In this document: positions 1 to 64,000 of the stretch, one piece after another
Numbering within the stretch: position 1 is the first letter of the stretch
Layout: each line of letters starts with the position of its first letter
Source: Fischerella sp. CENA71
GTDB taxonomy: Bacteria > Cyanobacteriota > Cyanobacteriia > Cyanobacteriales > Nostocaceae
Length of the DNA stretch: 64,000 nucleotides
NCBI GenBank assembly: GCA_024239075.1
Contig: JANBVI010000028.1
Location: forward strand, 33,020 to 97,019
Direction of reading: 5' to 3'
Translations under genes and position numbers: made by a program
The notes under the pieces: generated by a model
What the model saw: only the letters and a program-made list of their open reading frames with translations
Told to the model about the DNA's origin: nothing
Database searches by the model: none

Positions 1-904
1 CTAGTCGCTCCATAGCTTTTTCCAGTTCTGCAATGACATTTTTGATATATTGCTCATTCTTGGCAGCTAATCGCTCAGATTCTTCTAGTTTTGCTAAGAC
101 ATCGGTATAGCTGTGTTGTTGAAACTCTGCTATTTTTGACAAGGCGTTTTTGGCTTTTTCCTGCTTGATAGCATTTTGAAATTGCAGGCGTTCGCTAACA
201 CTTAAACTTTTGATAAATTTAACTTTTAAACATGCTAAATCTGCATGAATTTGATTATAAATTTCTATGGTTTTGTTGACAAAAACAAGATCCTCATTCC
301 GTTCAATTTGTGCTATCAAGTTTTTGTAATTAACAGATTTTATTTCAAGATCGGTTTTAAATTTATTCAATCTTTTGATAATTCTTTCATCTTTAATTTG
401 TTTGATTTTGGTATCTATGGATTTTTTCAGCTTGTCAATACATTCTTCAATATGAGAATTTAAAATTTCTTTGATATTGAATAAAAATTTATCTATAACA
501 GCATCGGCAAATAGTTTTTCTTCCTCTGCTTTCCCTTGATAAACTTCTAGTTCAGCCTTAAGATTTGCAATTGTATCTAACAATTTTTTGTTCACTGACT
601 GCTCTAGTCGTAATCGGTTTTCAACTCCGAGTTTTATCTCTACTTCCTTAGTCAATTCTGCAATTTTCTGCTCTCTAGGTTTAATAAAAGCTTCTATCTG
701 ATTATTGGCGTTGTCTTCATACAAATGAGAACTGGCTTCATTGACTATACCGATCGCAGCACTGCTGACAGCTACAATCCAAGCAAGTGTTTTTGCATTT
801 GGATTTTCGCTTTGTACAGCCACTACAGCAGCTAAGAAGGTTAAACACCCTGCGATCGCGTTGATGATATTCCTGGGCTGTCTTAAAGAGATTTTATGTG
901 TCAT
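1..904 (-). CDS. Membrane-anchored coiled-coil protein, C-terminus cut by window edge
   Basis: I do not recognise a named family. The reverse strand reads open from an ATG at 904 to the left edge, so about 301 residues are visible and the C-terminus is missing. An AAGGA ribosome-binding site lies just upstream of the ATG, and an in-frame stop lies about 30 bases further upstream, which fixes the start. Residues about 12-30 and 40-58 are hydrophobic and look like two membrane segments close to the N-terminus. The rest is rich in Glu, Lys and Leu with heptad-like spacing, so a long cytoplasmic coiled coil is likely. The fragment has no catalytic motif I can see. A structural or scaffolding role at the membrane is an inference only. 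Confidence 0.75.
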   Translation of the reverse strand, partial: MTHKISLRQPRNIINAIAGCLTFLAAVVAVQSENPNAKTLAWIVAVSSAAIGIVNEASSHLYEDNANNQIEAFIKPREQKIAELTKEVEIKLGVENRLRLEQSVNKKLLDTIANLKAELEVYQGKAEEEKLFADAVIDKFLFNIKEILNSHIEECIDKLKKSIDTKIKQIKDERIIKRLNKFKTDLEIKSVNYKNLIAQIERNEDLVFVNKTIEIYNQIHADLACLKVKFIKSLSVSERLQFQNAIKQEKAKNALSKIAEFQQHSYTDVLAKLEESERLAAKNEQYIKNVIAELEKAMERL

Positions 905-1532
905 AATAATATCCTTAATCTTCTGTTTCGCCTACACACCAAACAGCTTGAAACAGATCGTAGCTAAATATATACCTTTTTTTAGGTATATAAAAATACT
1001 ACAATTTTCAGTATTTTGGTTTTATTCTAAATTATCTTGAATGATTTTCTCCTCAAAAACCAAATTATATTCTATTAAATCCTAAACGATAGTCATTGCA
1101 TCAGCTTGAGGGGAATTGCCCCTCTATTACCTGTCAAGCAATCAAATTAAATAGCGATCGCTCATTATGAGCCAAGCCAGTATTTTCAACTGTGCGGCTG
1201 CTGACATTTTCTGTTTTTTCACTTATCTCAAAACTGACTTAAACAAGGGGTGTAAGGGTATAGGGATATAGGGGTGTAGGAAGAGTCATATTTTTTTATT
1301 CACTTTGGTGTATGCACCTTATGACGACTACTGCTGAGATATGTGTTAAATCATCTTGATTGATCTGGTATTGCGCCCCTGATTGAGCAGCTTAGAGTGA
1401 CAAGCGTACTACATCATAAGAGAATGAATGTATTGAAACAGCCGTAATGCCGCAGTTCAGCAATCTAATTAGGCAGTTTGAGAAATTTACTGCCGTTTTG
1501 AGCGAATCTCTAACACCAAGTTTTTCATCATT
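905..1532. other. Intergenic region with one dispersed repeat
   Basis: No gene is supported here. A small stem (GAGGGG/CCCCTC, 1108-1124) and a dispersed G/T/A-rich repeat at about 1233-1289 are the only structures. The repeat has a second copy at 47001-47047; both begin ACTGACTT and carry GGGTGTAAGGGTATAGGG-like units. The rest is AT-rich and unremarkable. Confidence 0.6.
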
Positions 1533-2555
1533 CTATTTTTTCTTTAAAATAGGTTTTTGGCTTGGTTTTTGCTGACGGTTGCTGCGCTCATCAGAATTAT
1601 TTTTTGGAGTAGGCTGCTGTACTTGCTGTACTCTAGGCTTATCTTTCTGAGATGCTTGCAGGGCGGTAGCTTTATCCTTTTTGGATGCTTTGAGAAATCT
1701 GGGTGCAGTCTCTTGCGGTGGAGCTAAGAGTGCCACAAAACCAAAAACATCACGCCCAGGCAGAAATTTCGCCTTCAAGGTGACAAATGTTGGTTGTCCT
1801 TGATCTTCTTTAGGAGCTTTGGGATTAAATCTAAAAGGCCTGACTGGTGCATCCTTCCAAAGCAAGGGTAAATGACTAGCCTTCATGAATTTCACCTTTT
1901 GAGCAGGCTCGGCTTGCTTAATATATTCGAGTCTTTCACGAGTAAAGTTACGAAAAACGGAGATACAAGGAGTAGGACAAACAGGAATAAACTGCCATAG
2001 TCCTGAGAATTTAAACTCCAAGTCCATTAACTCTGCTGAAACTGCTTCTTCAAATCGCCCTTTGTCAAAGCCAACTAGCTGAAAAGCAATGCGATGTGGT
2101 TGATCTTTGCGTGGAAAATGAATTGCTTTTGGATAAACAACCAGACGTTGAGTTCGATTACCTGTTGCTTCGATTTCTTTTTGGAGGGCTTCAAATACTT
2201 TGCGCTTTCGGGGAACATAGAAAAGTGGGTATTGAGAGCGACCGATGGTAACAGTGTTTTTACCATCCTCAGTTAAGTTTACCTCCCCAGTAATCACCCC
2301 AACTGCTTGAAAGATCGCTCCTGAATCTTCAATTTCTGGTTGTGCTTCAGTATTCTGATTAACTTGCTCGTCAGCAGATGGGGTTTGAAGTGGAGGAGCA
2401 GCCTCATACGAATTTGTGGAATCTTGTAGAGACTGATCTGGGGAGTCTGGGGAAGTTTTTTCTTCTTCCCCAGCTACCCCTGCTTGCCCAAAATGCATCA
2501 AGGAATGCAACTTAGTATCAGTAGGCTCATTGGGGTTTGGTTCGGCAAATGCCAT
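1533..2555 (-). CDS. Conserved-looking hypothetical protein, possible OB-like core
   Basis: A 340-residue protein that I do not recognise. Residues 1-80 are acidic, Pro/Ser/Gln-rich and probably disordered. A folded core spans about 80-290, with two beta-rich stretches around GVITGEVNL and the FVTLKAKFLPGRDVFGF region that could be OB-like folds; this is a guess from sequence texture. The last 50 residues are Lys/Gln/Pro-rich and basic, suiting nucleic-acid or acidic-partner contact. There is no signal peptide or membrane segment. It is divergent from a small ribbon-helix-helix-like gene (2697-3002), and palindromic GTAGAC/GTCTAC sites lie between the two starts, so co-regulation by that protein is plausible. 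Confidence 0.7.
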   Translation of the reverse strand: MAFAEPNPNEPTDTKLHSLMHFGQAGVAGEEEKTSPDSPDQSLQDSTNSYEAAPPLQTPSADEQVNQNTEAQPEIEDSGAIFQAVGVITGEVNLTEDGKNTVTIGRSQYPLFYVPRKRKVFEALQKEIEATGNRTQRLVVYPKAIHFPRKDQPHRIAFQLVGFDKGRFEEAVSAELMDLEFKFSGLWQFIPVCPTPCISVFRNFTRERLEYIKQAEPAQKVKFMKASHLPLLWKDAPVRPFRFNPKAPKEDQGQPTFVTLKAKFLPGRDVFGFVALLAPPQETAPRFLKASKKDKATALQASQKDKPRVQQVQQPTPKNNSDERSNRQQKPSQKPILKKK

Positions 2556-2605
2556 AATTGTTGTTTTTTTTTGAAATCGCTAATTATTCTATTTTATGGT
2601 ATACA

Positions 2606-2645
2606 AATTGTCTACAATTTGTTGTAGACGACAACGTAGACAATT
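2606..2645. promoter_or_regulatory. Palindromic operator-like site between divergent genes
   Basis: A perfect 10-bp inverted repeat, AATTGTCTAC (2606-2615) and GTAGACAATT (2636-2645), encloses a third GTAGAC half-site at 2624-2629. A further GTCTAC lies at 2688-2693. Such clustered half-sites are typical of ribbon-helix-helix operators. The site lies between the starts of the 340-residue gene and the small regulator gene and could control both. Binding is inferred, not shown. Confidence 0.55.
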
Positions 2646-2663
2646 TATAATTAAGACTTTACC

Positions 2664-2685
2664 ATGTATACAACTACGTATACAT
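2664..2685. promoter_or_regulatory. Second palindrome, ATGTATAC arms, in regulator leader
   Basis: ATGTATAC (2664-2671) and GTATACAT (2678-2685) form a perfect 8-bp inverted repeat with a 6-bp spacer. It covers the first in-frame ATG of the regulator ORF. This supports translation starting at the later ATG (2697) and leaves this segment as operator or leader DNA. It may be a second binding site or a distinct regulator's site. Confidence 0.4.
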
Positions 2686-2696
2686 CAGTCTACAGA

Positions 2697-3002
2697 ATGC
2701 CTAGTAAAGTCATCTCGTTTCGGTTAAGTGAAGTCGAAATTCAAGCACTGTCAGCACTACAAACTTCTGAAGATGAGTCACTAAACCAAACTGCGGCTAG
2801 GTTGCTCAGGAATATTCTTGGTACATCTACAGTCTCATCTCAAGCGTCTATGAGTGTAGATATCAGAGAGATAGTTAGACAGGAAGTAGAAGCGATCGCT
2901 TTGTCTACACCATCTATTGTTATGGATATGAGAGAAATGGTCAAACAGGAAGTAGAAGTTGCGATCTCTGAGTTAAGTAGGGTAGGCTCTGGAGAACAGT
3001 AA
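2697..3002 (+). CDS. Small ribbon-helix-helix-like DNA-binding protein
   Basis: About 101 residues starting MPSKVISFRLSEVEIQAL, a pattern typical of MetJ/Arc (ribbon-helix-helix) proteins: a short beta strand followed by two helices. The frame is open from an earlier ATG at 2664, but that codon lies inside a perfect palindrome, so the ATG at 2697 is preferred. The C-terminal half contains two similar segments (DIREIVRQEVEAI and DMREMVKQEVEVA), an internal duplication likely to form helices for oligomerisation. It is divergent from the 340-residue gene at 1533-2555. Autoregulation and control of the neighbour through the intervening palindromes is an inference. It could also be an orphan antitoxin, but no toxin is adjacent. 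Confidence 0.65.
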   Translation: MPSKVISFRLSEVEIQALSALQTSEDESLNQTAARLLRNILGTSTVSSQASMSVDIREIVRQEVEAIALSTPSIVMDMREMVKQEVEVAISELSRVGSGEQ

Positions 3003-3279
3003 GCAAAGAACCATTAAATTTTAAATTTTTTATGTTATTTTCTGCCAAATCTGGTTTTCAAGCAGATACTGGTTGCGCTAGTTCATTTTTGGCTGACATG
3101 AATTAAATATTACAGTTCATTGCAATTCCTGTTTCAAGCCTAATAACTCACAGTCATTCCGACTACAATAATTAAAACGAACTCATAACGACTATGTATA
3201 AGTCGCTGTTTCTGCTCAACCTCGACCTCATGATCACAAACAGCAACATCTAAACGAAATTGATGGAGATATCACCCAC

Positions 3280-4770
3280 ATGGCTGATCCCAAAACATTG
3301 ACAACCGCTGATGGTATTCCAGTTGCAGATAATCAGAATTCTTTGACAGCAGGTGAGCGTGGTCCTGTGTTGATGCAGGATTTTCACCTAATGGAGAAGC
3401 TAGCTCACTTTAACCGAGAGCGGATTCCTGAGCGTGTTGTTCATGCCAAAGGAGCCGCTGCATTTGGCACATTCACTGTTACTCAGGACATCACTCGTTA
3501 CAGTAAAGCCAAAGTTTTTTCCGAGATTGGCAAACAAACCCAGGTTCTGCTGAGATTTTCTACTGTGGGAGGCGAAAAAGGTTCAGCTGATGCCGAACGT
3601 GACCCTAGAGGCTTTGCAGTCAAATTCTATACCGAAGAAGGCAACTGGGACTTAGCAGGGAATAACACACCAGTCTTTTTCATCCGTGATCCACTCAAAT
3701 TTCCTGATTTTATTCATACACAAAAACGTAATCCACAAACTAACTACAAAGATGCCAACGCCATGTGGGATTTCTGGTCACTCAGCCCAGAAGCTCTACA
3801 TCAAGTAACGATTTTATTCAGCGATCGCGGTACTCCCAAAACCTATCGGCACATGAACGGCTATGGTAGCCATACATTTAGCTTGATCAATGCTCAAGGT
3901 CAACGAGTGTGGTGCAAGTTTCATTTCAAAACCATCCAAGGAATTGAAAACTTTACCGCAGAAGAAGCAATTCGGGTTAAGGGAGAAGATCCAGATCATG
4001 CAACCCGTGATTTATTTGAAGCGATCGCCCGCGGCGACTATCCTAAATGGCGAGTCTGCATTCAGGTAATGACTGAAGAACAAGCAGCACACCATCAGGA
4101 TAATCCTTTTGATCTGACCAAGGTTTGGAAGCATTCCGAATATCCCTTAATTGACGTGGGTATTCTTGAACTCAACCGCAATCCGCAAAACTACTTTGCA
4201 GAAGTCGAGCAGGCGGCGTTTTCTCCTTCTAATGTCGTTCCTGGGATTAGCTTCTCTCCCGATAAGGTATTGCAAGCCCGCATTATGTCTTATCCCGATG
4301 CTCATCGTTATCGTATCGGTGCGAACTATCAACAATTACCCGTCAATCAACCGAAGTGTCCGGTGATGCACTACCAGCGTGATGGCGCGATGGCATTGGG
4401 CAACAATGGAGGTAACACACCGAACTATGAACCCAACAGCTACGAGGATACACCGAAGCAAAATTGTGCCTATGCAGAGCCAGCTTTGGATTTAGGGAAT
4501 GTCAAAGTTGATCGCTATGACCACCGTGCAGGTAACGACGATTATACCCAAGCTGGAGACCTCTATCGGCTCATGACACCCGACCAACAACAGCGTCTGA
4601 TCCAAAACATTGTAGGCAGTTTGAGTCAAGCAAGAAGTGAAATTCAGATGCGCCAACTTTGCCATTTCTTCCGAGCAGATGTAAATTACGGTCGTCGTGT
4701 GGCAGAAGGATTGGGAATTACCATTGATCCAGCGATGATTCCAACCTCAGCTCAACCCATCGGGGCATAA
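3280..4770 (+). CDS. katA: Monofunctional haem catalase
   Basis: Catalase converts hydrogen peroxide to water and oxygen. The 496-residue length fits the small-subunit (clade 3) haem catalases. Visible signatures include the distal histidine region [12 protein letters not shown] (near residue 55), the asparagine-containing [10 protein letters not shown] segment, the [20 protein letters not shown] block, and the proximal haem-tyrosine motif [14 protein letters not shown]. There is no signal peptide, so it acts in the cytoplasm. A GGAG-type site lies about a dozen bases before the ATG. It stands alone, followed by a strong stem-loop at 4893-4931. From general knowledge, several Nostoc-type strains rely on manganese catalases, so a haem catalase may be strain-specific; the sequence shows no direct sign of transfer. 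Confidence 0.95.
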
Positions 4771-4817
4771 AAATTGGGCATTGGACATCGGGAAGAGACT
4801 TGTTAAATAATTCTCTC

Positions 4818-4878
4818 TTGTCTCCCTTGTCTCCCTTGTCTCCAATCCTCGATCCCCGATCTCCGATCCCTGCTCCCT
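4818..4878. repeat. Short tandem heptamer-like repeats
   Basis: Runs of GTCTCCCTT-type units followed by CGATCCC-type units lie between katA and its downstream stem-loop. They resemble the short tandemly repeated repetitive (STRR) heptamers known from heterocystous cyanobacteria. Similar tracts recur throughout this window. Confidence 0.6.
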
Positions 4879-4892
4879 GGTAATAAATTTTA

Positions 4893-4931
4893 AATCCCCA
4901 TAAATTCTGACTTCCAGAATCTATGGGGATT
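4893..4931. terminator. Long stem-loop between convergent katA and tmk
   Basis: Two 17-base arms (4893-4909 and 4915-4931) pair at 16 of 17 positions around a 5-base loop. It sits between the convergent stops of katA and tmk, so it could terminate transcription from both sides. No clean T-run follows on either strand, so intrinsic termination is likely but not certain. Confidence 0.6.
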
Positions 4932-4971
4932 AGGGTTAGGGGGTTAGGGGTTATGTTTTTATTATACTCGA

Positions 4972-5604
4972 TTAAATTACTTTCAGCTTCTCAATTAAGA
5001 TTTTTTGAACTTGTTTTTGGACTATTTCTACATCGGCGTTGGCATCTATACGTACAATTCTGTGTGGGTGGGTTTTAGCTAACTCGGCATATCCTTGTTG
5101 AATGCGACGATGAAAGGCGATCGCTTCTTGTTCGATGCGATCTAGGGTTGTGGATGTTCCGCGTTTACGGGCTAATCCGACCTCAACATCAAGATCAAGC
5201 CATAGGGTAATATCACTTTCTAAGCCATTGGTAGCAATGCTGTTGAGGCGATCAATTAAACTCATGTCTAAACCACGACCATAACTCTGGTAAGCAATAG
5301 TAGAGTCGGTATAGCGATCGCACAGTATAGTTTTACCAGCTGCAAGATTTGGTTTGAGTTCTTCTTCTACGTGTTGCGCTCGGTCAGCAGCGTATAACAA
5401 TAATTCTGTTCTATCAGCAATTGGCTGATCTGGTGATTTTTCCAGTAACAAGCGCCTTAAATGCAAGCCTAAAGAAGTTCCTCCCGGTTCACGAGTCACT
5501 AAAACAGAGATTCCCAGGCTTTGCAACCACTCACTACAAAGTTGTATCTGAGTTGTTTTGCCGCAACCTTCCACCCCTTCAAATACAATCAATTTGCCAT
5601 TCAT
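4972..5604 (-). CDS. tmk: Thymidylate kinase
   Basis: Phosphorylates dTMP to dTDP in the cytoplasm for DNA precursor synthesis. From the ATG at 5604 the protein has 210 residues. The P-loop FEGVEGCGKTTQ lies at about residues 8-19, the TREPGGTS motif follows, then LLLYAADRAQHVEE and the ILCDRYTDSTIAYQ (DRY-type) segment typical of the family. The frame also opens at a GTG at 5619, but the ATG at 5604 has GGAG about ten bases upstream and gives the usual MNGKLIVFEG start. It converges on katA, with a stem-loop between them. Confidence 0.95.
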   Translation of the reverse strand: MNGKLIVFEGVEGCGKTTQIQLCSEWLQSLGISVLVTREPGGTSLGLHLRRLLLEKSPDQPIADRTELLLYAADRAQHVEEELKPNLAAGKTILCDRYTDSTIAYQSYGRGLDMSLIDRLNSIATNGLESDITLWLDLDVEVGLARKRGTSTTLDRIEQEAIAFHRRIQQGYAELAKTHPHRIVRIDANADVEIVQKQVQKILIEKLKVI

Positions 5605-5730
5605 CCTAAGGAACTCCACGTATCAATTAAAAATAAAAAATTAAAAGTCTGAGTATTACCAAAGATATTTATGTCTTTAATTGAAAATAAGAAATAATAA
5701 GACGGAAAGCAACTGTATGTTTTTGCAATA

Positions 5731-6213
5731 ATGTCAGCAGTACCAACAATCAATTTTCGGGAAGCTACTACCCAAGAAGATTATTTGATTGCTCAACACT
5801 TCTATCTTCTGTGGCGAGATAATAATGTTGCAGCAGCATCGCTTCGTTCTGACTGGCTAGAAACTGTTCTTGAATTTACCCAACAAGCACGTCAAAATTT
5901 ATACTATAAAGCCTTTGTGGCAGAAGTTGATGACAAGGTGGTTGGTTCTGCCAGTAGTCAGCTTTTTGCCGGTCTTTATCCCCATATTTTGACAGATGAT
6001 CACCGCAAATATGGTTATGTTTGGGGTGTTTATGTTGACGCAGCTTATCGAGGTCAAGGTATTGCCAAGCAACTCACGAGTATGGCTATTGATTACCTCA
6101 AGGCGATCGCTTGTACACGAGTAATTCTTCACGCCTCACCTTTAGGTAAACCAGTTTATGATCGGCTAGGTTTTTTGCCAAGCAATGAAATGCGGTTGGA
6201 TATTATAGATTAG
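5731..6213 (+). CDS. GNAT-family N-acetyltransferase
   Basis: A 160-residue acetyl-CoA-dependent transferase of the GNAT fold. The acetyl-CoA pyrophosphate-binding motif (R/Q-x-x-G-x-G/A) is visible as RGQGIAKQL near residue 106, preceded by the beta-strand GYVWGVYVD. The C-terminal PVYDRLGF block is also characteristic. The substrate cannot be read from the sequence. Its last four bases overlap the end of the convergent rexT gene, so transcription of the two could interfere. Upstream it is divergent from tmk. Confidence 0.85.
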   Translation: MSAVPTINFREATTQEDYLIAQHFYLLWRDNNVAAASLRSDWLETVLEFTQQARQNLYYKAFVAEVDDKVVGSASSQLFAGLYPHILTDDHRKYGYVWGVYVDAAYRGQGIAKQLTSMAIDYLKAIACTRVILHASPLGKPVYDRLGFLPSNEMRLDIID

Positions 6214-6548
6214 TTACTCTTGACCATCGACTCTTGACTCATCAATGGTTGTGCTGATCGCAGTACTACATCTAGCAACCCCGGAAACAATTCTTCTAAA
6301 TCTTCTCGCCTGAGTGAATTTATGTGTTGTGTTCCCTCTTTGCGAGTCCAAACCACGCCAGACTCCCTTAAAATTTTAAAATGGTTGGACATGGTAGACT
6401 TGGCGATCGCAAAATCAAAGTCGGCGCAACATTGCTCTCCTTTTGCCGCCAATTGCCGCACAACCTCCAAGCGCACAGGATCGCCTAAAGCATATAACAC
6501 TCCTGCCAATGATATATGTTGTTGTTCAGGGTGATACAGAAATCTCAT
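6210..6548 (-). CDS. rexT: ArsR-family redox repressor RexT
   Basis: A 112-residue ArsR-type winged-helix regulator. The recognition helix region [20 protein letters not shown] is clear. Residues 40 and 41 are adjacent cysteines (GEQCCADF). In Anabaena/Nostoc, RexT represses the thioredoxin gene trxA2, and vicinal cysteines at this place sense hydrogen peroxide by forming a disulfide; this is established knowledge for RexT. Here the gene is divergent from a thioredoxin gene with a perfect palindrome between them, which matches that system. The identity rests on the cysteine pair, the length and the neighbourhood. The end overlaps the GNAT gene by four bases. Confidence 0.88.
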
Positions 6549-6581
6549 ACTTGCACAATCGCATAAATTAGACTATATTTT

Positions 6582-6606
6582 ATTTATTCGATTTTATCGA
6601 ATAAAT
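6582..6606. promoter_or_regulatory. Probable RexT operator palindrome
   Basis: ATTTATTCGAT (6582-6592) and ATCGAATAAAT (6596-6606) form a perfect 11-bp inverted repeat with a 3-bp centre. It lies 34 bases before rexT and 22 bases before trxA2, exactly where one bound repressor dimer could block both promoters. Long AT-rich dyads of this sort are usual for ArsR-family proteins. Binding is inferred from position and symmetry. Confidence 0.75.
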
Positions 6607-6627
6607 GAATTAAATAGGAGGGCAAGA

Positions 6628-6951
6628 ATGTCATCCATTACTAATGTGACAGAAGCCACATTCAAACAAGAAGTCCTGGAAAGTGATACGCCCGTATTAG
6701 TGGACTTTTGGGCGCCGTGGTGTGGTCCTTGTCGCATGGTGGCTCCCGTGGTAGATGAAGTGGCTGCTGAATACGTGGGGCAGGTAAAAGTTGTCAAGCT
6801 AAATACAGATCAGAATCCAACTGTTGCCAGTCATTATGGGATTCGTAGTATCCCCACACTCATGGTATTTAAAGGCGGTCGGCAAGTCGATACGGTTGTG
6901 GGCGCCGTGCCAAAAACAACCCTAGCTAAAACTTTAGCACAGTATCTGTAA
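6628..6951 (+). CDS. trxA2: Thioredoxin TrxA2
   Basis: A 107-residue cytoplasmic thioredoxin with the active site WCGPC at residues 31-35 and the cis-proline segment [13 protein letters not shown]. It reduces disulfides in target proteins. A strong ribosome-binding site (AGGAGGGCA) precedes the ATG. The gene is divergent from rexT across the palindrome at 6582-6606, so de-repression under peroxide stress is expected from what is known of RexT. A stem-loop follows at 6965-6987, suggesting its own short transcript rather than a long operon with the genes downstream. Confidence 0.92.
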
Positions 6952-6964
6952 TCAAGGTTGCAGC

Positions 6965-6987
6965 AAGGTAGGCGATTTGCCCACCTT
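6965..6987 (+). terminator. Stem-loop after trxA2
   Basis: AAGGTAGGC (6965-6973) pairs with GCCCACCTT (6979-6987), with one G-T pair, 14 bases after the trxA2 stop. There is no strong T-run, so it may stabilise the mRNA end or terminate weakly. Confidence 0.4.
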
Positions 6988-7140
6988 ATCTGACTAGAGA
7001 AAGGGGAATGAACTGTGGGGAATGGGGAAAATAGGTAGTTGGTAACGGGAAATGGGGTATGGTAATGAATTTTTCCAATCACCAATAGCCAAGAATAAAT
7101 CACCTATTCCCTACTTTTTGAGTTATGAGGGGTTAGCTCA

Positions 7141-7935
7141 ATGGACTTAAAATTAGATAGAAAATCTGCACTAGTAAGCGGTTCAACGACAGGTATTGGC
7201 TTTGCAATTGCTCAAACTTTAGCTCAAGAGGGTGCGTCGTTAATTATCAATGGTCGATCTGAGCAGAGAGTTGCAGAGGCAATAGATAAAATTAAACAGA
7301 GCAACCCTGAAGCCCAAGTTTCTGCGATTGTTGCCGATTTAGCAACAAAAGCAGGAGTCGAACAACTTTTTCAACAAGTTTCTAGCGTTGATATATTAGT
7401 TAACAATCTTGGTATTTACGAGCCAAAACCATTTGTAGAAATTACTGATGCAGATTGGTTGAACATTTTTGAAACGAATGTACTCAGTGGAGTCCGCTTG
7501 AGTCGCCAATACCTGCAAAACATGCTCAACCAAAACTGGGGGCGGATAATTTTTATCTCTAGTGAATCTGCAATCCAAATTCCCGTGGAAATGATTCATT
7601 ATGGCATGACCAAGACAGCACAACTAGCCATTTCTCGTGGTTTAGCAGAAATGACTGTGGGTACTGGAGTTACAGTCAACGCTGTTTTAGTAGGGCCTAC
7701 TCGTTCTGAAGGGGTGGACGAGTTTGTCAAAAATATGGCTAAGGAACGCGGTGTTAATTCCAGCAAGGTTGAGGCTGAATTTTTCCAGACAGTTCGCCCA
7801 AGTTCTCTACTCAAACGTTTTATTAGCACTGATGAAGTAGCAGCAATGGTGGTTTATCTATGTAGCCCTCTGGCTTCAGCTACTAACGGTGCTGCTTTAA
7901 GAGTAGATGGTGGTGTGATTAGGTCAATTATTTAG
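7141..7935 (+). CDS. Short-chain dehydrogenase/reductase
   Basis: A 264-residue NAD(P)-dependent oxidoreductase of the SDR family. The cofactor motif SGSTTGIGFAIA is at about residues 13-24, followed by NNLG near 89-92 and a Ser...Tyr-x-x-x-Lys catalytic set within FISSESAIQIPVEMIHYGMTK. The substrate is unknown. Only 33 bases separate it from the glutathione transferase gene downstream, so the two are likely co-transcribed. The 190-base gap before it carries the trxA2 stem-loop and heptamer-like GGGGAA/TGGGGAA repeats. Its place behind rexT-trxA2 suggests a role in carbonyl or electrophile detoxification; this is inference. Confidence 0.87.
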   Translation: MDLKLDRKSALVSGSTTGIGFAIAQTLAQEGASLIINGRSEQRVAEAIDKIKQSNPEAQVSAIVADLATKAGVEQLFQQVSSVDILVNNLGIYEPKPFVEITDADWLNIFETNVLSGVRLSRQYLQNMLNQNWGRIIFISSESAIQIPVEMIHYGMTKTAQLAISRGLAEMTVGTGVTVNAVLVGPTRSEGVDEFVKNMAKERGVNSSKVEAEFFQTVRPSSLLKRFISTDEVAAMVVYLCSPLASATNGAALRVDGGVIRSII

Positions 7936-7968
7936 CAGCGAAAGCACAGCAGAATCGGAGGATAATTC

Positions 7969-8673
7969 ATGATTGAGCTTTACTATTGGACAACACCCAA
8001 CGGTCACAAAATAACGATGTTCCTAGAGGAAGCCGAACTTCCTTACACAATTATTCCTGTAAACATAGGTGCAGGCGATCAGTTTAAACCGGAATTTTTG
8101 AAGATTGCACCTAATAATCGCATTCCTGCAATTATTGATCGCGAACCTGCTGATAGTGGTGAACCGATTTCAGTGTTCGAGTCTGGAGCTATTTTGCTAT
8201 ATTTGGCAGAAAAAACTGGAAAATTAATTCCAAATAATATACGCGATCGCGTTGAAGTCCTGCAATGGTTATTCTGGCAGATGGGAGGTCTGGGGCCAAT
8301 GGCAGGTCAAAATCACCACTTCAGCCAATACGCGCCAGAAAAAATTCCCTACGCCATCAACCGTTATGTAAATGAAACAGCAAGATTATACGCTGTGCTG
8401 AATAAACGCTTGAGCGATCGCGAATTTGTTGCTGGTAATAACTATTCGATTGCTGATATCGCCATCTATCCCTGGATTGTTCCTTATGAACGCCAAGGTC
8501 AAAAACTAGAAGATTTTCCTCACCTCAAGCGCTGGTTTGAAACTATTCAAGCACGTCCAGCAACTATCCGCGCCTACGAAAAAGCAGAAGCATTCAAAAA
8601 TCAGACACTAGACGTCGAAAAATCTCGGTCATTGTTGTTTAACCAATCAGCACAAACAGTGCAACCTTCTTGA
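7969..8673 (+). CDS. Glutathione S-transferase, Nu/YghU-like
   Basis: A 234-residue two-domain glutathione transferase. The N-terminal thioredoxin-like domain starts IELYYWTTPNGHKITMFLEE, and the glutathione-binding Pro and Glu-Ser pair appear in NRIPAI and SVFESGAILLYLAEKTG. The helical C-terminal domain contains the SIADIAIYPWI capping motif. The TTPNGHK segment resembles YfcG/YghU-type (Nu class) enzymes, which act on disulfides and peroxides. It follows the SDR gene closely and is probably in the same operon. GGAGGAT lies about eight bases before the ATG. Confidence 0.88.
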   Translation: MIELYYWTTPNGHKITMFLEEAELPYTIIPVNIGAGDQFKPEFLKIAPNNRIPAIIDREPADSGEPISVFESGAILLYLAEKTGKLIPNNIRDRVEVLQWLFWQMGGLGPMAGQNHHFSQYAPEKIPYAINRYVNETARLYAVLNKRLSDREFVAGNNYSIADIAIYPWIVPYERQGQKLEDFPHLKRWFETIQARPATIRAYEKAEAFKNQTLDVEKSRSLLFNQSAQTVQPS

Positions 8674-8761
8674 GATATTGAGCGTAATTTCACGCTCTAC
8701 AGAAGTATTAAATATTTCCTTGTTACAGTATAAATAGTACTTGTCACCTAAAAATTAAACT

Positions 8762-8786
8762 GTTCGTAGTAAGCACTTTAGTGCTT
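8762..8786. repeat. Dispersed hairpin repeat
   Basis: GTTCGTAGTAAGC followed by a short hairpin (AGCACT/AGTGCT). The same unit occurs inverted at about 17431-17455 inside an inverted-repeat element. Shortly after, 8799-8828 carries a second dispersed motif of the GCTTTCCCTCAGGGTAGC type that recurs in cyanobacterial intergenic DNA. Both lie in the gap between the GST and Old Yellow Enzyme genes. Confidence 0.55.
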
Positions 8787-8902
8787 AATTGAGTGCTGTA
8801 CGCGCAGCTTTCCCTCAGGGTAGCGCCACAACAAACTCATCAAACTTAGTGACAGAGACTACTAATACTCAACTAAAGTGCAAAAATTTTGGAGATGATT
8901 TC

Positions 8903-10003
8903 ATGAACGAAAATATCAATTTATTCACCCCATACCAAATGGGTAATTTAGAATTGCCCAACCGTATTATTATGGCTCCCCTCACACGTAATCGTGCAGG
9001 TGAGGGAAACATACCACATGAACTCAATGCAGAGTATTACGCTCAACGTGCAACTGCGGGGCTAATTATTAGTGAAGCAACTCAGATTTCACCCCAAGGA
9101 CAGGGGTATCCTTATACACCAGGTATTCACTCATCTGAACAGATAGAGGGTTGGAAGTTGGTGACAAATGCAGTACATGAGCAAGGGGGAAGAATATTCC
9201 TGCAACTGTGGCACGTTGGACGTATTTCTCACCCTGATTTGCAACCCAATGGAGCCTTACCTTTAGCACCATCTGCGATCGCACCAAAAGGAGAAGCATC
9301 GACCTATGAGGGAATGAAACCTTTTGTTACACCTCGTGCTTTGGAAACTTGGGAAATTCCAGAGATTGTAGAACAGTATCGTCAAGGTGCAGCAAATGCT
9401 CTGGCTGCTGGATTTGATGGTGTGGAAATTCACGCAGCTAATGGTTATTTAATTGACCAATTTCTCCGGGATGGTACTAATCAACGTACAGACAAATATG
9501 GTGGTTCTATAGAGAATCGTGTCAGACTGCTGCTAGAAGTGACACAAGCAATCACTGGTGTCTGGGATAGTAAACAGGTAGGAGTGCGTCTTTCTCCTAG
9601 TGGCACATTTAACGATATGCATGACTCTAACCCAGTGGAAACTTTTGGTTATGCAGCCCAAGCACTCAATCAGTTCGATTTAGCATATCTGCATATCTTT
9701 GAAGCTACAGAAGCAGATATCAGACACGGGGGGACAGTAGTACCTACTAGTATTCTTCGGCAAAAGTATCAAGGTACACTAATGGTTAATGGTGATTACA
9801 CTTTAGAGAAAGGCAATGCTGTCTTAGCAACAGGAGAAGCTGATTTAGTAGCTTTTGGCAGATTGTTTATATCCAATCCTGACTTACCTCGACGCCTTGC
9901 AATAAATGCACCATTGAATCAGCCTGATCCATCTACATTTTATGGCGGTGGAGAGAAGGGATACACCGATTACCCAACATTAGAAGTGCAACCAACCTAC
10001 TAA
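8903..10003 (+). CDS. Old Yellow Enzyme-type NADH:flavin oxidoreductase
   Basis: A 366-residue FMN-dependent ene-reductase that reduces alpha,beta-unsaturated carbonyls and nitro compounds. The N-terminal LPNRIIMAPLTRNRAG block binds FMN, and the family signature HAANGYLIDQFLRDGTNQRT lies near residue 177; LWHVGRIS and MVNGDYT are also typical. The frame stays open upstream to 8789, but that extension is dispersed-repeat DNA, while the ATG at 8903 has GGAG upstream and gives the usual N-terminus. With its neighbours (SDR, GST, nitroreductase, thioredoxin) it suits a response to reactive electrophiles; this is inference. Confidence 0.93.
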   Translation: MNENINLFTPYQMGNLELPNRIIMAPLTRNRAGEGNIPHELNAEYYAQRATAGLIISEATQISPQGQGYPYTPGIHSSEQIEGWKLVTNAVHEQGGRIFLQLWHVGRISHPDLQPNGALPLAPSAIAPKGEASTYEGMKPFVTPRALETWEIPEIVEQYRQGAANALAAGFDGVEIHAANGYLIDQFLRDGTNQRTDKYGGSIENRVRLLLEVTQAITGVWDSKQVGVRLSPSGTFNDMHDSNPVETFGYAAQALNQFDLAYLHIFEATEADIRHGGTVVPTSILRQKYQGTLMVNGDYTLEKGNAVLATGEADLVAFGRLFISNPDLPRRLAINAPLNQPDPSTFYGGGEKGYTDYPTLEVQPTY

Positions 10004-10121
10004 AACATGATTTGTGTAAAGACGCATTTGTTAATCATGTCTTTACTCAATTCCCACTAGTCATAATTTAATATTTTACTGTCAATCAATCACGCATTCG
10101 TCAAATTAGAGGGAAATTCCA

Positions 10122-10802
10122 ATGAATCCAATTACTCAAGAATTGAACTTATCAACTCAACCTCTAGATGTACCAAGTGCCATTCTCCAACGTCGTTCCA
10201 TCAAAACTTTCAAACCAGATCCCATCACCCCAGAACTGCTGAGACAATTGGTAGAGTTAACAGTTGCAGCACCAAGTAGCTATAACATTCAGGACTGGCG
10301 GATTATCTTAGTACAAGATGAGGCGCAAAAAGCTGCTCTGTCAGAAGCAGCTTGGAATCAAAAACAAATTTTGGAAGCACCTGTAACTTTTGTCTTTGCA
10401 GCAGATGTAAAGGGTGGAGAAAAAGACTTGACACCGATTTATGAACAAGGTTTACAAACCGGTGCTTGGCCAGAGAATGTCATTAACTACTTCAAAACAG
10501 CTATTCCCCAACATCAAACTAGTCTTGGAGATAAGCGACGGGAATATGCAGTTAAAGATGCGATGATTGCTGCAACTCACTTAGTATTAGCAGCAGAAAG
10601 TTTAGGTTTATCCACTTGCTTTATGAATGGTTGGATTGAGGATAAGGTCAAAGCAGTAATTGGTGCTGCGGATGATCCTGATTTAGCGATCGCAGTTTTA
10701 GTACCTGTAGGATATTCAGCACAACCACGTCTAAATCCTGGTCGTTTGCCATTTTCCTACAATGTCTTTGTAGATAGAGTTGGAAATTCTTATCAAGCTT
10801 AG
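10122..10802 (+). CDS. Nitroreductase-family flavoprotein
   Basis: A 226-residue FMN-dependent NAD(P)H oxidoreductase of the nitroreductase fold. The RRSIKTFKPDPI motif near the N-terminus contacts the FMN phosphate, and VAAPSSYNIQDWRI and the GLSTCFMNGW segment are typical of the family. GAGGGAA lies a few bases before the ATG. It lies 119 bases after the Old Yellow Enzyme gene on the same strand and closes the redox block. A stem-loop follows at 10813-10862. The natural substrate (quinone, nitro compound or other) cannot be read. Confidence 0.9.
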   Translation: MNPITQELNLSTQPLDVPSAILQRRSIKTFKPDPITPELLRQLVELTVAAPSSYNIQDWRIILVQDEAQKAALSEAAWNQKQILEAPVTFVFAADVKGGEKDLTPIYEQGLQTGAWPENVINYFKTAIPQHQTSLGDKRREYAVKDAMIAATHLVLAAESLGLSTCFMNGWIEDKVKAVIGAADDPDLAIAVLVPVGYSAQPRLNPGRLPFSYNVFVDRVGNSYQA

Positions 10803-10812
10803 ATTCAAGCAT

Positions 10813-10862
10813 CCCACGGCTTTTCATGAAACTGAGCCTAGCGACAGTTTAATAGCCGTGGG
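10813..10862. terminator. Stem-loop between nitroreductase and chemoreceptor
   Basis: CCCACGGCT (10813-10821) pairs with AGCCGTGGG (10854-10862), and an inner AAACTG/CAGTTT pair extends the fold. It lies between the convergent ends of the nitroreductase and chemoreceptor genes and could stop transcription from either side. No clear T-run is present. Confidence 0.5.
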
Positions 10863-10865
10863 AGT

Positions 10866-13832
10866 TCAATGCTGATTAACTTTAAACTTCTTCACTGCTG
10901 CTTGTAGTTCTTGAGAAATTTGTACAGTTTGTTGCAACGATTGAGAAATTTGGCGTGAGGAGTTACTTGTAATTTCTGACACTTGGGAAATTTCTGTAAC
11001 TAATTTAGTTACTGCTTGCGATGTTTCTACTTGAGATACTGTCGCTTGAGAAATTGATTGTACTAGTTCGTCTATTTCGCGAGAAACCCTGAAAATTTTG
11101 TTGAGCGAAGTTTTAGCATTTTCCACAATGCGAGAGCCTTCCATTACCTGAATAGTCCCTTGTTCCATGGCTTTAGCAACTTCATTCGTTTCTCGTTGAA
11201 TGTTCTCTACAATCTGCTTGATTTCTTGAGTGGCGTCAGAACAACGTGCTGCGAGTTCAGCAACTTCAGTTGCAACCACGGTAAAACCTCGGCTTCCTTC
11301 TGTGGCTTTTGAGGCTTCTAGTCCCGCATTTACTGCTAACAAATTGGTTTGCACAGCAATATCGTTAATTAAGGAAATTATGCGGGATATTTGTTGCGAA
11401 GATTCTCCCAGGCGCTTGACTTTTTTGCCTGTATCATCAATGGTTGAGCGTAAGCTAGATATTTTTTCTACCGTCGTATCTATTGCGGTTTTACCTTCAG
11501 TGGCTGTACGAGAGGCTGTATGAGCGACTTCGGCAGCTTTTTTAGCGTTTTCTGCAACATCTACAATTGACAGTGTCATACGCTCCATACTATTGAGGAT
11601 AAGATTAATTTCAACAGCTTGTTTGATAGCTTCATCGCTAAGTTGGCTGATTGCACTTTCGTTTCCGGCGATCGCCACATTTACCTCAGTTGCATATGTT
11701 TTCACTTTGGTGACAATTTCTCTGAGATTCTCAACTATAAAGTTAAAAAACTCAGCGACAGTACCAAGTTCCCCTTGTGTAACTTTCGCATGTACTGTCA
11801 AATCACCTTTTGATGCGCCTTCGATATCTCGCAACAGCTTGAAGATTTGTTGTTGTAATGCTTGTTTTTGTTGATTCTGCTCGCTCGCCATCATTTCTGC
11901 ATGAGAACGAGACTTTTCTACCTGTGCAATGGTATGTGCTTGCTCTAGAGCATAGCCAATGGGAATTGCCAGCTGCTTAAATAGATTTATTTCTGATTGT
12001 TGCCATTGACGAGGAGCAGAACACTGATGAGCGATTAATAAGCCGTATAACTTGTTGTTCAGCAATATTGGCGTGACTAAATTCGCCTTGACTTCAAAAG
12101 CTTCTAGTTGAGCAATATGACATTCAGTCAAATCTGCTTCGTATATATTTTCTAGCGCTTGGATACGACCTTTTTGATATTTGTCTACATACTTTTTAGC
12201 AAAACAGGGATCAGCAATCTTTGCACCCAAAGCGCTTGGCCATTCATCACCAACGCATTCAGCTACAATTGTTCCTACCCAGTTTTCATCAAAGCGATAG
12301 ACAATGATTCGATCTGCTTTGATTGCTTCTCGCAAATTTGTTACTGCTAAATCCAAAATTTGTGTGGTATTGAGCGAACCATGAAGTTGAAAAGTAATGT
12401 TGTTGATTAACTCCATGAGTTTGGCATAATCTTCTTTTTGAAGAATTTGCTCTGTAAATTTGTCTGCCATGGCGTTAAAACTAACAGCTAAATTGCCAAT
12501 TTCATCATCAGCAAAAATCTCAGCACGCGCAGAGCGATCGCCTGAAGCCAATTTTTTAGCCGTTTGCTCTAGCTTCTGGATAGGTGTAACAATTACCCTT
12601 CTAATAATCAGTATCCAAATGAAAGAAATTGCTAAGGCGACAACAAGAACAATAATTTCTATCCAAAGACTTTGTCCTGACAATTGATTGAGAACAGTAT
12701 CTGGAGTTCCCCGTACTAATATCGCGAGTGGCTTTTTGTCATATACAGGTTTTGCACCATTATTTGTTTCTATGATTTTATTAGGTACGGCTTTTGCTGC
12801 CATTATGTAAGTCTGTTTACCTAATTTCAACCGTGCAGTTACTGTTTTTCCTTGAGCTAGGGTTGCTGCTTCGAGTAAAGATTTACCTGCTTCGGGTAAT
12901 GCTACATTCGGTATCCCTTGATTATTCTTCTGAGATTTATCTTGCTCTAGGGCTGTTGCTATAGTAAATCCTCCCGTTGGTTTATGTAGATAAACAGCAC
13001 TGTAGCCTCCCCCAGTAGCTTCTAATGTTCCCCTGACAATGGTATCTTTGCCATTCACAATATCACCAGAGACTAATGCACCGATGACTGCTTTTGTTTT
13101 TGGGTCTTTAACAGGTGTTACCGTGTAACGAATCAGAGCATCTTCTTGGTTAAAAACATTTGGTAAAGGAGGAGATTCTTTACTCAGTTCCGACCAACTA
13201 ATAATGCTGTTAGCTTTGATTTGTTGAGGTTTATTAAAAATCTCGCTGACTAAGTTATCAGGATTAAATATTTGTCCTTGACGGTCAGTATTACCATTAA
13301 CGACAATCTGCAAATTTTTACCGACAAGTGTAGCGTACTCAATTTTTCTTGCCTGAATTTCATTGATCAGAATTTGCTTAACTTCTGCCTTCAAATTAGG
13401 GTTTAAGGTTTGACCTGCATTATGAGTAATGGCAGCTTCAATAATTGCCGGATTGTCTGATTGTTCACGAAAACCAAAGCCTATTTGATTGACCTTGGTA
13501 TGATAAGCCATGTCTGTAACGGCTATTTCTGATTTTGCTTGTTCTAATGATAAAGCCTGTAAATTAGTAGTAATTAAGTATCTTGCTACAAGACTAATTC
13601 CTAGAATAGATATTACTTCAGAAGCTATTAAAGCAACTACCTGCTTGCGGCTAATAGAAAGGTTACAAAACCATTGCCATATAGAGTTTTTGACTTTTTT
13701 ATTTCTAGTCAAATTATTTTTATATGACCTAATATTTTTTTGATAACTATCATTATAACTATTAGTTGATGATAGTTTTGTGGAAGCGTATCCTTGATGC
13801 AAATTTTGGTCTGTATTCGATTTATTTGCCAT
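10866..13832 (-). CDS. Methyl-accepting chemotaxis protein with cyanobacteriochrome-like GAF (PixJ-like)
   Basis: A membrane chemoreceptor of about 988 residues from the ATG at 13832; a TTG at 13916 would add 28 residues but lacks support. Order of parts: basic cytoplasmic N-tail, membrane segment 1 (about 66-86), a roughly 300-residue periplasmic Cache-like sensor, membrane segment 2 (about 389-410), HAMP (about 410-462), GAF (about 485-630), then a coiled region and the signalling hairpin around [14 protein letters not shown] (near 829). The GAF has Cys543 in DPCF and Cys571 followed by His in [11 protein letters not shown] pair of cysteines 28 residues apart is the hallmark of DXCF cyanobacteriochromes such as TePixJ, so it may bind a bilin and guide phototaxis. 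Confidence 0.88.
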
Positions 13833-14737
13833 AAAATTTAGATGCAAATACTCGTCTGTATGAATGAGGAATAAAAAAACAACCAGTTTTAGTAGCCAAA
13901 CTAATAACTGATACAAGTGGACGAGCGCACCCAGATAAATTTACTTTTTCAATTAAGTAAATATAGTATAATTATTTTTGCTCATAAAAACAAAAAAGCC
14001 CTAATCATAAATCTTGAATCGGTTGCTCAAAATTTTAACCAATTCTCAAATTCTTACATTAATTTGTCACAAGTAACACCTACTTACTATTACACTCCTG
14101 TTAAATACTTTTAGACTTACTCAGAAGCTTTTATTTTGCTGATTTTACAAATAAATTTTAGGTTATTTTTCATTATTTTACGCTATTTTGTTGTTTTAAG
14201 CAAGATTTTTACCTAAGTTAGTTTTGATGATTTTTATGTAAAAAGTTTATATTATTAATCCTTCTTAAATGACAAATTTATGTAATAGAAAAAGTTAATA
14301 TCAAGCTATAAAGCGCTCATTTGCTTTATTTTGTTTGACTGTTAAATCTAGTTATTTTGATTGATTTTGTTTTCCTTAGTAATGCCTGAGATTGTAGCAG
14401 AATATTTGATCCAGAGCATGTATAAATACCTGAATTTGAATCATTGCCAATCCCATAAATATGAATAAATTAAGTTCATCTCTTACTTAGTGGCAAACTG
14501 TAAAATTATCCTGTGTTTATAAATACAAATTAATTTAATATTTAACCTATCCTTAAATAGATGACAAACAAAAAATAAAGCATAATTTTTTGCTGCTGCG
14601 ATCGCGACTGCTAGATAGATTTTCACAGCGCTTTTTTTGTATCTAAAAGGTTGATATGACAAAGCTTTGCTAGCATCATCATAGTATTGGTGTTGCCAAA
14701 TACTCGTAACAGTGTCTAAATTATTGTAGGAAAGGCT
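13833..14737. other. AT-rich intergenic region, no gene seen
   Basis: About 900 bases, strongly AT-rich, between the divergent chemoreceptor and aldolase genes. It must contain both promoters. I see no convincing small ORF, RNA gene or repeat; a 65-codon open frame at 13917-14114 has no ribosome-binding site and no protein-like composition. Confidence 0.6.
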
Positions 14738-15820
14738 ATGACTACAACGCTAGCAACGCCCGATTCTATAGAATCTCTTCTAGGTGATGAAGCCCAAGAT
14801 TTACTGACTTATAAAGCGAAAGTTTCCAAAGATTTATTGCATTTACCAGGCCCCGATTTTGTAGATCGAGTCTGGCTAAATAGCGATCGCAATCCCCAAG
14901 TTTTGCGTAATCTGCAAACACTGTACTCTACTGGTAGACTTGCTTATACTGGCTATCTTTCCATCTTGCCAGTAGACCAAGGGATTGAACATTCAGCAGG
15001 TGCGTCATTTGCACCCAACCCGATTTACTTCGATCCAGAAAATATTATTAGGTTGGCGATCGCTGCTGGTTGTAATGCTGTAGCTACAACTTTAGGAGTG
15101 TTGGGTGCGGTTTCACGCAAATATGCCCACAAAATTCCCTTCATTGTCAAACTCAATCACAATGAACTCCTAACTTATCCCAATCAATTTGACCAAATTA
15201 TGTTCGCTTCCGTCGAACAAGCGTGGAATTTGGGTGCGATCGCAGTGGGTGCAACAATTTATTTTGGTTCCGAAAACTCTACCAGACAAATTCAAGAAGT
15301 CAGCCAAGCTTTTAAACGCGCCCATGAATTGGGAATGGTGACAATCCTCTGGTGCTATCTGCGTAATAATGCATTTAAACAAGATCAAGATTATCACCTT
15401 GCTGCTGACTTGACAGGACAAGCCAATCATTTAGGTGTAACCATAGAAGCTGACATCATTAAACAAAAGTTGCCAGAAAATAACAATGGTTACACAGCAG
15501 TAGCCCAAGCAACAGGTAAGAGTTATGGTAAAACCAACAAACGGGTTTACACAGATTTGACAACAGATCACCCCATTGATTTAACTCGTTACCAAGTCTT
15601 GAATTGTTATTGTGGACGCGCTGGTTTAATCAATTCTGGTGGCGCATCCGGAAAAAATGACTTTGCAGAAGCAATCCGCACCGCAGTCATTAACAAACGT
15701 GCTGGTGGTACAGGCTTAATTTCTGGACGCAAAACATTCCAGCGCCCCTTCGAGGAAGGTGTGCAATTATTCCACGCCATCCAAGATGTTTATTTATCTA
15801 AAGAAATAACGATCGCTTGA
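14738..15820 (+). CDS. fbaB: Class I fructose-bisphosphate aldolase (DhnA-type)
   Basis: Cleaves or forms fructose-1,6-bisphosphate in glycolysis and the Calvin cycle, using a Schiff-base lysine rather than a metal. The 360-residue sequence has the family's [17 protein letters not shown] block, [38 protein letters not shown] and the phosphate-binding [17 protein letters not shown] segment. The length and motifs fit the DhnA/class I group found in cyanobacteria beside the class II enzyme. It is a single gene with a good AGGAAAGG site before the ATG, followed by repeat-rich DNA. Confidence 0.92.
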
Positions 15821-15825
15821 ATTGG

Positions 15826-15882
15826 GGAAAGGGGGATTGGGGATTGGGGATCGGGGAAAGGGGAAAGGGGAAAGGGGAAATA
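15826..15882. repeat. Heptamer-like tandem repeat tract
   Basis: GGGGATTGGGGATCGGGGAAAGGGGAAA-type units in tandem directly after the aldolase stop. The complementary motif (CGATCCC units) reappears at about 16078-16108, on the other side of the MITE-like insert at 15947-16060, so the element appears to have landed in a repeat-rich gap. Confidence 0.6.
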
Positions 15883-15946
15883 TAAAACTTGAAAGGAAAC
15901 AAGAAAAATCTCGATACGAAATAATTCTTCCTTGTCCCCCGTTTCC

Positions 15947-16060
15947 CAATACTGCTTGGATAAGACAAATCGATTGACATTTAAACCCACCAGAGACGCG
16001 CCATGGCGCGTCTCTACATGGCCCAAATTATGACGAAAAATCCTTAACTGAGAAATATTG
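15947..16060. mobile_element. 114-bp MITE-like element, copy A
   Basis: Starts CAATACTGCTTGG and ends in ATATTG. It is flanked by a perfect 10-bp direct repeat, CCCCGTTTCC, at 15937-15946 and 16061-16070. Copy B at 18318-18431 has the same length, the same GGATAAGACAAATCGATT block, a central GAGACG...CGTCTC hairpin centred on CCATGG, and ATGACGAAAAAT near the right end. It has no coding capacity, so it would need a transposase from elsewhere. The ends of this copy have decayed relative to copy B. Confidence 0.75.
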
Positions 16061-16147
16061 CCCCGTTTCCTCCTTGTCCCCGATCCCCAATCCCCGATCC
16101 CCGATCCCTATTTCTGGGATATTCTGGAAGAGGTGAGAATTGGCTGA

Positions 16148-17320
16148 ATGACGATGAAGCTGGCAGGAAGAGTAAGTCAAGTAACGCCCTCTATAACTTT
16201 AGCGATCGCAGCGAAAGCAAAAGCAATGAGGGGTGAAGGTATAGATGTTTGTAGTTTTAGCGCTGGTGAACCAGATTTTGATACCCCAGTACATATTAAA
16301 GCTGCTGCCCAAAAAGCATTAGATGAAGGCAAAACTAAGTATGGGCCTGCTGCTGGGGAACCAAAGTTAAGAGAAGCGATCGCCCGCAAGCTGAAAAATG
16401 ATAATGGTCTTGATTATAAAGCAGAAAATGTCATCGTCACCAATGGCGGTAAACATTCTTTGTTTAATTTGATGCTAGCAGCGATTGAAGCAGGTGATGA
16501 GGTTATTATCCCTGCTCCCTACTGGTTAAGCTACCCGGAAATGGTGACTTTGGCGGGTGGTGTTTCTGTAATTGTTCCTACAGATGCCAGTACAGGATAT
16601 AAAATTACTCCTGAACAATTACGTAAGTCTATCACTCCCAAGACCAAGTTATTTATCCTCAACTCACCATCTAATCCTACAGGTATGGTGTACACGCCAG
16701 AGGAAATTAAAGCCTTGGCGGAAGTCGTAGTTGAAGCAGATATCTTTGTTGTCTCTGACGAGATTTACGAAAAAATTCTCTATGACGGTGCAACACATTT
16801 GTGTATTGGTTCGTTGGGAGAAGAAATATTTGCCCGTACAATTGTTAGTAATGGTTTTGCCAAAGGTTATTCGATGACGGGATGGCGTATTGGTTATTTG
16901 GCAGGGCCAATAGATATTATTAAAGCTACAAGTACGATCCAGAGTCATAGTACTTCTAATGTATGTACCTTTGCTCAGTATGGTGCGATCGCAGCTTTGG
17001 AAGGTTCCCAAGACTGTGTAGAAGAAATGCGCCAAGCTTTTGCGAAACGCCGTCAAGTCATGTTAGAACGACTCAACGCCATACCGGGATTAACTTGTCC
17101 CCAACCAGATGGTGCGTTTTATCTGTTCCCTGATATCAGCAAAACCGGATTAAAATCTCTGCAATTTTCTGACGCTTTACTTGAGGAACAACAAGTAGCA
17201 GTCATTCCGGGAATTGCTTTTGGCGCAGATGACAACATTCGCCTCTCCTACGCTACAGATATGGCCACAATAGAAAAGGGTATGGATCGGTTGGAGAAGT
17301 TTGTCAAATCACGGATTTAA
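16148..17320 (+). CDS. aspC: Aspartate/aromatic aminotransferase, class I
   Basis: A 390-residue PLP-dependent aminotransferase of subgroup I-gamma, interconverting aspartate and oxaloacetate or, in some members, prephenate and arogenate. Visible motifs: [42 protein letters not shown] with the PLP-contacting Asn, SDEIYE, and the PLP-lysine site [17 protein letters not shown] near residue 240. It may start at 16148 or six bases later at [13 protein letters not shown]. It stands alone between two inverted-repeat elements. Confidence 0.9.
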
Positions 17321-17380
17321 CTGAAACAAAGACTCATCCCATACTCGGCGATCGCTATGTGAATCACAAGGGATAATTAT

Positions 17381-17495
17381 AGTAGTGGCGTGGCAGGACT
17401 ATAATGTTGCATTAGATTTTTAGTTTTTTCAGCGCTGAAGCGCTTACTACGAACTTTTTTCTATTGCACTTTTTTAGCCTAGACACGCCACTACT
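17381..17495. repeat. Inverted-repeat (MITE-like) element with embedded hairpin
   Basis: AGTAGTGGCGTG (17381-17392) and CACGCCACTACT (17484-17495) are perfect 12-bp terminal inverted repeats; the similarity continues inwards imperfectly for about 38 bases to TGCAWTAG. In the middle sits the AGCGCT...AGCGCT hairpin and GTAGTAAGC unit also found at 8762-8786. No clear target duplication flanks it. Confidence 0.6.
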
Positions 17496-17583
17496 TTAAA
17501 TTTAAAAACAAATAGGTACTAAACGCCTTGCCCTTGGCATCGCTTATCCTAAAATTAAGAATTCTTTATTAATCCCAAAAACT

Positions 17584-17829
17584 ATGAGTATCATCATCTC
17601 GGATGAAGTATTGCACACAGCGCAGATGTCAGAGGCTGAGTTACTGACTGAAATTGCAGTTATGCTGTTTCAAAAGGAAAAATTTACTTTAGGTCAAGCA
17701 AGTCGTTTTGCAAAAATGAATCAACTCCAGTTTCAGCGATTACTTGCAAGTCGCCAAATTCCTCTCCATTACGATATTACCGAACTCAGAGAGGATGTAA
17801 AAAGTCTCGAAGCAAATAATTGGCGATGA
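17584..17829 (+). CDS. UPF0175-type antitoxin
   Basis: An 81-residue protein typical of the UPF0175 family, which commonly accompanies PIN-domain toxins in cyanobacteria. The core QKEKFTLGQASRFAKMNQLQFQRLLASRQIPLHYD is the family's helix-turn-helix-like segment, and the C-terminus DDITEL-type region (DITELREDVK) is characteristic. Its stop codon overlaps the start of the downstream PIN gene as ATGA, so the two are translationally coupled. It probably neutralises the toxin and represses the shared promoter; this is known for such modules in general and inferred here. Confidence 0.8.
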   Translation: MSIIISDEVLHTAQMSEAELLTEIAVMLFQKEKFTLGQASRFAKMNQLQFQRLLASRQIPLHYDITELREDVKSLEANNWR

Positions 17830-18302
17830 TTGTAGTTAGTGACACATCGCCTATAAGTAATTTGGCTGCTATTGGTCAATTAGAATTATTGCAACAACTT
17901 TACGGCAGTGTAATTATTCCTACGGCAGTTTATCAGGAAATTCTCAATTCCGGCGATACAGACCCGGCTGTTTTGGCGATTCAAACTGTAAACTGGATTG
18001 AAACTCGTTCTGTCGCCAATATTACTTTGCTTCAAACTTTACAAAATAATTTAGACATTGGTGAAGCTGAAGCTATTACCCTTGCTGTCGAATTAAATGC
18101 TGATCGCCTGATTGTAGATGAACGAAGAGGTAGAAATGAAGCAATTAGGTTAGGTCTTCGGGTAACTGGAATATTGGGTATATTGCTAGCAGCAAAACAA
18201 CAGGGATTAATTCCGTTGATACAGCCATTATTAGACGATTTGATTGGAAACGGCTTCTGGATTCGGGAACAATTGTACACAGAGCTATTACAATTAGCCT
18301 GA
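17826..18302 (+). CDS. PIN-domain (DUF3368) toxin-like nuclease
   Basis: A 158-residue PIN-fold protein of the DUF3368/VapC-like group. The first acidic residue is in VVSDTSPISNLA at the N-terminus, the second set in IGEAEAITLAVEL, and a third in RLIVDERRGRNEA, giving the acidic cluster that holds metal in PIN RNases. The frame is open from a TTG at 17820, but the ATG at 17826 overlaps the antitoxin stop (ATGA), the usual toxin-antitoxin arrangement. An RNA-cleaving toxin is the likely role. A 114-bp MITE-like element begins just 15 bases after the stop. Confidence 0.82.
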   Translation: MIVVSDTSPISNLAAIGQLELLQQLYGSVIIPTAVYQEILNSGDTDPAVLAIQTVNWIETRSVANITLLQTLQNNLDIGEAEAITLAVELNADRLIVDERRGRNEAIRLGLRVTGILGILLAAKQQGLIPLIQPLLDDLIGNGFWIREQLYTELLQLA

Positions 18303-18317
18303 GAGTAATGGGACGCC

Positions 18318-18431
18318 CAATACGGTTCGGATAAGACAAATCGATTAGACATCTAATACCCTGTAGAGACGTGCCATGGCACATCTCTACATCCCAAAGC
18401 ATGACGAAAAATTCTTAACCGAACCGTATTG
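18318..18431. mobile_element. 114-bp MITE-like element, copy B
   Basis: Perfect 13-bp terminal inverted repeats CAATACGGTTCGG (18318-18330) and CCGAACCGTATTG (18419-18431). A perfect 10-bp direct repeat ATGGGACGCC flanks it at 18308-18317 and 18432-18441. The centre forms a GTAGAGACGTG...CACATCTCTAC hairpin about CCATGG. It is homologous over its whole length to copy A at 15947-16060. It lies immediately after the toxin gene and may supply a transcription end there. The 10-bp duplication would fit an IS4-type transposase acting in trans; that is a guess. Confidence 0.82.
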
Positions 18432-18719
18432 ATGGGACGCCCAAAATTCCAAAATCCATACAAACTAGATAGCAAAAGACTTTCCAGACCATATTGCCGA
18501 AAAACACGTATAAAGGCGCATTTCCAGGTGCAAGATATGAGAAATTAACGCCGACTTGAAAAGTATACTTTGCCAAGGGAATTTTCGATAAAAAAATACA
18601 ATTCTGAATATTGGCAAACTGAGTTATCCTAAGATACCGTAGCTTTTGACATTTATTCAGTGTCAGTTATTAGCTTGATAACTGTTCCCTGTTCTCTGTT
18701 CCCTAAATAATAAATACAT

Positions 18720-21350
18720 ATGTCTTTTGTTCCATTGCACATTCATAGTGACTACAGTCTGTTGGATGGTGCGAGTCAAATACCAAATTTAGTGGATCGT
18801 GCTATCGAACTGGATATTAAAGCGATCGCTCTGACGGATCATGGTGTGATGTATGGTGCGATCGAACTCATAAAAATTTGTCGCAACAAAAATATTAAGC
18901 CAATAATTGGCAATGAAATGTATATTATCAACGGCGATATTACTAAACAAGAACGCCGTCCTCGCTATCATCAAATTGTTTTAGCAAAAAATACTAAAGG
19001 CTATAAAAATTTAGTTAAATTAACAACTATCTCTCACCTCCAAGGTGTACAAGGCAAAGGCATTTTTTCTCGTCCTTGTATTAGCAAAGAATTACTCAAA
19101 ACATACCATGAAGATTTAATCGTTACTAGTGCTTGTTTGGGTGGGGAAGTACCCCAAGCAATTTTGGCTGGTAAACTAGATGCAGCCCGCCGAGTTGCTC
19201 AATGGTATAAAGATGTATTTGGTGAAGATTATTATTTAGAAATTCAAGATCATGGTTCTCCCGAAGACCGAATTGTTAATGTTGAGATTGTCAAAATTGC
19301 GCGGGAATTAGGGATAAAAATTGTTGCTACAAATGATTCTCATTATATTTCCTGTTATGACGTTGAAGCACATGACGCCTTATTGTGTATTCAAACAGGG
19401 AAATTAATAGTTGAAGATAACCGAATGCGTTATAGCGGTACAGAGTATTTAAAGTCCGCTGAAGAGATGAGACAGCTATTTCGTGATCATCTACCTGATG
19501 ATGTCATTGAAGAAGCGATCGCCAATACTGTAGAAGTAGCAGAGAAAATAGAACCATACAATATTTTGGGTGAGCCTCGGATTCCCAATTATCCAATTCC
19601 ATCTGGCCATACTGCTGACACTTATGTCGAGGAAATTGCTTGGCAGGGATTATTACAAAAACTAAATCGCAAATCCCGCAACGAAATCGATTTAAGTTAC
19701 AAAGAAAGGCTGGAATATGAATTAAAAATGATTCAGCAAATGGGTTTTTCCACCTACTTTTTAGTTGTGTGGGACTACATCAAATTTGCGAGAGATAATG
19801 ATATTCCGGTTGGACCGGGTCGTGGATCTGCCGCAGGTTCTTTGGTAGCTTATACTATGGGAATTACCAATATAGATCCTGTACATCACGGCTTACTTTT
19901 TGAAAGATTTCTCAATCCAGAACGGAAATCTATGCCAGATATTGACACGGATTTCTGTATTTCTCAAAGAGATAAAGTCATAGAATATGTTACAGAAAAA
20001 TACGGTACAGAAAGAGTAGCTCAAATTATTACTTTTAACCGTCTGACTTCCAAAGCAGTTTTAAAAGATGTCGCCAGAGTGTTAAATATTCCTTATGCAG
20101 AATCAGACAAAATGGCGAAACTAATTCCTGTTTCACGGGGTAAACCTGCCAAGTTAAAAGTGATGATTTCTGATGATACTCCTGAACCAGAATTTAAAGC
20201 TAGATATGATAATGATCCAAGAGTTCGCCATTGGATAGATATGGCAATCCGCATCGAAGGAACTAACAAAACTTTCGGCGTTCATGCAGCAGGTGTAGTC
20301 ATTTCTGCTGATCCATTAGATGAAATTGTGCCACTTCAGAAAAATAACGATGGTTCTGTGATTACCCAGTATTTTATGGAAGATTTAGAATCACTGGGTT
20401 TGTTAAAAATGGATTTTCTCGGCTTGAAAAATCTGAGTATGATTCAGAAAACCATCGAATTAATTGAAAGTAATCATGGATTTAAGATTGACCCTTATGT
20501 AATTACTGCTCAAGAAAGAAAAGCTCAGAAAATATTAGCCAAAGGTGGAGAAGGCGCAAAACTTCCCCCAGATGTCAAAAAGACCTACGAATTATTAGAA
20601 GCAGGTGAATTAGAAGGAGTATTTCAGTTAGAATCTTCTGGAATGCGTCAGATAGTACGTGATTTGAAGCCTTCTAATATAGAAGATATTTCTTCGATTT
20701 TAGCACTATATCGACCAGGTCCATTAGATGCGGGGCTAATTCCGAAATTTATTAACCGCAAACACGGGCGGGAAAATATTGATTATGAACACACGATTTT
20801 AGAACCAATTTTAGATGAAACCTATGGAATTATGGTTTATCAAGAGCAAATTATGAAAATTGCTCAAGATATGGCTGGATATTCTTTAGGTCAAGCTGAC
20901 TTGCTGCGTCGGGCGATGGGTAAAAAGAAAGTTTCCGAGATGCAGAAGCAGCGAGAAAAATTCATGGATGGTGCAGCCAAAAACGGTGTTAAGCAACAAA
21001 TTGCAGAAGCTTTATTTGATCAAATGTTAAAGTTTGCCGAATATTGCTTGAGTTATGACACTGAAGTTTTGACTGTAGAATACGGATTTGTGCCAATCGG
21101 AGAAATCGTCGAAAAAAGAATAGAGTGTAATGTTTACACAGTTGATAGTAATGGTTATGTGTATACACAACCTATTGCTCAGTGGCATAATCGTGGTGTT
21201 CAAGAAGTATTTGAATATGCTTTAGAAGATGGTTCGGTAATTCGAGCTACGAAAGATCATAAATTTATGACCAGTGAGGGGCAAATGTTACCTATTGATG
21301 AAATATTTGCAAAGGAATTAGATTTGCTACAAGTAATTGGTAATGGGTAA
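18720..21350 (+). CDS. dnaE: DNA polymerase III alpha subunit, N-terminal half with split-intein N-part
   Basis: The catalytic replicative polymerase subunit, encoded as a split gene. Residues 1-775 are the N-extein: a PHP domain starting [13 protein letters not shown], then the C-family polymerase palm with [11 protein letters not shown] and the catalytic PDIDTDF near residue 404. The extein ends KFAEY, immediately followed by Cys776 and a 101-residue intein N-part ([14 protein letters not shown]...). The gene stops there by design; it is not a truncation. In cyanobacteria a second gene elsewhere supplies intein-C plus the rest of DnaE, and protein trans-splicing joins them. That partner is not in this window. 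Single transcription unit, about 290 bases after the MITE. Confidence 0.97.
21045..21347 (+). other. Split intein N-fragment (DnaE-N)
   Basis: The 101 codons from the catalytic Cys1 to the stop form the intein N-part. Block A ([14 protein letters not shown]) and block B ([14 protein letters not shown], with the conserved T-x-x-H) are both intact, so splicing activity is expected. It closely resembles the Nostoc DnaE split inteins known for fast trans-splicing, but differs at several positions, such as [12 protein letters not shown] and the C-terminal LLQVIGNG. Confidence 0.95.
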
Positions 21351-21429
21351 TGGGATATTGCTATTCCCGATTCCCTATTCCCAAGCTTGATATCGTAATT
21401 AACTAGCCGAAATTAATGTAATTTGTAAA

Positions 21430-22080
21430 ATGTATTTACTTCGCTTGACTACTTACTTATTAACTATTTTTCTACTTGGTACTGTTGATAATTTTGAACT
21501 CCATCTTCTGCCCAAATTTCAAGATAACTTCTCACATAATCAGGTATTTGCCAAGCAATATCTGAATACACAAGTTTCAAAAATTAGATTATCAGAAGTT
21601 CCAATTCCCAATGTCAATTTCCCAGAGGAGGTTTTTCCAGAAGTTAAACTCTCAGAAATTCGATGTTCAAAAATTCGGGTTCAGGAAAATCAAGACTTAA
21701 CGATTATTACCTTGCCAGCTGATATTTTATTTGACTCTGGCAAATATCAAATTCGTCCACAAGCACAGAAAATCCTCAGTCAAGTTAGTCAAGCTATCAG
21801 CGATCGCTATCCTCATACTTGGCTACAAATTTTAGGACATACTGATTCTGTAGATAATGAAACTGATAATCTAAAACTATCAGAGCAACAAGCCTTAGCA
21901 GTACAACGTTGGTTGAGTGAAAAAGGCGGTATAGACATTTCTTTGATCACAAAACAAGGTTACGGCGAAACTCAACCGATCGCAGCCAATAGTAATTCTG
22001 ATAGTTCAGAGAACTCAGTAGCAAGCCAAAATAACCGTCGGATTGAGATTGTAATCCAGAAAACATCAAATCACGTTTAA
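21430..22080 (+). CDS. OmpA-family peptidoglycan-binding protein
   Basis: A 216-residue envelope protein. The N-terminus is hydrophobic (LTTYLLTIFLLGTV) and probably acts as a signal peptide or anchor; no lipobox is visible. A low-complexity middle contains repeats of the LSEVPIPNVNFPEEVFPEVKLSEIR kind. The OmpA-like domain starts near residue 90 with ITLPADILFDSGKYQIRPQA, followed by ILGHTDSVDNETDNLKLSEQ and NRRIEIVIQ, which bind peptidoglycan. It probably links the cell wall and a membrane layer. It is downstream of dnaE but separated by STRR-like repeats, so a separate promoter is likely. Confidence 0.87.
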   Translation: MYLLRLTTYLLTIFLLGTVDNFELHLLPKFQDNFSHNQVFAKQYLNTQVSKIRLSEVPIPNVNFPEEVFPEVKLSEIRCSKIRVQENQDLTIITLPADILFDSGKYQIRPQAQKILSQVSQAISDRYPHTWLQILGHTDSVDNETDNLKLSEQQALAVQRWLSEKGGIDISLITKQGYGETQPIAANSNSDSSENSVASQNNRRIEIVIQKTSNHV

Positions 22081-22216
22081 GAAGCGATAGATAGCGATCG
22101 CCACAGCACAACAGAAATTTGTCACAATAAAGACTTTAGTTTACTTTAAGGAATCCACTGCTACAAAGTTGAAGTGTAAGCGGTAGGATGTCAATGGCTT
22201 TTTTAAAAGTATAAAT

Positions 22217-23851
22217 ATGCCTCAAACTCTTTACGTAAATTCTGTTGTTGGCAATGATAGCGCTAGTGGTCTACCACAAGCACCTTTAAAAACTATTACA
22301 CAAGCACTCAAGAAAGCTACTTCTGGTACGCAAATCCAGCTCGCAGATGGTACTTACAATGCTGCTAGTGGTGAAATCTTTCCTTTGTCGATTCCCAGTG
22401 GAGTATCGATAGTAGGTAATGAAGCTAACAAGGGCAGTAGTATATTGATTGAAGGTAGTGGTCAATACCTCAGCCGTACTTTTGCTGGGCAGAATGTCAC
22501 ATTTGTACTAGATAATGGTGCAGAGATCAAGGGTGTTACTGTGATTAACTCTGCTACTCGTGGTAGTGGTGTCTGGGTAGAATCTACTAGTCCTACGGTT
22601 GTAAATTGCACTTTTACAAAATGTAAGCGAGAAGGCGTGTTTGTTACTGGCGATGGGAATCCAGTAATCCGCAACAATCAATTTATAGAAAATGCTGCCA
22701 ATGGGATTGCGATCGCCAAGAATGCTAAAGGTGAGATTCAAGGTAATACATGCATTAATACGGGTTTTGGTATTGCCATTAGTGATACAGCTTCTCCTAA
22801 ATTAATAGATAACAAAATTTCCGAAAATCGTTCTGGTATTGTCATCTCTGGTAGCGCCCGTCCTATATTACGTAATAATCTGTGCGAAAGAAATACCCAA
22901 GATGGTTTAACGGTGATCGCAAACGCTTTTCCAGATATTGGTATTACTAATAATCCAGGAGGTAATATATTCCGTGGTAATGGTCAATTCGATCTCCAAA
23001 ATGCCAGTTCTAACAAACTAATTTCTCTCGGAAATCAAATAGATCCAGCGAAAATCAAAGGTTTGATCGACTTTCTTGATAACCAAGTTCCAACTCCAAC
23101 TCCAACTCCTACTCCTACACCAACCCCTACTCCTATTCCTACTCCCACACCAGAACCAGAACCCGAACCATTTCCTGATCAGTCACCAACTCCACTACCC
23201 ACACCCACACCCACACCCACACCCACACCCACACCCACACCCACACCTACACCCACACCCACACCTAGTTCCAGCAACTTAACCGATATTAGCAATCATT
23301 GGGCAATTGCTTTTATTCGGGAATTAGTCGAATTAGAAATAATTAAGGGTTTCCCCGATCGCACATTTAGACCTGATGCGACAATGACAAGAGCGCAGTA
23401 TGCTGCGTTAATAGTCAAAGCTTTCAACCCAAGCGCCAAACGCCAAGCGATAAAATTTAAAGATGTCGCGCAGGATTTTTGGGCTAATAAAGTCATTCAA
23501 CAAGCTTATCAAGGACAATTTCTCTCTGGTTATCCCGATAACACCTTCCGCCCCAACGATAATATCCAGCGTATACAAGTGATCGTTTCGCTGGTGAATG
23601 GACTAGGGTTAACCGCCAGTGCTAATAAAGCTATTAAACCCTACGATGATCAAACAAAAATTCCTGACTATGCCAAAGATGAGGTAATTGTTGCTAGTGA
23701 AAAACAAATTATTGTCAACTATCCGAAAACAAAGCAACTTAACCCCACCCGCGAAGCTACACGCGCAGAGGTAGTTGCGATGGTGTATCAAGCGTTAGTT
23801 GATGCTGATCGTGTGGCAGCGATTGACTCGCCTTATATCGTGGTGGCTTAG
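22217..23851 (+). CDS. DUF1565/pectate-lyase-fold protein with SLH domains
   Basis: A 544-residue surface-type protein. Residues 1-285 form a right-handed beta-helix-like DUF1565 domain ([14 protein letters not shown] start, then repeated [20 protein letters not shown]-like turns). A Thr-Pro linker of about 70 residues follows. Residues about 355-544 contain SLH-type repeats ([30 protein letters not shown] and two weaker copies) that bind cell-wall polymers. No signal peptide is present and there is no alternative upstream start before an in-frame TAG, which is odd for a surface protein. A role in cell-wall attachment or polysaccharide contact is inferred. Confidence 0.88.
23198..23264 (+). 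repeat. Hexanucleotide tandem repeat in coding sequence
   Basis: About eleven copies of a CCCACA-type hexamer encode the Thr-Pro linker of the SLH protein. The near-perfect unit suggests recent slippage, so linker length may vary between strains. It is not a CRISPR array. Confidence 0.85.
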
Positions 23852-23854
23852 TTT

Positions 23855-23887
23855 TTAGAGGGTGGACAAAGATTGCCCATCCTCTAA
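23855..23887 (+). terminator. Stem-loop after SLH gene
   Basis: TTAGAGGGTGGACAA (from 23855) and TTGCCCATCCTCTAA (to 23887) pair at 13 of 15 positions directly after the stop codon. No T-run follows. Confidence 0.5.
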
Positions 23888-24022
23888 GAAGTTGGGGATC
23901 TTGTCTCTCACGAAGGATTTAAGAATCCTGTAGCTGACAAACTTAAGATTAATTTTCTAATTTCCTGTAAATACTTGTGATAAATGTAATAATAAAATGC
24001 CTGAAACTAGGTAAGATTATCT

Positions 24023-24544
24023 ATGTTAGCGAAAAAATCTATATATGTTTTTCTAGCTGTTCTGGGAGTGTTCTCTATCTCTGCATCAGCAGAAGCTGGA
24101 TTTAATTATAAATATATCGTATTGGAAGGACAAGTAGAAAAAGCACTTAACACAAAAGTATTAGCACAAGCAAACACAAAAGCAACAAGTTGCGATAAAC
24201 AAGACAAAAGCGATACAACTTTGCTATTTAATACCAATAATGGCAAAACAGTGAGAGTTTTCCGCACAAAAAATACTTCACCGCAACAATTATTAATAAA
24301 TATATACGATAGCAAAAATCGTAAGGAATTAGCTGCCTGTACTCCTGCGGCACGGTTAACCCAACCTAATCAAATTACTTACAATACTAAAGTGCAAAAT
24401 ATTGTGTACTATGCCACTGTCTTGATTAATAAGCAATCCAAGATAGAAGGAAGCATAGTAGCAACCGATCAAAACGGAAAAAGAAGATTGTGGACAGAAC
24501 CAGCTTCTGGTGAAGTGACATTAAAGCTGAGAATTTCTGATTGA
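24023..24544 (+). CDS. Secreted hypothetical protein
   Basis: A 173-residue protein with a clear signal peptide: basic MLAKKS, a hydrophobic run, and an ASAEA-type cleavage site near residue 25. The mature part has two cysteines (TSCDKQ and LAACTPA) that could form a disulfide in the periplasm, and is beta-rich by appearance. I do not recognise a family. It has its own promoter region of about 170 bases and the next gene starts 77 bases later, so the two may share a transcript. Confidence 0.7.
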   Translation: MLAKKSIYVFLAVLGVFSISASAEAGFNYKYIVLEGQVEKALNTKVLAQANTKATSCDKQDKSDTTLLFNTNNGKTVRVFRTKNTSPQQLLINIYDSKNRKELAACTPAARLTQPNQITYNTKVQNIVYYATVLINKQSKIEGSIVATDQNGKRRLWTEPASGEVTLKLRISD

Positions 24545-24621
24545 TAATCATTCCTTGATGGTACAAGCCCCCTGGCAACGATAAAATCACTAAGGTATCC
24601 CCTATCCTGCCTTAGTTAAAG

Positions 24622-27402
24622 ATGAAAGCCGATCGCCTACAAACTTCCGAAACCACCTTACCCAAACTCCAACTTCCCGAACTCCTCGCCCCTGCTGGTA
24701 ATTGGGAATGTGCAAAAGCTGCTGTAGAAAATGGTGCAGATGCAATATATTTCGGTTTGGATCGGTTCAATGCGCGGATGCGGGCGGAAAACTTTACTGA
24801 GGCTGAATTACCAGAATTAATGGAGTACCTGCATAGTCGTGGTGTCAAAGGTTATGTCACTCTCAATACACTGATTTTTCCCCAAGAACTGAGAGAAGCA
24901 CAACAATATATTCGCTCGATTATTACTGCGGGTGTAGATGCAGTCATCGTCCAAGATATCGGTATTTGTCGTCTCATTCGTCACATCTCACCTGATTTTC
25001 CCATTCACGCCTCCACTCAAATGAGTATCACAAGTACTGCTGGTGTGGAATTTGCGGAATCACTAGGGTGTAATTTAGTTGTACTTGCCCGTGAATGTTC
25101 TCTCCACGAAATTAATAAAATTCAAAGCCAGTTAGCATACAGAGGTACTTCGCTACCTCTAGAAGTCTTTGTTCATGGTGCTTTATGTGTAGCTTACTCT
25201 GGACAATGTTTGACGAGTGAAGCATTAGGGGGACGTTCTGCTAACCGGGGTGAATGCGCCCAAGCTTGTCGAATGCCTTATGAATTAATTGCAGATGGGG
25301 AAGTTATGAATTTAGGAGATCGAAAATATCTCCTTAGTCCCCAAGATTTGGCAGGGTTAGAGGTTTTGCCTGATTTAGTAAAGTCGGGTGTGGCGTGTCT
25401 CAAGATTGAAGGACGATTGAAATCTCCAGAGTATGTTGCTAATGTGACCCGTGTTTATCGGCAAGCCTTGGATCGGGTGATGGTGGAATCGCAAGAGGAA
25501 GAGGAGACAAGGGGACAAGGACGCGGGGAAAACGGACACGGGGACAGAGAGACGCGGGGACACGGGGATGAAATTAAAAACTTCTCCGAGTCTTCCACTC
25601 TCCGCTTCACCGCGTCTGCGGAGGAACGCTACAATTTGGAGATGGCTTTTTCGCGGGGAATTTATACTGGGTGGTTCCGTGGAATTAACAATCAGGAATT
25701 GGTTCATGCCCGTTTTGGCAAAAAGCGGGGGGTTTATTTAGGAGAGGTAATCCGTGTTAATAATGAAAAAGTGAGCCTCAAGTTAGAAGCACCTGTGAAA
25801 CCAGGAGATGGTGTTGTGTTTGACTGCGGTCATCCAGAAGCAAAGGAGGAAGGCGGACGCATCTATGCAGTGGAACAAAAGGGAAAAGAAACCCTTTTAA
25901 CCTTCGGGCGACGGGATTTGAATTGGCGACGAGTGTATGTAGGCGATAAGGTTTGGAAAACTAGTGATCCGGAGCTTGATAAGCAATTACGACAGAGTTT
26001 TGTAGGGGATGTACCGCAGTTTCAGCGCCCGATTAATATTGAAGTGCATGGGGAAGTGGGACAAAATTTAGTTGCGATCGCTCATGATGAATTTGGTCAT
26101 GTTGCTCAGGTAGAATCTACAACTCCACTAGTAGCAGCACACACTAAACCCCTAACTACACAACGTTTACAAGAACAATTCGGCCGCCTTGGTAATACTC
26201 CTTTTTGTTTGGGCGACTTGAAAAATAACCTCACTGGTGAATTAATGCTACCCGTGAGTGAGTTAAATCAAATGCGACGGGAAATAGTCACCCAATTGGA
26301 GAAACTGCGAAGAAAACCCAAGCGTTGGCAAATCAATCCCAGCGCTTCCCTTTCAGATTTACTTCCTGCTTCTGGGCTTTCTCGCTTTAGTGCTTCCTCA
26401 ACTCCTAGCTTAATTGTGTTAGTACGCAATCTTCAGCAACTACAAGCAGCACTTGCAGCAAATGTTAGTACTATCTACTGTGAATTTGAAGATCCTCGCA
26501 AGTATCGCGAGGCTGTGAAGATGGTACACCAACGAAGAGAGGAGATGGGGAGACACGGGGACACGGGTACGTGGAATCAACAGGATGCGGGGACGCGGAG
26601 AGAGGGAGACACGGGGACGCGGAGTCAACAGAACACGGAGATGTGGAGTCAAGAAGACGCGGAGAATATTTTTAATACATTCCCCGCGTCTCCCCCTCCC
26701 GGTGTCCCTACCATCTGGGTTGCACCACCCCGAATTACTAAGCCTGGAGAAAATTGGATTTTGCAGCAAGTGCGTTCCTGTGAGGCGGATGGGTATCTGG
26801 TGCGGAATTATGACCACCTCGAATTTTTTGAGCGCGATCGCTGTATCGGAGATTTTTCTTTCAACGTTGCGAATCCTCTCACGGCAGATTTATTAAAAAA
26901 CCACTTTAATTTAGAACGCCTGACTGCTTCCTACGACTTAAATATCAATCAACTGGAAGATTTACTTAAAAGTAGTCCTCCTGATTGGTTTGAAGTGACG
27001 ATTCATCAGCATATGCCAATGTTTCACATGGAACATTGTGTATTTTGTGCCTTTTTATCTACCGGGACAGATTTTCGTAATTGTGGACGACCGTGTGAAA
27101 AACATGAAGTGAAACTGCGGGATCGCATTGGTACAGAACACATCCTTCATGCTGATGCTGGTTGTCGGAATACGGTATTTAACGGGATAGCCCAAACAGG
27201 CGCAGAGTATGTGCAGCGTTTAATAGAGTTGGGCTTATCTCAATTCCGGATTGAATTTGTAAATGAGTCTGCTGAGTATGTAACTCGAACGGTACAACAT
27301 TATCAACAATTACTGAAGGGTGAAATCACAGGTTCTCAACTTTGGCGTCAGTTGAAGTTACAAAATCAACTAGGTGTAACCCGTGGTTCTGTTATTCATT
27401 GA
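24622..27402 (+). CDS. rlhA: U32-family protein, RlhA-like RNA hydroxylase, with in-frame repeat insertions
   Basis: A 926-residue peptidase-U32-family protein. The N-terminal barrel has LLAPAGNWECAKAAVENGADAIYFG and the cysteine cluster ALCVAYSGQC...NRGECAQACRMPYE (residues about 187-222). A DUF3656-like middle and a second cysteine-bearing C-terminal part (HCVFCAFLS...CGRPCEKHE) follow. E. coli RlhA, with the same layout but about 650-670 residues, hydroxylates 23S rRNA C2501 using prephenate; the same role is inferred. The extra length includes two low-complexity insertions (about residues 289-336 and 636-695) encoded by a GC-richer dispersed repeat. The frame is intact, so the protein probably tolerates them. 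Confidence 0.8.
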   Translation: MKADRLQTSETTLPKLQLPELLAPAGNWECAKAAVENGADAIYFGLDRFNARMRAENFTEAELPELMEYLHSRGVKGYVTLNTLIFPQELREAQQYIRSIITAGVDAVIVQDIGICRLIRHISPDFPIHASTQMSITSTAGVEFAESLGCNLVVLARECSLHEINKIQSQLAYRGTSLPLEVFVHGALCVAYSGQCLTSEALGGRSANRGECAQACRMPYELIADGEVMNLGDRKYLLSPQDLAGLEVLPDLVKSGVACLKIEGRLKSPEYVANVTRVYRQALDRVMVESQEEEETRGQGRGENGHGDRETRGHGDEIKNFSESSTLRFTASAEERYNLEMAFSRGIYTGWFRGINNQELVHARFGKKRGVYLGEVIRVNNEKVSLKLEAPVKPGDGVVFDCGHPEAKEEGGRIYAVEQKGKETLLTFGRRDLNWRRVYVGDKVWKTSDPELDKQLRQSFVGDVPQFQRPINIEVHGEVGQNLVAIAHDEFGHVAQVESTTPLVAAHTKPLTTQRLQEQFGRLGNTPFCLGDLKNNLTGELMLPVSELNQMRREIVTQLEKLRRKPKRWQINPSASLSDLLPASGLSRFSASSTPSLIVLVRNLQQLQAALAANVSTIYCEFEDPRKYREAVKMVHQRREEMGRHGDTGTWNQQDAGTRREGDTGTRSQQNTEMWSQEDAENIFNTFPASPPPGVPTIWVAPPRITKPGENWILQQVRSCEADGYLVRNYDHLEFFERDRCIGDFSFNVANPLTADLLKNHFNLERLTASYDLNINQLEDLLKSSPPDWFEVTIHQHMPMFHMEHCVFCAFLSTGTDFRNCGRPCEKHEVKLRDRIGTEHILHADAGCRNTVFNGIAQTGAEYVQRLIELGLSQFRIEFVNESAEYVTRTVQHYQQLLKGEITGSQLWRQLKLQNQLGVTRGSVIH
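25490..25628 (+). repeat. In-frame repeat insertion 1 in rlhA-like gene
   Basis: GGGGACACGGGGAC-type units encode a Gly/Arg/Glu/His-rich stretch (ETRGQGRGENGHGD) that interrupts the conserved domain between RVYRQALDRVMVE and YNLEMAFSRGIY. It is followed by a second dispersed motif around CGCGTCTGCGGAGGAACGC. Base composition is clearly more G-rich than the surrounding gene. Confidence 0.7.
26540..26710 (+). repeat. In-frame repeat insertion 2 in rlhA-like gene
   Basis: Tandem GACACGGGGACGCGG-type units followed by an inverted GCGTCTCCCCCTCCCGGTGTCCC segment. It encodes DTGTRSQQNTE...NTFPASPPPGVPT. A closely similar peptide and DNA stretch occurs in an unrelated gene at 48255-48365, so this is a dispersed element that entered coding DNA without breaking the frame. 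Confidence 0.78.
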
Positions 27403-27673
27403 TAATCGTCACTAATGCAAAGGGTGTGGGAGGGTTTTAATTATGAAAGTTTAAGAGGTTTATTGTACAGTTTGCTTGTGGCAAACATGCAACACTGAAT
27501 GTATTGCGAAAAACGAATGTTTATAAAATTTACTGACATAAACACCTAGTTTTAATCATCTAAGCAACTTCCTAAAGACTGATTTTTTTCTTTTGATTCA
27601 CAATCAATAACGAATTTAGCTATTAAGTTATGTTATTGTTTTTAAAAAATCAAAGAAAAAATCATTCTAAAGT

Positions 27674-28609
27674 ATGATGCCAAACTCGTTTAAGCCGACT
27701 CTCAACGTAGAAGCAGAGTTTTTTTTCCAGCAAGGACTGCGACGCAATAAGGCTCAAGAATTTGAAGTCGCGCTCGCCATTCTCGACAACGCGCTCAAAT
27801 GTAAGCCAGATTATCCAGAAGCTTGGTTTCAAAAGGGTTTTGCCTTCGGTTCGTTGGGTCGTCACGAAGATGCGATCGCTTGTTTTGATGAAATGCTGAA
27901 GTTACGCACTAATGATTGTTGGGTTTGGCATAATCGAGCTATTGCTTTAGGGAAGCTAGAACGACACCAAGAAGCACTCAACAGCTTTGATCGTGCTATT
28001 GAGTTTAACCCTAATGCTGCCACTGTTTGGCACAATCGCGGTTTGACTTTGTGCGACTTACAGCAATACCAACAAGCAATTGTCAGCTTTAACCAATGTT
28101 TGAAGTTACAACCGGACGCTTATTGGGCCTGGAACAACAAAGGTAACGCTCAAAGAGAATTGAGACGCTATGAAGAAGCTCTCAATAGTTATGATCGCGC
28201 CATCGAATTTAACGTTGATAGTGTCATGGCTTGGTTTAACAGAGGCGTAACTTTGAATGAATGGAAAAATTATCAAAAAGCCATCAAGAGCTTTGATCGC
28301 GCCTTGTCTATTCAACCTAATTACTACAAAGCTTGGTTAAACAAGGGTATAGCTTGGGAAAATCTTGAAAATTATGATGATGCGATCGCTAGCTACGATC
28401 AAGCTGCAAAATTGCAACCAAAAGACCCTGTGATTTGGTATAATAAAGCCCGTTGTTATGCTCAAATGGATAATATTTCAGTCGCGATTATCAAATTAGA
28501 GCAAGCAATTAACCTCTGTCCAGAATACTTAGAAATCATCAAAACTCACACAGATTTTGAAAATATTCGTTCTGATGAACGTTTTCAAGCTTTGTTCCAA
28601 AGTCCCTAG
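27674..28609 (+). CDS. Tetratricopeptide-repeat protein
   Basis: A 311-residue protein made of about seven TPR units of 34 residues, each with the W-x-x-x-G/N-x-A-L-x-x-L and Y-x-x-A-I-x-S-F/Y-D-x-A-x-x-x-x-P pattern (for example WHNRGLTLCDLQQYQQAIVSFNQ). It has no signal peptide or catalytic domain and probably serves as a cytoplasmic protein-interaction scaffold. The ATG at 27677 may also be used (MPNSFKPTLN). A strong hairpin follows the stop. Confidence 0.9.
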   Translation: MMPNSFKPTLNVEAEFFFQQGLRRNKAQEFEVALAILDNALKCKPDYPEAWFQKGFAFGSLGRHEDAIACFDEMLKLRTNDCWVWHNRAIALGKLERHQEALNSFDRAIEFNPNAATVWHNRGLTLCDLQQYQQAIVSFNQCLKLQPDAYWAWNNKGNAQRELRRYEEALNSYDRAIEFNVDSVMAWFNRGVTLNEWKNYQKAIKSFDRALSIQPNYYKAWLNKGIAWENLENYDDAIASYDQAAKLQPKDPVIWYNKARCYAQMDNISVAIIKLEQAINLCPEYLEIIKTHTDFENIRSDERFQALFQSP

Positions 28610-28633
28610 TCAGCGATGGTAAATTCAAATTCT

Positions 28634-28659
28634 ATTTTGAGGGCTTCAGCCCTCAAAAT
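28634..28659 (+). terminator. Perfect hairpin after TPR gene
   Basis: ATTTTGAGGGC (28634-28644) and GCCCTCAAAAT (28649-28659) are perfect 11-bp arms with a 4-base loop, 24 bases after the stop codon. The AT-rich outer stem makes it a plausible bidirectional terminator. Confidence 0.65.
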
Positions 28660-28819
28660 CACCTCTTGTATATGATTAAATAATATGATTTTTTACTCCA
28701 TAATATCAGTTTTATACTGAAACTAAAATGATATTGAGAGCCGTGTGTATTTAGTTAAACTCAATACGTAATTTGCTATGTTAAAACCAATTTTAAAAAA
28801 ATAATGCAACAGACCATAT

Positions 28820-28880
28820 TGTAGAGATGCGTAGACGCTCGTAAGAGCTGCTTCTCTTAAGAGTATCATCGCGTCTTGAA
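28820..28880. repeat. Dispersed GTAGACGC...GCTTCTC repeat
   Basis: Contains GCGTAGACGCTCGTAAGAGC followed by TGCTTCTCTTAAGAGTATCATCGCGTC. Related copies are at 30689-30740 (inverted) and 45838-45872, and shorter forms lie within repeats at 48700 and 52260. The rest of the 28610-28940 gap shows nothing else. Confidence 0.55.
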
Positions 28881-28940
28881 CCAAGGATGTGTTGCAATCA
28901 TTAATTGAATTGTATAAGATGAGCAACAATCAATATATTT

Positions 28941-29462
28941 ATGCACAAGTTTGCTCTACTCTTAGGAACCTGGCTAACTACAATTTCTTGCCTCTTTAAC
29001 GAACCATTACTAGCAGAAATTCCGTTAATTCCCAAACCTTCTAATGCACCTTTAGAATTAGATTTGTTGACTAATCCTCAAGGTTCTGCGATTACAGCAA
29101 ATACGATTGAGCAACAACAGTTAAGTGTTCCGAGTTTATGGTGGATTAAAGAAACTTCCGAAAATAAACTTCTGGATAACTGGATTGCTTATCCATTCAA
29201 TAATCATCAACCTGCAAGAGTAGATGTGATTGTGAACCAACAAATCTGGAGTTTACTAGATTATCTTGAGCGTTACGATTTTGTAAATGGTTTGGGAGAT
29301 ATTGCTAGAACTTATGGTTACAACATCCGTGTTTTTAATTATCAACAAGAACGTTTAGCAAGCTATACATGTAATTTTAAAATTAATCCATTCTTGTGTA
29401 GGATAGAAATAAATTCTCAAAACAACTTTGGGTTAGGAAACTCTTTTTATATAGGTAAGTAA
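28941..29462 (+). CDS. Secreted hypothetical protein
   Basis: A 173-residue protein with a probable signal peptide (MHKFALLLGTWLTTISCLF, cleavage perhaps after LLA near residue 26). The body ends with conserved-looking segments RVDVIVNQQIWSLLDYLERYDFVNGLGDIARTYGYNIRVF. Two cysteines near the end (YTCNFK, FLCRIE) could pair in the periplasm. I do not recognise the family. An IS630-type element starts 20 bases after the stop, so the insertion spared the gene but may have removed its natural terminator. Confidence 0.7.
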   Translation: MHKFALLLGTWLTTISCLFNEPLLAEIPLIPKPSNAPLELDLLTNPQGSAITANTIEQQQLSVPSLWWIKETSENKLLDNWIAYPFNNHQPARVDVIVNQQIWSLLDYLERYDFVNGLGDIARTYGYNIRVFNYQQERLASYTCNFKINPFLCRIEINSQNNFGLGNSFYIGK

Positions 29463-29558
29463 ATTAGCACAAATAAAGCTAAGTAAGTAGGTAGGAAAAA
29501 ACCAAACTATGTAAAGATAAGTAAATACGGAGAATGTATCTACCGAGGTAACAAAAAT

Positions 29559-30026
29559 ATGGGCGCTCGTTTAAGAGTATTCCTGACTGGTGAGCAAGAC
29601 CAAACCCTGTTAACCCTAAGAACGGCAGATGTATCACAAAAAGTCAAAGACCGAGCAGAAGTAATCAGATTAAACGCACATGGCTGGTATGTGGAAAAAA
29701 TAGCGACTCATTTCAATTGGACTCCTCAAACGGTAAGAGAAATCTTACATAAATGGCGAAAACTTGGTTTAGAAGGGCTTTGGGATAACCCAGGTAGAGG
29801 AGGCAAAACCAAGTATAGCGAAGAGGATATAGTATTTTTGGAGGAATGTCTCAAAGAAGAACCACGTACATATAATAGTCGTCAACTAGCCCAAAAATTA
29901 GAGAGCGATCGCTCTATTAAACTGAGTCCCGACAGATTAAGACGGGTACTCAAAAAAAGGGGGTTATTTGGAAACGAGCCAGAAAGAGCCACAAAGGGAA
30001 ACAAGACCCAAAAGTCAAACAAATAA
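29559..30026 (+). CDS. IS630 transposase OrfA (DNA-binding part)
   Basis: A 155-residue N-terminal part of the transposase with two helix-turn-helix segments: AEVIRLNAHGWYVEKIATHFNWTPQTVREILHKW and the winged-helix-like region after SEEDIVFLEE. It binds the element ends. Near its end the run of seven A and five G at about 29954-29965 offers a slippery site (A-AAA-AGG in the zero frame). A -1 shift there continues directly into the OrfB frame as VIWKRARKSHKGKQDPK, giving a full-length transposase of about 350 residues; the unshifted product ends shortly after. Confidence 0.88.
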   Translation: MGARLRVFLTGEQDQTLLTLRTADVSQKVKDRAEVIRLNAHGWYVEKIATHFNWTPQTVREILHKWRKLGLEGLWDNPGRGGKTKYSEEDIVFLEECLKEEPRTYNSRQLAQKLESDRSIKLSPDRLRRVLKKRGLFGNEPERATKGNKTQKSNK

Positions 30027-30043
30027 AGCAAGCAGACCTGGAT

Positions 30044-30613
30044 ATGTTAGAACTGTCTGCTGCTCGTGGAGAAATAGACTTGAAGTATTTGGATGAATCA
30101 GGGTTTTGTGCATGGAGCGAACCGGGTTACACCTATTACTTCCGAGGTGAGCAAAAACGACTAGAACAAAGTAAACGTCGTGGTCGTAGATTAAGTATTA
30201 TTGGATTTCTTCAACCAATAATAAGCTTTGTTTACGGTTTGGTTATTGGTAGTGTTGACAGAAAATCTTATATCCAGATGATGGAGCAAGAAGCGGCTGA
30301 TGCCCAAAAGATCGGGCGCATCAGAGTAATAGTGCAGGACAACGGGCCGATACATCGATGTCTTCAGGTGCAGCAGTTATGGTCAAAGTGGGAACAGATG
30401 GGTTTGTACATCTTCTTTTTGCCCAAATATTGCTCCGAAATGAATCCGATTGAATTGGAATGGCAACACCTAAAAAAGGATGAACTGGCTCTTAAAATGT
30501 TTGACGACGAGTTAGAACTTGCCTATGCCGTAATTGATGGTGTTCAAGCCAGAGGAGAAAAAGGAAACTATAGTACACAACGTATTAAATTTAACTCCAA
30601 TCGCTCTGATTAA
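30044..30613 (+). CDS. IS630 transposase OrfB (DDE catalytic part)
   Basis: A 189-residue catalytic domain with the DDE triad: first Asp in LKYLDESGFCAW, second in RVIVQDNGPIHR, and Glu in SEMNPIELEWQHLKK. The ATG at 30044 is probably not the main start. The frame is open upstream to the slippery run, so most active protein should arise by -1 frameshifting from OrfA. Stop is 40 bases before the right end of the element. Confidence 0.88.
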   Translation: MLELSAARGEIDLKYLDESGFCAWSEPGYTYYFRGEQKRLEQSKRRGRRLSIIGFLQPIISFVYGLVIGSVDRKSYIQMMEQEAADAQKIGRIRVIVQDNGPIHRCLQVQQLWSKWEQMGLYIFFLPKYCSEMNPIELEWQHLKKDELALKMFDDELELAYAVIDGVQARGEKGNYSTQRIKFNSNRSD

Positions 30614-30688
30614 CTTTTCGTTACATAGTTATAAATTTCCCCGCCGACTTACTTAACTTGTTGAGGTCGTCATTTGTCATTGGTCATT

Positions 30689-30740
30689 AGAGACGCGATT
30701 ATACTCTTACCTTGAAGCCGCTCTGACGAGCGTCTACGCG
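30689..30740. repeat. Dispersed repeat copy, inverted
   Basis: The reverse complement reads CGCGTAGACGCTCGTCAGAG then GCGGCTTCAAGGTAAGAGTATAATCGCGTCT, matching the repeat at 28820-28880. The two copies flank the secreted-protein gene and IS element in opposite orientation. Confidence 0.55.
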
Positions 30741-30755
30741 TTTGTACTGAGGGTT

Positions 30756-31904
30756 TTAGCTCTTGATTTTCGCAAATAATGATTTATATTGATCAGCTAC
30801 TGCGAGAGGTAAAGGTAACAAAAACTCACTTTTAACGAGAACATCATCTTGATTTAATAAAAAATTTCGTAATTGTTCTGGGATACTAGATGGTTTAACT
30901 TTTACAGAAATTGGTGAATTGGTTTTAGTAAGAATCAAAATCTGTTCAGCAACCTTTGGTTCCCAGCAAAAATTAATCCATTGATTAGCTAAGTCTTCTT
31001 GCTTAATACCTACAGGTTTTACCCATACATCCGCCCATAATGCTGTTCCAGATCGAGGAGTCACTACAGCGAGTTGTGGATAGCGGGTAATCACTGGTAA
31101 AACATCATCAGACCAACCTACTGCTAACCAAGTATCACCAAGAAGGAGTGGTTCTAAATATTTTGTAGAATCGTAAAACTTGACTTGTTGATTTAAAGCC
31201 TTGAGTTCTGTCTCTAAGTCAGGAATTGCATCTAAATTTTCTGTATTGTAAGATTTTCCCAACTTCTTTAATACTAAACCAATTACTTCTCGATCTTGAT
31301 CTAGTAAGGAAATGCGATCGCGCAGTTCACTCCGCCATAAATCACTCCAGTCTGTTGGAGTCCAACCCAATTTTTGAAATTTATCACGACGATAAGCTAT
31401 GACTGTGCTACCCCAACGATAGGGAGCAGCCCATACTTTGCCTTTAGCGTCTTGAAAGCCTTGATCGTTGCGTGTTACTAATTCTTTCCAGCGTTGCGGT
31501 AATAAATTCCATTGTTTTAACTGTTCGACTGCCAGTGGTTGAATTAGTTTCTTTTCAATTGATGCTTTTAGCCAATAATCTCCTAATGTTACCAAGTCAG
31601 CAATCCGAGGTTTTTGTGATGAACCAAGGGGAAGATTCAAATTTAATCCCTGCTTAGGAGTTGCCTGAGATTGATTGTACCAACTTTGTAATTCCTCAAA
31701 TAAACTCTGTAGCTGTTCTACGGGGACAAAATTCAAGTTTATTCCCTTTTGTAAATTGCGGCGAAACTGATCAACCATCTGACCAGGAATCGAACCTTTC
31801 AACAACTGAACATTCAAGGTTGTTTGTTTGTTTCCATTACAGCCAATCAACATCTGCGCCAGTGCTAATGTCGTACCACCTTGTAAAAACGACCTTCTAT
31901 CCAT
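30756..31904 (-). CDS. PotD-like solute-binding lipoprotein with Tat-type signal
   Basis: An extracellular solute-binding protein related to the spermidine/putrescine-binding PotD group. From the ATG at 31904 it reads MDRRSFLQGGTTLALAQMLIGC: a twin-arginine motif followed directly by a lipobox with Cys22, so it may be exported folded and lipid-anchored. A longer start at 31943 adds 13 residues. The body carries GKVWAAPYRWGSTVIAYRRDKF and VGWSDDVLPVITRYPQLAVVTP, typical of the family. No ABC permease or ATPase gene is adjacent, so it is an orphan receptor. The ligand is uncertain. Confidence 0.82.
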   Translation of the reverse strand: MDRRSFLQGGTTLALAQMLIGCNGNKQTTLNVQLLKGSIPGQMVDQFRRNLQKGINLNFVPVEQLQSLFEELQSWYNQSQATPKQGLNLNLPLGSSQKPRIADLVTLGDYWLKASIEKKLIQPLAVEQLKQWNLLPQRWKELVTRNDQGFQDAKGKVWAAPYRWGSTVIAYRRDKFQKLGWTPTDWSDLWRSELRDRISLLDQDREVIGLVLKKLGKSYNTENLDAIPDLETELKALNQQVKFYDSTKYLEPLLLGDTWLAVGWSDDVLPVITRYPQLAVVTPRSGTALWADVWVKPVGIKQEDLANQWINFCWEPKVAEQILILTKTNSPISVKVKPSSIPEQLRNFLLNQDDVLVKSEFLLPLPLAVADQYKSLFAKIKS

Positions 31905-31943
31905 TGATTTGAGAATTTTATTGATTGTTTCAACCTCAGCCAT

Positions 31944-32249
31944 TTCTAGCTGGGTAGACAGTTTGTTAATTTATCATCATACATCTTACCTACTTTTTTT
32001 GTGATGCTGCTAAAAGCTAGTAGCATCAACCTCAAGAGTGGATATTCTTATTTAAACTGGCCAATATTAATCTTTCTCAATACTCATGTTTAGTCGCATT
32101 TTCTAAATGTATTGAGATTTATTGCTAAATGATTAGTTAAATATTTTATTGAAAAAAATAATATGGAAGCTTAAAAAAATCATAAGTATGTTTAACGTTG
32201 CTACCTTATTGAATACCATAGAGAATAAATAAGCGCATGAGCATATTAA
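31944..32249. other. Intergenic region, nothing recognised
   Basis: About 300 AT-rich bases between divergent genes. It must hold both promoters, but I see no operator, repeat or small ORF that I can support. Confidence 0.5.
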
Positions 32250-32624
32250 ATGGAGCCATTACAGAAGCAGGTGCTATCTTTAAGTTATAAGGTAGATGCC
32301 CTATACCAAGTAATAGAGCAGCTTGATAATAAAGTATCTCAAGCTTTATCAGTTTGTCGTTTAGATGCAAAAAATGACGATAAAGAGACTGTTTTAGAAA
32401 ATAGCGACGCTAGCCGCTTTCCTTTAACAGGTATCAACTTTAATTCAGAGATGGAGCATAAGGATGTTATAGCAGACGGAGTTTATCCAGACATGAATCT
32501 TCAGGGAGGAGATCGGCATATTGCACCAGAAATTCAAATTCAAAGACTGACAGCACAATTAACAGCAGCATACAATCGAATTGCTGCTTTGGAAGAGCAA
32601 TTATTACTAAAGAGAATTCATTAA
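32250..32624 (+). CDS. Small coiled-coil hypothetical protein
   Basis: A 124-residue protein with helical ends and a loose middle. Residues 1-35 (MEPLQKQVLSLSYKVDALYQVIEQLDNKVSQAL) and 95-120 (IQRLTAQLTAAYNRIAALEEQL) show heptad-like hydrophobic spacing typical of coiled coils. The middle (40-90) is polar. No known domain or signal peptide is visible. It is divergent from the PotD-like gene and followed by STRR repeats. Function unknown. Confidence 0.6.
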   Translation: MEPLQKQVLSLSYKVDALYQVIEQLDNKVSQALSVCRLDAKNDDKETVLENSDASRFPLTGINFNSEMEHKDVIADGVYPDMNLQGGDRHIAPEIQIQRLTAQLTAAYNRIAALEEQLLLKRIH

Positions 32625-32695
32625 TTTAGTCATTAGTCATTAGTCATTGGTCATTAGTCATTGGTTATTGGTCATTGGCTATTTATTTTGGATAA
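32625..32695. repeat. Tandem TCATTAG/TCATTGG heptamers
   Basis: About ten heptamers of the TCATTAG or TCATTGG type in tandem. Related tracts are at 33917-34045 and 34718-34745, placing the same heptamer family between each of three successive genes. Confidence 0.75.
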
Positions 32696-32705
32696 ATGAC
32701 AAAGA

Positions 32706-33917
32706 CTAATCACTATTGATTGAAAGCATTCGCTTAATTTGAGTTTCAATTGCTACTAAAAGTTGATTTTGTTGCCAGTTGTGGTATAAATGAGCCGCAA
32801 TAGCTGCACCACCAGCTCCCATACCTTCTTTAACAAAACCCTGCTCATAGGCTTGGAGTTGGGAATAGCGAGAATGAGTAAAATTTAATTGAGTCGCGAG
32901 TAAAGACACAGGATAACCACTGAGATTAATCACTTGGGCTAGTTCAACAGTGCTTCCTGTGGGGTCTTCTGCTACCCAGCGAGTTGTACCAACTACTACT
33001 TGTTGCGATCGCCAGGGTAAAGCATAAGTTGTAGCGATCGCTCTCATCAGCGCGTACACCGCCAGCATTTGTGTTCCACCAGCCAGTAAAACGCCACAAC
33101 TGCGACTTAGGGCGATCGCCATTCCTGCCATACTTACCTGCATCGGATCGCCCACTGCTGCAACTAATTCCAGGGGATCGACTTGAGACACGGGGGATAT
33201 GGGGGCAATTTTTCCCTGTTGTCTTCCCTTACTCTCCACATTATCCCCAGTTCTGGTGATTGCCTCTGCCCTTCTTTGTTTCATCTTCTCAAGTCCCGCC
33301 TGCACTACTGACAATTTTTGCGTGTGGTTACAAGTAGGGTGGCTACTGTTGACTTTTCCGGCTGCGTCTATACCTAAACCGAGTAAAATAGCTAAAGCCG
33401 TTGTGGTTCCACCCACCACACATTCACCCAAGATCACGTAGCCTTCTTGAACTCTGGCAGCGAGGCGATCGCCCCAAAGCAGTCCCACCTCTAATAAATG
33501 TTGTACTGTTGCTAATTCCAAAGCATTACCATTACTTAAACATCTAGCAGTGCTACCCCCTAAATCAATAGCTGGGACATTAGGAGGGTAGGGTAAACCA
33601 GCATTAAATAAATACACTGGAATATGCAACGCTTCTACCACAGCCCTAGAAATGAACACAGGTGACGCTCCAGCTGTTAAAGGTGGTAAAGGATAGTGAG
33701 GTTTGTGTTCTGCACCGTAGTAAAGAAATTCAGCATCAGCAATGGCTGTATATTTACGATCCTCGCTCGTCAAACCAGCAGCGGAAATACCCGGAATTAA
33801 ACCAGTTTCGGTAAAACCTAATACACAGCCAAATAAGGGCGAACAACCACGGTATCGCTCAATCCATTCCTTACCCTGTTCTATTTCGGTATAAATACGA
33901 ATAAAATCATTGGTCAT
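32706..33917 (-). CDS. cobT: CobT-like nicotinate-nucleotide phosphoribosyltransferase family protein
   Basis: A 403-residue member of the cyanobacterial/archaeal CobT-like family, related to nicotinate-nucleotide:dimethylbenzimidazole phosphoribosyltransferase, which makes the lower-ligand nucleotide of cobamides. Glycine-rich motifs GECVVGGTTTALAILLGLGIDAAGKVNSSHP and AIALSRSCGVLLAGGTQMLAVYAL and the C-terminal KEGMGAGGAAIAAHLY are visible. Cyanobacteria mostly make pseudocobalamin, so the real base substrate may differ. Residues about 215-245 look like a low-complexity insertion (GRQQGKIAPISPVSQ) in a repeat-like stretch. The STRR tract flanks both ends of the gene. Confidence 0.8.
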   Translation of the reverse strand: MTNDFIRIYTEIEQGKEWIERYRGCSPLFGCVLGFTETGLIPGISAAGLTSEDRKYTAIADAEFLYYGAEHKPHYPLPPLTAGASPVFISRAVVEALHIPVYLFNAGLPYPPNVPAIDLGGSTARCLSNGNALELATVQHLLEVGLLWGDRLAARVQEGYVILGECVVGGTTTALAILLGLGIDAAGKVNSSHPTCNHTQKLSVVQAGLEKMKQRRAEAITRTGDNVESKGRQQGKIAPISPVSQVDPLELVAAVGDPMQVSMAGMAIALSRSCGVLLAGGTQMLAVYALMRAIATTYALPWRSQQVVVGTTRWVAEDPTGSTVELAQVINLSGYPVSLLATQLNFTHSRYSQLQAYEQGFVKEGMGAGGAAIAAHLYHNWQQNQLLVAIETQIKRMLSINSD

Positions 33918-34045
33918 TTGTCATTTGTCTTACTCCTTAGGAAGACACGGAGTAGCTTTTTATAGGTAGCTAATAAAGCGTCTATCATCATTAGTCATTT
34001 GTCCTTTGTTATAAGCCAATGACCAATGACCAATAACAAATAACT
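33917..34045. repeat. Heptamer repeats between CobT-like and DUF2232 genes
   Basis: TCATTTG/TCATTGG units at the left and CCAATGA-type units in the reverse sense at about 34010-34040 surround a short non-repetitive core. The two arms could fold on each other in RNA. Confidence 0.6.
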
Positions 34046-34046
34046 A

Positions 34047-34718
34047 TCATTCATAATCCATCAAAACTTGTACCCAATGGGGGGGACGGGGAATGGGATT
34101 CCCCAAGCGATCTAATAATAGCCAAGCTGCGATGTGGACAAGAAACAGATAAATAAAATTGTTTAAGATAATTAAGGCGATCGCTCCCAAATTGATCAAA
34201 GATGTACTGGGAGATGATAAGATTGCCAACTTCAGGAAGATCCACTCTACAATTTCTGTGACTTGGTTAATCACATAAATCCAAAGGTCTTCCCCTGACA
34301 ACACAGACAGCAACCACAAGCGGAAAAACACCCCAATAGTACCCAATACAGCACCTAAGCTGATAGAAACAATCCAAGGAACACGACGATACCAAGCAGC
34401 CCCTAAAAGTACTCCCATAAAGGCAAAGGGCATAACAAATAACATGCTGCGGACTGGCCCCATTAATACTGACAGCAGTAACCCAGAAGTTACAGCTGCC
34501 ATCCATGAGGCTCTTTTGCCCCAACGTAGATAGACTAGGGCGATCGGCACTGGAAAAAATATCCGTAATAATGGGCCTAATGGAAAATAGAAATTAATAA
34601 ACCAAATTAAGCTAGCAGTACTGGCTAAAAACGCCGTTTCCATCATGCGTAAAGGCGCATCTAGCTTTAATTGTGGTTGTCTTAAATTATCTTGTTGATC
34701 TAGGGGTTTTTTGGTCAT
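34047..34718 (-). CDS. DUF2232 integral membrane protein
   Basis: A 223-residue membrane protein with about six hydrophobic segments, starting around residue 25 (METAFLASTASLIWFINFYFPLGPLL) and ending near 205 (LVHIAAWLLLDRLG). The pattern and the PLRMMETAFLASTASLIWF start resemble the DUF2232 family, related to S-component-like or YbbN-linked membrane proteins. No transported substrate is known. It lies downstream of the Crp-type gene on the same strand, with a 96-base repeat-bearing gap. Confidence 0.8.
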   Translation of the reverse strand: MTKKPLDQQDNLRQPQLKLDAPLRMMETAFLASTASLIWFINFYFPLGPLLRIFFPVPIALVYLRWGKRASWMAAVTSGLLLSVLMGPVRSMLFVMPFAFMGVLLGAAWYRRVPWIVSISLGAVLGTIGVFFRLWLLSVLSGEDLWIYVINQVTEIVEWIFLKLAILSSPSTSLINLGAIALIILNNFIYLFLVHIAAWLLLDRLGNPIPRPPHWVQVLMDYE

Positions 34719-34813
34719 TGGTTATTGGTCATTGGTCATTTGTCATATAGATTGTTGCTAATTACTAATTGTTCATTGGGATTAACTATTAGCCATGAAC
34801 CACGACACGAATT

Positions 34814-35512
34814 TCACACGATCATTTTCTCTAGAGCGGACAGATCAGGAATACAAATCACTTCCTGATCTCGTTTAATCAAGCCTTTTTTTTCTAACTT
34901 CGTCAATACTCTGGTTACAGTTTCTCGCGCTAGTCCACTTAAACTACTCAATTCGCGGTGAGGTAAATTTGGAATTTCGGTTCCTGTTTGGCCTTTTTTC
35001 CCCTGTCCCTCTGCTAAAAACAATAATGTGTCTGCTACACGGGACTGACTGTCAGATTCCCGCAAGCGCAGCCGCCGATTTACTTGTCGTAGGCGTCGTG
35101 CCATTAATTGGGCTAACCTGACTCCTGCTAAGGGTTCTGTTTGAAGTAACTTCACAAAATCTTGGGCAGGCATACTGCCAATCACAGTACTAGTTAAAGT
35201 AATTACATCTGTAGAACGAGGGACTTCATCGAGTGCTGCCATTTCACCAAATAATTCTCCCTTGCCGAGAATATTTAGTGTGACTTCTTTACCTTCAAGA
35301 TTGTAAGTGCGAATTTTTACCCACCCATCAATGATAAAATATACAGAACCTCCCCAGTCATTTTCCAATAAAATTACCTGATTAGCTGGGTGAGTACGGG
35401 TTACAAGATGAGTTAGAGCTACCTCGACAATAGTTGAGGGCAAACCTTGAAAAAAGGGAGCCGAATAAATCCAGGGATTGGCGGATGTTTGCACGCTGTA
35501 TCGCTCTTCCAT
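34814..35512 (-). CDS. Crp/Fnr-family transcription regulator
   Basis: A 232-residue regulator with an N-terminal cyclic-nucleotide-binding beta-roll and a C-terminal winged helix. GELFGEMAALDEVPRSTD (residues 85-102) keeps the Glu and the Arg-Ser pair that bind cAMP in E. coli Crp, so it may sense a cyclic nucleotide. The helix-turn-helix is LSSLSGLARETVTRVLTKLEKKGLI (about 188-212). It is distinct from NtcA, whose sequence is different in the effector domain. Anabaena has Crp-type regulators of this kind, but I cannot say which ortholog this is. Single gene followed by DUF2232. Confidence 0.87.
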   Translation of the reverse strand: MEERYSVQTSANPWIYSAPFFQGLPSTIVEVALTHLVTRTHPANQVILLENDWGGSVYFIIDGWVKIRTYNLEGKEVTLNILGKGELFGEMAALDEVPRSTDVITLTSTVIGSMPAQDFVKLLQTEPLAGVRLAQLMARRLRQVNRRLRLRESDSQSRVADTLLFLAEGQGKKGQTGTEIPNLPHRELSSLSGLARETVTRVLTKLEKKGLIKRDQEVICIPDLSALEKMIV

Positions 35513-35605
35513 TACGACATCTTATTGATCATTGATCAAGTCTGGAATCTACACAATAGACTTCATACAAAACTAAGGTTTGGATGAGGTAGAAAAAAAT
35601 GAATA

Positions 35606-35732
35606 ATATCATGTTCACTTGAATACTTATACTGTCATTAGGCTGGTAATAGGTAATTGGTAATCGGTAATTGGAAAAACTAATGACCAACAGCGAAGCG
35701 TAATATCGTAAGCAATTAGCTGAACATGATAT
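35606..35732. repeat. Inverted-repeat element, ATATCATGTTCA ends
   Basis: ATATCATGTTCA (35606-35617) and TGAACATGATAT (35721-35732) are perfect 12-bp terminal inverted repeats about 127 bp apart. The left end continues as CTTGAATACTTATA, which recurs at about 45735-45765 in reverse. STRR-like TGGTAAT units sit inside. No target duplication is evident. Confidence 0.6.
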
Positions 35733-35906
35733 GAACCAAGGAATCAATTTTCAAGAAAAATTCAAGCTATCTTGGATTGACATTAGAGTAATTTGACATA
35801 GCTTGTCAGTTGCCTCCTAACACGCCACACCAAAATAATAGTCTGTGACAGCAACCTCACTAAATTTTTACAAGTGAGGTCAATGATAAGAGGAGGTATT
35901 GGATAA

Positions 35907-36632
35907 ATGTTATTTTCAGAATGTCACTTTCTTGATGTTCAAGAGCCAAATGGCAAACAATATACCATCAAGCTAGAGCAGGAAATACTTTCCATAGGTA
36001 GAACTAATGGTAATGATATTGTACTACCTAATCCCGAAAAGACTATCTCGCGCCAACATTGTGTGCTAAAGCGTGAAGCAAATGTCTGGTGGGTCGAGGA
36101 TGAGTCCAGTGCAAATGGAACCTTTGTGCAACGGTGCAATACTGATACCAAGATAGACGTGCGCCAGCATGGTAGATTACAGCTAAACAACGGAGATGTC
36201 ATACTGATTCTGGGTAAGTTTTTAGACGGAGACGAACCTGTCTTTTGGGTGCTGACATTCCGAGACAATGACCAAACTGGTAGATATTTACAGTTTCAAC
36301 CACCTGCTCACTTAGAGTACAGTCTCAATGAACAGAAACTTTTTTTAGTAGATGGTGGGAAAACAGAGGAGATTGTTCTGAGTCGAAAAGAACGCAATCT
36401 CATTCATTACATGGCGCAGCGTAATCAGACCAATGATCATCAGCCAGTGGTGTGTGAATATCAGGAATTAATACAGGCTATTTGGGGAGAACCTTTTGGT
36501 CATACCAGTAATGATGTCACTCGCCTTGTTTGGGCAATCCGACGCAAAGTTGAGCCAGATTCTGGAGAACCTAAGTTTCTGAAAACTGAGCAAGGGCGAG
36601 GCTACAGCTTGCAAGTCAAACTGATCGCGTAA
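35907..36632 (+). CDS. FHA-domain winged-helix regulator
   Basis: A 241-residue protein with an N-terminal FHA domain and a C-terminal OmpR-type winged helix. FHA residues are intact: GR at 31-32, SRQH at 48-51 and SxNGT at 68-72, which bind phosphothreonine. Residues about 155-241 carry the DNA-binding domain (LSRKERNLIHYMAQ, QAIWGE, VTRLVWAIRRKVEP, GRGYSL). No receiver domain is present, so phosphothreonine recognition may replace two-component control. A Ser/Thr kinase gene lies about 330 bases downstream on the same strand, a natural partner. The target promoters are unknown. AGAGGAGG precedes the start. Confidence 0.9.
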   Translation: MLFSECHFLDVQEPNGKQYTIKLEQEILSIGRTNGNDIVLPNPEKTISRQHCVLKREANVWWVEDESSANGTFVQRCNTDTKIDVRQHGRLQLNNGDVILILGKFLDGDEPVFWVLTFRDNDQTGRYLQFQPPAHLEYSLNEQKLFLVDGGKTEEIVLSRKERNLIHYMAQRNQTNDHQPVVCEYQELIQAIWGEPFGHTSNDVTRLVWAIRRKVEPDSGEPKFLKTEQGRGYSLQVKLIA

Positions 36633-36964
36633 GCTATTTCAGGGTAAAATCCCAGGAGCGATCGCACTAAGCACCATATAGGCTTTCATTGTAATTTTCA
36701 TGTATGACAATTCTTGATTGAGGACAAATATAACGTTGTAACTGATTATTTTGCCTTACATAAATTTACGGTTGACAACTGGATTGAATGTCATCAAGAA
36801 GCGTTATATTGAAGAATATTGAGAATTACGGTGAAAAAACCAGGATTTTGGAATCTGGTTTTGAAAGCGATCGCTATTTTTAAATGTAGGTAATTACAAG
36901 TAAATAAAAGCTGGGGCTTGAAGTATTGTTCACTCAATATCTTCAAAAAATAAGGTTAATTATT

Positions 36965-38425
36965 ATGCAACGAGACCAAGAAAGTCATAATCACAATGAT
37001 AATTCAATTGATTCTACAGACAGCACTCCTGGGGTAAAAATGCAGCAGGAAGTTCCAACAAAAGAAGACATAATCACTTACTGGCAACCAAATCATAAGT
37101 TAAAAAATGGTCGCTATGTTATTAATAAGATTTTAGGTATAGGAGGATTTGGTATTGCCTACCTCGCTGAAGATGGAGAATTAAAACGGTCTGTTGTTAT
37201 CAAAACTCTAAATGAAAGAGTACAACGTGAACCTAATTTTGAAAAATTTAAGCAAGATTTTAAAAAAGAAGCACAAAGGTTGAGTCTATGTCACCACGAT
37301 AATGTAGTGCTAATTTACGATATGTTCGATGAAGGTCAGTTACCATGCATCGTAATGCAATACATCACTGGTGAAACTCTTGCTCATAGGTTGGAACGGG
37401 GTGTTGTAATAGAAGAAAATGAAGCTTTGGATTATATAGGTCAAATCGGTGCAGCACTAGAAATTGTTCATCAGAAAAGTTTAGTGCATAGAGACGTTAA
37501 ACCAGGAAATATAATGATTAAAGATGGTACAAATAGAGCAATACTAATTGATTTTGGCATCGCTCGAGAATTCCATCTCAAAGAAATTATAATTCAAACT
37601 ATTTTTGTTTCAGCAAGCTATGCACCACCAGAACAATACTTAGAAAATGTGAAAAAGGGGCCATATACAGATATTTACGCTTTAGCTGCAACTCTTTACG
37701 TTTTACTAACTAGACAAATTCCTGAAACTGCTGAAATCAGAGCTCGTCATATAGCAATTGGTCAAAAAGATCCTCTGAAGCCTCCATGTGAACTTAATCA
37801 TAATATAAGTGAGCAAGTAAACTATGCCATTATCGAAGGAATGAAATTACATCCTGATGAGCGTCCTCAAACAGTACAACAATGGTTAGATTTACTTTTA
37901 TCGCCAAATGGTGAAAATACTAGCCAACAGATGCACTCCATAAATCAAACTATAAATGAACCTAATGAATCACCATTTAATACAGAGGCTGATTTAACAA
38001 TTCAACCTACTGACTCACCAGATCATAATAGATCAAATATACCTCCGATTGCCAATGAAAATCCACCAGCCACTCCATCACAAACTCAAGAACGGCTATT
38101 AGGAGGAACCTTCATCGGTTTTACATACGGGTTGTTAACGTCTCCATTCGCAGCTTTCATTTTTGCACAGTGGATTATTACTGGTTTATGGATATTATTT
38201 ATTGTTGGTTTAATGTTTGCTGAATGTCGTGGTAGTTTTAATTTTTTATCTCGTAGAAATCTTAAATTTATGAGCATACTAGTCATAACGACATTTGTAC
38301 TAATTCTATTATTTTTTGGTGATTCTAAAGGAAAATTGGTTATTTTGGCTATGACAGTTTTTTCGACAGGCTTGAGTTTTTTATTAAAACTTATTATCCG
38401 GTATTTGAGAGTACCTCACTCGTAA
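36965..38425 (+). CDS. Membrane Ser/Thr protein kinase
   Basis: A 486-residue Hanks-type kinase from the ATG at 36965; a TTG at 36926 would add 13 residues. Gly-rich loop LGIGGFGIAYLAED (about 56-69), catalytic Lys in VVIKTL, HRDVKPGNIMI (about 175) and DFGIAR (about 196) are intact, as is APPEQY. A polar Asn/Pro/Thr-rich linker follows (about 315-375), then four membrane segments in the last 110 residues. Few extracytoplasmic residues follow, so the kinase may sense through a partner. Between an FHA regulator and a tethered binding protein on the same strand, it probably phosphorylates the former or its ligand. Confidence 0.9.
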   Translation: MQRDQESHNHNDNSIDSTDSTPGVKMQQEVPTKEDIITYWQPNHKLKNGRYVINKILGIGGFGIAYLAEDGELKRSVVIKTLNERVQREPNFEKFKQDFKKEAQRLSLCHHDNVVLIYDMFDEGQLPCIVMQYITGETLAHRLERGVVIEENEALDYIGQIGAALEIVHQKSLVHRDVKPGNIMIKDGTNRAILIDFGIAREFHLKEIIIQTIFVSASYAPPEQYLENVKKGPYTDIYALAATLYVLLTRQIPETAEIRARHIAIGQKDPLKPPCELNHNISEQVNYAIIEGMKLHPDERPQTVQQWLDLLLSPNGENTSQQMHSINQTINEPNESPFNTEADLTIQPTDSPDHNRSNIPPIANENPPATPSQTQERLLGGTFIGFTYGLLTSPFAAFIFAQWIITGLWILFIVGLMFAECRGSFNFLSRRNLKFMSILVITTFVLILLFFGDSKGKLVILAMTVFSTGLSFLLKLIIRYLRVPHS

Positions 38426-38651
38426 AGCCAAAGTTTACATATGCACTACGAAAAAACTTCTGAAATGAGGAAATTTCTATAGATAATTTTTCTTGTCTCA
38501 AGACAATAATATTACGTTATCAATTATCTATTTTTATAAAATTAATAATCCTCAAAAACAGATGTGCAGTTTTACTATATATTAATCGAGAACTAATTAA
38601 TAAGTAAAATTTTTATGTAAATCATAAAATAACCATTATTAAAAAAATGAT

Positions 38652-40178
38652 ATGTCCAGAAATAATGCTCAACCACCATTAATTATTAAATTATTAGCAT
38701 TTATGGCAGTAGTCATAGTTGTATTTTCTGGTGCTTATCTCATAAATTTATTACCAGAAACCCCAGAAAATCCTCCTTCTCCTTCTCCTACTCAAACTAC
38801 CAATATATCTGAACCCATATCTGATGAGATCAAAAACAGAATTAGTATTGGAGATAAAATTTTTTCTCAATATAATAAAGTTTCAGATTATATAAAAATT
38901 CAAAATCTTGCTTCAGTAAAAATGAAGGAAAAACAATATAATGAAGCTTATGATAATTTTAGAAAATTAAGAGATGAATATAAAACAACAGGCTCAAATG
39001 AATGTGCAGATCCAGAAACCTTGACTTACAAAAATAATGCTCTGATTGGTAATAATGAAGCATATACAATTGCTGTGGTGGTTTCGATTGAAGATTCAGA
39101 AGATCGCGCTTTAGAAATATTACGAGGTGTTGCTCAAGCTCAAGAAGAAATTAATAATGACCCACAAAAGATAAACGGTAAAAAACTTAGAGTAATTATT
39201 GCTAATGAAAAAGATAATGATAATGATCTTAGCTCAACTCAAAAAATAGCCGAAAATTTAGGTAGTACCGAAGATATTTTAGGAGTTGTTGGTCATTTCT
39301 CTTCTGGTAATACTGGAGTTGCAGCTGCTATATATCGTGTTCATAAATTAGTATCAATTTCCCCGACTAGTACTAAAGTGGATATTGCAAAGGATAACGA
39401 ATACTTTTTTCGTATTATTCCTGATAATAAAGCTGAGGCAGAAGCTTTAGCAAATTACATGTTTAATAATAATAAAATTGCTTCAAAGAAGGCAGCTATT
39501 TTATTTAAACAAGGAAATCCATTTAGTGATTCTCTTAAATCGGCATTTAGCAATGCTGTGACGAACAAAGGAGGAATTATTTTCAAGTCCTATGATATAA
39601 ATCAAAATCTTGTGGGTTCGGAAGTTTTAAAGGAGGTGAAAAATCCAGGTAATGTTCCTGTATTTATGCTGGCAAATACCAAGCAAGACCTACCAGACAT
39701 TATTTATAATTTGCAAGCAGAAGAATTTCAAAGTTTTTATTACTTAGGTGGAGATACTATCTACGATCCAAATTTGTTGAAAAATAAAGTCAAAAGATTA
39801 CGCAATGTAGTAATTGCAATCCCTTGGCACTATACTATTAATTCTGGAGAATCCAAGAAATTTGTTAATGACTCTTATAAGCTTTGGTGTCAGCCTAAAG
39901 ATAGCGAAGATAAAGTTACTTGGCGAACAGCTACTGCTTATGATGCGACAAAGCTTTTGATTGAAGCACTAAAAGAGAATCCCACTCGCAAAGGGGTAAA
40001 ACAGTACCTTTCTAGACTAAAAAACAGTGTTTCATATGATAAAGGAGTTACTGGACGCATAAAATTTAAGTCAAATGGCGATCGCGCTGGTGAAAGCAAG
40101 CTAGTGCAAATGGTACCAGATCAGAATTCGCCAGAAAAATATGTGTTCAAGTGTATCCAAGGTTGTGAAGGAAACTAG
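38652..40178 (+). CDS. Membrane-tethered periplasmic-binding-like protein
   Basis: A 508-residue protein with one N-terminal membrane segment (LLAFMAVVIVVFSGAYLINLL, about 12-34), a short Pro-rich spacer, a small helical region (about 60-115) and a Peripla_BP_6-type ligand-binding domain (about 130-490). Typical features are YTIAVVVSIEDSEDRALEILRGVAQAQEEIN, ILGVVGHFSSGNTGVAAAIY and SISPTSTKVD. The family binds amino acids or amides for ABC uptake, but no ABC genes are near. The anchor replaces a cleavable signal, suggesting a sensor or receptor role with the adjacent kinase. The codon use is AT-rich and Asn/Lys-heavy compared with the neighbours. Confidence 0.82.
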   Translation: MSRNNAQPPLIIKLLAFMAVVIVVFSGAYLINLLPETPENPPSPSPTQTTNISEPISDEIKNRISIGDKIFSQYNKVSDYIKIQNLASVKMKEKQYNEAYDNFRKLRDEYKTTGSNECADPETLTYKNNALIGNNEAYTIAVVVSIEDSEDRALEILRGVAQAQEEINNDPQKINGKKLRVIIANEKDNDNDLSSTQKIAENLGSTEDILGVVGHFSSGNTGVAAAIYRVHKLVSISPTSTKVDIAKDNEYFFRIIPDNKAEAEALANYMFNNNKIASKKAAILFKQGNPFSDSLKSAFSNAVTNKGGIIFKSYDINQNLVGSEVLKEVKNPGNVPVFMLANTKQDLPDIIYNLQAEEFQSFYYLGGDTIYDPNLLKNKVKRLRNVVIAIPWHYTINSGESKKFVNDSYKLWCQPKDSEDKVTWRTATAYDATKLLIEALKENPTRKGVKQYLSRLKNSVSYDKGVTGRIKFKSNGDRAGESKLVQMVPDQNSPEKYVFKCIQGCEGN

Positions 40179-40312
40179 CTGGGAGCATCCCCATTTTTGA
40201 AAAAACAAGAACGATCGCTCAATTTGATGATAGCGACTTCCAGGCGGGAGATTGTTAAAATTCTGATATCTTCATCACTACCTACGCAGAAAGCCTAAAA
40301 GAAGCGAGCGCT

Positions 40313-42469
40313 ATGTCTCAGTATCCTCAATTAGAAAAAACGCTGAAATATCACTTCGGTTACGATAACTTTCGCCCTGGACAAAAAGAAATTATCGAAA
40401 ATGCGCTTTCTAATCGGGATTTACTAATTATTATGCCCACAGGTGGCGGAAAATCACTATGCTTTCAACTACCTGCACTGATCAAAAAAGGTGTGACTGT
40501 GGTAGTGTCACCTTTAATTGCTTTAATGCAAGATCAAGTAGAAGCACTGCGAAAAAACGGTGTAGCAGCGACATTCCTCAATAGTAGTCTGAACTCTTAC
40601 CAGACGCGATCGCGTGAACAATACATCCTCCAAGGTAAAGTTAAATTACTCTACGTCGCCCCAGAACGTCTTGTCAGCGATAGATTTCTCCCATTTTTAG
40701 ATTTAATTCATCATGAAGTCGGTATTTCTGCATTTGCTATTGATGAAGCGCATTGCGTTTCTGAGTGGGGACACGACTTTCGCCCAGAATATCGCCAATT
40801 AATCATACTGCGAAAACGTTATGCTGATGTGCCGACTTGGGCGTTTACAGCCACCGCCACTGATCGCGTCCGTCATGATATTATCCAACAACTAGGGTTA
40901 AAAGATCCCAGTATTCACATCGCTAGCTTCAATCGCCAAAATCTTTATTACGAAGTTCGTCCCAAAAAAAAGAATGCTTACGCCGAACTCCTAGAACTCA
41001 TCCGTGATTCTCAAGGTTCGGGAATTATTTACTGTTTAACCCGCAAAAAAGTAGATGAAATCACCTTTAAACTCCAACATGATAAAATTTCTGCCCTACC
41101 TTACCATGCTGGTTTGACAGACGAAGAACGAAGTAAAAATCAAACTCGCTTTATTTGTGATGATGTGCGAATCATGGTAGCAACTATCGCCTTTGGGATG
41201 GGTATTAATAAACCAGATGTGCGGTTTGTGATTCACTTTGACATACCCCGTAACTTAGAAAGTTACTATCAAGAATCAGGTAGGGCGGGTAGAGATGGAG
41301 AAGCTTCACGTTGTACACTGTTTCTTAGTTATGCTGATGTCAAAATTATCGAATTTCTCATCAATCAAAAAAGTGAACCACAAGAACAGTTAATAGCCAA
41401 ACAACAATTGCGACAGATGATAGACTACGCTGAAGGTACAGACTGTCGTCGCACAATCCAACTTAGTTACTTTGGCGAACGTTTTCCGGGAAATTGTGAG
41501 AATTGCGATAACTGTCGCTATCCCAAACCAGTGCAAGATTGGACAGTGGAAGCGATGAAATTTCTCTCGTGTATCGCCCGTTGCAAAGAAAAATTTGGCA
41601 TGGGTCATATTATAGATGTGCTGCGGGGAGCGAAAACCCAGAAAATTGCCCAATACGAACACGAAAAACTTTCTACCTACGGTATCGGTAAAGATAAAAG
41701 TTTGGAAGAATGGCGAATGCTGGGACGTTCTTTGTTACATCAAGGTTTAGTAGAACAAAGTACTGATGGTTACGCCGTTTTAAAACTTAACGCCTTAAGT
41801 TGGGAAGTCATGCGACGACAGCGTACCGTTTCGATTGCTGTCACCGTCACCCAAAAGATCACTTGGACTGAAGATAATGCTAAAACTGTAGAATCAGAAA
41901 TGTTATTGCAGAGGTTGCGATCGCTACGGAAACAACTAGCAGATGAACAATCTGTTCCCCCTTATGTGATTTTTCCTGATTCGACTCTCAAATTAATGGC
42001 TCAAGTCAAACCCCAAACTAAAGACGCATTTAGTCAACTTTCTGGCGTAGGTAGCCATAAATTGAGTCAATATGGTGATCAATTTATTGCCGAAATCCGC
42101 GCATATTGCCAAGAAAACAATTCTCAAACACAAAAATTAAGCCTTCCATCTGCTTCTAGTTCGCTTTCTGCTACAGAATTACAAACCTTGCTGTTATATC
42201 AACAAGGTTTAAGTATCTCAGAAATTGCCGAAAAACGTAACCTGCGCTCAACAACAATTTTTAGTCACCTCTGCGATTTAATTGAAAAAAATCAACCCAT
42301 AGACTTGAATGATTTGGTAGCACCAGAAAAACAGCAAAAAATATTGCAAGTATTAGAAATACTAGGAGATATTGCCCTTACCCCAATTAAAGAATATCTT
42401 GGCGATAGTTATAGCTTTGAAGAAATTCGTCTAGTCAGAAGTAAGTGGCGAAAAAAGAGTCGTAAATAA
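40313..42469 (+). CDS. recQ: ATP-dependent DNA helicase RecQ
   Basis: A 718-residue 3'-5' DNA helicase acting in recombination and repair. Walker A MPTGGGKSLC is at residues 41-50, the DEAH box in AIDEAHCVSEWGHDFRPEY near 142, and the arginine-finger QESGRAGRDG motif is present. The zinc-binding cysteines (CRR...GNCENCDNC, about 375-402), RQC winged helix and HRDC domain (about 530-600) follow. An extra C-terminal helix-turn-helix (LSISEIAEKRNLRSTTIFSHL) makes it longer than the 609-residue E. coli protein, as in many Gram-positive and cyanobacterial forms. Convergent with the Wzc-like gene. Confidence 0.96.
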   Translation: MSQYPQLEKTLKYHFGYDNFRPGQKEIIENALSNRDLLIIMPTGGGKSLCFQLPALIKKGVTVVVSPLIALMQDQVEALRKNGVAATFLNSSLNSYQTRSREQYILQGKVKLLYVAPERLVSDRFLPFLDLIHHEVGISAFAIDEAHCVSEWGHDFRPEYRQLIILRKRYADVPTWAFTATATDRVRHDIIQQLGLKDPSIHIASFNRQNLYYEVRPKKKNAYAELLELIRDSQGSGIIYCLTRKKVDEITFKLQHDKISALPYHAGLTDEERSKNQTRFICDDVRIMVATIAFGMGINKPDVRFVIHFDIPRNLESYYQESGRAGRDGEASRCTLFLSYADVKIIEFLINQKSEPQEQLIAKQQLRQMIDYAEGTDCRRTIQLSYFGERFPGNCENCDNCRYPKPVQDWTVEAMKFLSCIARCKEKFGMGHIIDVLRGAKTQKIAQYEHEKLSTYGIGKDKSLEEWRMLGRSLLHQGLVEQSTDGYAVLKLNALSWEVMRRQRTVSIAVTVTQKITWTEDNAKTVESEMLLQRLRSLRKQLADEQSVPPYVIFPDSTLKLMAQVKPQTKDAFSQLSGVGSHKLSQYGDQFIAEIRAYCQENNSQTQKLSLPSASSSLSATELQTLLLYQQGLSISEIAEKRNLRSTTIFSHLCDLIEKNQPIDLNDLVAPEKQQKILQVLEILGDIALTPIKEYLGDSYSFEEIRLVRSKWRKKSRK

Positions 42470-42548
42470 ATAGGAAAGAAGCAGGGGGAAAGGTGGAGAT
42501 AGCGTTTGCGATCGCCAAACCAGTGACTTTGGACTACACTTTAATGGA

Positions 42549-44855
42549 TCAGAGTGCAGTGTTAGCGATGACACCAACTAAATTCAAGTTTTTCAAAATG
42601 TCTATCGCTTGAATTAAATCAGCTTGGGAAACTTTACCAACACGTGACACCATGATGATGCGATCGCACAAGGTTGCTAAAATTCTGGCGTCAACTGTCT
42701 TGAGAATTCCAGGAGCGTCGATTAATACTAAGTCGTAAGTCTGCTCAAATAACTCCAGTAGTTCTTTCATTCGTCCCGAACTGAGCAATTTGACTGGATC
42801 TTCTGCTGGGGAACCAGCTGTTAAAACATCAATTAGGGGGTGGACTGGTTGAATATAATCTTGCTCAGATGTATCGGTTTCATCAAGCAACAACAGAGAT
42901 AATCCCCAATCATTGGCAAGTTCCAAGGTTTTATGCAGACTCGGTTCTCGCAGATTGGCATCAATTAATAGTACCCGTTTATGCATACGAGCAGCACTTA
43001 CCGCCAGTCCTAAAGCAATGCTTGTCTTACCTTCTTTTGGTTGTGCGGATGTCAACATCACAGACTTGGAAGATGCAGAAGATGTGATAATTTGCAGGTT
43101 TTGATAAGCTATATCTAAGCATTCGTGGGATGGCCAAGCAGCATATACAGGTAGAGTTTTGGTATTAGATGTGTCTTTGTCTTGATCTTTGTGAGAGTGC
43201 CATATTTTTGGCAAGTTTAAAAGCCGTTTTTCACGACGGGGTTTTCTGAGTTTTGGAACTGTTGCTAGTAACCGCAGATGTGTCAGCTTTTGTAATTCTT
43301 GGGGAGAATAGACAACATCGTCAGATAATTCCCGCATGATCGCCGTTCCTACACTCAATAAAGGTGCAAGGATGATTCCTCCCAAAATAAATAATAAGCT
43401 GTTGCTACCTAAATCAGTTCCGCGTAAAGGTTCTTCCAAGACTTGTAAATCAGAGCCTGTTTGAGCAATTCTTAATCCTAAAGCCTGTTGTGCTGCGGTC
43501 ATTTGCTCAAGCTTTTTGCGATTTGCTTGTACTTCGGGTAACAAACGATTGTACTCGGAGATGAGACTGGGATACTTGCTGAGTTCTGAGCGAACTTGCT
43601 TTTCTGATTCCGTCAAACTTTGTTCATTAGCGCGTAGTCCCTCAGCAGTTGTTTGCACCTCAATTAATTGTTGCATGAGCTTTTGGTCAATTTCTCCTAG
43701 CAATCCTTGGATGAATTGGGGTTGTTCTGGAGAAGATTTTTCTTCTGCTAATGCTCGCTTCAGTACTTCCCACTTGCTTGAGTTTTCTAACTTACTGTCA
43801 GTTGTTTGTTTGGTTAAGTCTTTATTAGATAGCGATCGCTCAATTTCTTTTTGCAATAAATCTAGTTGACTTTGGTGCTGCTGAATTAAATTTTGAACTA
43901 CAGGAGAGTCATCTGTAAAGCGTTGACGTTCCTCACTCAAAGACAGTTCTGTTTTTTGAATTTCCTCCAGTAAGTTTTGATAGTTGTTCGACTGACTCAC
44001 AGGTGAGGGTGAAGGAAGAGGTATATTTTGAGGAGAATAAGCTATTTCCTTTTGCAGATTTTTATGACGCGCTTGGACATCTTGTAATTGAGCGCGAGTG
44101 GTTTGTAATTGCTTTTTAATTTCTGCCAGGTTTTCTAGGAGAATTTTACCTTGTACCTCTGGATCAATTAAATTGTACTTTTTGCGAAACTTTTCGAGAT
44201 TTCCCTCTGCTTGCTTGACTTCCTGCTTGATTTTAGTGAGGCGAGCATTAACAAAATTTAGTGCTTGATCAAGACGCTGTTGTCGTTGTTTAAACTCGTA
44301 ATCTTTGTATACCTTTTGCAGAGCTTGTAGAACTTTCTGTGCTTTTACCGGATCATTGCTCTCAAAGGAAAGCTCAAATACTTGTCCAAAAACTTGATTA
44401 GCTCCTCCTCCCGTATCGATAACAGTAATTGCTAAAGGTCTTTTCTGAGGATTTTTATGCCTACCTTTGATATCTTCAACTGTGAGGTCAGGATACTCAG
44501 AATGTAATGAATCTACAGCTTCTTGGATTAGCTTTGTGCTAAATATTAAACCAAATTGAGGATTGTATTCTACACCTTGTAAATTATATTCACCTGCATT
44601 TTTCTTTGTATTGATTGATATATTACTTGCTGTTTCAGCTTCAGATATATCAGAACCAATAAGTAACTGCATAGAGCTTTGGTATGTAGGTTTGGCTTTC
44701 AAAGCCAATAGACCTGCAACCGATATCACAACACAGGAAATTCCCAAAATTAAAAAGCGTCTACGAAACACAATTGTATAAATATGTTTGATATTAGCCG
44801 CATCTTTTTGGGAAACCAAAACCAATTTTCCTCTATCCCAACTAGTGTTATTCAC
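42549..44855 (-). CDS. Wzc/GumC-like polysaccharide co-polymerase with tyrosine-kinase-type ATPase
   Basis: A 768-residue inner-membrane protein for exopolysaccharide export. It has a Wzz-type N-terminal chain-length domain between two membrane segments (about 30-50 and 475-495), long periplasmic coiled coils, and a cytoplasmic BY-kinase-type P-loop domain. Walker A (SAQPKEGKTSIALG) is near residue 605, Walker A' (VLLIDANLREP, Asn replacing the usual Asp) near 632, and Walker B (LVLIDAPG) near 708. The C-terminus ends LVGVIANTAL without the tyrosine cluster that BY-kinases autophosphorylate, so it may not be an active tyrosine kinase. A GTG at 44855 with GGGGA eight bases upstream is preferred over the TTG at 44861. 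Confidence 0.88.
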   Translation of the reverse strand: MNNTSWDRGKLVLVSQKDAANIKHIYTIVFRRRFLILGISCVVISVAGLLALKAKPTYQSSMQLLIGSDISEAETASNISINTKKNAGEYNLQGVEYNPQFGLIFSTKLIQEAVDSLHSEYPDLTVEDIKGRHKNPQKRPLAITVIDTGGGANQVFGQVFELSFESNDPVKAQKVLQALQKVYKDYEFKQRQQRLDQALNFVNARLTKIKQEVKQAEGNLEKFRKKYNLIDPEVQGKILLENLAEIKKQLQTTRAQLQDVQARHKNLQKEIAYSPQNIPLPSPSPVSQSNNYQNLLEEIQKTELSLSEERQRFTDDSPVVQNLIQQHQSQLDLLQKEIERSLSNKDLTKQTTDSKLENSSKWEVLKRALAEEKSSPEQPQFIQGLLGEIDQKLMQQLIEVQTTAEGLRANEQSLTESEKQVRSELSKYPSLISEYNRLLPEVQANRKKLEQMTAAQQALGLRIAQTGSDLQVLEEPLRGTDLGSNSLLFILGGIILAPLLSVGTAIMRELSDDVVYSPQELQKLTHLRLLATVPKLRKPRREKRLLNLPKIWHSHKDQDKDTSNTKTLPVYAAWPSHECLDIAYQNLQIITSSASSKSVMLTSAQPKEGKTSIALGLAVSAARMHKRVLLIDANLREPSLHKTLELANDWGLSLLLLDETDTSEQDYIQPVHPLIDVLTAGSPAEDPVKLLSSGRMKELLELFEQTYDLVLIDAPGILKTVDARILATLCDRIIMVSRVGKVSQADLIQAIDILKNLNLVGVIANTAL

Positions 44856-44861
44856 AATCAA

Positions 44862-45956
44862 AATCCCCTATTTTGAAACACTATTTATTCAATCAAAAAT
44901 AAATGATTATTGATTGAACAAGATTAAATAGTAGGCTATTCTTTTCAACTATCACCTACTGAATAATTTATACTTTGATTTCTCGGAATAAAAATTTAAA
45001 GACATTCGCATTTCAGATATTAAAACTAATCACTGGATAAACAATCGTATTTAAATCTGAATTCACATTCATGTAAATAGGCATAAATCAGCAAAAGAAA
45101 GAAAATTGATAGTTGGTTGACAATTACAGCTATTTTTATTTCATCTCAACCTAAAGTGATAATCCTGATATCGTCAATCCTCTTAGTCAATCTTTACCAT
45201 TTCCTAATCAGGCAAAATTAGGATAAGTAATGAATTATGCTTTTGATTTTATACAGACTTTTTTATATTTTAATTACGGTAAAAATTTTGCTGAGATTGT
45301 GTTTCTACTATAGGTTGAATACTTTTAAACTTACTATTCGGATTTCTAGTCTAGTATATTAACAAACTTGATCATATCCAATCTAAATTTTAACTATAAA
45401 TCAAGTCATGAAGGTGAAATACTTATTATTTCAATCTTTATTAGCTTCAGCTTTCAATCACCACGGATTATTGTCAACCCTGATCAGTGAATAAATGACA
45501 ACATACACAAATTTGAATACTTCTTAAATCAACAACTGGGAATAGAGTGACTTTGTATAATCAGACCATTCCATAAAAGTCAGCAACGAATTAAACAAAT
45601 ATAATTTATCCCTAAACTTTGTATATTTAGTCTCAAACACAACAATTAAATTACCTAAAAAATATTATTTTATTTTTAAATAAAATTTAAAGATTATGTA
45701 AAATTACCAATTACCAACACAGGCAAATCATATAAGTATTCAAGCGGACATGATATGACTTAGCGTCTTGGTGTCTTGGTGAGTCCACTTGCGTCTTGGA
45801 CGCCACGTGCCACAACCGGAGGGAACTTGGCAAGGTGGCGTAGACGCGTAAGCGGCTTCTCTTAGAGTAGGGTGGTTAAATTAAGATTTATTGTTTCACC
45901 ACAGAGACACTAAGACACAAAGAAAACTATGCTTTGAAGGTTACAGCTAGGTCACT
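44862..45956. other. Long AT-rich intergenic region with dispersed repeats
   Basis: About 1.1 kb without a supported gene. The AT-rich stretch 44862-45720 has no long ORF; a 28-codon frame at 45408-45494 has no ribosome-binding site. Dispersed repeats occupy the part next to rnz: a copy of the AAGTATTCAAG...GACATGATATGA motif at about 45735-45765 and the GTAGACGCGTAAGCGGCTTC repeat at about 45838-45872. The region includes the promoter of the Wzc-like gene. Confidence 0.6.
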
Positions 45957-46928
45957 CTAACTTGATTGAGATGCAATTGTTGAAGTTAATTCTGCTTCTC
46001 GCCGTCTGGGTACTTCATAAATCATGAAATCATAAGCCATGCTTGTTTTAGGAAAAATAGCACGGGCTTCTTCGAGTAAATCTTTTAACTCTATGCCATT
46101 TCCAGGAGCATAACGAGGGCTAAAATGAGTCATGATTAAGCGATGCACCCCAGCAGCTAAGGCTGTTTGCGCTGCCATAGTAGATGTAGAATGTAAACGT
46201 TGAAAAGCCATCTCAGCATCTTGATGAGAAAAAGTAGCTTCGTGGATTAATACATCTGCATCCTGTGCTAATTCCACTGCATTCTCAGAATAAATTGTGT
46301 CTGTGCAGTAGGCTACTTTGCGTCCAATTTCTGTTGGACCAGTAAAATCTACGCCATTAAATACTCTTCCATCCGGTAGAGTAAGGGTTTCACCACGTTT
46401 GAGTTGACCATAAACGCGCCCAGGGGGAATTCCCATAGCTTTAGCTTTTTCAATATCAAAACGTCCCACTCGGTCTTTTTCTGCGACACGGTAGCCGAAG
46501 GTAGTAATACGATGATGTAAAGAATTACAGGTGACAGTAAACTCGTCATCTTCGTAAATTAACCCTGGACGGACAGCATGAACTTTGACAGGATAAGAAA
46601 AATGTGTGTGAGAGTAGCGCAAGGCTGATTGCAAATATTCATTCAATCCGGGTGGGCCATATATATCAATGTGTTCAACATTACCTGCTAAACCACAACT
46701 AGCCAGCAAACCCATTAAACCAAAGATGTGGTCGCCATGCATGTGAGTAATAAAAATTCGGGAGAGTTGGCTACTTTTAAGTTCACTCCGTAAAAGTTGG
46801 TGCTGAGTACCTTCGCCACAGTCAAATAGCCACAACTCTGCTCTTTGGGGTAATCTGAGAGCAACACTGGAAACATTACGCGATCGCGTTGGTACTCCGG
46901 AACTCGTCCCTAAAAATGTTATTTGCAC
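45957..46928 (-). CDS. rnz: Ribonuclease Z
   Basis: A 323-residue tRNA 3'-processing endonuclease of the metallo-beta-lactamase fold. The zinc-binding HMHGDH motif lies at residues 62-67, followed by the conserved [41 protein letters not shown] and MTHFSPRY segments. The ATG at 46928 starts [14 protein letters not shown], the standard N-terminus. It is on the same strand as the upstream GTPase/SrfB-like group but separated by about 120 bases and repeats, so co-transcription is uncertain. Confidence 0.96.
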
Positions 46929-47000
46929 AGCGTTATACCCGCCCTCCTTTAACCACTCACTGATATTTGGTGCTTCATCTTACTTATATAGTGGCACAGG

Positions 47001-47047
47001 ACTGACTTGAAAGTGGGTGTAAGGGTATAGGGGTGTAGGAGGAGTCC
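47001..47047. repeat. Copy of ACTGACTT/GGGTGTAAGGGTATAGGG repeat
   Basis: Second copy of the dispersed repeat at about 1233-1289, in the same orientation. It lies between rnz and the small ORF at 47053-47232. Confidence 0.55.
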
Positions 47048-47052
47048 TATTG

Positions 47053-47232
47053 TCATCGGGACTGTTTTACCAGTTTTCCCGTTTCGTCCTTGCTTGACTC
47101 AGCATGGTCATTTATTTTTGATTTGTCTTTGACAATAACGTTGACTCTCACACCGACGCCTTTTTTTACTAAGACGCGGACTTTAACAATAAGATTACCG
47201 ACTTTGACTAGAACCTCAACCTTAACCGGCAT
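47053..47232 (-). CDS. Small protein with alternating valine pattern (59 residues)
   Basis: A short ORF starting MPVKVEVLVKVGNLIVKVRVLVKK and ending in a polar tail. For about 36 residues, nearly every second residue is Val, Leu or Ile, with Lys/Arg between, the signature of an amphipathic beta strand or beta-hairpin. The DNA shows a matching six-base periodicity. No ribosome-binding site is evident before the ATG, so translation is not certain. It follows the 411-residue gene of the GTPase/SrfB-like group on the same strand by about 110 bases. No function is assigned. Confidence 0.5.
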   Translation of the reverse strand: MPVKVEVLVKVGNLIVKVRVLVKKGVGVRVNVIVKDKSKINDHAESSKDETGKLVKQSR

Positions 47233-47341
47233 GAGTTTTTTTATTAAAGGATTAAAAACATCCCTTTAAAGCTGGCATATATTAATTGGGTTATCAGTCC
47301 AATCTCATACAGTCGGTAAATTTGAAATTGTGATTCAAATG

Positions 47342-48544
47342 TCATGAAGAACGGAACAAAACGCGTCCTGGAATTACCTCATCATTAATCTTGGCATACA
47401 CCCGCAGACAGGCGGACACTTCTCCTGGTACACCACCAATCTCTAGTTGTAAATCGTCTTTTGACCAAGTGTAGATATCGGCGTAGGTTCCCCACAGTGG
47501 GCGGATTTGTACCTGATAACCAGCATCGCGGGCTTTTTCCACGACACCATCGAGAGAACGACGGGCTTCTTGTTGGAGTTTTCCCCACCAAGAAAAGCGA
47601 TCGCACGGTGGCAAATATACTAAAGAATGAATCGCCTCATCTAAATCTAATCTAGCCCGGAGTGCGATCGCAGGGTCAGCATTAGTAGTACTAGACACAC
47701 GCTCAAACCGATCTACTAGTGCTGTCACATACTTAGATTTTTCTGAATCTGAACTCAAAGGTCTAACACCAAAGCGGTCTACACTTTTAAAGGCATGGTG
47801 TAAACACGTATCTGTTTCGATAAAATAGAGACAAGCAGATACAATCCCGGCTAACACATCTAATTCCCCGCCTCTTTTTTCTACTTGCAACTGTCGATCA
47901 AAATCAATCTGATCTGATAAAAACAAGCCAGTTGCATAAACACTTCCCTGTAAACCAGAGTAAACAGGTTCACTGCGGCTAAAACCAATCTGTTGCACAG
48001 CAAACTTCTCTTCCAAAGCACCAAACTGACTGACTTCCGCTAAAATGCATTCCCGCCAAGTATGAGCAACTTTTTCCGGGACTCGTAGCAACAAGCGTTG
48101 GATTTCATTCCACAAATCAAGATCATTGTTGCTGTGAAACTGGTACGCACCAACATATTGCAACAATTCTTGATCAGCGAGCAAAGCATCACCAATGTGT
48201 TTCAGTTTCTGTTCTTTGGGAATTTCCAGCTGAATTGGTTCCAAGACATCTTCCCAAGTGGGGGGAGGAGGAGACGCGGGGACACGGGGAGTAGGAGACG
48301 CAGGGAATGCATTCAGAGTATTCTCCGTGTCCTGTTGACTCCGTGTCCCCGTGTCCTTCTCTGTCTGTGGTTGCAAAAGTTGATCTAATTCGCGCACAAC
48401 TTCCTGACAAGCACTACTACCCGGATCTCTTATATCTTCCTTGAGTGCTTCTTGTAATTGAGTCCGCAGTCCATATAAACCTAACCGCAGTACCCAAGCT
48501 AATTGTGAATCCTCAATTTCCAATAACTTGCTGAGGTGCTGCAT
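47342..48544 (-). CDS. Unknown protein, third gene of GTPase/SrfB-like group
   Basis: A 400-residue protein from the ATG at 48544 (MQHLSKLLEIEDSQ); an upstream start at 48577 adds 11 residues. I do not recognise a family. N-terminal helices (about 1-55) are followed by a low-complexity insert (about 60-96, DTGTRSQQDTE...FPASPTPRVPASPPPP) encoded by a dispersed repeat, then a helical and beta-rich body ending IPGRVLFRSS. It has no signal peptide or membrane segment. It follows the SrfB-like gene on the same strand, with a repeat in the gap. By position it could play the part of an accessory factor like SrfA; this is inference. Confidence 0.7.
   Translation of the reverse strand: MQHLSKLLEIEDSQLAWVLRLGLYGLRTQLQEALKEDIRDPGSSACQEVVRELDQLLQPQTEKDTGTRSQQDTENTLNAFPASPTPRVPASPPPPTWEDVLEPIQLEIPKEQKLKHIGDALLADQELLQYVGAYQFHSNNDLDLWNEIQRLLLRVPEKVAHTWRECILAEVSQFGALEEKFAVQQIGFSRSEPVYSGLQGSVYATGLFLSDQIDFDRQLQVEKRGGELDVLAGIVSACLYFIETDTCLHHAFKSVDRFGVRPLSSDSEKSKYVTALVDRFERVSSTTNADPAIALRARLDLDEAIHSLVYLPPCDRFSWWGKLQQEARRSLDGVVEKARDAGYQVQIRPLWGTYADIYTWSKDDLQLEIGGVPGEVSACLRVYAKINDEVIPGRVLFRSS
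48255..48365 (-). repeat. In-frame repeat insertion in unknown gene
   Basis: On the coding strand: GACACGGGGACACGGAGTCA and a GCATTCCCTGCGTCTCC-type part with an inverted CCCCGTGTCC end. It matches the insertion in the rlhA-like gene at 26540-26710 in DNA and encoded peptide (DTGTRSQQ...FPASP), though the host proteins are unrelated. The reading frame is preserved. Confidence 0.78.
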
Positions 48545-48594
48545 GTTCTCTCCATTATTTCTGCAAAACTGACGCAAAATCCCTCTGTTTTCTC

Positions 48595-48755
48595 TTCCTT
48601 GGCGTCCTTCGCGTCCTTTGTGGTTCGTTCACAAATGTCATAATGCAAGTCGCAATGAATTTATGCTTCTCGCCCACTGAATTTATTTAACGAACCACAT
48701 AGACGCGCTAGCGGGAAGCCGCTAGGGTAGGAAACAAAGGACACGAAGGAAGAAG
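48595..48755. repeat. Inverted-arm repeat between SrfB-like and unknown genes
   Basis: TCCTTTGTGGTTCGTT (near 48611-48630) faces AACGAACCACA (near 48689). The right arm is interrupted by a nested TAGACGCGCTAGCGGGAAGC...GGGTAGG unit before ACAAAGGACACGAAGG resumes. The same composite recurs at 52245-52370. Confidence 0.6.
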
Positions 48756-48761
48756 AGTTTT

Positions 48762-51700
48762 TTAATGCAATCCGCAGAACGGATCACGTTCTGTTTCGAC
48801 GTTGTTAGATTGTGCTTGGAGGGAATCTCGATAAACGCATCCCTCTATTTTGAGACATTCGGGATTTGTTGATGTCCAGTAGGGTACTTCAAAGGCGTGG
48901 ATTCGTAAGATACCTTGTCTGTTGAGGGTGACGTAATATTTACAAGGATATTCGGATTTGATTTCTGGTTGGGGAAGTTCGCCAATTAGTTCCCATTTGT
49001 TTGATTCTGGGTTGCGAAATTGGAAGTAAAATGTGTGTTTACCACTGACGGGGAAGGGTGGTAGTTCTGCGATTAAGCCTATTCCTTGGATTTGGGTGTC
49101 GTCTTCGTTGTAACGAAAGGTTTGTACTTCTTGGTTTTGATTGGTGGAAAAGAGTACTGTGTGAGCATCGGTTTTGAAGACGTTGGCTGATTCGGCGACG
49201 TTGACGGCGATATCACAGACGATTTCTCCATAATCAGAAAGAATTGTTTGTGTGGCGATCGCTTTGGCTGCATCGAGACAAGGTATATTTACGGGAATGA
49301 GATAATGGGGTTTTCCTCGTGATAATAATAGATCGATGTCTAGTTTTTGGTTGATTTCAAATTGGACTTGAATGTTATTTTTGAAGTCCTCTTCGTTCAA
49401 CCCCAATTTTTTCATCAGGATGTCGCCGTTGTAGCTACCCCAAAGTTGGAGTTTCATGTTCTCGAAGTCTTGACGTCTGATGTTGTTGGTTAATTGCATC
49501 CCCATCCAACGACTGCGATATTTGGCGATCGCATCTTGGGCTTGAAGCTGATATAATTCTTGTCCAGCGTGAAAGATGGGATCGGGACTACCGCCGATGA
49601 CTTCGCGGACGAAGGAACAGGGGAGAAAGTAAAATAGATTTTTGACATCTATATATAGTTGGTTCGCACCTTTTTTGAGTAAGTCTTTGGCTTGTTGGGG
49701 AGAGAAGCTGAGTTGGCGGAGTTTTTCAGCGAAGCAGGCGCCGGCGGATGTGGCGAGTTTGGTGTATTCTGGTTCAAAGGTAACTCGTTCTTCGTTCCAC
49801 AAGAAGTAATCTGATTTGCTGAAGACTCGGTAGAGTTCGCGTTCGACGATTTCTAAGTTGCAGGTTTTACCGGAAAGAATTAACCAATCGACGGTTTCAG
49901 GGGAGTTGCTGGGATTGACGGATTTGTTTTTGAAGGCGTTTTCGATTAATCCTTGGGCGATACCGACTGCTTCTCGAACTACGGGTGCGACTGCTTTTTC
50001 AAATTGTTCGACGGTGAGGGTAACGTTGAGGCGATCGCTAACGCTTGTAGGTAAAGTAATATCGTTGTGGACTAGCAGTTCTGAGATTTTTTGTCCATCG
50101 AGGATGAATACAGGTGTATCGAATGTTTGACGCTTTTGTCCGAGGGTGAGTTTGGCTGCTTCGGCGTGTTCCCAAAGTGTGTAGAATGTTTGGGCGCGGG
50201 ATGGGGCGTTTTTCCACCGGGTGGGAAGAACTTTTTCGGCGTCGTTTAAAGCTTCTTTGTAAGCTTCGCCTTCGCGCACTTCGTTATCGACGCAAGCTAG
50301 TAGGGAACCTGGTTGAAATTTACCATTTTGCAGAAAGCGATCGCTCAATTCTTCTGGTTGTACTTTTAAAATATCTCTGGGTAAGGTTTCGTCTACAATG
50401 GCAGTGAGTAAACAATCGGCTAATGCTGCTTTCAATAACAAAAATAGCCGCAGAGTAATTAATTCACCACCCAGTTGCAGATGTCCAGAGGAACCAAGTA
50501 ACTTCGGTGTAAGTTTATAGTAGCGTCCACCGTCGCCTCGATCTTCTCCCGGTTCAAAAGGATTAATTTCTTCCAGGGAAAGACGAATCAAGGCTAAATC
50601 GGTAGTTCCACCACCAATATCCAACACCATCACATTTTGCCACCATTTGTCCCCATCCCGACGACAGCGAGTTTTGAAAGATTCGATTCCTAAATTTAAA
50701 TCGCCGCCAAATTCTCGCCAGAGGAAAAATATTGCCACAGAAACAGCTTCATCATAAGCCATTTGCACATCTTCAATATCTAGCTGTTTCACCAACTGTT
50801 CAATTTCGCGACGAACAAAAGGCGAAGCGATAGTCGGGTAAGTTACCACCGTGCGGTAAAATTTCCCTTGGGAACATTTGCCCGAACGCTGGCGATATTT
50901 TTCGGTTAACTCGATTAATTGAGCATACGCTGCTTGCAACAGCTTGTTAACAGGGATGGAATCTTCTTTATCATTGAGAGTAATTTGAAAAGAACGTTCT
51001 TGTCCAAAATAACGTTTGGGTGAATGCAGAAATCTGCTATCAATTCCCTCACCTTGTCTAATCGCATCTAAACGGTGTTGTTTGGCTTGTTCACCCAAAC
51101 TCACTTTGACTTTTAGCGGATCGTTGGTTGGTAAAAACGGTTCTAAACCAATAACTTCCAACTCGCTCGCAATTTCATTCAAACGTCTATCTTTATCCAA
51201 CTCTACTGAGATTAAACTTTGCCATTCTAGGGGCGGCACGCGAAACACTTCATGATAAATTTGATTTAAACGTTTACTAGCAGCCCGACGAAACCAAGAT
51301 AAACGCTTACTCAAAGCAATTTCAATTTGCCGAATTGCTTCTAAAAATTGCTCTCCATTTAAATTGCGTAAATTGACATTACTATCAACCTGAATATTTT
51401 TACTCACTTCAATTAAAAATCTTTGCCATTCCTGCATCCAAGCATCCTGAGTGACACCAGCTATATTATCTACAGGACGTTGAGTTAACCATGTCGATAA
51501 GCGATCGCGCAACCTCGCTTCTTGTTCACTAGGTAAACTATGGGGTGTCACAATCACCTTGGGATCATAAAGCGTCACAGTCGAATTAGAAGTACCAAAA
51601 TCAATCGCAAACCAACCAGGATAAGTAATTTCTGGTTGCTTTTCAACTTGCTTCACTGGTGCTTCAGCAGGTAACTTTACTTCTTCATCCGGTAAAGTTT

Positions 51701-52181
51701 GGGGTGCTGTATTTTTAAAAGAGTTTAAGACTGAATCGGTAAAAGACATGAGTGGATTTTTAATTGAGTAATCTTTGATGGGATAAGTCCAGATATTGCA
51801 CTCAGCAGTAGTTTGTTTGCTAATAGACAAAAGCGGTTCACCCGTTGCGCTTGATTCAAAATACTCGATAATTACTTGCAAATTACAATTAACACCTGTT
51901 GGTAAAGGTTCATTCCAGCGACAATCACTTTGTCTTAATCGCTGGGGAGTATTCAGCTGTAAAAGCTTGTGCGTACCAAAGTTTACACTTTTATAAGCCG
52001 ATTGCATCGCTGTTGCCAAGTCTTCTGGTACACCAGCAACAAATATATTAATGCGGAAAATGTGAGGAAAATGGGGATTAGGAACGGGTTTAATTTCTAT
52101 TGCGGGTAATAGGAGTAAGGATGGGTCGTTGGGATGTGTACGTAATTGATAACGATTAAAAAGTTCTATTTTAATTGGCAT
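48762..52181 (-). CDS. SrfB-like large actin/Hsp70-fold ATPase
   Basis: A 1139-residue cytoplasmic protein with an actin/Hsp70-type ATPase core. Phosphate-1 motif FAIDFGTSNSTVTLY is at about residues 191-205, phosphate-2 motif VMVLDIGGGTTDLAL near 516-530, and an adenosine-like motif LILSGKTCNLE near 769. About 185 residues precede the core, and a large helical insertion separates the first two motifs. The overall length and motifs resemble virulence factor SrfB of enterobacteria. It lies directly after a dynamin-like GTPase gene and before an unknown gene on the same strand, a three-gene layout reminiscent of srfABC. The cellular role is unknown. Confidence 0.8.
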   Translation of the reverse strand: MPIKIELFNRYQLRTHPNDPSLLLLPAIEIKPVPNPHFPHIFRINIFVAGVPEDLATAMQSAYKSVNFGTHKLLQLNTPQRLRQSDCRWNEPLPTGVNCNLQVIIEYFESSATGEPLLSISKQTTAECNIWTYPIKDYSIKNPLMSFTDSVLNSFKNTAPQTLPDEEVKLPAEAPVKQVEKQPEITYPGWFAIDFGTSNSTVTLYDPKVIVTPHSLPSEQEARLRDRLSTWLTQRPVDNIAGVTQDAWMQEWQRFLIEVSKNIQVDSNVNLRNLNGEQFLEAIRQIEIALSKRLSWFRRAASKRLNQIYHEVFRVPPLEWQSLISVELDKDRRLNEIASELEVIGLEPFLPTNDPLKVKVSLGEQAKQHRLDAIRQGEGIDSRFLHSPKRYFGQERSFQITLNDKEDSIPVNKLLQAAYAQLIELTEKYRQRSGKCSQGKFYRTVVTYPTIASPFVRREIEQLVKQLDIEDVQMAYDEAVSVAIFFLWREFGGDLNLGIESFKTRCRRDGDKWWQNVMVLDIGGGTTDLALIRLSLEEINPFEPGEDRGDGGRYYKLTPKLLGSSGHLQLGGELITLRLFLLLKAALADCLLTAIVDETLPRDILKVQPEELSDRFLQNGKFQPGSLLACVDNEVREGEAYKEALNDAEKVLPTRWKNAPSRAQTFYTLWEHAEAAKLTLGQKRQTFDTPVFILDGQKISELLVHNDITLPTSVSDRLNVTLTVEQFEKAVAPVVREAVGIAQGLIENAFKNKSVNPSNSPETVDWLILSGKTCNLEIVERELYRVFSKSDYFLWNEERVTFEPEYTKLATSAGACFAEKLRQLSFSPQQAKDLLKKGANQLYIDVKNLFYFLPCSFVREVIGGSPDPIFHAGQELYQLQAQDAIAKYRSRWMGMQLTNNIRRQDFENMKLQLWGSYNGDILMKKLGLNEEDFKNNIQVQFEINQKLDIDLLLSRGKPHYLIPVNIPCLDAAKAIATQTILSDYGEIVCDIAVNVAESANVFKTDAHTVLFSTNQNQEVQTFRYNEDDTQIQGIGLIAELPPFPVSGKHTFYFQFRNPESNKWELIGELPQPEIKSEYPCKYYVTLNRQGILRIHAFEVPYWTSTNPECLKIEGCVYRDSLQAQSNNVETERDPFCGLH

Positions 52182-52244
52182 TATTTATAGATTCCCTTAA
52201 CATTAATCATAAGTTGTGAAATTTACGCAGCACACATAGAGATT

Positions 52245-52370
52245 TTTTTTACGAACCACATAGACGCGCTAGCGTCTTCCCGCTAGGGTAGGACACAAAG
52301 TACGCGAAGAAATAAATCTTCTTCCTTTGTGTCCTTTGTGTCCTTTGTGGTTCGTTTCTTCCCCATAATT
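52245..52370. repeat. Inverted-arm repeat between GTPase and SrfB-like genes
   Basis: Left arm ACGAACCACA, then nested TAGACGCGCTAGCGTCTTCC...GGGTAGG, then ACACAAAG; right arm CTTCCTTTGTGTCCTTTGTG followed by GTTCGTT. Same composite as 48595-48755, with the nested unit at the same place. The arms can fold into a long hairpin in the polycistronic RNA. Confidence 0.65.
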
Positions 52371-52377
52371 CTAAAGG

Positions 52378-54945
52378 TTACAATTCACTTGAATGAGAAA
52401 TCATCGCCACTTGGGAAAGGGTTTCTAGCCAAGGTGGAACAGATTTAGATTTATCTTTGTCTGCGTCGGCGATATATCTGAGTAATGGTTCGTGTTTGGA
52501 TTTTAGTAGTTCTTGTAGACTATCGACTATTTCTTTTAAGGCTCTAGAAAAAGAAGATTTCACCTGTTTGGTTAATTGACTGACGTATTGAACTAGATGT
52601 AGACCAGCACTGGCGGTGATTTCATCTCGCAGTCGCAAAACGGCTATTTGATGATTAAATGGTCTGGGAGGGGTGGGAAATTGTTTATCGGGACTCCAGT
52701 CTAAGATTTGTCCGTTGGGATGTTTGTCATCTTGACGCGCTAGGGGAAATAAAGCGTCGGCGTTGATGGCATGATTATTATTAGCTAATCCACTGTGATC
52801 GATAATTAATCTTTGCCATTTGTTGGCTGGATCAACTGCGCGTAAGAAGTTACGAAATAGGCGGAGTTGATTTTTTCCGAAATTGTCTTGAATGTACCTT
52901 TCAATATCTGGTGAGAGAACAGAGTTAACTGTGTTACGTTCGTCTGCAACTTCGATTGATAGCTTTTTGAAAAAATCAATTACTGCTTCTGTGGTGCGTT
53001 CATGAGCAAAAGTTTGCATTTCTTGGATGGTTTGGACAAATGCAGAATAGAAATCATCACTTTTGGTAGGGATGGTGTCTTCTACTTCTTCGTCACCAAA
53101 AAAACTGTCGGTTTTGGTGAGAGAAATCGTGCCATTTTTGGTTCGATCAAATAGTAGTGTCCATTCACTCCATTCAAAGAATATTTTATTAGTTAGTTCG
53201 TCTTTAACGACATCACTCACGGCGACGCCATCGCGGTTTTTTAATATTGGTTGTTTTTCGAGTTCTTCTTGAAATTGTCTGTAAATAGTGACTAAGTTTT
53301 CTATTCCTTGGCGCAGTTCGATAAATTTCGGGTTTTCTTCGACGGGGATGTAAGCGGGTACTTGTTCGAGGAGAGTTTTTAAGTTATCTTGCTCTTTTTG
53401 CAAAGCTTTGACGGTTCTTTGGGTATCTTCTACAAGTTGTTTTAAACCGTTTTGGGCGACGTGGTCTTTGAGTAATGCGCGTAGTCTGCTGATTCCTCCG
53501 TCTTCTGCAAAGTCACTAAGTTGTTTTTGCAGGGTACTTGATGGTGGTAGCATTTTACTGAGTTGTTGCCATTTTTCCCGTAGTTCAACTTCGGAGAGTT
53601 TGTTGGGAATGTCTAATTCTGGCAGAAATTCTAGGGAGGAAACTTGGATGAGAGAAGAAAGTTCTGCAAGTTTGGCTAAACCGTGGAGTTGGGAGAGTAA
53701 AACTATATTTTTTTTCTCTGTGGTTAAGTTGCTGGCACTGGCAATGGTAAGTTGAAGAATGCCCAGGTTTTCTAATATATTGGCTTCGGAAAGTAATGGT
53801 TCGTCTACGAGTTCATCAAGGGCGCGTTCGTCACTCTGGGTAAGGGGAAGTTGATTGAAGCGTCCGACACCAACGATAATTCTATCTCTTAAGTCGTGTC
53901 CTTTGTCGCGCTCTAACATTGTACGAATTTTTGAGGCGATCGCACCACCTGGATATCTGCCGTTGAGTAGCAATAGCAGAGTTTGCACGTCTCTGAGTTC
54001 GCGCAGTGACAAAAAGGTATCTCGCACCCCGGAATCTGCTGAACCTAAACCGGGAAAGTCTAACAAAACAAATTCATTGGTTCCTTGGAGTGCAGATAAA
54101 TCCCAGATTTCTTTGGATACTTCAACGGTGACATCGATGCGGCGAATCAAAGAAAAGCTTCTCTGTAAATCTACGGCTGATGGTTGAGCAAAATTTGTCC
54201 ACGGTTGCGGAGGTGGTGGCAGTTGATCAAAGCTGAGTTCTAAGATATTCATTGGTGGTTCAGATAGTCTCAGCCCTTTTTTGGCGGTATTATGATCTAT
54301 TTGGTAGCTTTTACCGCCAATATGTTTACCGTAAGTATTATAGGTACGCATGTATACTACTATTTCTCGGAGTAGCGATCGCAACTCTAAACTTTGCGTC
54401 TGATTCCAAGCTTGTTCGCACCATCTCAAGATTCCATTGCTATCAACAATCGTTGTCGGGTGCAGGTTTTTGAGAGTAGTCAGCAATTCCACAGATATTT
54501 CTGATGCTTTCGCTCGTGTTTCCAATTCCTGGAGCATAAACCGCAGACACTCTTTCACACCCTCATCGGAGAGATACTGAACGGTGTATTTACCAACTTG
54601 GGTAGTTTGTAAATCTGGTTGTTGGCGCAAATGAATGGCGGTGACGTTTCCTGTAGTGGGGGTTTCACTTACAGGTAAGGCATCTGCGTAGCCAATAAGA
54701 CTACCAATTAATAAAGTTTTGCCACTACTGAACTCGCCCATAATGCCAATTTTCACAGGCGAAGAGGCAATTTCTACAACTCTTTGGGCAGATTCTTTTA
54801 AATTTTGAATGTTTTCATGGATACTTTGAGGAAACCAGCTTTCCTGGGGAGGCGGGTTTTGTGAAACTAACTCCAGGCTTTGGAGAACAGATTCCCCATA
54901 TTCTTTATAACGGCTCAGTTGTGCGATCGCCATGTCACTTTTCAT
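52378..54945 (-). CDS. Dynamin-like large GTPase
   Basis: An 855-residue protein of the dynamin-like or SrfC-like GTPase type. The P-loop GEFSSGKTLLIGSL begins at residue 70, followed by a switch-I Thr in ETPTTGNVT and G3 DFPGLGSAD near 295. The G4 position reads VGVGRFNQLP near 358, without a standard N/TKxD. Long helices follow (KALQKEQDNLKTLLEQVP and later), as in a dynamin stalk. No transmembrane segment is visible. GGAG sits five bases before the ATG. It is the first gene of the same-strand group with the SrfB-like ATPase and an unknown protein, suggesting a membrane-remodelling or conflict-type machine; this is inference. Confidence 0.85.
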   Translation of the reverse strand: MKSDMAIAQLSRYKEYGESVLQSLELVSQNPPPQESWFPQSIHENIQNLKESAQRVVEIASSPVKIGIMGEFSSGKTLLIGSLIGYADALPVSETPTTGNVTAIHLRQQPDLQTTQVGKYTVQYLSDEGVKECLRFMLQELETRAKASEISVELLTTLKNLHPTTIVDSNGILRWCEQAWNQTQSLELRSLLREIVVYMRTYNTYGKHIGGKSYQIDHNTAKKGLRLSEPPMNILELSFDQLPPPPQPWTNFAQPSAVDLQRSFSLIRRIDVTVEVSKEIWDLSALQGTNEFVLLDFPGLGSADSGVRDTFLSLRELRDVQTLLLLLNGRYPGGAIASKIRTMLERDKGHDLRDRIIVGVGRFNQLPLTQSDERALDELVDEPLLSEANILENLGILQLTIASASNLTTEKKNIVLLSQLHGLAKLAELSSLIQVSSLEFLPELDIPNKLSEVELREKWQQLSKMLPPSSTLQKQLSDFAEDGGISRLRALLKDHVAQNGLKQLVEDTQRTVKALQKEQDNLKTLLEQVPAYIPVEENPKFIELRQGIENLVTIYRQFQEELEKQPILKNRDGVAVSDVVKDELTNKIFFEWSEWTLLFDRTKNGTISLTKTDSFFGDEEVEDTIPTKSDDFYSAFVQTIQEMQTFAHERTTEAVIDFFKKLSIEVADERNTVNSVLSPDIERYIQDNFGKNQLRLFRNFLRAVDPANKWQRLIIDHSGLANNNHAINADALFPLARQDDKHPNGQILDWSPDKQFPTPPRPFNHQIAVLRLRDEITASAGLHLVQYVSQLTKQVKSSFSRALKEIVDSLQELLKSKHEPLLRYIADADKDKSKSVPPWLETLSQVAMISHSSEL

Positions 54946-54959
54946 ACTTACTCCGGTAA

Positions 54960-55090
54960 ATTAGGGGATCGGGGAAAGGGAATCGGGGAAAGGGGATCAG
55001 GGATAAGAGTGTAAGACAAAGAATTGTCAATTGATGTTATCTATCTACACTCGTACATCCCTACACCCCTACACCCTTACACCCTTACAC
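54960..55090. repeat. STRR tracts upstream of GTPase gene
   Basis: CGGGGAAAGG-type units at 54962-55008 and CCCTACACCCTTACA-type units at 55058-55090. The second resembles the reverse complement of the 1233-1289 repeat. The remaining bases to the leuA terminator (55091-55425) hold nothing I recognise. Confidence 0.6.
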
Positions 55091-55419
55091 CCCTTTCTTT
55101 ACAGCAATAGCCATAGTTATAACTTGTTTTTTAATCAAAGAAGTTTAGCAATTTGTTCGTGATTATTGTTTCCAAATTGCAAAACTTTGTAGAAGTTTGC
55201 ATAAATTTGTAGAAGCAAAACAGTGCTAATAAGAAAATCCAATCCTAAAACTTTTAGAAATATTCATAATTATTTTCCGGATAACCTCAAATTCCTTACT
55301 TCTTTTATAAGTCAGGGATCTGGTTTCTCACAAATTTTGCATTTTGATTTGTTTTGATACGCCTTCGAGTGGGTACTAGTTTAGACAATAGCCTGGAGTA
55401 GTTCAAATTTACCCAACCT

Positions 55420-55458
55420 GAAAAGAAAAAGATCCCCGATTTCTAAAAAGCCGGGGAT
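55420..55458 (-). terminator. Rho-independent terminator of leuA
   Basis: On the reverse strand, ATCCCCG (55458-55452) and CGGGGAT (55438-55432) form a stem followed by CTTTTTCTTTT. It lies about 60 bases past the leuA stop. Stem plus T-run makes this a clear intrinsic terminator. Confidence 0.8.
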
Positions 55459-55519
55459 TTGATGTATTTGGAGTTGCAAAATTATTTTATTGATGTGCGA
55501 TCGCAAATCACAATCACAG

Positions 55520-57190
55520 CTACACTACATTCACACGTTGCAAAGCGCGATTCACTGCACTCAGTATTGCCAAGATCGAAGCCGTGACAATATTGGCATG
55601 AATTCCTACACCGTGCAATGTACCCTGGATGAAATCACCTGCGATTTCAACACAGGCGATCGCATCTGCATTACTCCCACTATTGCGCGATCGCTCTTCG
55701 TAATGGTGAATTTGTATATTTAAACCCAAAGCGTTGACAAAAGCGTCAATTGGCCCATTACCTTGACCTTGAACTGTAATAATTTTCTCATCCTCTTGCA
55801 ATCTAACTGCAATGTTTTGCACCCCATTGTAATCTTCAGTTTCAGATAAGTGATGAGTCATGTATTTCAGTGGCGTACAAACTTGCAAATATTCTTGCTC
55901 AAATAATTGCCAAATATCAGTAGAGGACATTTCCTTACCAGAAGCATCCATTGCTTTTTGCACAATTTGGCTAAACTCGATCTGCAAGCGGCGGGGTAAT
56001 GTTAAATCATAATCCCGTTCCAGCAAGAAAGCGATTCCGCCTTTACCTGATTGACTGTTCACCCGCACTACAGATTCATAGCTGCGCCCCACATCTGCTG
56101 GATCAATGGGTAAATAGGGAACTTCCCACACAGCATCTGATTTCTGTACAGCAAAGCCTTTCTTAATGGCGTCTTGATGGGAACCGGAAAAAGCAGTAAA
56201 TACCAAATCGCCGACGTAGGGATGACGGGGATGAATGGGTAATTGTGTGCAATCTTCGATGATTCTGGCAACTTCGTTAATGTTGGAAAAATCTAACCCT
56301 GGATGGATGCCTTGAGTGTAGAGATTCATTGCCAAGGTGACTAAATCTACATTTCCAGTGCGTTCACCATTACCAAACAAACAGCCCTCAACCCTTTCAG
56401 CGCCTGCCATTTGAGCAAGTTCTGCGGCTGCGACTGCACAACCGCGATCGTTATGGGGATGGACGCTAATAATTACGCTATCTCTGCGAGTTAAGTTGCG
56501 GTGCATCCACTCTACTTGATCCGCAAAGATATTCGGTGTGGCAACTTCGACACTGGCGGGTAAATTGATGATCGCTTTGTGTTGTGGTGTGGGTTGCCAG
56601 ACATCTAAGACTGCATTGCAGATTTCTTGAGCAAAGTCTAATTCTGTGGCTGTAAAAATTTCGGGTGAATATTGAAATTGCCAGTTTGTATCTGATTGCT
56701 CGGCTGCTAATTCTGGAAACAATTTAGCTGCGTTAACTGCCAAATTGATTGTTCCCTGGCGATCTAAACCAAAAACGATGCGACGAAAGACAGGAGAAAC
56801 TGCATTATATAAATGTACGATCGCCCGTTTTACCCCTTTTAAAGCAGCAAAAGTGCGACGAATTAATTCTTCTCTAGCTGGTGTTAAAACTTGGATAGTT
56901 ACGTCATCAGGAATTAATTCCTGTTCTATCAAGTATCGTACAAAATCAAATTCAGTTTGCGAAGCGGAAGGAAAAGCGATTTCTATTTCTTTGCAACCAA
57001 TGCTGACTAAAAGCTGAAACAGGCGTAACTTCTGGTGAATATTCATCGGTTCAATCAACGCCTGGTTGCCATCTCTTAAATCAGTACTTAACCAAATTGG
57101 CGGATGAGTAATTGTTTTATTTGGCCAAATGCGTTCGCTCAAATTAATAGGGGCAAATGGGCGATATTTTGTTGCAGGATTTTTTAACAC
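55520..57190 (-). CDS. leuA: 2-Isopropylmalate synthase, long (type 2) form
   Basis: Condenses acetyl-CoA with 2-ketoisovalerate, the first step of leucine synthesis. The 556-residue sequence has the catalytic [15 protein letters not shown] motif (about 34-48), the metal-binding HPHNDRG near 242, [15 protein letters not shown], and a C-terminal regulatory domain (about 430-550) that would bind leucine. It belongs to the long LeuA group known from actinobacteria and enterobacterial relatives, distinct from the shorter standard cyanobacterial enzyme. It starts with GTG at 57190, overlapped by the end of a 52-residue ORF that has a good ribosome-binding site. An intrinsic terminator follows. Confidence 0.93.
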
Positions 57191-57342
57191 TTTCGTTTTT
57201 TCCTTTTTTGTTGATCATTTTTATGAGGCGTTGTGGCGAAATATTTTGCAGAAAAAATAGGGCTATCAGGTTGCCACTTTGTCCAAACCTGACAACCCAC
57301 AGATAGTCGTAGTAATGCCTCTAGTGTTAGATGTAATTGCAT
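57184..57342 (-). CDS. Small ORF coupled to leuA (52 residues)
   Basis: A short ORF that starts [17 protein letters not shown] and ends in a basic tail KKRKC. A strong AGGAG site lies about seven bases before its ATG, better than anything before leuA. Its stop overlaps the leuA GTG by seven bases, so leuA translation may depend on it. Six of the first 14 residues are leucine, mostly the CTA codon. Within it, TCAGGTT (57266-57272) and AACCTGA (57286-57292) form a perfect stem. A leader-peptide role in leucine control is possible but inferred. Confidence 0.6.
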
Positions 57343-57457
57343 AAGAATCTCCTAATCTTTTGGTTTTTAGTTGTTGATTGTTGGTTAAAACTTTGTCCGA
57401 AAAATATAGAGTGAATCTGATTCGCTCTATCTTGAACTAATAGTAAATCTTTAGTAG

Positions 57458-57573
57458 GTAGGGTGCGTTACGGCTTCAGCCTAACGTACCGCCGATAATA
57501 TGGTACGTTACACGCTTATCATCATAATTTTTTATGAAAAATGGTATTAAAATACGCGCCTAACACACCCTAC
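57458..57573. repeat. Inverted-repeat element with GTAGGGTG ends
   Basis: GTAGGGTGCGTTA (57458-57470) and TAACACACCCTAC (57561-57573) are 12-of-13 inverted ends about 116 bp apart. Inside, TAACGTACC and GGTACGTTA make a second dyad. This GGGTGCGTTA type of element is common between cyanobacterial genes. It lies between the two small ORFs upstream of leuA. Confidence 0.65.
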
Positions 57574-57664
57574 AATAATTTTTTTTACTAGAGTTTTTTC
57601 CAGTGAACAAACTACTCTTAACCGTCTGTCTCCTGTTCCCTGTTCTCTTTTTTTATGTAAAATT

Positions 57665-57748
57665 TTATCTGCCTTTAAGGCATAGTAGCAGCCCTAGCCC
57701 TAGTGAAAGGCTAGAAGTTAGTTGTAGAGGAAGCTGCTTAGTAAACAT
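57665..57748 (-). CDS. Leucine-rich 27-residue ORF upstream of leuA
   Basis: Reads MFTKQLPLQLTSSLSLGLGL then LLCLKGR and a stop. Eleven of 27 residues are leucine, including a CTG-CTA-CTA run, comparable with leader peptides of leucine operons. It is on the leuA strand, about 475 bases upstream, with a small GCCTT/AAGGC dyad at its end. No ribosome-binding site is visible and an inverted-repeat element separates it from leuA, so it might instead be a chance hydrophobic ORF. Confidence 0.35.
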   Translation of the reverse strand: MFTKQLPLQLTSSLSLGLGLLLCLKGR

Positions 57749-57890
57749 AGTTTTAGTCTGATAAATCAATGACTAGAAATAATAATAACCTTAAACAATT
57801 CATCAGGTCAAGACGGATAATCTTCAAAAAAATAAAGACTAAAGTCCTCACTACAAACCTTGTTATGCATGAATTTCCAGTTGACAAGTA

Positions 57891-58433
57891 CTATCGTGTG
57901 CGGAGGAAAATTTGTGTAAAGTAAATTTTGCCTTGGCTATTGCTCGCAACACCAATACCAGTCAGATTGTAATTACCTTTGATATTAGCGAGATGCCCTG
58001 AACTACCAAGCCAGGATTTTACGGCTTGTGTAGCAGGATCACTGTAACCCTGGTTATAAGCAATGTTTTCTGCTGCTGCACTGTAGGGAATACCAGTACT
58101 TTGAATTCGCTGTTCAAATCCATCATGACTGAATGGAACTGTACCGTTAGCCATGTTTCGACTATGAGTCCTAGCCTGCTCGTCGATCGCAACGTTACGA
58201 GTCAAAGTTGGTAGACCTTGAGAGGTACGATAATCATTAATTTGCTGAAAAACTGACTCTTCTATAACAGCAGTGTTAATAGTAGATGCTGCGAGTTTAA
58301 TACTATGATTTGGTAGTTGAGAATGCACCCAGCGTTTTGCTATATCAGTTTGACTTGGCGTAGAAATGGCCATGACTCCACTGCTGAGAGTAAAAGCCCC
58401 TAAAAAGATACTGCAAATTGCTGTTCGGAACAT
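57891..58433 (-). CDS. CAP-domain (SCP-like) secreted protein
   Basis: A 180-residue extracytoplasmic protein. The N-terminus (MFRTAICSIFLGAFTLSSGVMA) is a signal peptide. The CAP domain spans about 60-178 with the conserved NDYRTSQGLPTLTRN, DEQARTHSRNMANG, PFSHDGF with its His, and AENIAYNQG and GHLANIKG segments. In bacteria such YkwD-like proteins are linked to the envelope and stress; the catalytic role is unclear. It is a single gene lying downstream of chlP on the same strand, separated from it by the chlP terminator. Confidence 0.9.
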   Translation of the reverse strand: MFRTAICSIFLGAFTLSSGVMAISTPSQTDIAKRWVHSQLPNHSIKLAASTINTAVIEESVFQQINDYRTSQGLPTLTRNVAIDEQARTHSRNMANGTVPFSHDGFEQRIQSTGIPYSAAAENIAYNQGYSDPATQAVKSWLGSSGHLANIKGNYNLTGIGVASNSQGKIYFTQIFLRTR

Positions 58434-58517
58434 CTAAGAATTTCCCTTAAAGCTAGTGAAGTCAATTTTACTCTCTTAGAATAAATTTGTAATCCCATAT
58501 GCATTTTGTTAGTAGCT

Positions 58518-58570
58518 AAAAAAACTAGACGCACCCAAAGCGGAGAAATTACCCCAAATCAGGTGCGTCT
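58518..58570 (-). terminator. Rho-independent terminator of chlP
   Basis: On the reverse strand AGACGCACC (58570-58562) pairs with GGTGCGTCT (58535-58527), with a roughly 26-base loop region, and is followed by AGTTTTTTTAG. It ends about 47 bases past the chlP stop. The T-run supports intrinsic termination. Confidence 0.7.
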
Positions 58571-58616
58571 TGTGTGTTCTCTTCTCAATAACCCTTATAT
58601 CTCACATTATCTGCGA

Positions 58617-59855
58617 TTAGGGAGCAAGGGCATTACCGCGAATTAAGCTACCAATGGTCTTGGCAGTAATTTTGAGTTGGGTAATGGGATTAGCTGGTAC
58701 GACGGTTTTGTACAGATAGCTATCAAAGGTTAGCTTTTGTACATCAAGGTCAGCACACATTTCTACAAATGCCTCGCGGGTGGCATCGGAACGATAGAAT
58801 ACGGTTTGCAATAGGTCTAGGACTTTGTAGGTGAGTCCATATTTTTTATCCCAACGCTTTAAGTATACCTTGAGGTCAGCTTCGGTGGGGATACGAGCGC
58901 CGCCGTTGGACATTTCTACAATAGTTTCAGCACACATGCGTCCAGATTTGGCAGCAAAGTAAATACCTTCTCCAGAGGATTTGGTAACATAACCTGCTGC
59001 ATCTCCTACCAACGCGATGCGACCAACAACGCGACGGGGACGGGGATGTTCAGGAATGGGGTGTGCTTCGACTTTGATAATTTGACCACCTACGAGCTTA
59101 TGGGCAGCACGGGCGCGAATACCAGCTTGCAATTGTTTGATACTGGCTTTGTTAACGTGCATGGTGCCAGTACCGACGGCTACGTGGTCGTATTTGGGGA
59201 AAACCCAAGCGTAGAAGTCAGTAGAAACGTCGTCACCGACGTACATTTCTGCTAGGTCATTGTAATAGACCATTTGCTCTTGGGGCAGGCGAATCCGCTC
59301 TTGGAAAGCGATCGCATAATTGTAATCCCCTGCGTCCATTTCTTTGGCAATACGGGAGTTTGCGCCATCTGCCCCAATAATTAAATCTACTTTGAGGGTT
59401 TTGGCTATGCCTTGGGCGCCGCCTTCTGTATGGTCTACATAGTGGATGGTATAGGGGTCAGTGTTGTTTGTGGGAATATCTAGTTTATGAACGGTGGCAT
59501 TTATTAAATTTGCGCCTAATTTTGCCGCACGATTCCGCAGATAACCATCTAGCACCTCGCGACGGCACATTCCTATATATTCATCTTGTTTTACTAAATT
59601 GATATCAACCTCACGATTGGAGGGTGAAATCATTTTCATCTTCCGCACCTGGCGATCGATAATATCCTGGGGCAGGTCAAATTCGCTGACCATGCACAAA
59701 GGAATTGCACCGCCACAGGGCTTGGCATTATCTAGCTTACGCTCGAACAGGTAGGTTTCGATCCCAGCTTTTGCCAAAGTTTCTGCGGCAGATGAGCCAG
59801 CTGGGCCTGACCCAACAACAGCAACCCGTAATGTCAAAGGTCTACTCCCGATCAT
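58617..59855 (-). CDS. chlP: Geranylgeranyl reductase (chlorophyll/tocopherol synthesis)
   Basis: Reduces the geranylgeranyl chain to phytyl for chlorophyll a and tocopherol. About 412 residues with the FAD-binding RVAVVGSGPAGSSAAETLAKAG (about 10-31), the PCGGAIP loop, DLIIGADGANSRIAKEMD, and the FAD motif RIALVGDAAGYVTKSSGEGIY. The frame opens at a GTG (59858), but the ATG three bases on is more likely. The upstream gap contains STRR repeats. It is followed by a terminator and stands as a single unit, as expected for this essential photosynthesis gene. Confidence 0.96.
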   Translation of the reverse strand: MIGSRPLTLRVAVVGSGPAGSSAAETLAKAGIETYLFERKLDNAKPCGGAIPLCMVSEFDLPQDIIDRQVRKMKMISPSNREVDINLVKQDEYIGMCRREVLDGYLRNRAAKLGANLINATVHKLDIPTNNTDPYTIHYVDHTEGGAQGIAKTLKVDLIIGADGANSRIAKEMDAGDYNYAIAFQERIRLPQEQMVYYNDLAEMYVGDDVSTDFYAWVFPKYDHVAVGTGTMHVNKASIKQLQAGIRARAAHKLVGGQIIKVEAHPIPEHPRPRRVVGRIALVGDAAGYVTKSSGEGIYFAAKSGRMCAETIVEMSNGGARIPTEADLKVYLKRWDKKYGLTYKVLDLLQTVFYRSDATREAFVEMCADLDVQKLTFDSYLYKTVVPANPITQLKITAKTIGSLIRGNALAP

Positions 59856-59959
59856 CACATTTACCGAAAGAATCGTATCACGGACTTTTGGCTCATTTCT
59901 CTGTGTATCTTAGGATTTCACGGAATTGCAATATTCCTTAATGTTTCGCAATCAAAAAT

Positions 59960-60010
59960 GCTGTTTGGGGAATAGGGGATCAGGGATTCGGGATCGGGGA
60001 TCGGGGAACA
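59960..60010. repeat. STRR tract upstream of chlP
   Basis: GGGGAATAGGGGATCAGGGATTCGGGATCGGGG-like units, seven bases in period, between the chlP start and the stop of the next gene. This belongs to the same (C)GGGGAT family as 4818-4878 and 15826-15882. Confidence 0.65.
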
Positions 60011-60011
60011 T

Positions 60012-60623
60012 TTACAGTCGCAGTAAAAGATAAACAAAATAACCAAAAGTTTCTCTGAGAAGAAACTGAAACTTAGTTTTCAAACTGCGATAACGAGTAG
60101 TTGGTGTTGCAGATGGATATGCATCCATTCCTAAGTCTTGCGCCATCAAAACTGCTCGTTTGAGATGCAAAGGATCACTAACAATCAGAAACTTAGATAA
60201 ATGCTGAGATAATGCAATATTCTTTGCATATAAAAGGTTCTGCTGAGTATTTTGAGAAGCAGTTTCAGTTAAGATATTCGCTTTTTTGACACCTTTTGAT
60301 ATTGCATAGCGTTTACCAACAATAGCTTCGGCGATCTCTTTGTTTTTGCCAACTCCACCAGTAAAAATAATATTGTGAACTTTACCATGTTTGTAGAGAT
60401 TAATTGCGTGGTTAATTCGTTCTCGAAAAACTGGTGAGGGTTTTTCTCCCCAAACTTCGGCTCCTAAAACAATAGCTGCATCAGCATGAGTAATCTTGTT
60501 TTTGTTGCTGTAAGTGTAGATGCTAAATGTAATTATTGCAAGTATTGGCATAATTACAGGCAAAAGACAAAGTAAAACGATAGCCAAGTATGACTTTTTG
60601 ATTTTGTCAATCATGAACATCAT
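60012..60623 (-). CDS. YdcF/SanA-like DUF218 protein
   Basis: A 203-residue protein with one N-terminal membrane segment (AIVLLCLLPVIMPILAIITFSIY, about 14-36) and a DUF218 domain. The motifs HADAAIVLGAEVWGEKPSPVFRERINHAINLY, NIIFTGGVGKNKEIAEA and FLIVSDPLHLKRA are characteristic. Relatives such as SanA and ElyC act in envelope homeostasis, and DUF218 may bind nucleotide or sugar ligands. The start may be any of the clustered Met codons near 60623. It is single, divergent from cobL. Confidence 0.85.
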   Translation of the reverse strand: MMFMIDKIKKSYLAIVLLCLLPVIMPILAIITFSIYTYSNKNKITHADAAIVLGAEVWGEKPSPVFRERINHAINLYKHGKVHNIIFTGGVGKNKEIAEAIVGKRYAISKGVKKANILTETASQNTQQNLLYAKNIALSQHLSKFLIVSDPLHLKRAVLMAQDLGMDAYPSATPTTRYRSLKTKFQFLLRETFGYFVYLLLRL

Positions 60624-60827
60624 TTCGTTAACTGAAATTTTGTACTGTCTGCTCTTGTCTCTTTGCTCAAATATTAAAGTAATTAATTAATATTGACTCT
60701 CTCACTTGATTTTTGTCATCCTGCTTTGAGATTACCTCGTGAGTCATAAGCTGGATATATGAGCGATCGCAGATAGCATTAGCTGGTATATTATTTCCAT
60801 TTTCCAAAATCCAAAATCTAAAATCGA

Positions 60828-62048
60828 ATGACTGACGTGCAAAAATGGCTATCTGTGGTAGGTATTGGTGAAGATGGTTTATCAGGATTGAGTGCAATTG
60901 CTCATTCTATACTGCAAAATGCAGAGGTAATAGTTGGTGGAAGTCGTCATTTGGCTATGCTACCAGCCAATGATAAATGCGAAAAAATCATTTGGTCATC
61001 ACCCATCAACATATCTGTAGAAGAAATTCTCCGTCGTCGGGGTCAATCTGTCTGTGTTTTAGCCAGTGGTGATCCCATGTGCTTTGGTATTGGTGTCACC
61101 CTCAGACGCAGCATACCGATGACTGAGATGATTATTATTCCTGCGCCTTCATCTTTCAGCCTTGCCTGTGCCAGACTAGGATGGTCACTTACGGAAGTTG
61201 AGACATTAAGCCTCAACGCTCGTCCTCCAGCTCTACTTCAAAGTGTGATTTACCCTGGGGCGCGATTGTTGATTTTGAGTGAAGGAAAACAAACCCCGGT
61301 AATTGTAGCTGAAATATTGACAAAACGTGGATTTAGTGATAGTAAAATTTCAGTCCTAGAACGCATGGGTGGTTCTCAAGAACGCATCATTGAAGGGACA
61401 GCCGCCTCATGGAAAACTACAGAAGTAGCTGATTTAAATACTATTGCTGTCGAGTGTATTGCTGATCCTGGGGTTGTAGGTTTATCTCGTTTAGCAGGCT
61501 TGCCAGATGATGTTTACCATCATGATGGACAACTCACCAAGCGCGAAGTACGGGCGATCACCCTCGCGGCTTTGGCTCCTGTACCGGCACAATTATTATG
61601 GGATGTAGGTGCAGGATGTGGTTCGATTGGTATTGAATGGATGCGGACTCATGCTCGGTGTAGAGCGATCGCGATTGAACAAAATCCGACTCGATTACAA
61701 TATATTGTTGACAATGCTACTGCCCTTGGTACACCTAATTTACAAATTATCCACGGTAAAGTCCCGACTGCATTAAAAGATTTACCCCAACCTGACGCTA
61801 TTTTTATCGGTGGTGGTGCAACAGCACCAGGTTTGTTTGAAGTATGTTGGCAAGCTTTACGTTCCGGTGGACGCTTGGTTGCTAATGCTGTCACCATCGA
61901 AAGTGAACAAAAATTGCTGCAATGGCACAATCAAGTTGGTGGGGAGTTGATGCGCGTCGCAGTTCAAAGGATTGCTCCCATTGGCGGATTTTTGGGATGG
62001 AAGCCGATGACACCTGTAACGCAGTGGGTTGTAGTGAAGTCTGAGTAG
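60828..62048 (+). CDS. cobL: Precorrin-6Y C5,15-methyltransferase (CbiE-CbiT fusion)
   Basis: A 406-residue cobalamin-synthesis enzyme that methylates C5 and C15 and decarboxylates precorrin-6Y. The N-terminal CbiE half (about 5-205) has WLSVVGIGEDGLSGLS, CVLASGDPMCFGIG and the PAPSSFSLACARLGW segment. The C-terminal CbiT half (about 225-400) has the SAM-binding LLWDVGAGCGSIGIEW motif near 256 and AIFIGGGATAPGLFE. The fusion matches CobL/CbiET. No other cob genes are adjacent apart from the distant CobT-like gene. Convergent with the DUF4870 gene, with STRR-like ATTACCA repeats in the short gap. Confidence 0.94.
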   Translation: MTDVQKWLSVVGIGEDGLSGLSAIAHSILQNAEVIVGGSRHLAMLPANDKCEKIIWSSPINISVEEILRRRGQSVCVLASGDPMCFGIGVTLRRSIPMTEMIIIPAPSSFSLACARLGWSLTEVETLSLNARPPALLQSVIYPGARLLILSEGKQTPVIVAEILTKRGFSDSKISVLERMGGSQERIIEGTAASWKTTEVADLNTIAVECIADPGVVGLSRLAGLPDDVYHHDGQLTKREVRAITLAALAPVPAQLLWDVGAGCGSIGIEWMRTHARCRAIAIEQNPTRLQYIVDNATALGTPNLQIIHGKVPTALKDLPQPDAIFIGGGATAPGLFEVCWQALRSGGRLVANAVTIESEQKLLQWHNQVGGELMRVAVQRIAPIGGFLGWKPMTPVTQWVVVKSE

Positions 62049-62080
62049 CGGTAATATCCCAATTACCAATTACCAATTTC

Positions 62081-62551
62081 TCAATTTCTCAAGAATCTAA
62101 TTGTAAAAGGATAGCGATAGTGTTGACCTTTGTAGGCTTTTACGGAGGCAAAAATGACTAAACATAATTGTATTAATAATAGTATTGATATGAGTATGAT
62201 TAAAATTGTCAATAAAGAATTTAAAGTTGTTTCTAATTGTTTAGAAGCTACATTATTCGTGAGTGCAATCCCACACGTTGTAAACACTAGAAATAGGGAA
62301 ATTATAATTACAATTAATGTATAAACTGTGATTGAAAGCTGAAAGTTTAAAGATTCTTTGCCTTGAAAGTCTATCCATGGGTCTTGTGATTTTTTCCATT
62401 GCCAAATTATCAACGGGCCAAGAAGATTGAGTAATGGAAGATATATGGGTATACCAATAAAGACTAAAAAAATTAATGGTATCCATAACAAAGCCGAGAG
62501 ATGACACAGCATAGCCCAAATACGTATTTGCTTGTTGCTGCTTTCTCTCAT
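62081..62551 (-). CDS. DUF4870-type small membrane protein
   Basis: A 156-residue integral membrane protein with about four hydrophobic segments: HLSALLWIPLIFLVFIGIPIYLPLLNLLGPLIIW, ITVYTLIVIIISLFLVFTTC and LLTILIILISILLLIQLCLVIFASV. DWIDFQGKESLNFQ (here DPWIDFQGKESLNFQLSIT) is the DUF4870 hallmark. The function is not known. The ATG at 62551 is preceded by GAGAGG, and that site lies inside a hairpin with an upstream complement, suggesting translational control. It converges on cobL. Confidence 0.82.
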   Translation of the reverse strand: MRESSNKQIRIWAMLCHLSALLWIPLIFLVFIGIPIYLPLLNLLGPLIIWQWKKSQDPWIDFQGKESLNFQLSITVYTLIVIIISLFLVFTTCGIALTNNVASKQLETTLNSLLTILIILISILLLIQLCLVIFASVKAYKGQHYRYPFTIRFLRN

Positions 62552-62555
62552 AAAA

Positions 62556-62600
62556 CCTCTCAGTATACGGGAAACGAGCGATTATGCGCGACCTGAGAGG
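62556..62600 (-). promoter_or_regulatory. Hairpin sequestering the ribosome-binding site
   Basis: In the mRNA of the DUF4870 gene, CCTCTCAG (62600-62593) precedes CTGAGAGG (62563-62556), its exact complement, 29 bases away. The second arm contains the likely ribosome-binding site (GAGAGG) four bases before the ATG at 62551. Folding would hide the site, like an RNA thermometer or protein-binding switch. No known riboswitch consensus is recognised. Confidence 0.45.
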
Positions 62601-63039
62601 GAAGCAACACATAGCAAGATCCCGAAGGATGGGATGTAAACATCGCCGTGTTCCATTATCGCATTGAGGTGGATTGTCAATACAATCTACTGCTCAGAGT
62701 TCTCACGGTACTGCTAAAACGCTGATGTTTGCGATTTGATCAGTATTATGGCAATAGGTGCGATCGCTATGAACAAAATTAATCTTGACATATAAAGTAT
62801 CTTAATTTACTGGTTTTTAATTTATATACTAGTAGAATAAAATTAGCAGAGGTAACAAAATCAGGCTTTTAATCAAAAAATTGATACCAGTGTGTGAAGA
62901 AAAATTACTTGTTTTATACTTATTACTATCATCATATTGACATTCCAATTTTGAGTCTAAAATTATATAATTTTTTCCGTAAACTAGCATTCAACTCTTG
63001 TAGTATTAGCGTAAAACTTAGAGTTACCAGGTAAGTCTT
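62601..63039. other. Intergenic region, nothing recognised
   Basis: About 440 AT-rich bases between divergent genes. It holds the promoter for the fasciclin gene and probably that of the DUF4870 gene. I see no supported ORF or repeat. Confidence 0.5.
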
Positions 63040-63621
63040 ATGTTTCCTCAAAAAATTCATGCCTTAAGTGGCAAAAAATGGTTTGTCCGATTGGCTTGGG
63101 TGATGGGGATTATTGGTGTCACAACCATGATTAGTTCTCCAGTGTTAGCAAGAAGATTCTATGGCTTTGCCTTTTTGCAACCTTCTGCTTATCGGAACTA
63201 TCCTTATCGCAACTCCAACAGTAACATTGCTGATACTCTTGCTAAGGATGGTAAATATGCCAATCTAGTTTATGAATTGAAAGAAGCTAAACTTTTTGAC
63301 CAGCTGAAACAGCCAGGTTATTTCACAATTTTTGCTCCAACTGATAATGCATTCAATGCCTTAGATAGCAACGTCTTCACCAAATATAGCAACAACCGTG
63401 AGAAAGTTTTGAAATATCACGTGATTGTCGGTGAAATTACTCCAGAGCAATTAAAAACCGGAGTTCTGAAAACTCTAGAAGGCACTGAACTCAAAATTAC
63501 CGAACAGGCTGATGGTGAAATTAAGATAGGTAATGCTAAAGTCAACCATCCTGCTACAACTACCACCAATGGTGTGATTGTCCAAATTAACGGCCTACTC
63601 ATGCCTTCTGATATTCAATAG
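63040..63621 (+). CDS. Fasciclin-domain secreted protein
   Basis: A 193-residue envelope protein. Basic N-terminus, hydrophobic run (LAWVMGIIGVTTMISS) and a VLARR-type cleavage site near residue 38 form a signal peptide. The fasciclin domain (about 62-190) has NIADTLAKDGKYANLVYELKEA, FTIFAPTDNAFNAL, LKYHVIVGEI and ATTTTNGVIVQINGLLMPSD. Fasciclin domains mediate adhesion; this one is likely periplasmic or surface-located. A terminator-like stem follows at 63787. Confidence 0.93.
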   Translation: MFPQKIHALSGKKWFVRLAWVMGIIGVTTMISSPVLARRFYGFAFLQPSAYRNYPYRNSNSNIADTLAKDGKYANLVYELKEAKLFDQLKQPGYFTIFAPTDNAFNALDSNVFTKYSNNREKVLKYHVIVGEITPEQLKTGVLKTLEGTELKITEQADGEIKIGNAKVNHPATTTTNGVIVQINGLLMPSDIQ

Positions 63622-63786
63622 TAACAAGCTTTAGAGTCTGCGGTAGGGCATTCCGTGGACTTAAAACAAAGCTCATCGCCTCCGAAGCAATAGCTGGATT
63701 GGATGAGAAGCCTACACTGTATGCTTGCATCAGTGTAGGAGTATGTCACCTGATGTTGTTAAATATCATTAAACTATCCTAGAATA

Positions 63787-63823
63787 TCCCACAGTTTTGT
63801 TTTTCACAAAGCTGAGGGATTTT
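63787..63823 (+). terminator. Terminator after fasciclin gene
   Basis: TCCCACAGTTTTG (63787-63799) and CAAAGCTGAGGGA (63807-63819) pair at 11 of 13 positions, followed by TTTTTG. The 165-base distance from the stop leaves room for a 3' UTR. The remaining 63824-64000 shows only a short repeated GATACAGCT motif. Confidence 0.6.
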
Positions 63824-64000
63824 TGAATTTAATCGGGCTTATGCAGGTGTCTTATCACATAAGAACCCCGACTTTTTCAAAGATACAGCTGGCGAATAGG
63901 GGGTATGACCCCCTAATACAGATCAAGAAGTGAAATCAGAAGATACAGCTAGTTGAGAATCTAGTGACATCTCATTTGCTCATATGACACTGCATCCCTT

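Follow-up and report, generated by a model that had tools for sequence, protein, structure and literature searches.

The window, the whole stretch of 64,000 nucleotides analysed from Fischerella sp. CENA71, carries three minus-strand genes encoding a dynamin-family GTPase, an Hsp70-fold ATPase and a third protein, C3, in that order (Table 1). An earlier note on the same DNA had described this arrangement, and the motifs it named for the GTPase (GEFSSGKT) and the ATPase (DFGTSNS and DIGGGTTD) were all found. The genes are spaced by 196 bp and 184 bp, the latter being 217 bp if counted from the ATG of C3, and because of these gaps the window by itself does not demonstrate an operon. Repeats are present in the gaps. 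The ten neighbouring genes scanned in the window are ordinary, with LeuA upstream and a tRNase Z-like gene downstream. They include no immune-type gene, no MoxR with vWA or DO-GTPase with GAP1, and no flagellar or type VI gene.

Table 1. Features of the three-gene locus, in window coordinates.
Feature	Coordinates	Strand	Details
Dynamin-family GTPase	52378..54945	-	855 aa, ATG start, first gene of unit
P-loop (G1) GEFSSGKT, residues 70-77	54715..54738	-	G70, S73, G75 and K76 in 32/33 aligned sequences, gap in the 33rd
R362-F363 replacing standard G4	53857..53862	-	Alignment of 33 sequences
Hsp70-fold ATPase, SrfB-like	48762..52181	-	1139 aa, ATG start, second gene
ATPase N-terminal domain, ~residues 1-180	51642..52181	-	Mostly strands; alignment of 49 members
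Nucleotide-binding domain, ~residues 187-830	49692..51623	-	Alignment to Hsp70 nucleotide-binding domains
ATPase motifs DFGTSNST (194-201), K389, E478, DIGGGTTD (521-528), LGG (570-572)	within 49692..51623	-
Region matching DnaK linker and substrate-binding beta domain, ~residues 840-1125	48807..49664	-	Structural alignment of model
C3, longest frame	47342-48577	-	411 aa from TTG
C3, conserved start	47345..48544	-	400 aa from conserved ATG at 48544, third gene
C3 C-terminal beta domain, residues 344-400	47345..47515	-	GrpE beta-domain-like in model

The three proteins

The first protein is of the dynamin type, as had been proposed. It scores 38.9 bits against Pfam Dynamin_N (PF00350, cut-off 27), a domain matched by all 12 aligned GTPase members and found above cut-off in each of the eight members scanned singly. 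The G domain has G1 to G3, as do the bacterial dynamin-like proteins LeoA, BDLP, SynDLP and DynA. The usual G4 motif of GTPases is T/NKxD. Here G-R-F stands where that motif is expected, which bears out the earlier remark on a non-standard G4, and R362 and F363 are identical in 32 of 33 aligned GTPases including that of the window, with the 33rd gapped at the site. The GTPase further differs from the bacterial dynamin-like proteins in its constant Hsp70 partner and in that no strongly hydrophobic segment was seen. Membrane remodelling by this protein is unproven because no such segment was seen. Its best PDB sequence match is 5owv_C (E 0.00026), deposited as a GTP-binding protein, a Campylobacter dynamin-like protein. 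This match would fit a phage defence pair of the dynamin type, as in LeoABC (Eleos), supplemented by chaperone genes. So would the LeoA profile PDLC03839, which hits 10 of the 12 GTPases (best 6.6e-7). However, the LeoA match in the window is confined to 58 residues around the P-loop, and the LeoBC profiles run on the GTPases touched only one of them (E 0.06). We regard such a defence pair as improbable.

The second protein also conforms to its earlier identification as an Hsp70-type ATPase. Its nucleotide-binding domain, with a predicted actin/Hsp70-type fold, aligns to Hsp70 and keeps the signature residues. Identical in all 49 aligned ATPases are D194, G196, T197, K389, E478, D521, G523-G525, D528 and G571-G572, falling in phosphate-1, phosphate-2, catalytic Lys/Glu and LGG sites as placed in DnaK. 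In a structural alignment, residues 188..1125 of the model match DnaK 2..505, so that the predicted likeness to chaperone Hsp70 extends through the linker to the substrate-binding beta domain. Only 14 residues follow the beta domain, and the ATPase thus lacks the helical lid of DnaK. Other differences from Hsp70/DnaK are the low identity (11-20% among the structural alignments listed), the tie to a GTPase and, in most members, an extra N-terminal domain of 180 residues. Eight of the 49 aligned members do not have this domain, and L091 makes a ninth only because a contig end cuts it. In L154 the domain is encoded by a separate gene.

For C3, no Pfam, NCBIfam or PADLOC family exceeded its cut-off, in keeping with the description of a protein with no known domain. 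The AlphaFold2 model (pLDDT 88.6) predicts a C-terminal beta domain that aligns to that of GrpE over 56 residues, whereas the N-terminal half differs and the likeness is without sequence support. The GrpE profile had no match at E<=1 in the window. With hhalign, 1 to 4 columns of C3 and GrpE were aligned, and the real score was reached by 81/150 column shuffles in global and 97/150 in local mode. Profile comparison lends no support to a GrpE-like role of C3 and would count against it.

Co-inheritance and distribution

The three genes are inherited and lost as a set. They are concordant in 60/60 genomes (all three in 35, none in 25), which are not 60 independent cases because the genomes are related and 36 belong to one family. 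More telling than the bare count are the losses in G015, G025 and G026, the decayed or broken trio in G020 and the carriers from other families (G037 and G053). Co-occurrence of the three genes exceeds chance. The earlier note had asked whether the genes would lie apart in other genomes, and its idea of a dedicated three-part system is supported, as this test did not refute it. The trio stays joined across 48 loci (45 cyanobacterial and one each from Streptomyces, Nocardia and Myxococcota) while the neighbouring gene clusters change. Three unrelated genes brought together by accident could account for the repeat-bearing gaps in the window. The concordance and the stability amid changing neighbours speak against an accident, and because of the co-occurrence we consider this explanation refuted, with a negligible chance of being right.

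Within Nostocaceae, the GTPase is present in 212/218 genomes, mostly with one match each. Two matches occur in 12 of the 218, some being pieces of one gene, and no GTPase was found in six, two of which are less than 90% complete. This distribution could reflect a housekeeping machine of the multicellular filament, in which the GTPase would act at septa or internal membranes, Hsp70 and C3 would assemble and disassemble it, and immune-linked copies would be later borrowings. Such a role is also consistent with the single group that cyanobacterial sequences form in the ATPase tree taken by itself (100/99) and with the named carriers among the 48 loci, which come from groups that grow as filaments or are multicellular in some other way. 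The multicellular pattern is, however, confounded by common ancestry, and the GTPase shows no strongly hydrophobic segment. No neighbouring gene cluster is constant either, the commonest being found in 15/48 loci upstream and 6/48 downstream, and four other copies have immune-type links. The trio is not essential to every member because it is broken in G020 and its GTPase was not found in six of the 218 genomes. A housekeeping role is possible, but we hold it with well under even confidence.

Relationship to SrfABC

The SrfABC label given to the locus earlier is not supported as written. Over 69 residues, among them the phosphate-2 motif, the ATPase scores 22.4 bits against SrfB (PF07520), under the Pfam gathering score of 27.1. 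The SrfC-type model PF10139 (Virul_Fac) reaches at most 14.9 bits among the trio GTPases, far under its cut-off of 28.1. The trio might still be a divergent operon of the srfABC type that shares its native role, with the GTPase as SrfC, the ATPase as SrfB and C3 as SrfA. Protein sizes agree with the 464, 1006 and 893 aa derived from gene lengths in PMC6950479, where SrfA, SrfB and SrfC form one complex. The SrfB model is touched by all 11 members of A2 (best 1.2e-6), its Pfam cut-off is passed in two of four related genomes searched, and two GTPases match PF10139 at the P-loop (14.8 and 14.9 bits). Against this, SrfB matches are limited to about 70-110 model positions, except for one weak match of 25 positions. 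PF10139 had no match in the trio's own genome, although control genomes likewise gave none. The gene order is apparently reversed, provided that the operon name reflects the order, and no flagellar or type VI gene was met beside the trio among the ten neighbours. We consider membership of the srfABC operon type rather unlikely. It is a claim about ancestry and is compatible with both a housekeeping role and a switch.

Immune-type links and a proposed switch

Immune-type links were detected in 4/11 copies outside the Nostocaceae core (L148, L150, L154 and L094), which is not an unbiased rate because the flank scans were uneven, leaving out L059, L082 and core copies other than the window. The parts found are a GTPase carrying a fused TIR domain, EAD1, iSTAND, MoxR and vWA proteins, as well as DO-GTPase2 and GAP1-N2. 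MoxR and vWA adjoin the trio in Nostoc KVJ20. In Nocardia, DO-GTPase2 lies beside it above its cut-off and GAP1-N2 just under. A profile scan of one to three flanking genes each in L058, L092, L149, L155 and L091 revealed no such link. Parts of the MoxR-vWA/iSTAND and DO-GTPase/GAP1 conflict systems described in PMC7159879 thus adjoin the trio in these two genomes. That paper indicates that some DO-GTPase systems include HSP70 and GrpE, a similar logic of NTPase plus chaperone, but the trio has another GTPase, Hsp70 and third component, and neither "SrfB" nor "dynamin" occurs in the paper's main text. The earlier guess of a defence system, one among several, gains support.

By sequence and model, the trio combines a lidless Hsp70-type ATPase, a dynamin-family GTPase with altered G4 and a dedicated third protein. 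We tentatively favour, with somewhat less than even confidence, that these parts form one machine, a threshold switch that is immune-wired in some copies. The Hsp70 part would bind and remodel the GTPase, or a stretch of chain exposed by it. C3 would regulate the cycling of Hsp70, perhaps as a nucleotide exchange factor resembling GrpE. The two NTPase clocks might jointly set a threshold, sense a disturbance such as infection or cell damage and relay a signal. Some copies might be wired to the TIR fusion, to EAD1, iSTAND, MoxR and vWA proteins or to DO-GTPase2 and GAP1-N2. In Nostocaceae, including the window, an effector-free copy fixed in nearly every genome would target a partner located elsewhere in the cell. 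Presence of the GTPase in 212/218 family genomes is unusual for a defence system and counts against a defence role. The window copy has no immune-type neighbour, which counts against an immune switch, and the short LeoA matches that are all PADLOC gives for core GTPases would point the same way. A bolder version is a new class of NTP-driven immunity or cell-fate switch, in which C3, resembling GrpE through convergence or remote common descent, would serve an Hsp70 as its exchange factor, and the Hsp70 would drive a dedicated dynamin-type GTPase as its client. The core would take up TIR or dock to iSTAND-MoxR-vWA or DO-GTPase-GAP1 parts, and one copy would have become a fixed surveillance device in almost all Nostocaceae. 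We consider this version doubtful.

As the earlier note had suspected, the system is poorly described, and literature searches turned up no paper on the trio or its function. The GTPase is nevertheless held by nearly all sampled genomes of a large filamentous cyanobacterial family. Thanks to the TIR fusion and the neighbours of conflict-system type, an immune role can be tested directly in laboratory strains. If the proposed machine is real, the coupling of an Hsp70 and a dedicated third protein to a GTPase of the dynamin type would be a new mode of controlling such a GTPase.

The trio as a unit

The three genes encode a dynamin-family GTPase, a large ATPase and a third protein (C3), and all lie on the minus strand of the window, as the earlier note had described. 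In the 7.5 Mb source genome (95 contigs) each has a single match. LeuA lies upstream of the trio and a metallo-beta-lactamase-fold, tRNase Z-like gene downstream. The GTPase matched Pfam Dynamin_N at 38.9 bits (cut-off 27). Pfam gave no convincing match for C3, which agrees with its first description as a protein without known domain. Both intergenic gaps carry a 74-nt repeat (84% identity) with an adjoining 37-nt repeat, and these interspersed elements are palindrome-like. The block is bracketed by a G-rich inverted repeat of 25 nt whose arms are 96% complementary; the upstream arm sits within a GTGTAAGGG-type tandem stretch.

Coordinates of trio genes and associated features in the window and in loci of other genomes
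Feature	Location	Strand	Remark
GTPase	window, 52378-54945	minus	855 aa
ATPase	window, 48762-52181	minus	1139 aa
C3	window, 47342-48577	minus	400 aa, counted from conserved ATG at 48544
74-nt repeat pair	window, 48681-48754 and 52242-52315		
25-nt inverted repeat	window, 47015-47039 and 55060-55084		
ATPase N-terminal domain gene	L154:5278-5769		
XendoU-type gene	L154:10472-11833		
Nramp-type transporter gene	L155:15596-16933		in genome G037
Gene before TIR-GTPase	L148:11473-12024		183 aa
Second-copy GTPase	L150:8301-11606		Nostoc KVJ20

Searches of one common set of 60 genomes (GTPase threshold E<=1e-20) found the GTPase, the ATPase and C3 in 35 genomes each, and these were the identical 35, although the 60 are not independent cases because 36 come from one family. 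All three genes are absent from G015, G025 and G026 of the window's family (Nostocaceae) and present in G037 and G053 outside it. The trio is adjacent and ordered, as read from coordinates, in 29 of the 35 carriers; C3 lies away from the other two genes in G016, G020 (where all three are fragmented) and G023, the GTPase does so in G012, and the trio runs into contig ends in G010 and G022. The neighbourhood survey suggested earlier did not refute the system idea, and the three genes being one three-part unit is well supported.

A scan of public genomes returned at least 48 loci, those listed being 45 cyanobacterial and one each from Myxococcota, Streptomyces and Nocardia. Of these loci, 48/48 contained the ATPase, 47/48 the GTPase and 42/48 C3 when searched with tblastn, on a common strand and in constant order. 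Two of the six loci lacking C3 (L051, L089) end within or soon after the ATPase. The genomes of four loci with no adjoining C3 (L056, L071, L085, L048) each hold one C3 elsewhere; in Nostoc KVJ20 the sole C3 adjoins the first trio copy, not the second (L085). The Myxococcota GTPase lies at the end of a separate contig beside an ATPase start, and this contig and the ATPase-bearing one probably adjoin. Flanking ORF clusters vary: the most frequent one on the upstream side is shared by 15 of the 48 loci and the most frequent one on the downstream side by 6, whereas the three genes stay together. Its genes overlap or almost touch in Streptomyces, Nocardia and the cyanobacterial locus L154.

Departures from the compact arrangement were also seen. 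Seven Nostoc loci (L071, L072, L074, L075, L076, L079, L093) carry an ORF of 231-286 aa between GTPase and ATPase, accompanied in some of them by another one of 80-87 aa; the insertions look like a nuclease-type transposase. A transporter gene separates ATPase from C3 in L155, and in L154 the ATPase N-terminal domain is encoded on its own, by a gene that overlaps those on either side.

Protein features and relation to SrfABC

Dynamin_N was matched in 12/12 aligned GTPase members. G1 to G3 are conserved, and G4, flagged earlier as non-standard, reads R-F in 32 of 33 aligned sequences, with a gap in the remaining one. Kyte-Doolittle values of 19-residue windows peaked at no more than 1.41 across the 12 members scanned, and therefore no membrane anchor is in sight. 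Among the family-survey matches listed, GTPase open frames were all at most 930 residues, so the listed core copies are without a large fusion.

The large ATPase is well supported as Hsp70-type. Its Pfam match to SrfB is sub-threshold (residues 469-537, 22.4 bits, cut-off 27.1) and the GTPase stayed below the cut-off of the SrfC-type profile; the trio may still belong to the SrfABC type suggested earlier. SrfA, SrfB and SrfC are described as forming a complex (PMC6950479), and for Deltaproteobacteria associated with hosts srfB and srfC are placed close to genes for type VI control (PMC3608642). The consulted part of PMC5827413, on cyanobacterial dynamin-like proteins, does not name the trio GTPase family. 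Literature searches, with most subscription journals outside their coverage, found no paper on the GTPase-ATPase-C3 combination.

Distribution

The GTPase is near-universal in the window's family (212/218 genomes, 203/207 of good quality, 53/56 genera). The ATPase profile matched 32 of 292 genomes in a phylum sample, all in this family; of the 24 genomes from other families in the 60-genome set, the ATPase search matched two (G037, G053). In a sample of 396 Actinomycetota genomes two held a true relative, one being that of locus L092 itself; a further, motif-only match was set aside. Plasmid records gave no match to the window ATPase, and no viral contig encodes a relative. The named carriers of the public-genome scan belong to what we take to be filamentous, mycelial or otherwise multicellular groups, a pattern that is confounded by ancestry.

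Immune-type links and possible function

Some other copies are joined to immune-type parts. In L148, a second copy in genome G008, a TIR domain (71.3 bits) is fused to the GTPase, with ATPase then C3 following; matches to the PADLOC models PDC-S66, SAVED_TIR and ThsB fall inside the first 120 residues of the fusion protein. The same-strand gene preceding it has no Pfam or PADLOC match. The KVJ20 second copy (L085/L150) belongs to a same-strand array ordered EAD1-trypsin, EAD1-VMAP-M1-iSTAND, MoxR-type AAA, vWA, GTPase, ATPase, with genes overlapping from iSTAND through GTPase. This GTPase has a 245-residue N-terminal extension that itself matches no Pfam family and, beyond the junction, shows no similarity to the L148 TIR part. 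The L148 and L150 ATPases are sisters (100/100) and cluster with Nostoc- and Anabaena-type copies (99/97), apart from the window's group. The GTPase of L154 directly adjoins a vWA gene. Downstream of C3 in this locus, the opposite strand encodes an XendoU-type endoribonuclease that also has a weak match to a lamin tail. In Nocardia (L094) further genes come after the trio on its strand: an HSP70 gene scoring 23.3 bits against a cut-off of 20.6, a DO-GTPase2 with 29.1 bits (cut-off 27), and a GAP1-N2 protein whose 22.7 bits fall slightly short of the cut-off of 24. Such parts are described, in the portion of PMC7159879 consulted, as conflict systems, many enriched in multicellular prokaryotes.

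The defence role guessed earlier gains from these links at other copies, but none was found among the ten neighbours scanned around the window trio. A flank scan of seven further copies covered five (L058, L092, L149, L155, L091), with L059 and L082 outside it, and found no immune-type link in the 1-3 flanking genes scanned per copy. The neighbours and fusions of other copies suggest a conflict role and a switch, in which the Hsp70-type ATPase would work on the GTPase under C3 control, sensing disturbance and passing a signal on. The near-universal core copy of Nostocaceae may serve surveillance or filament-specific housekeeping, two readings that lie close together.
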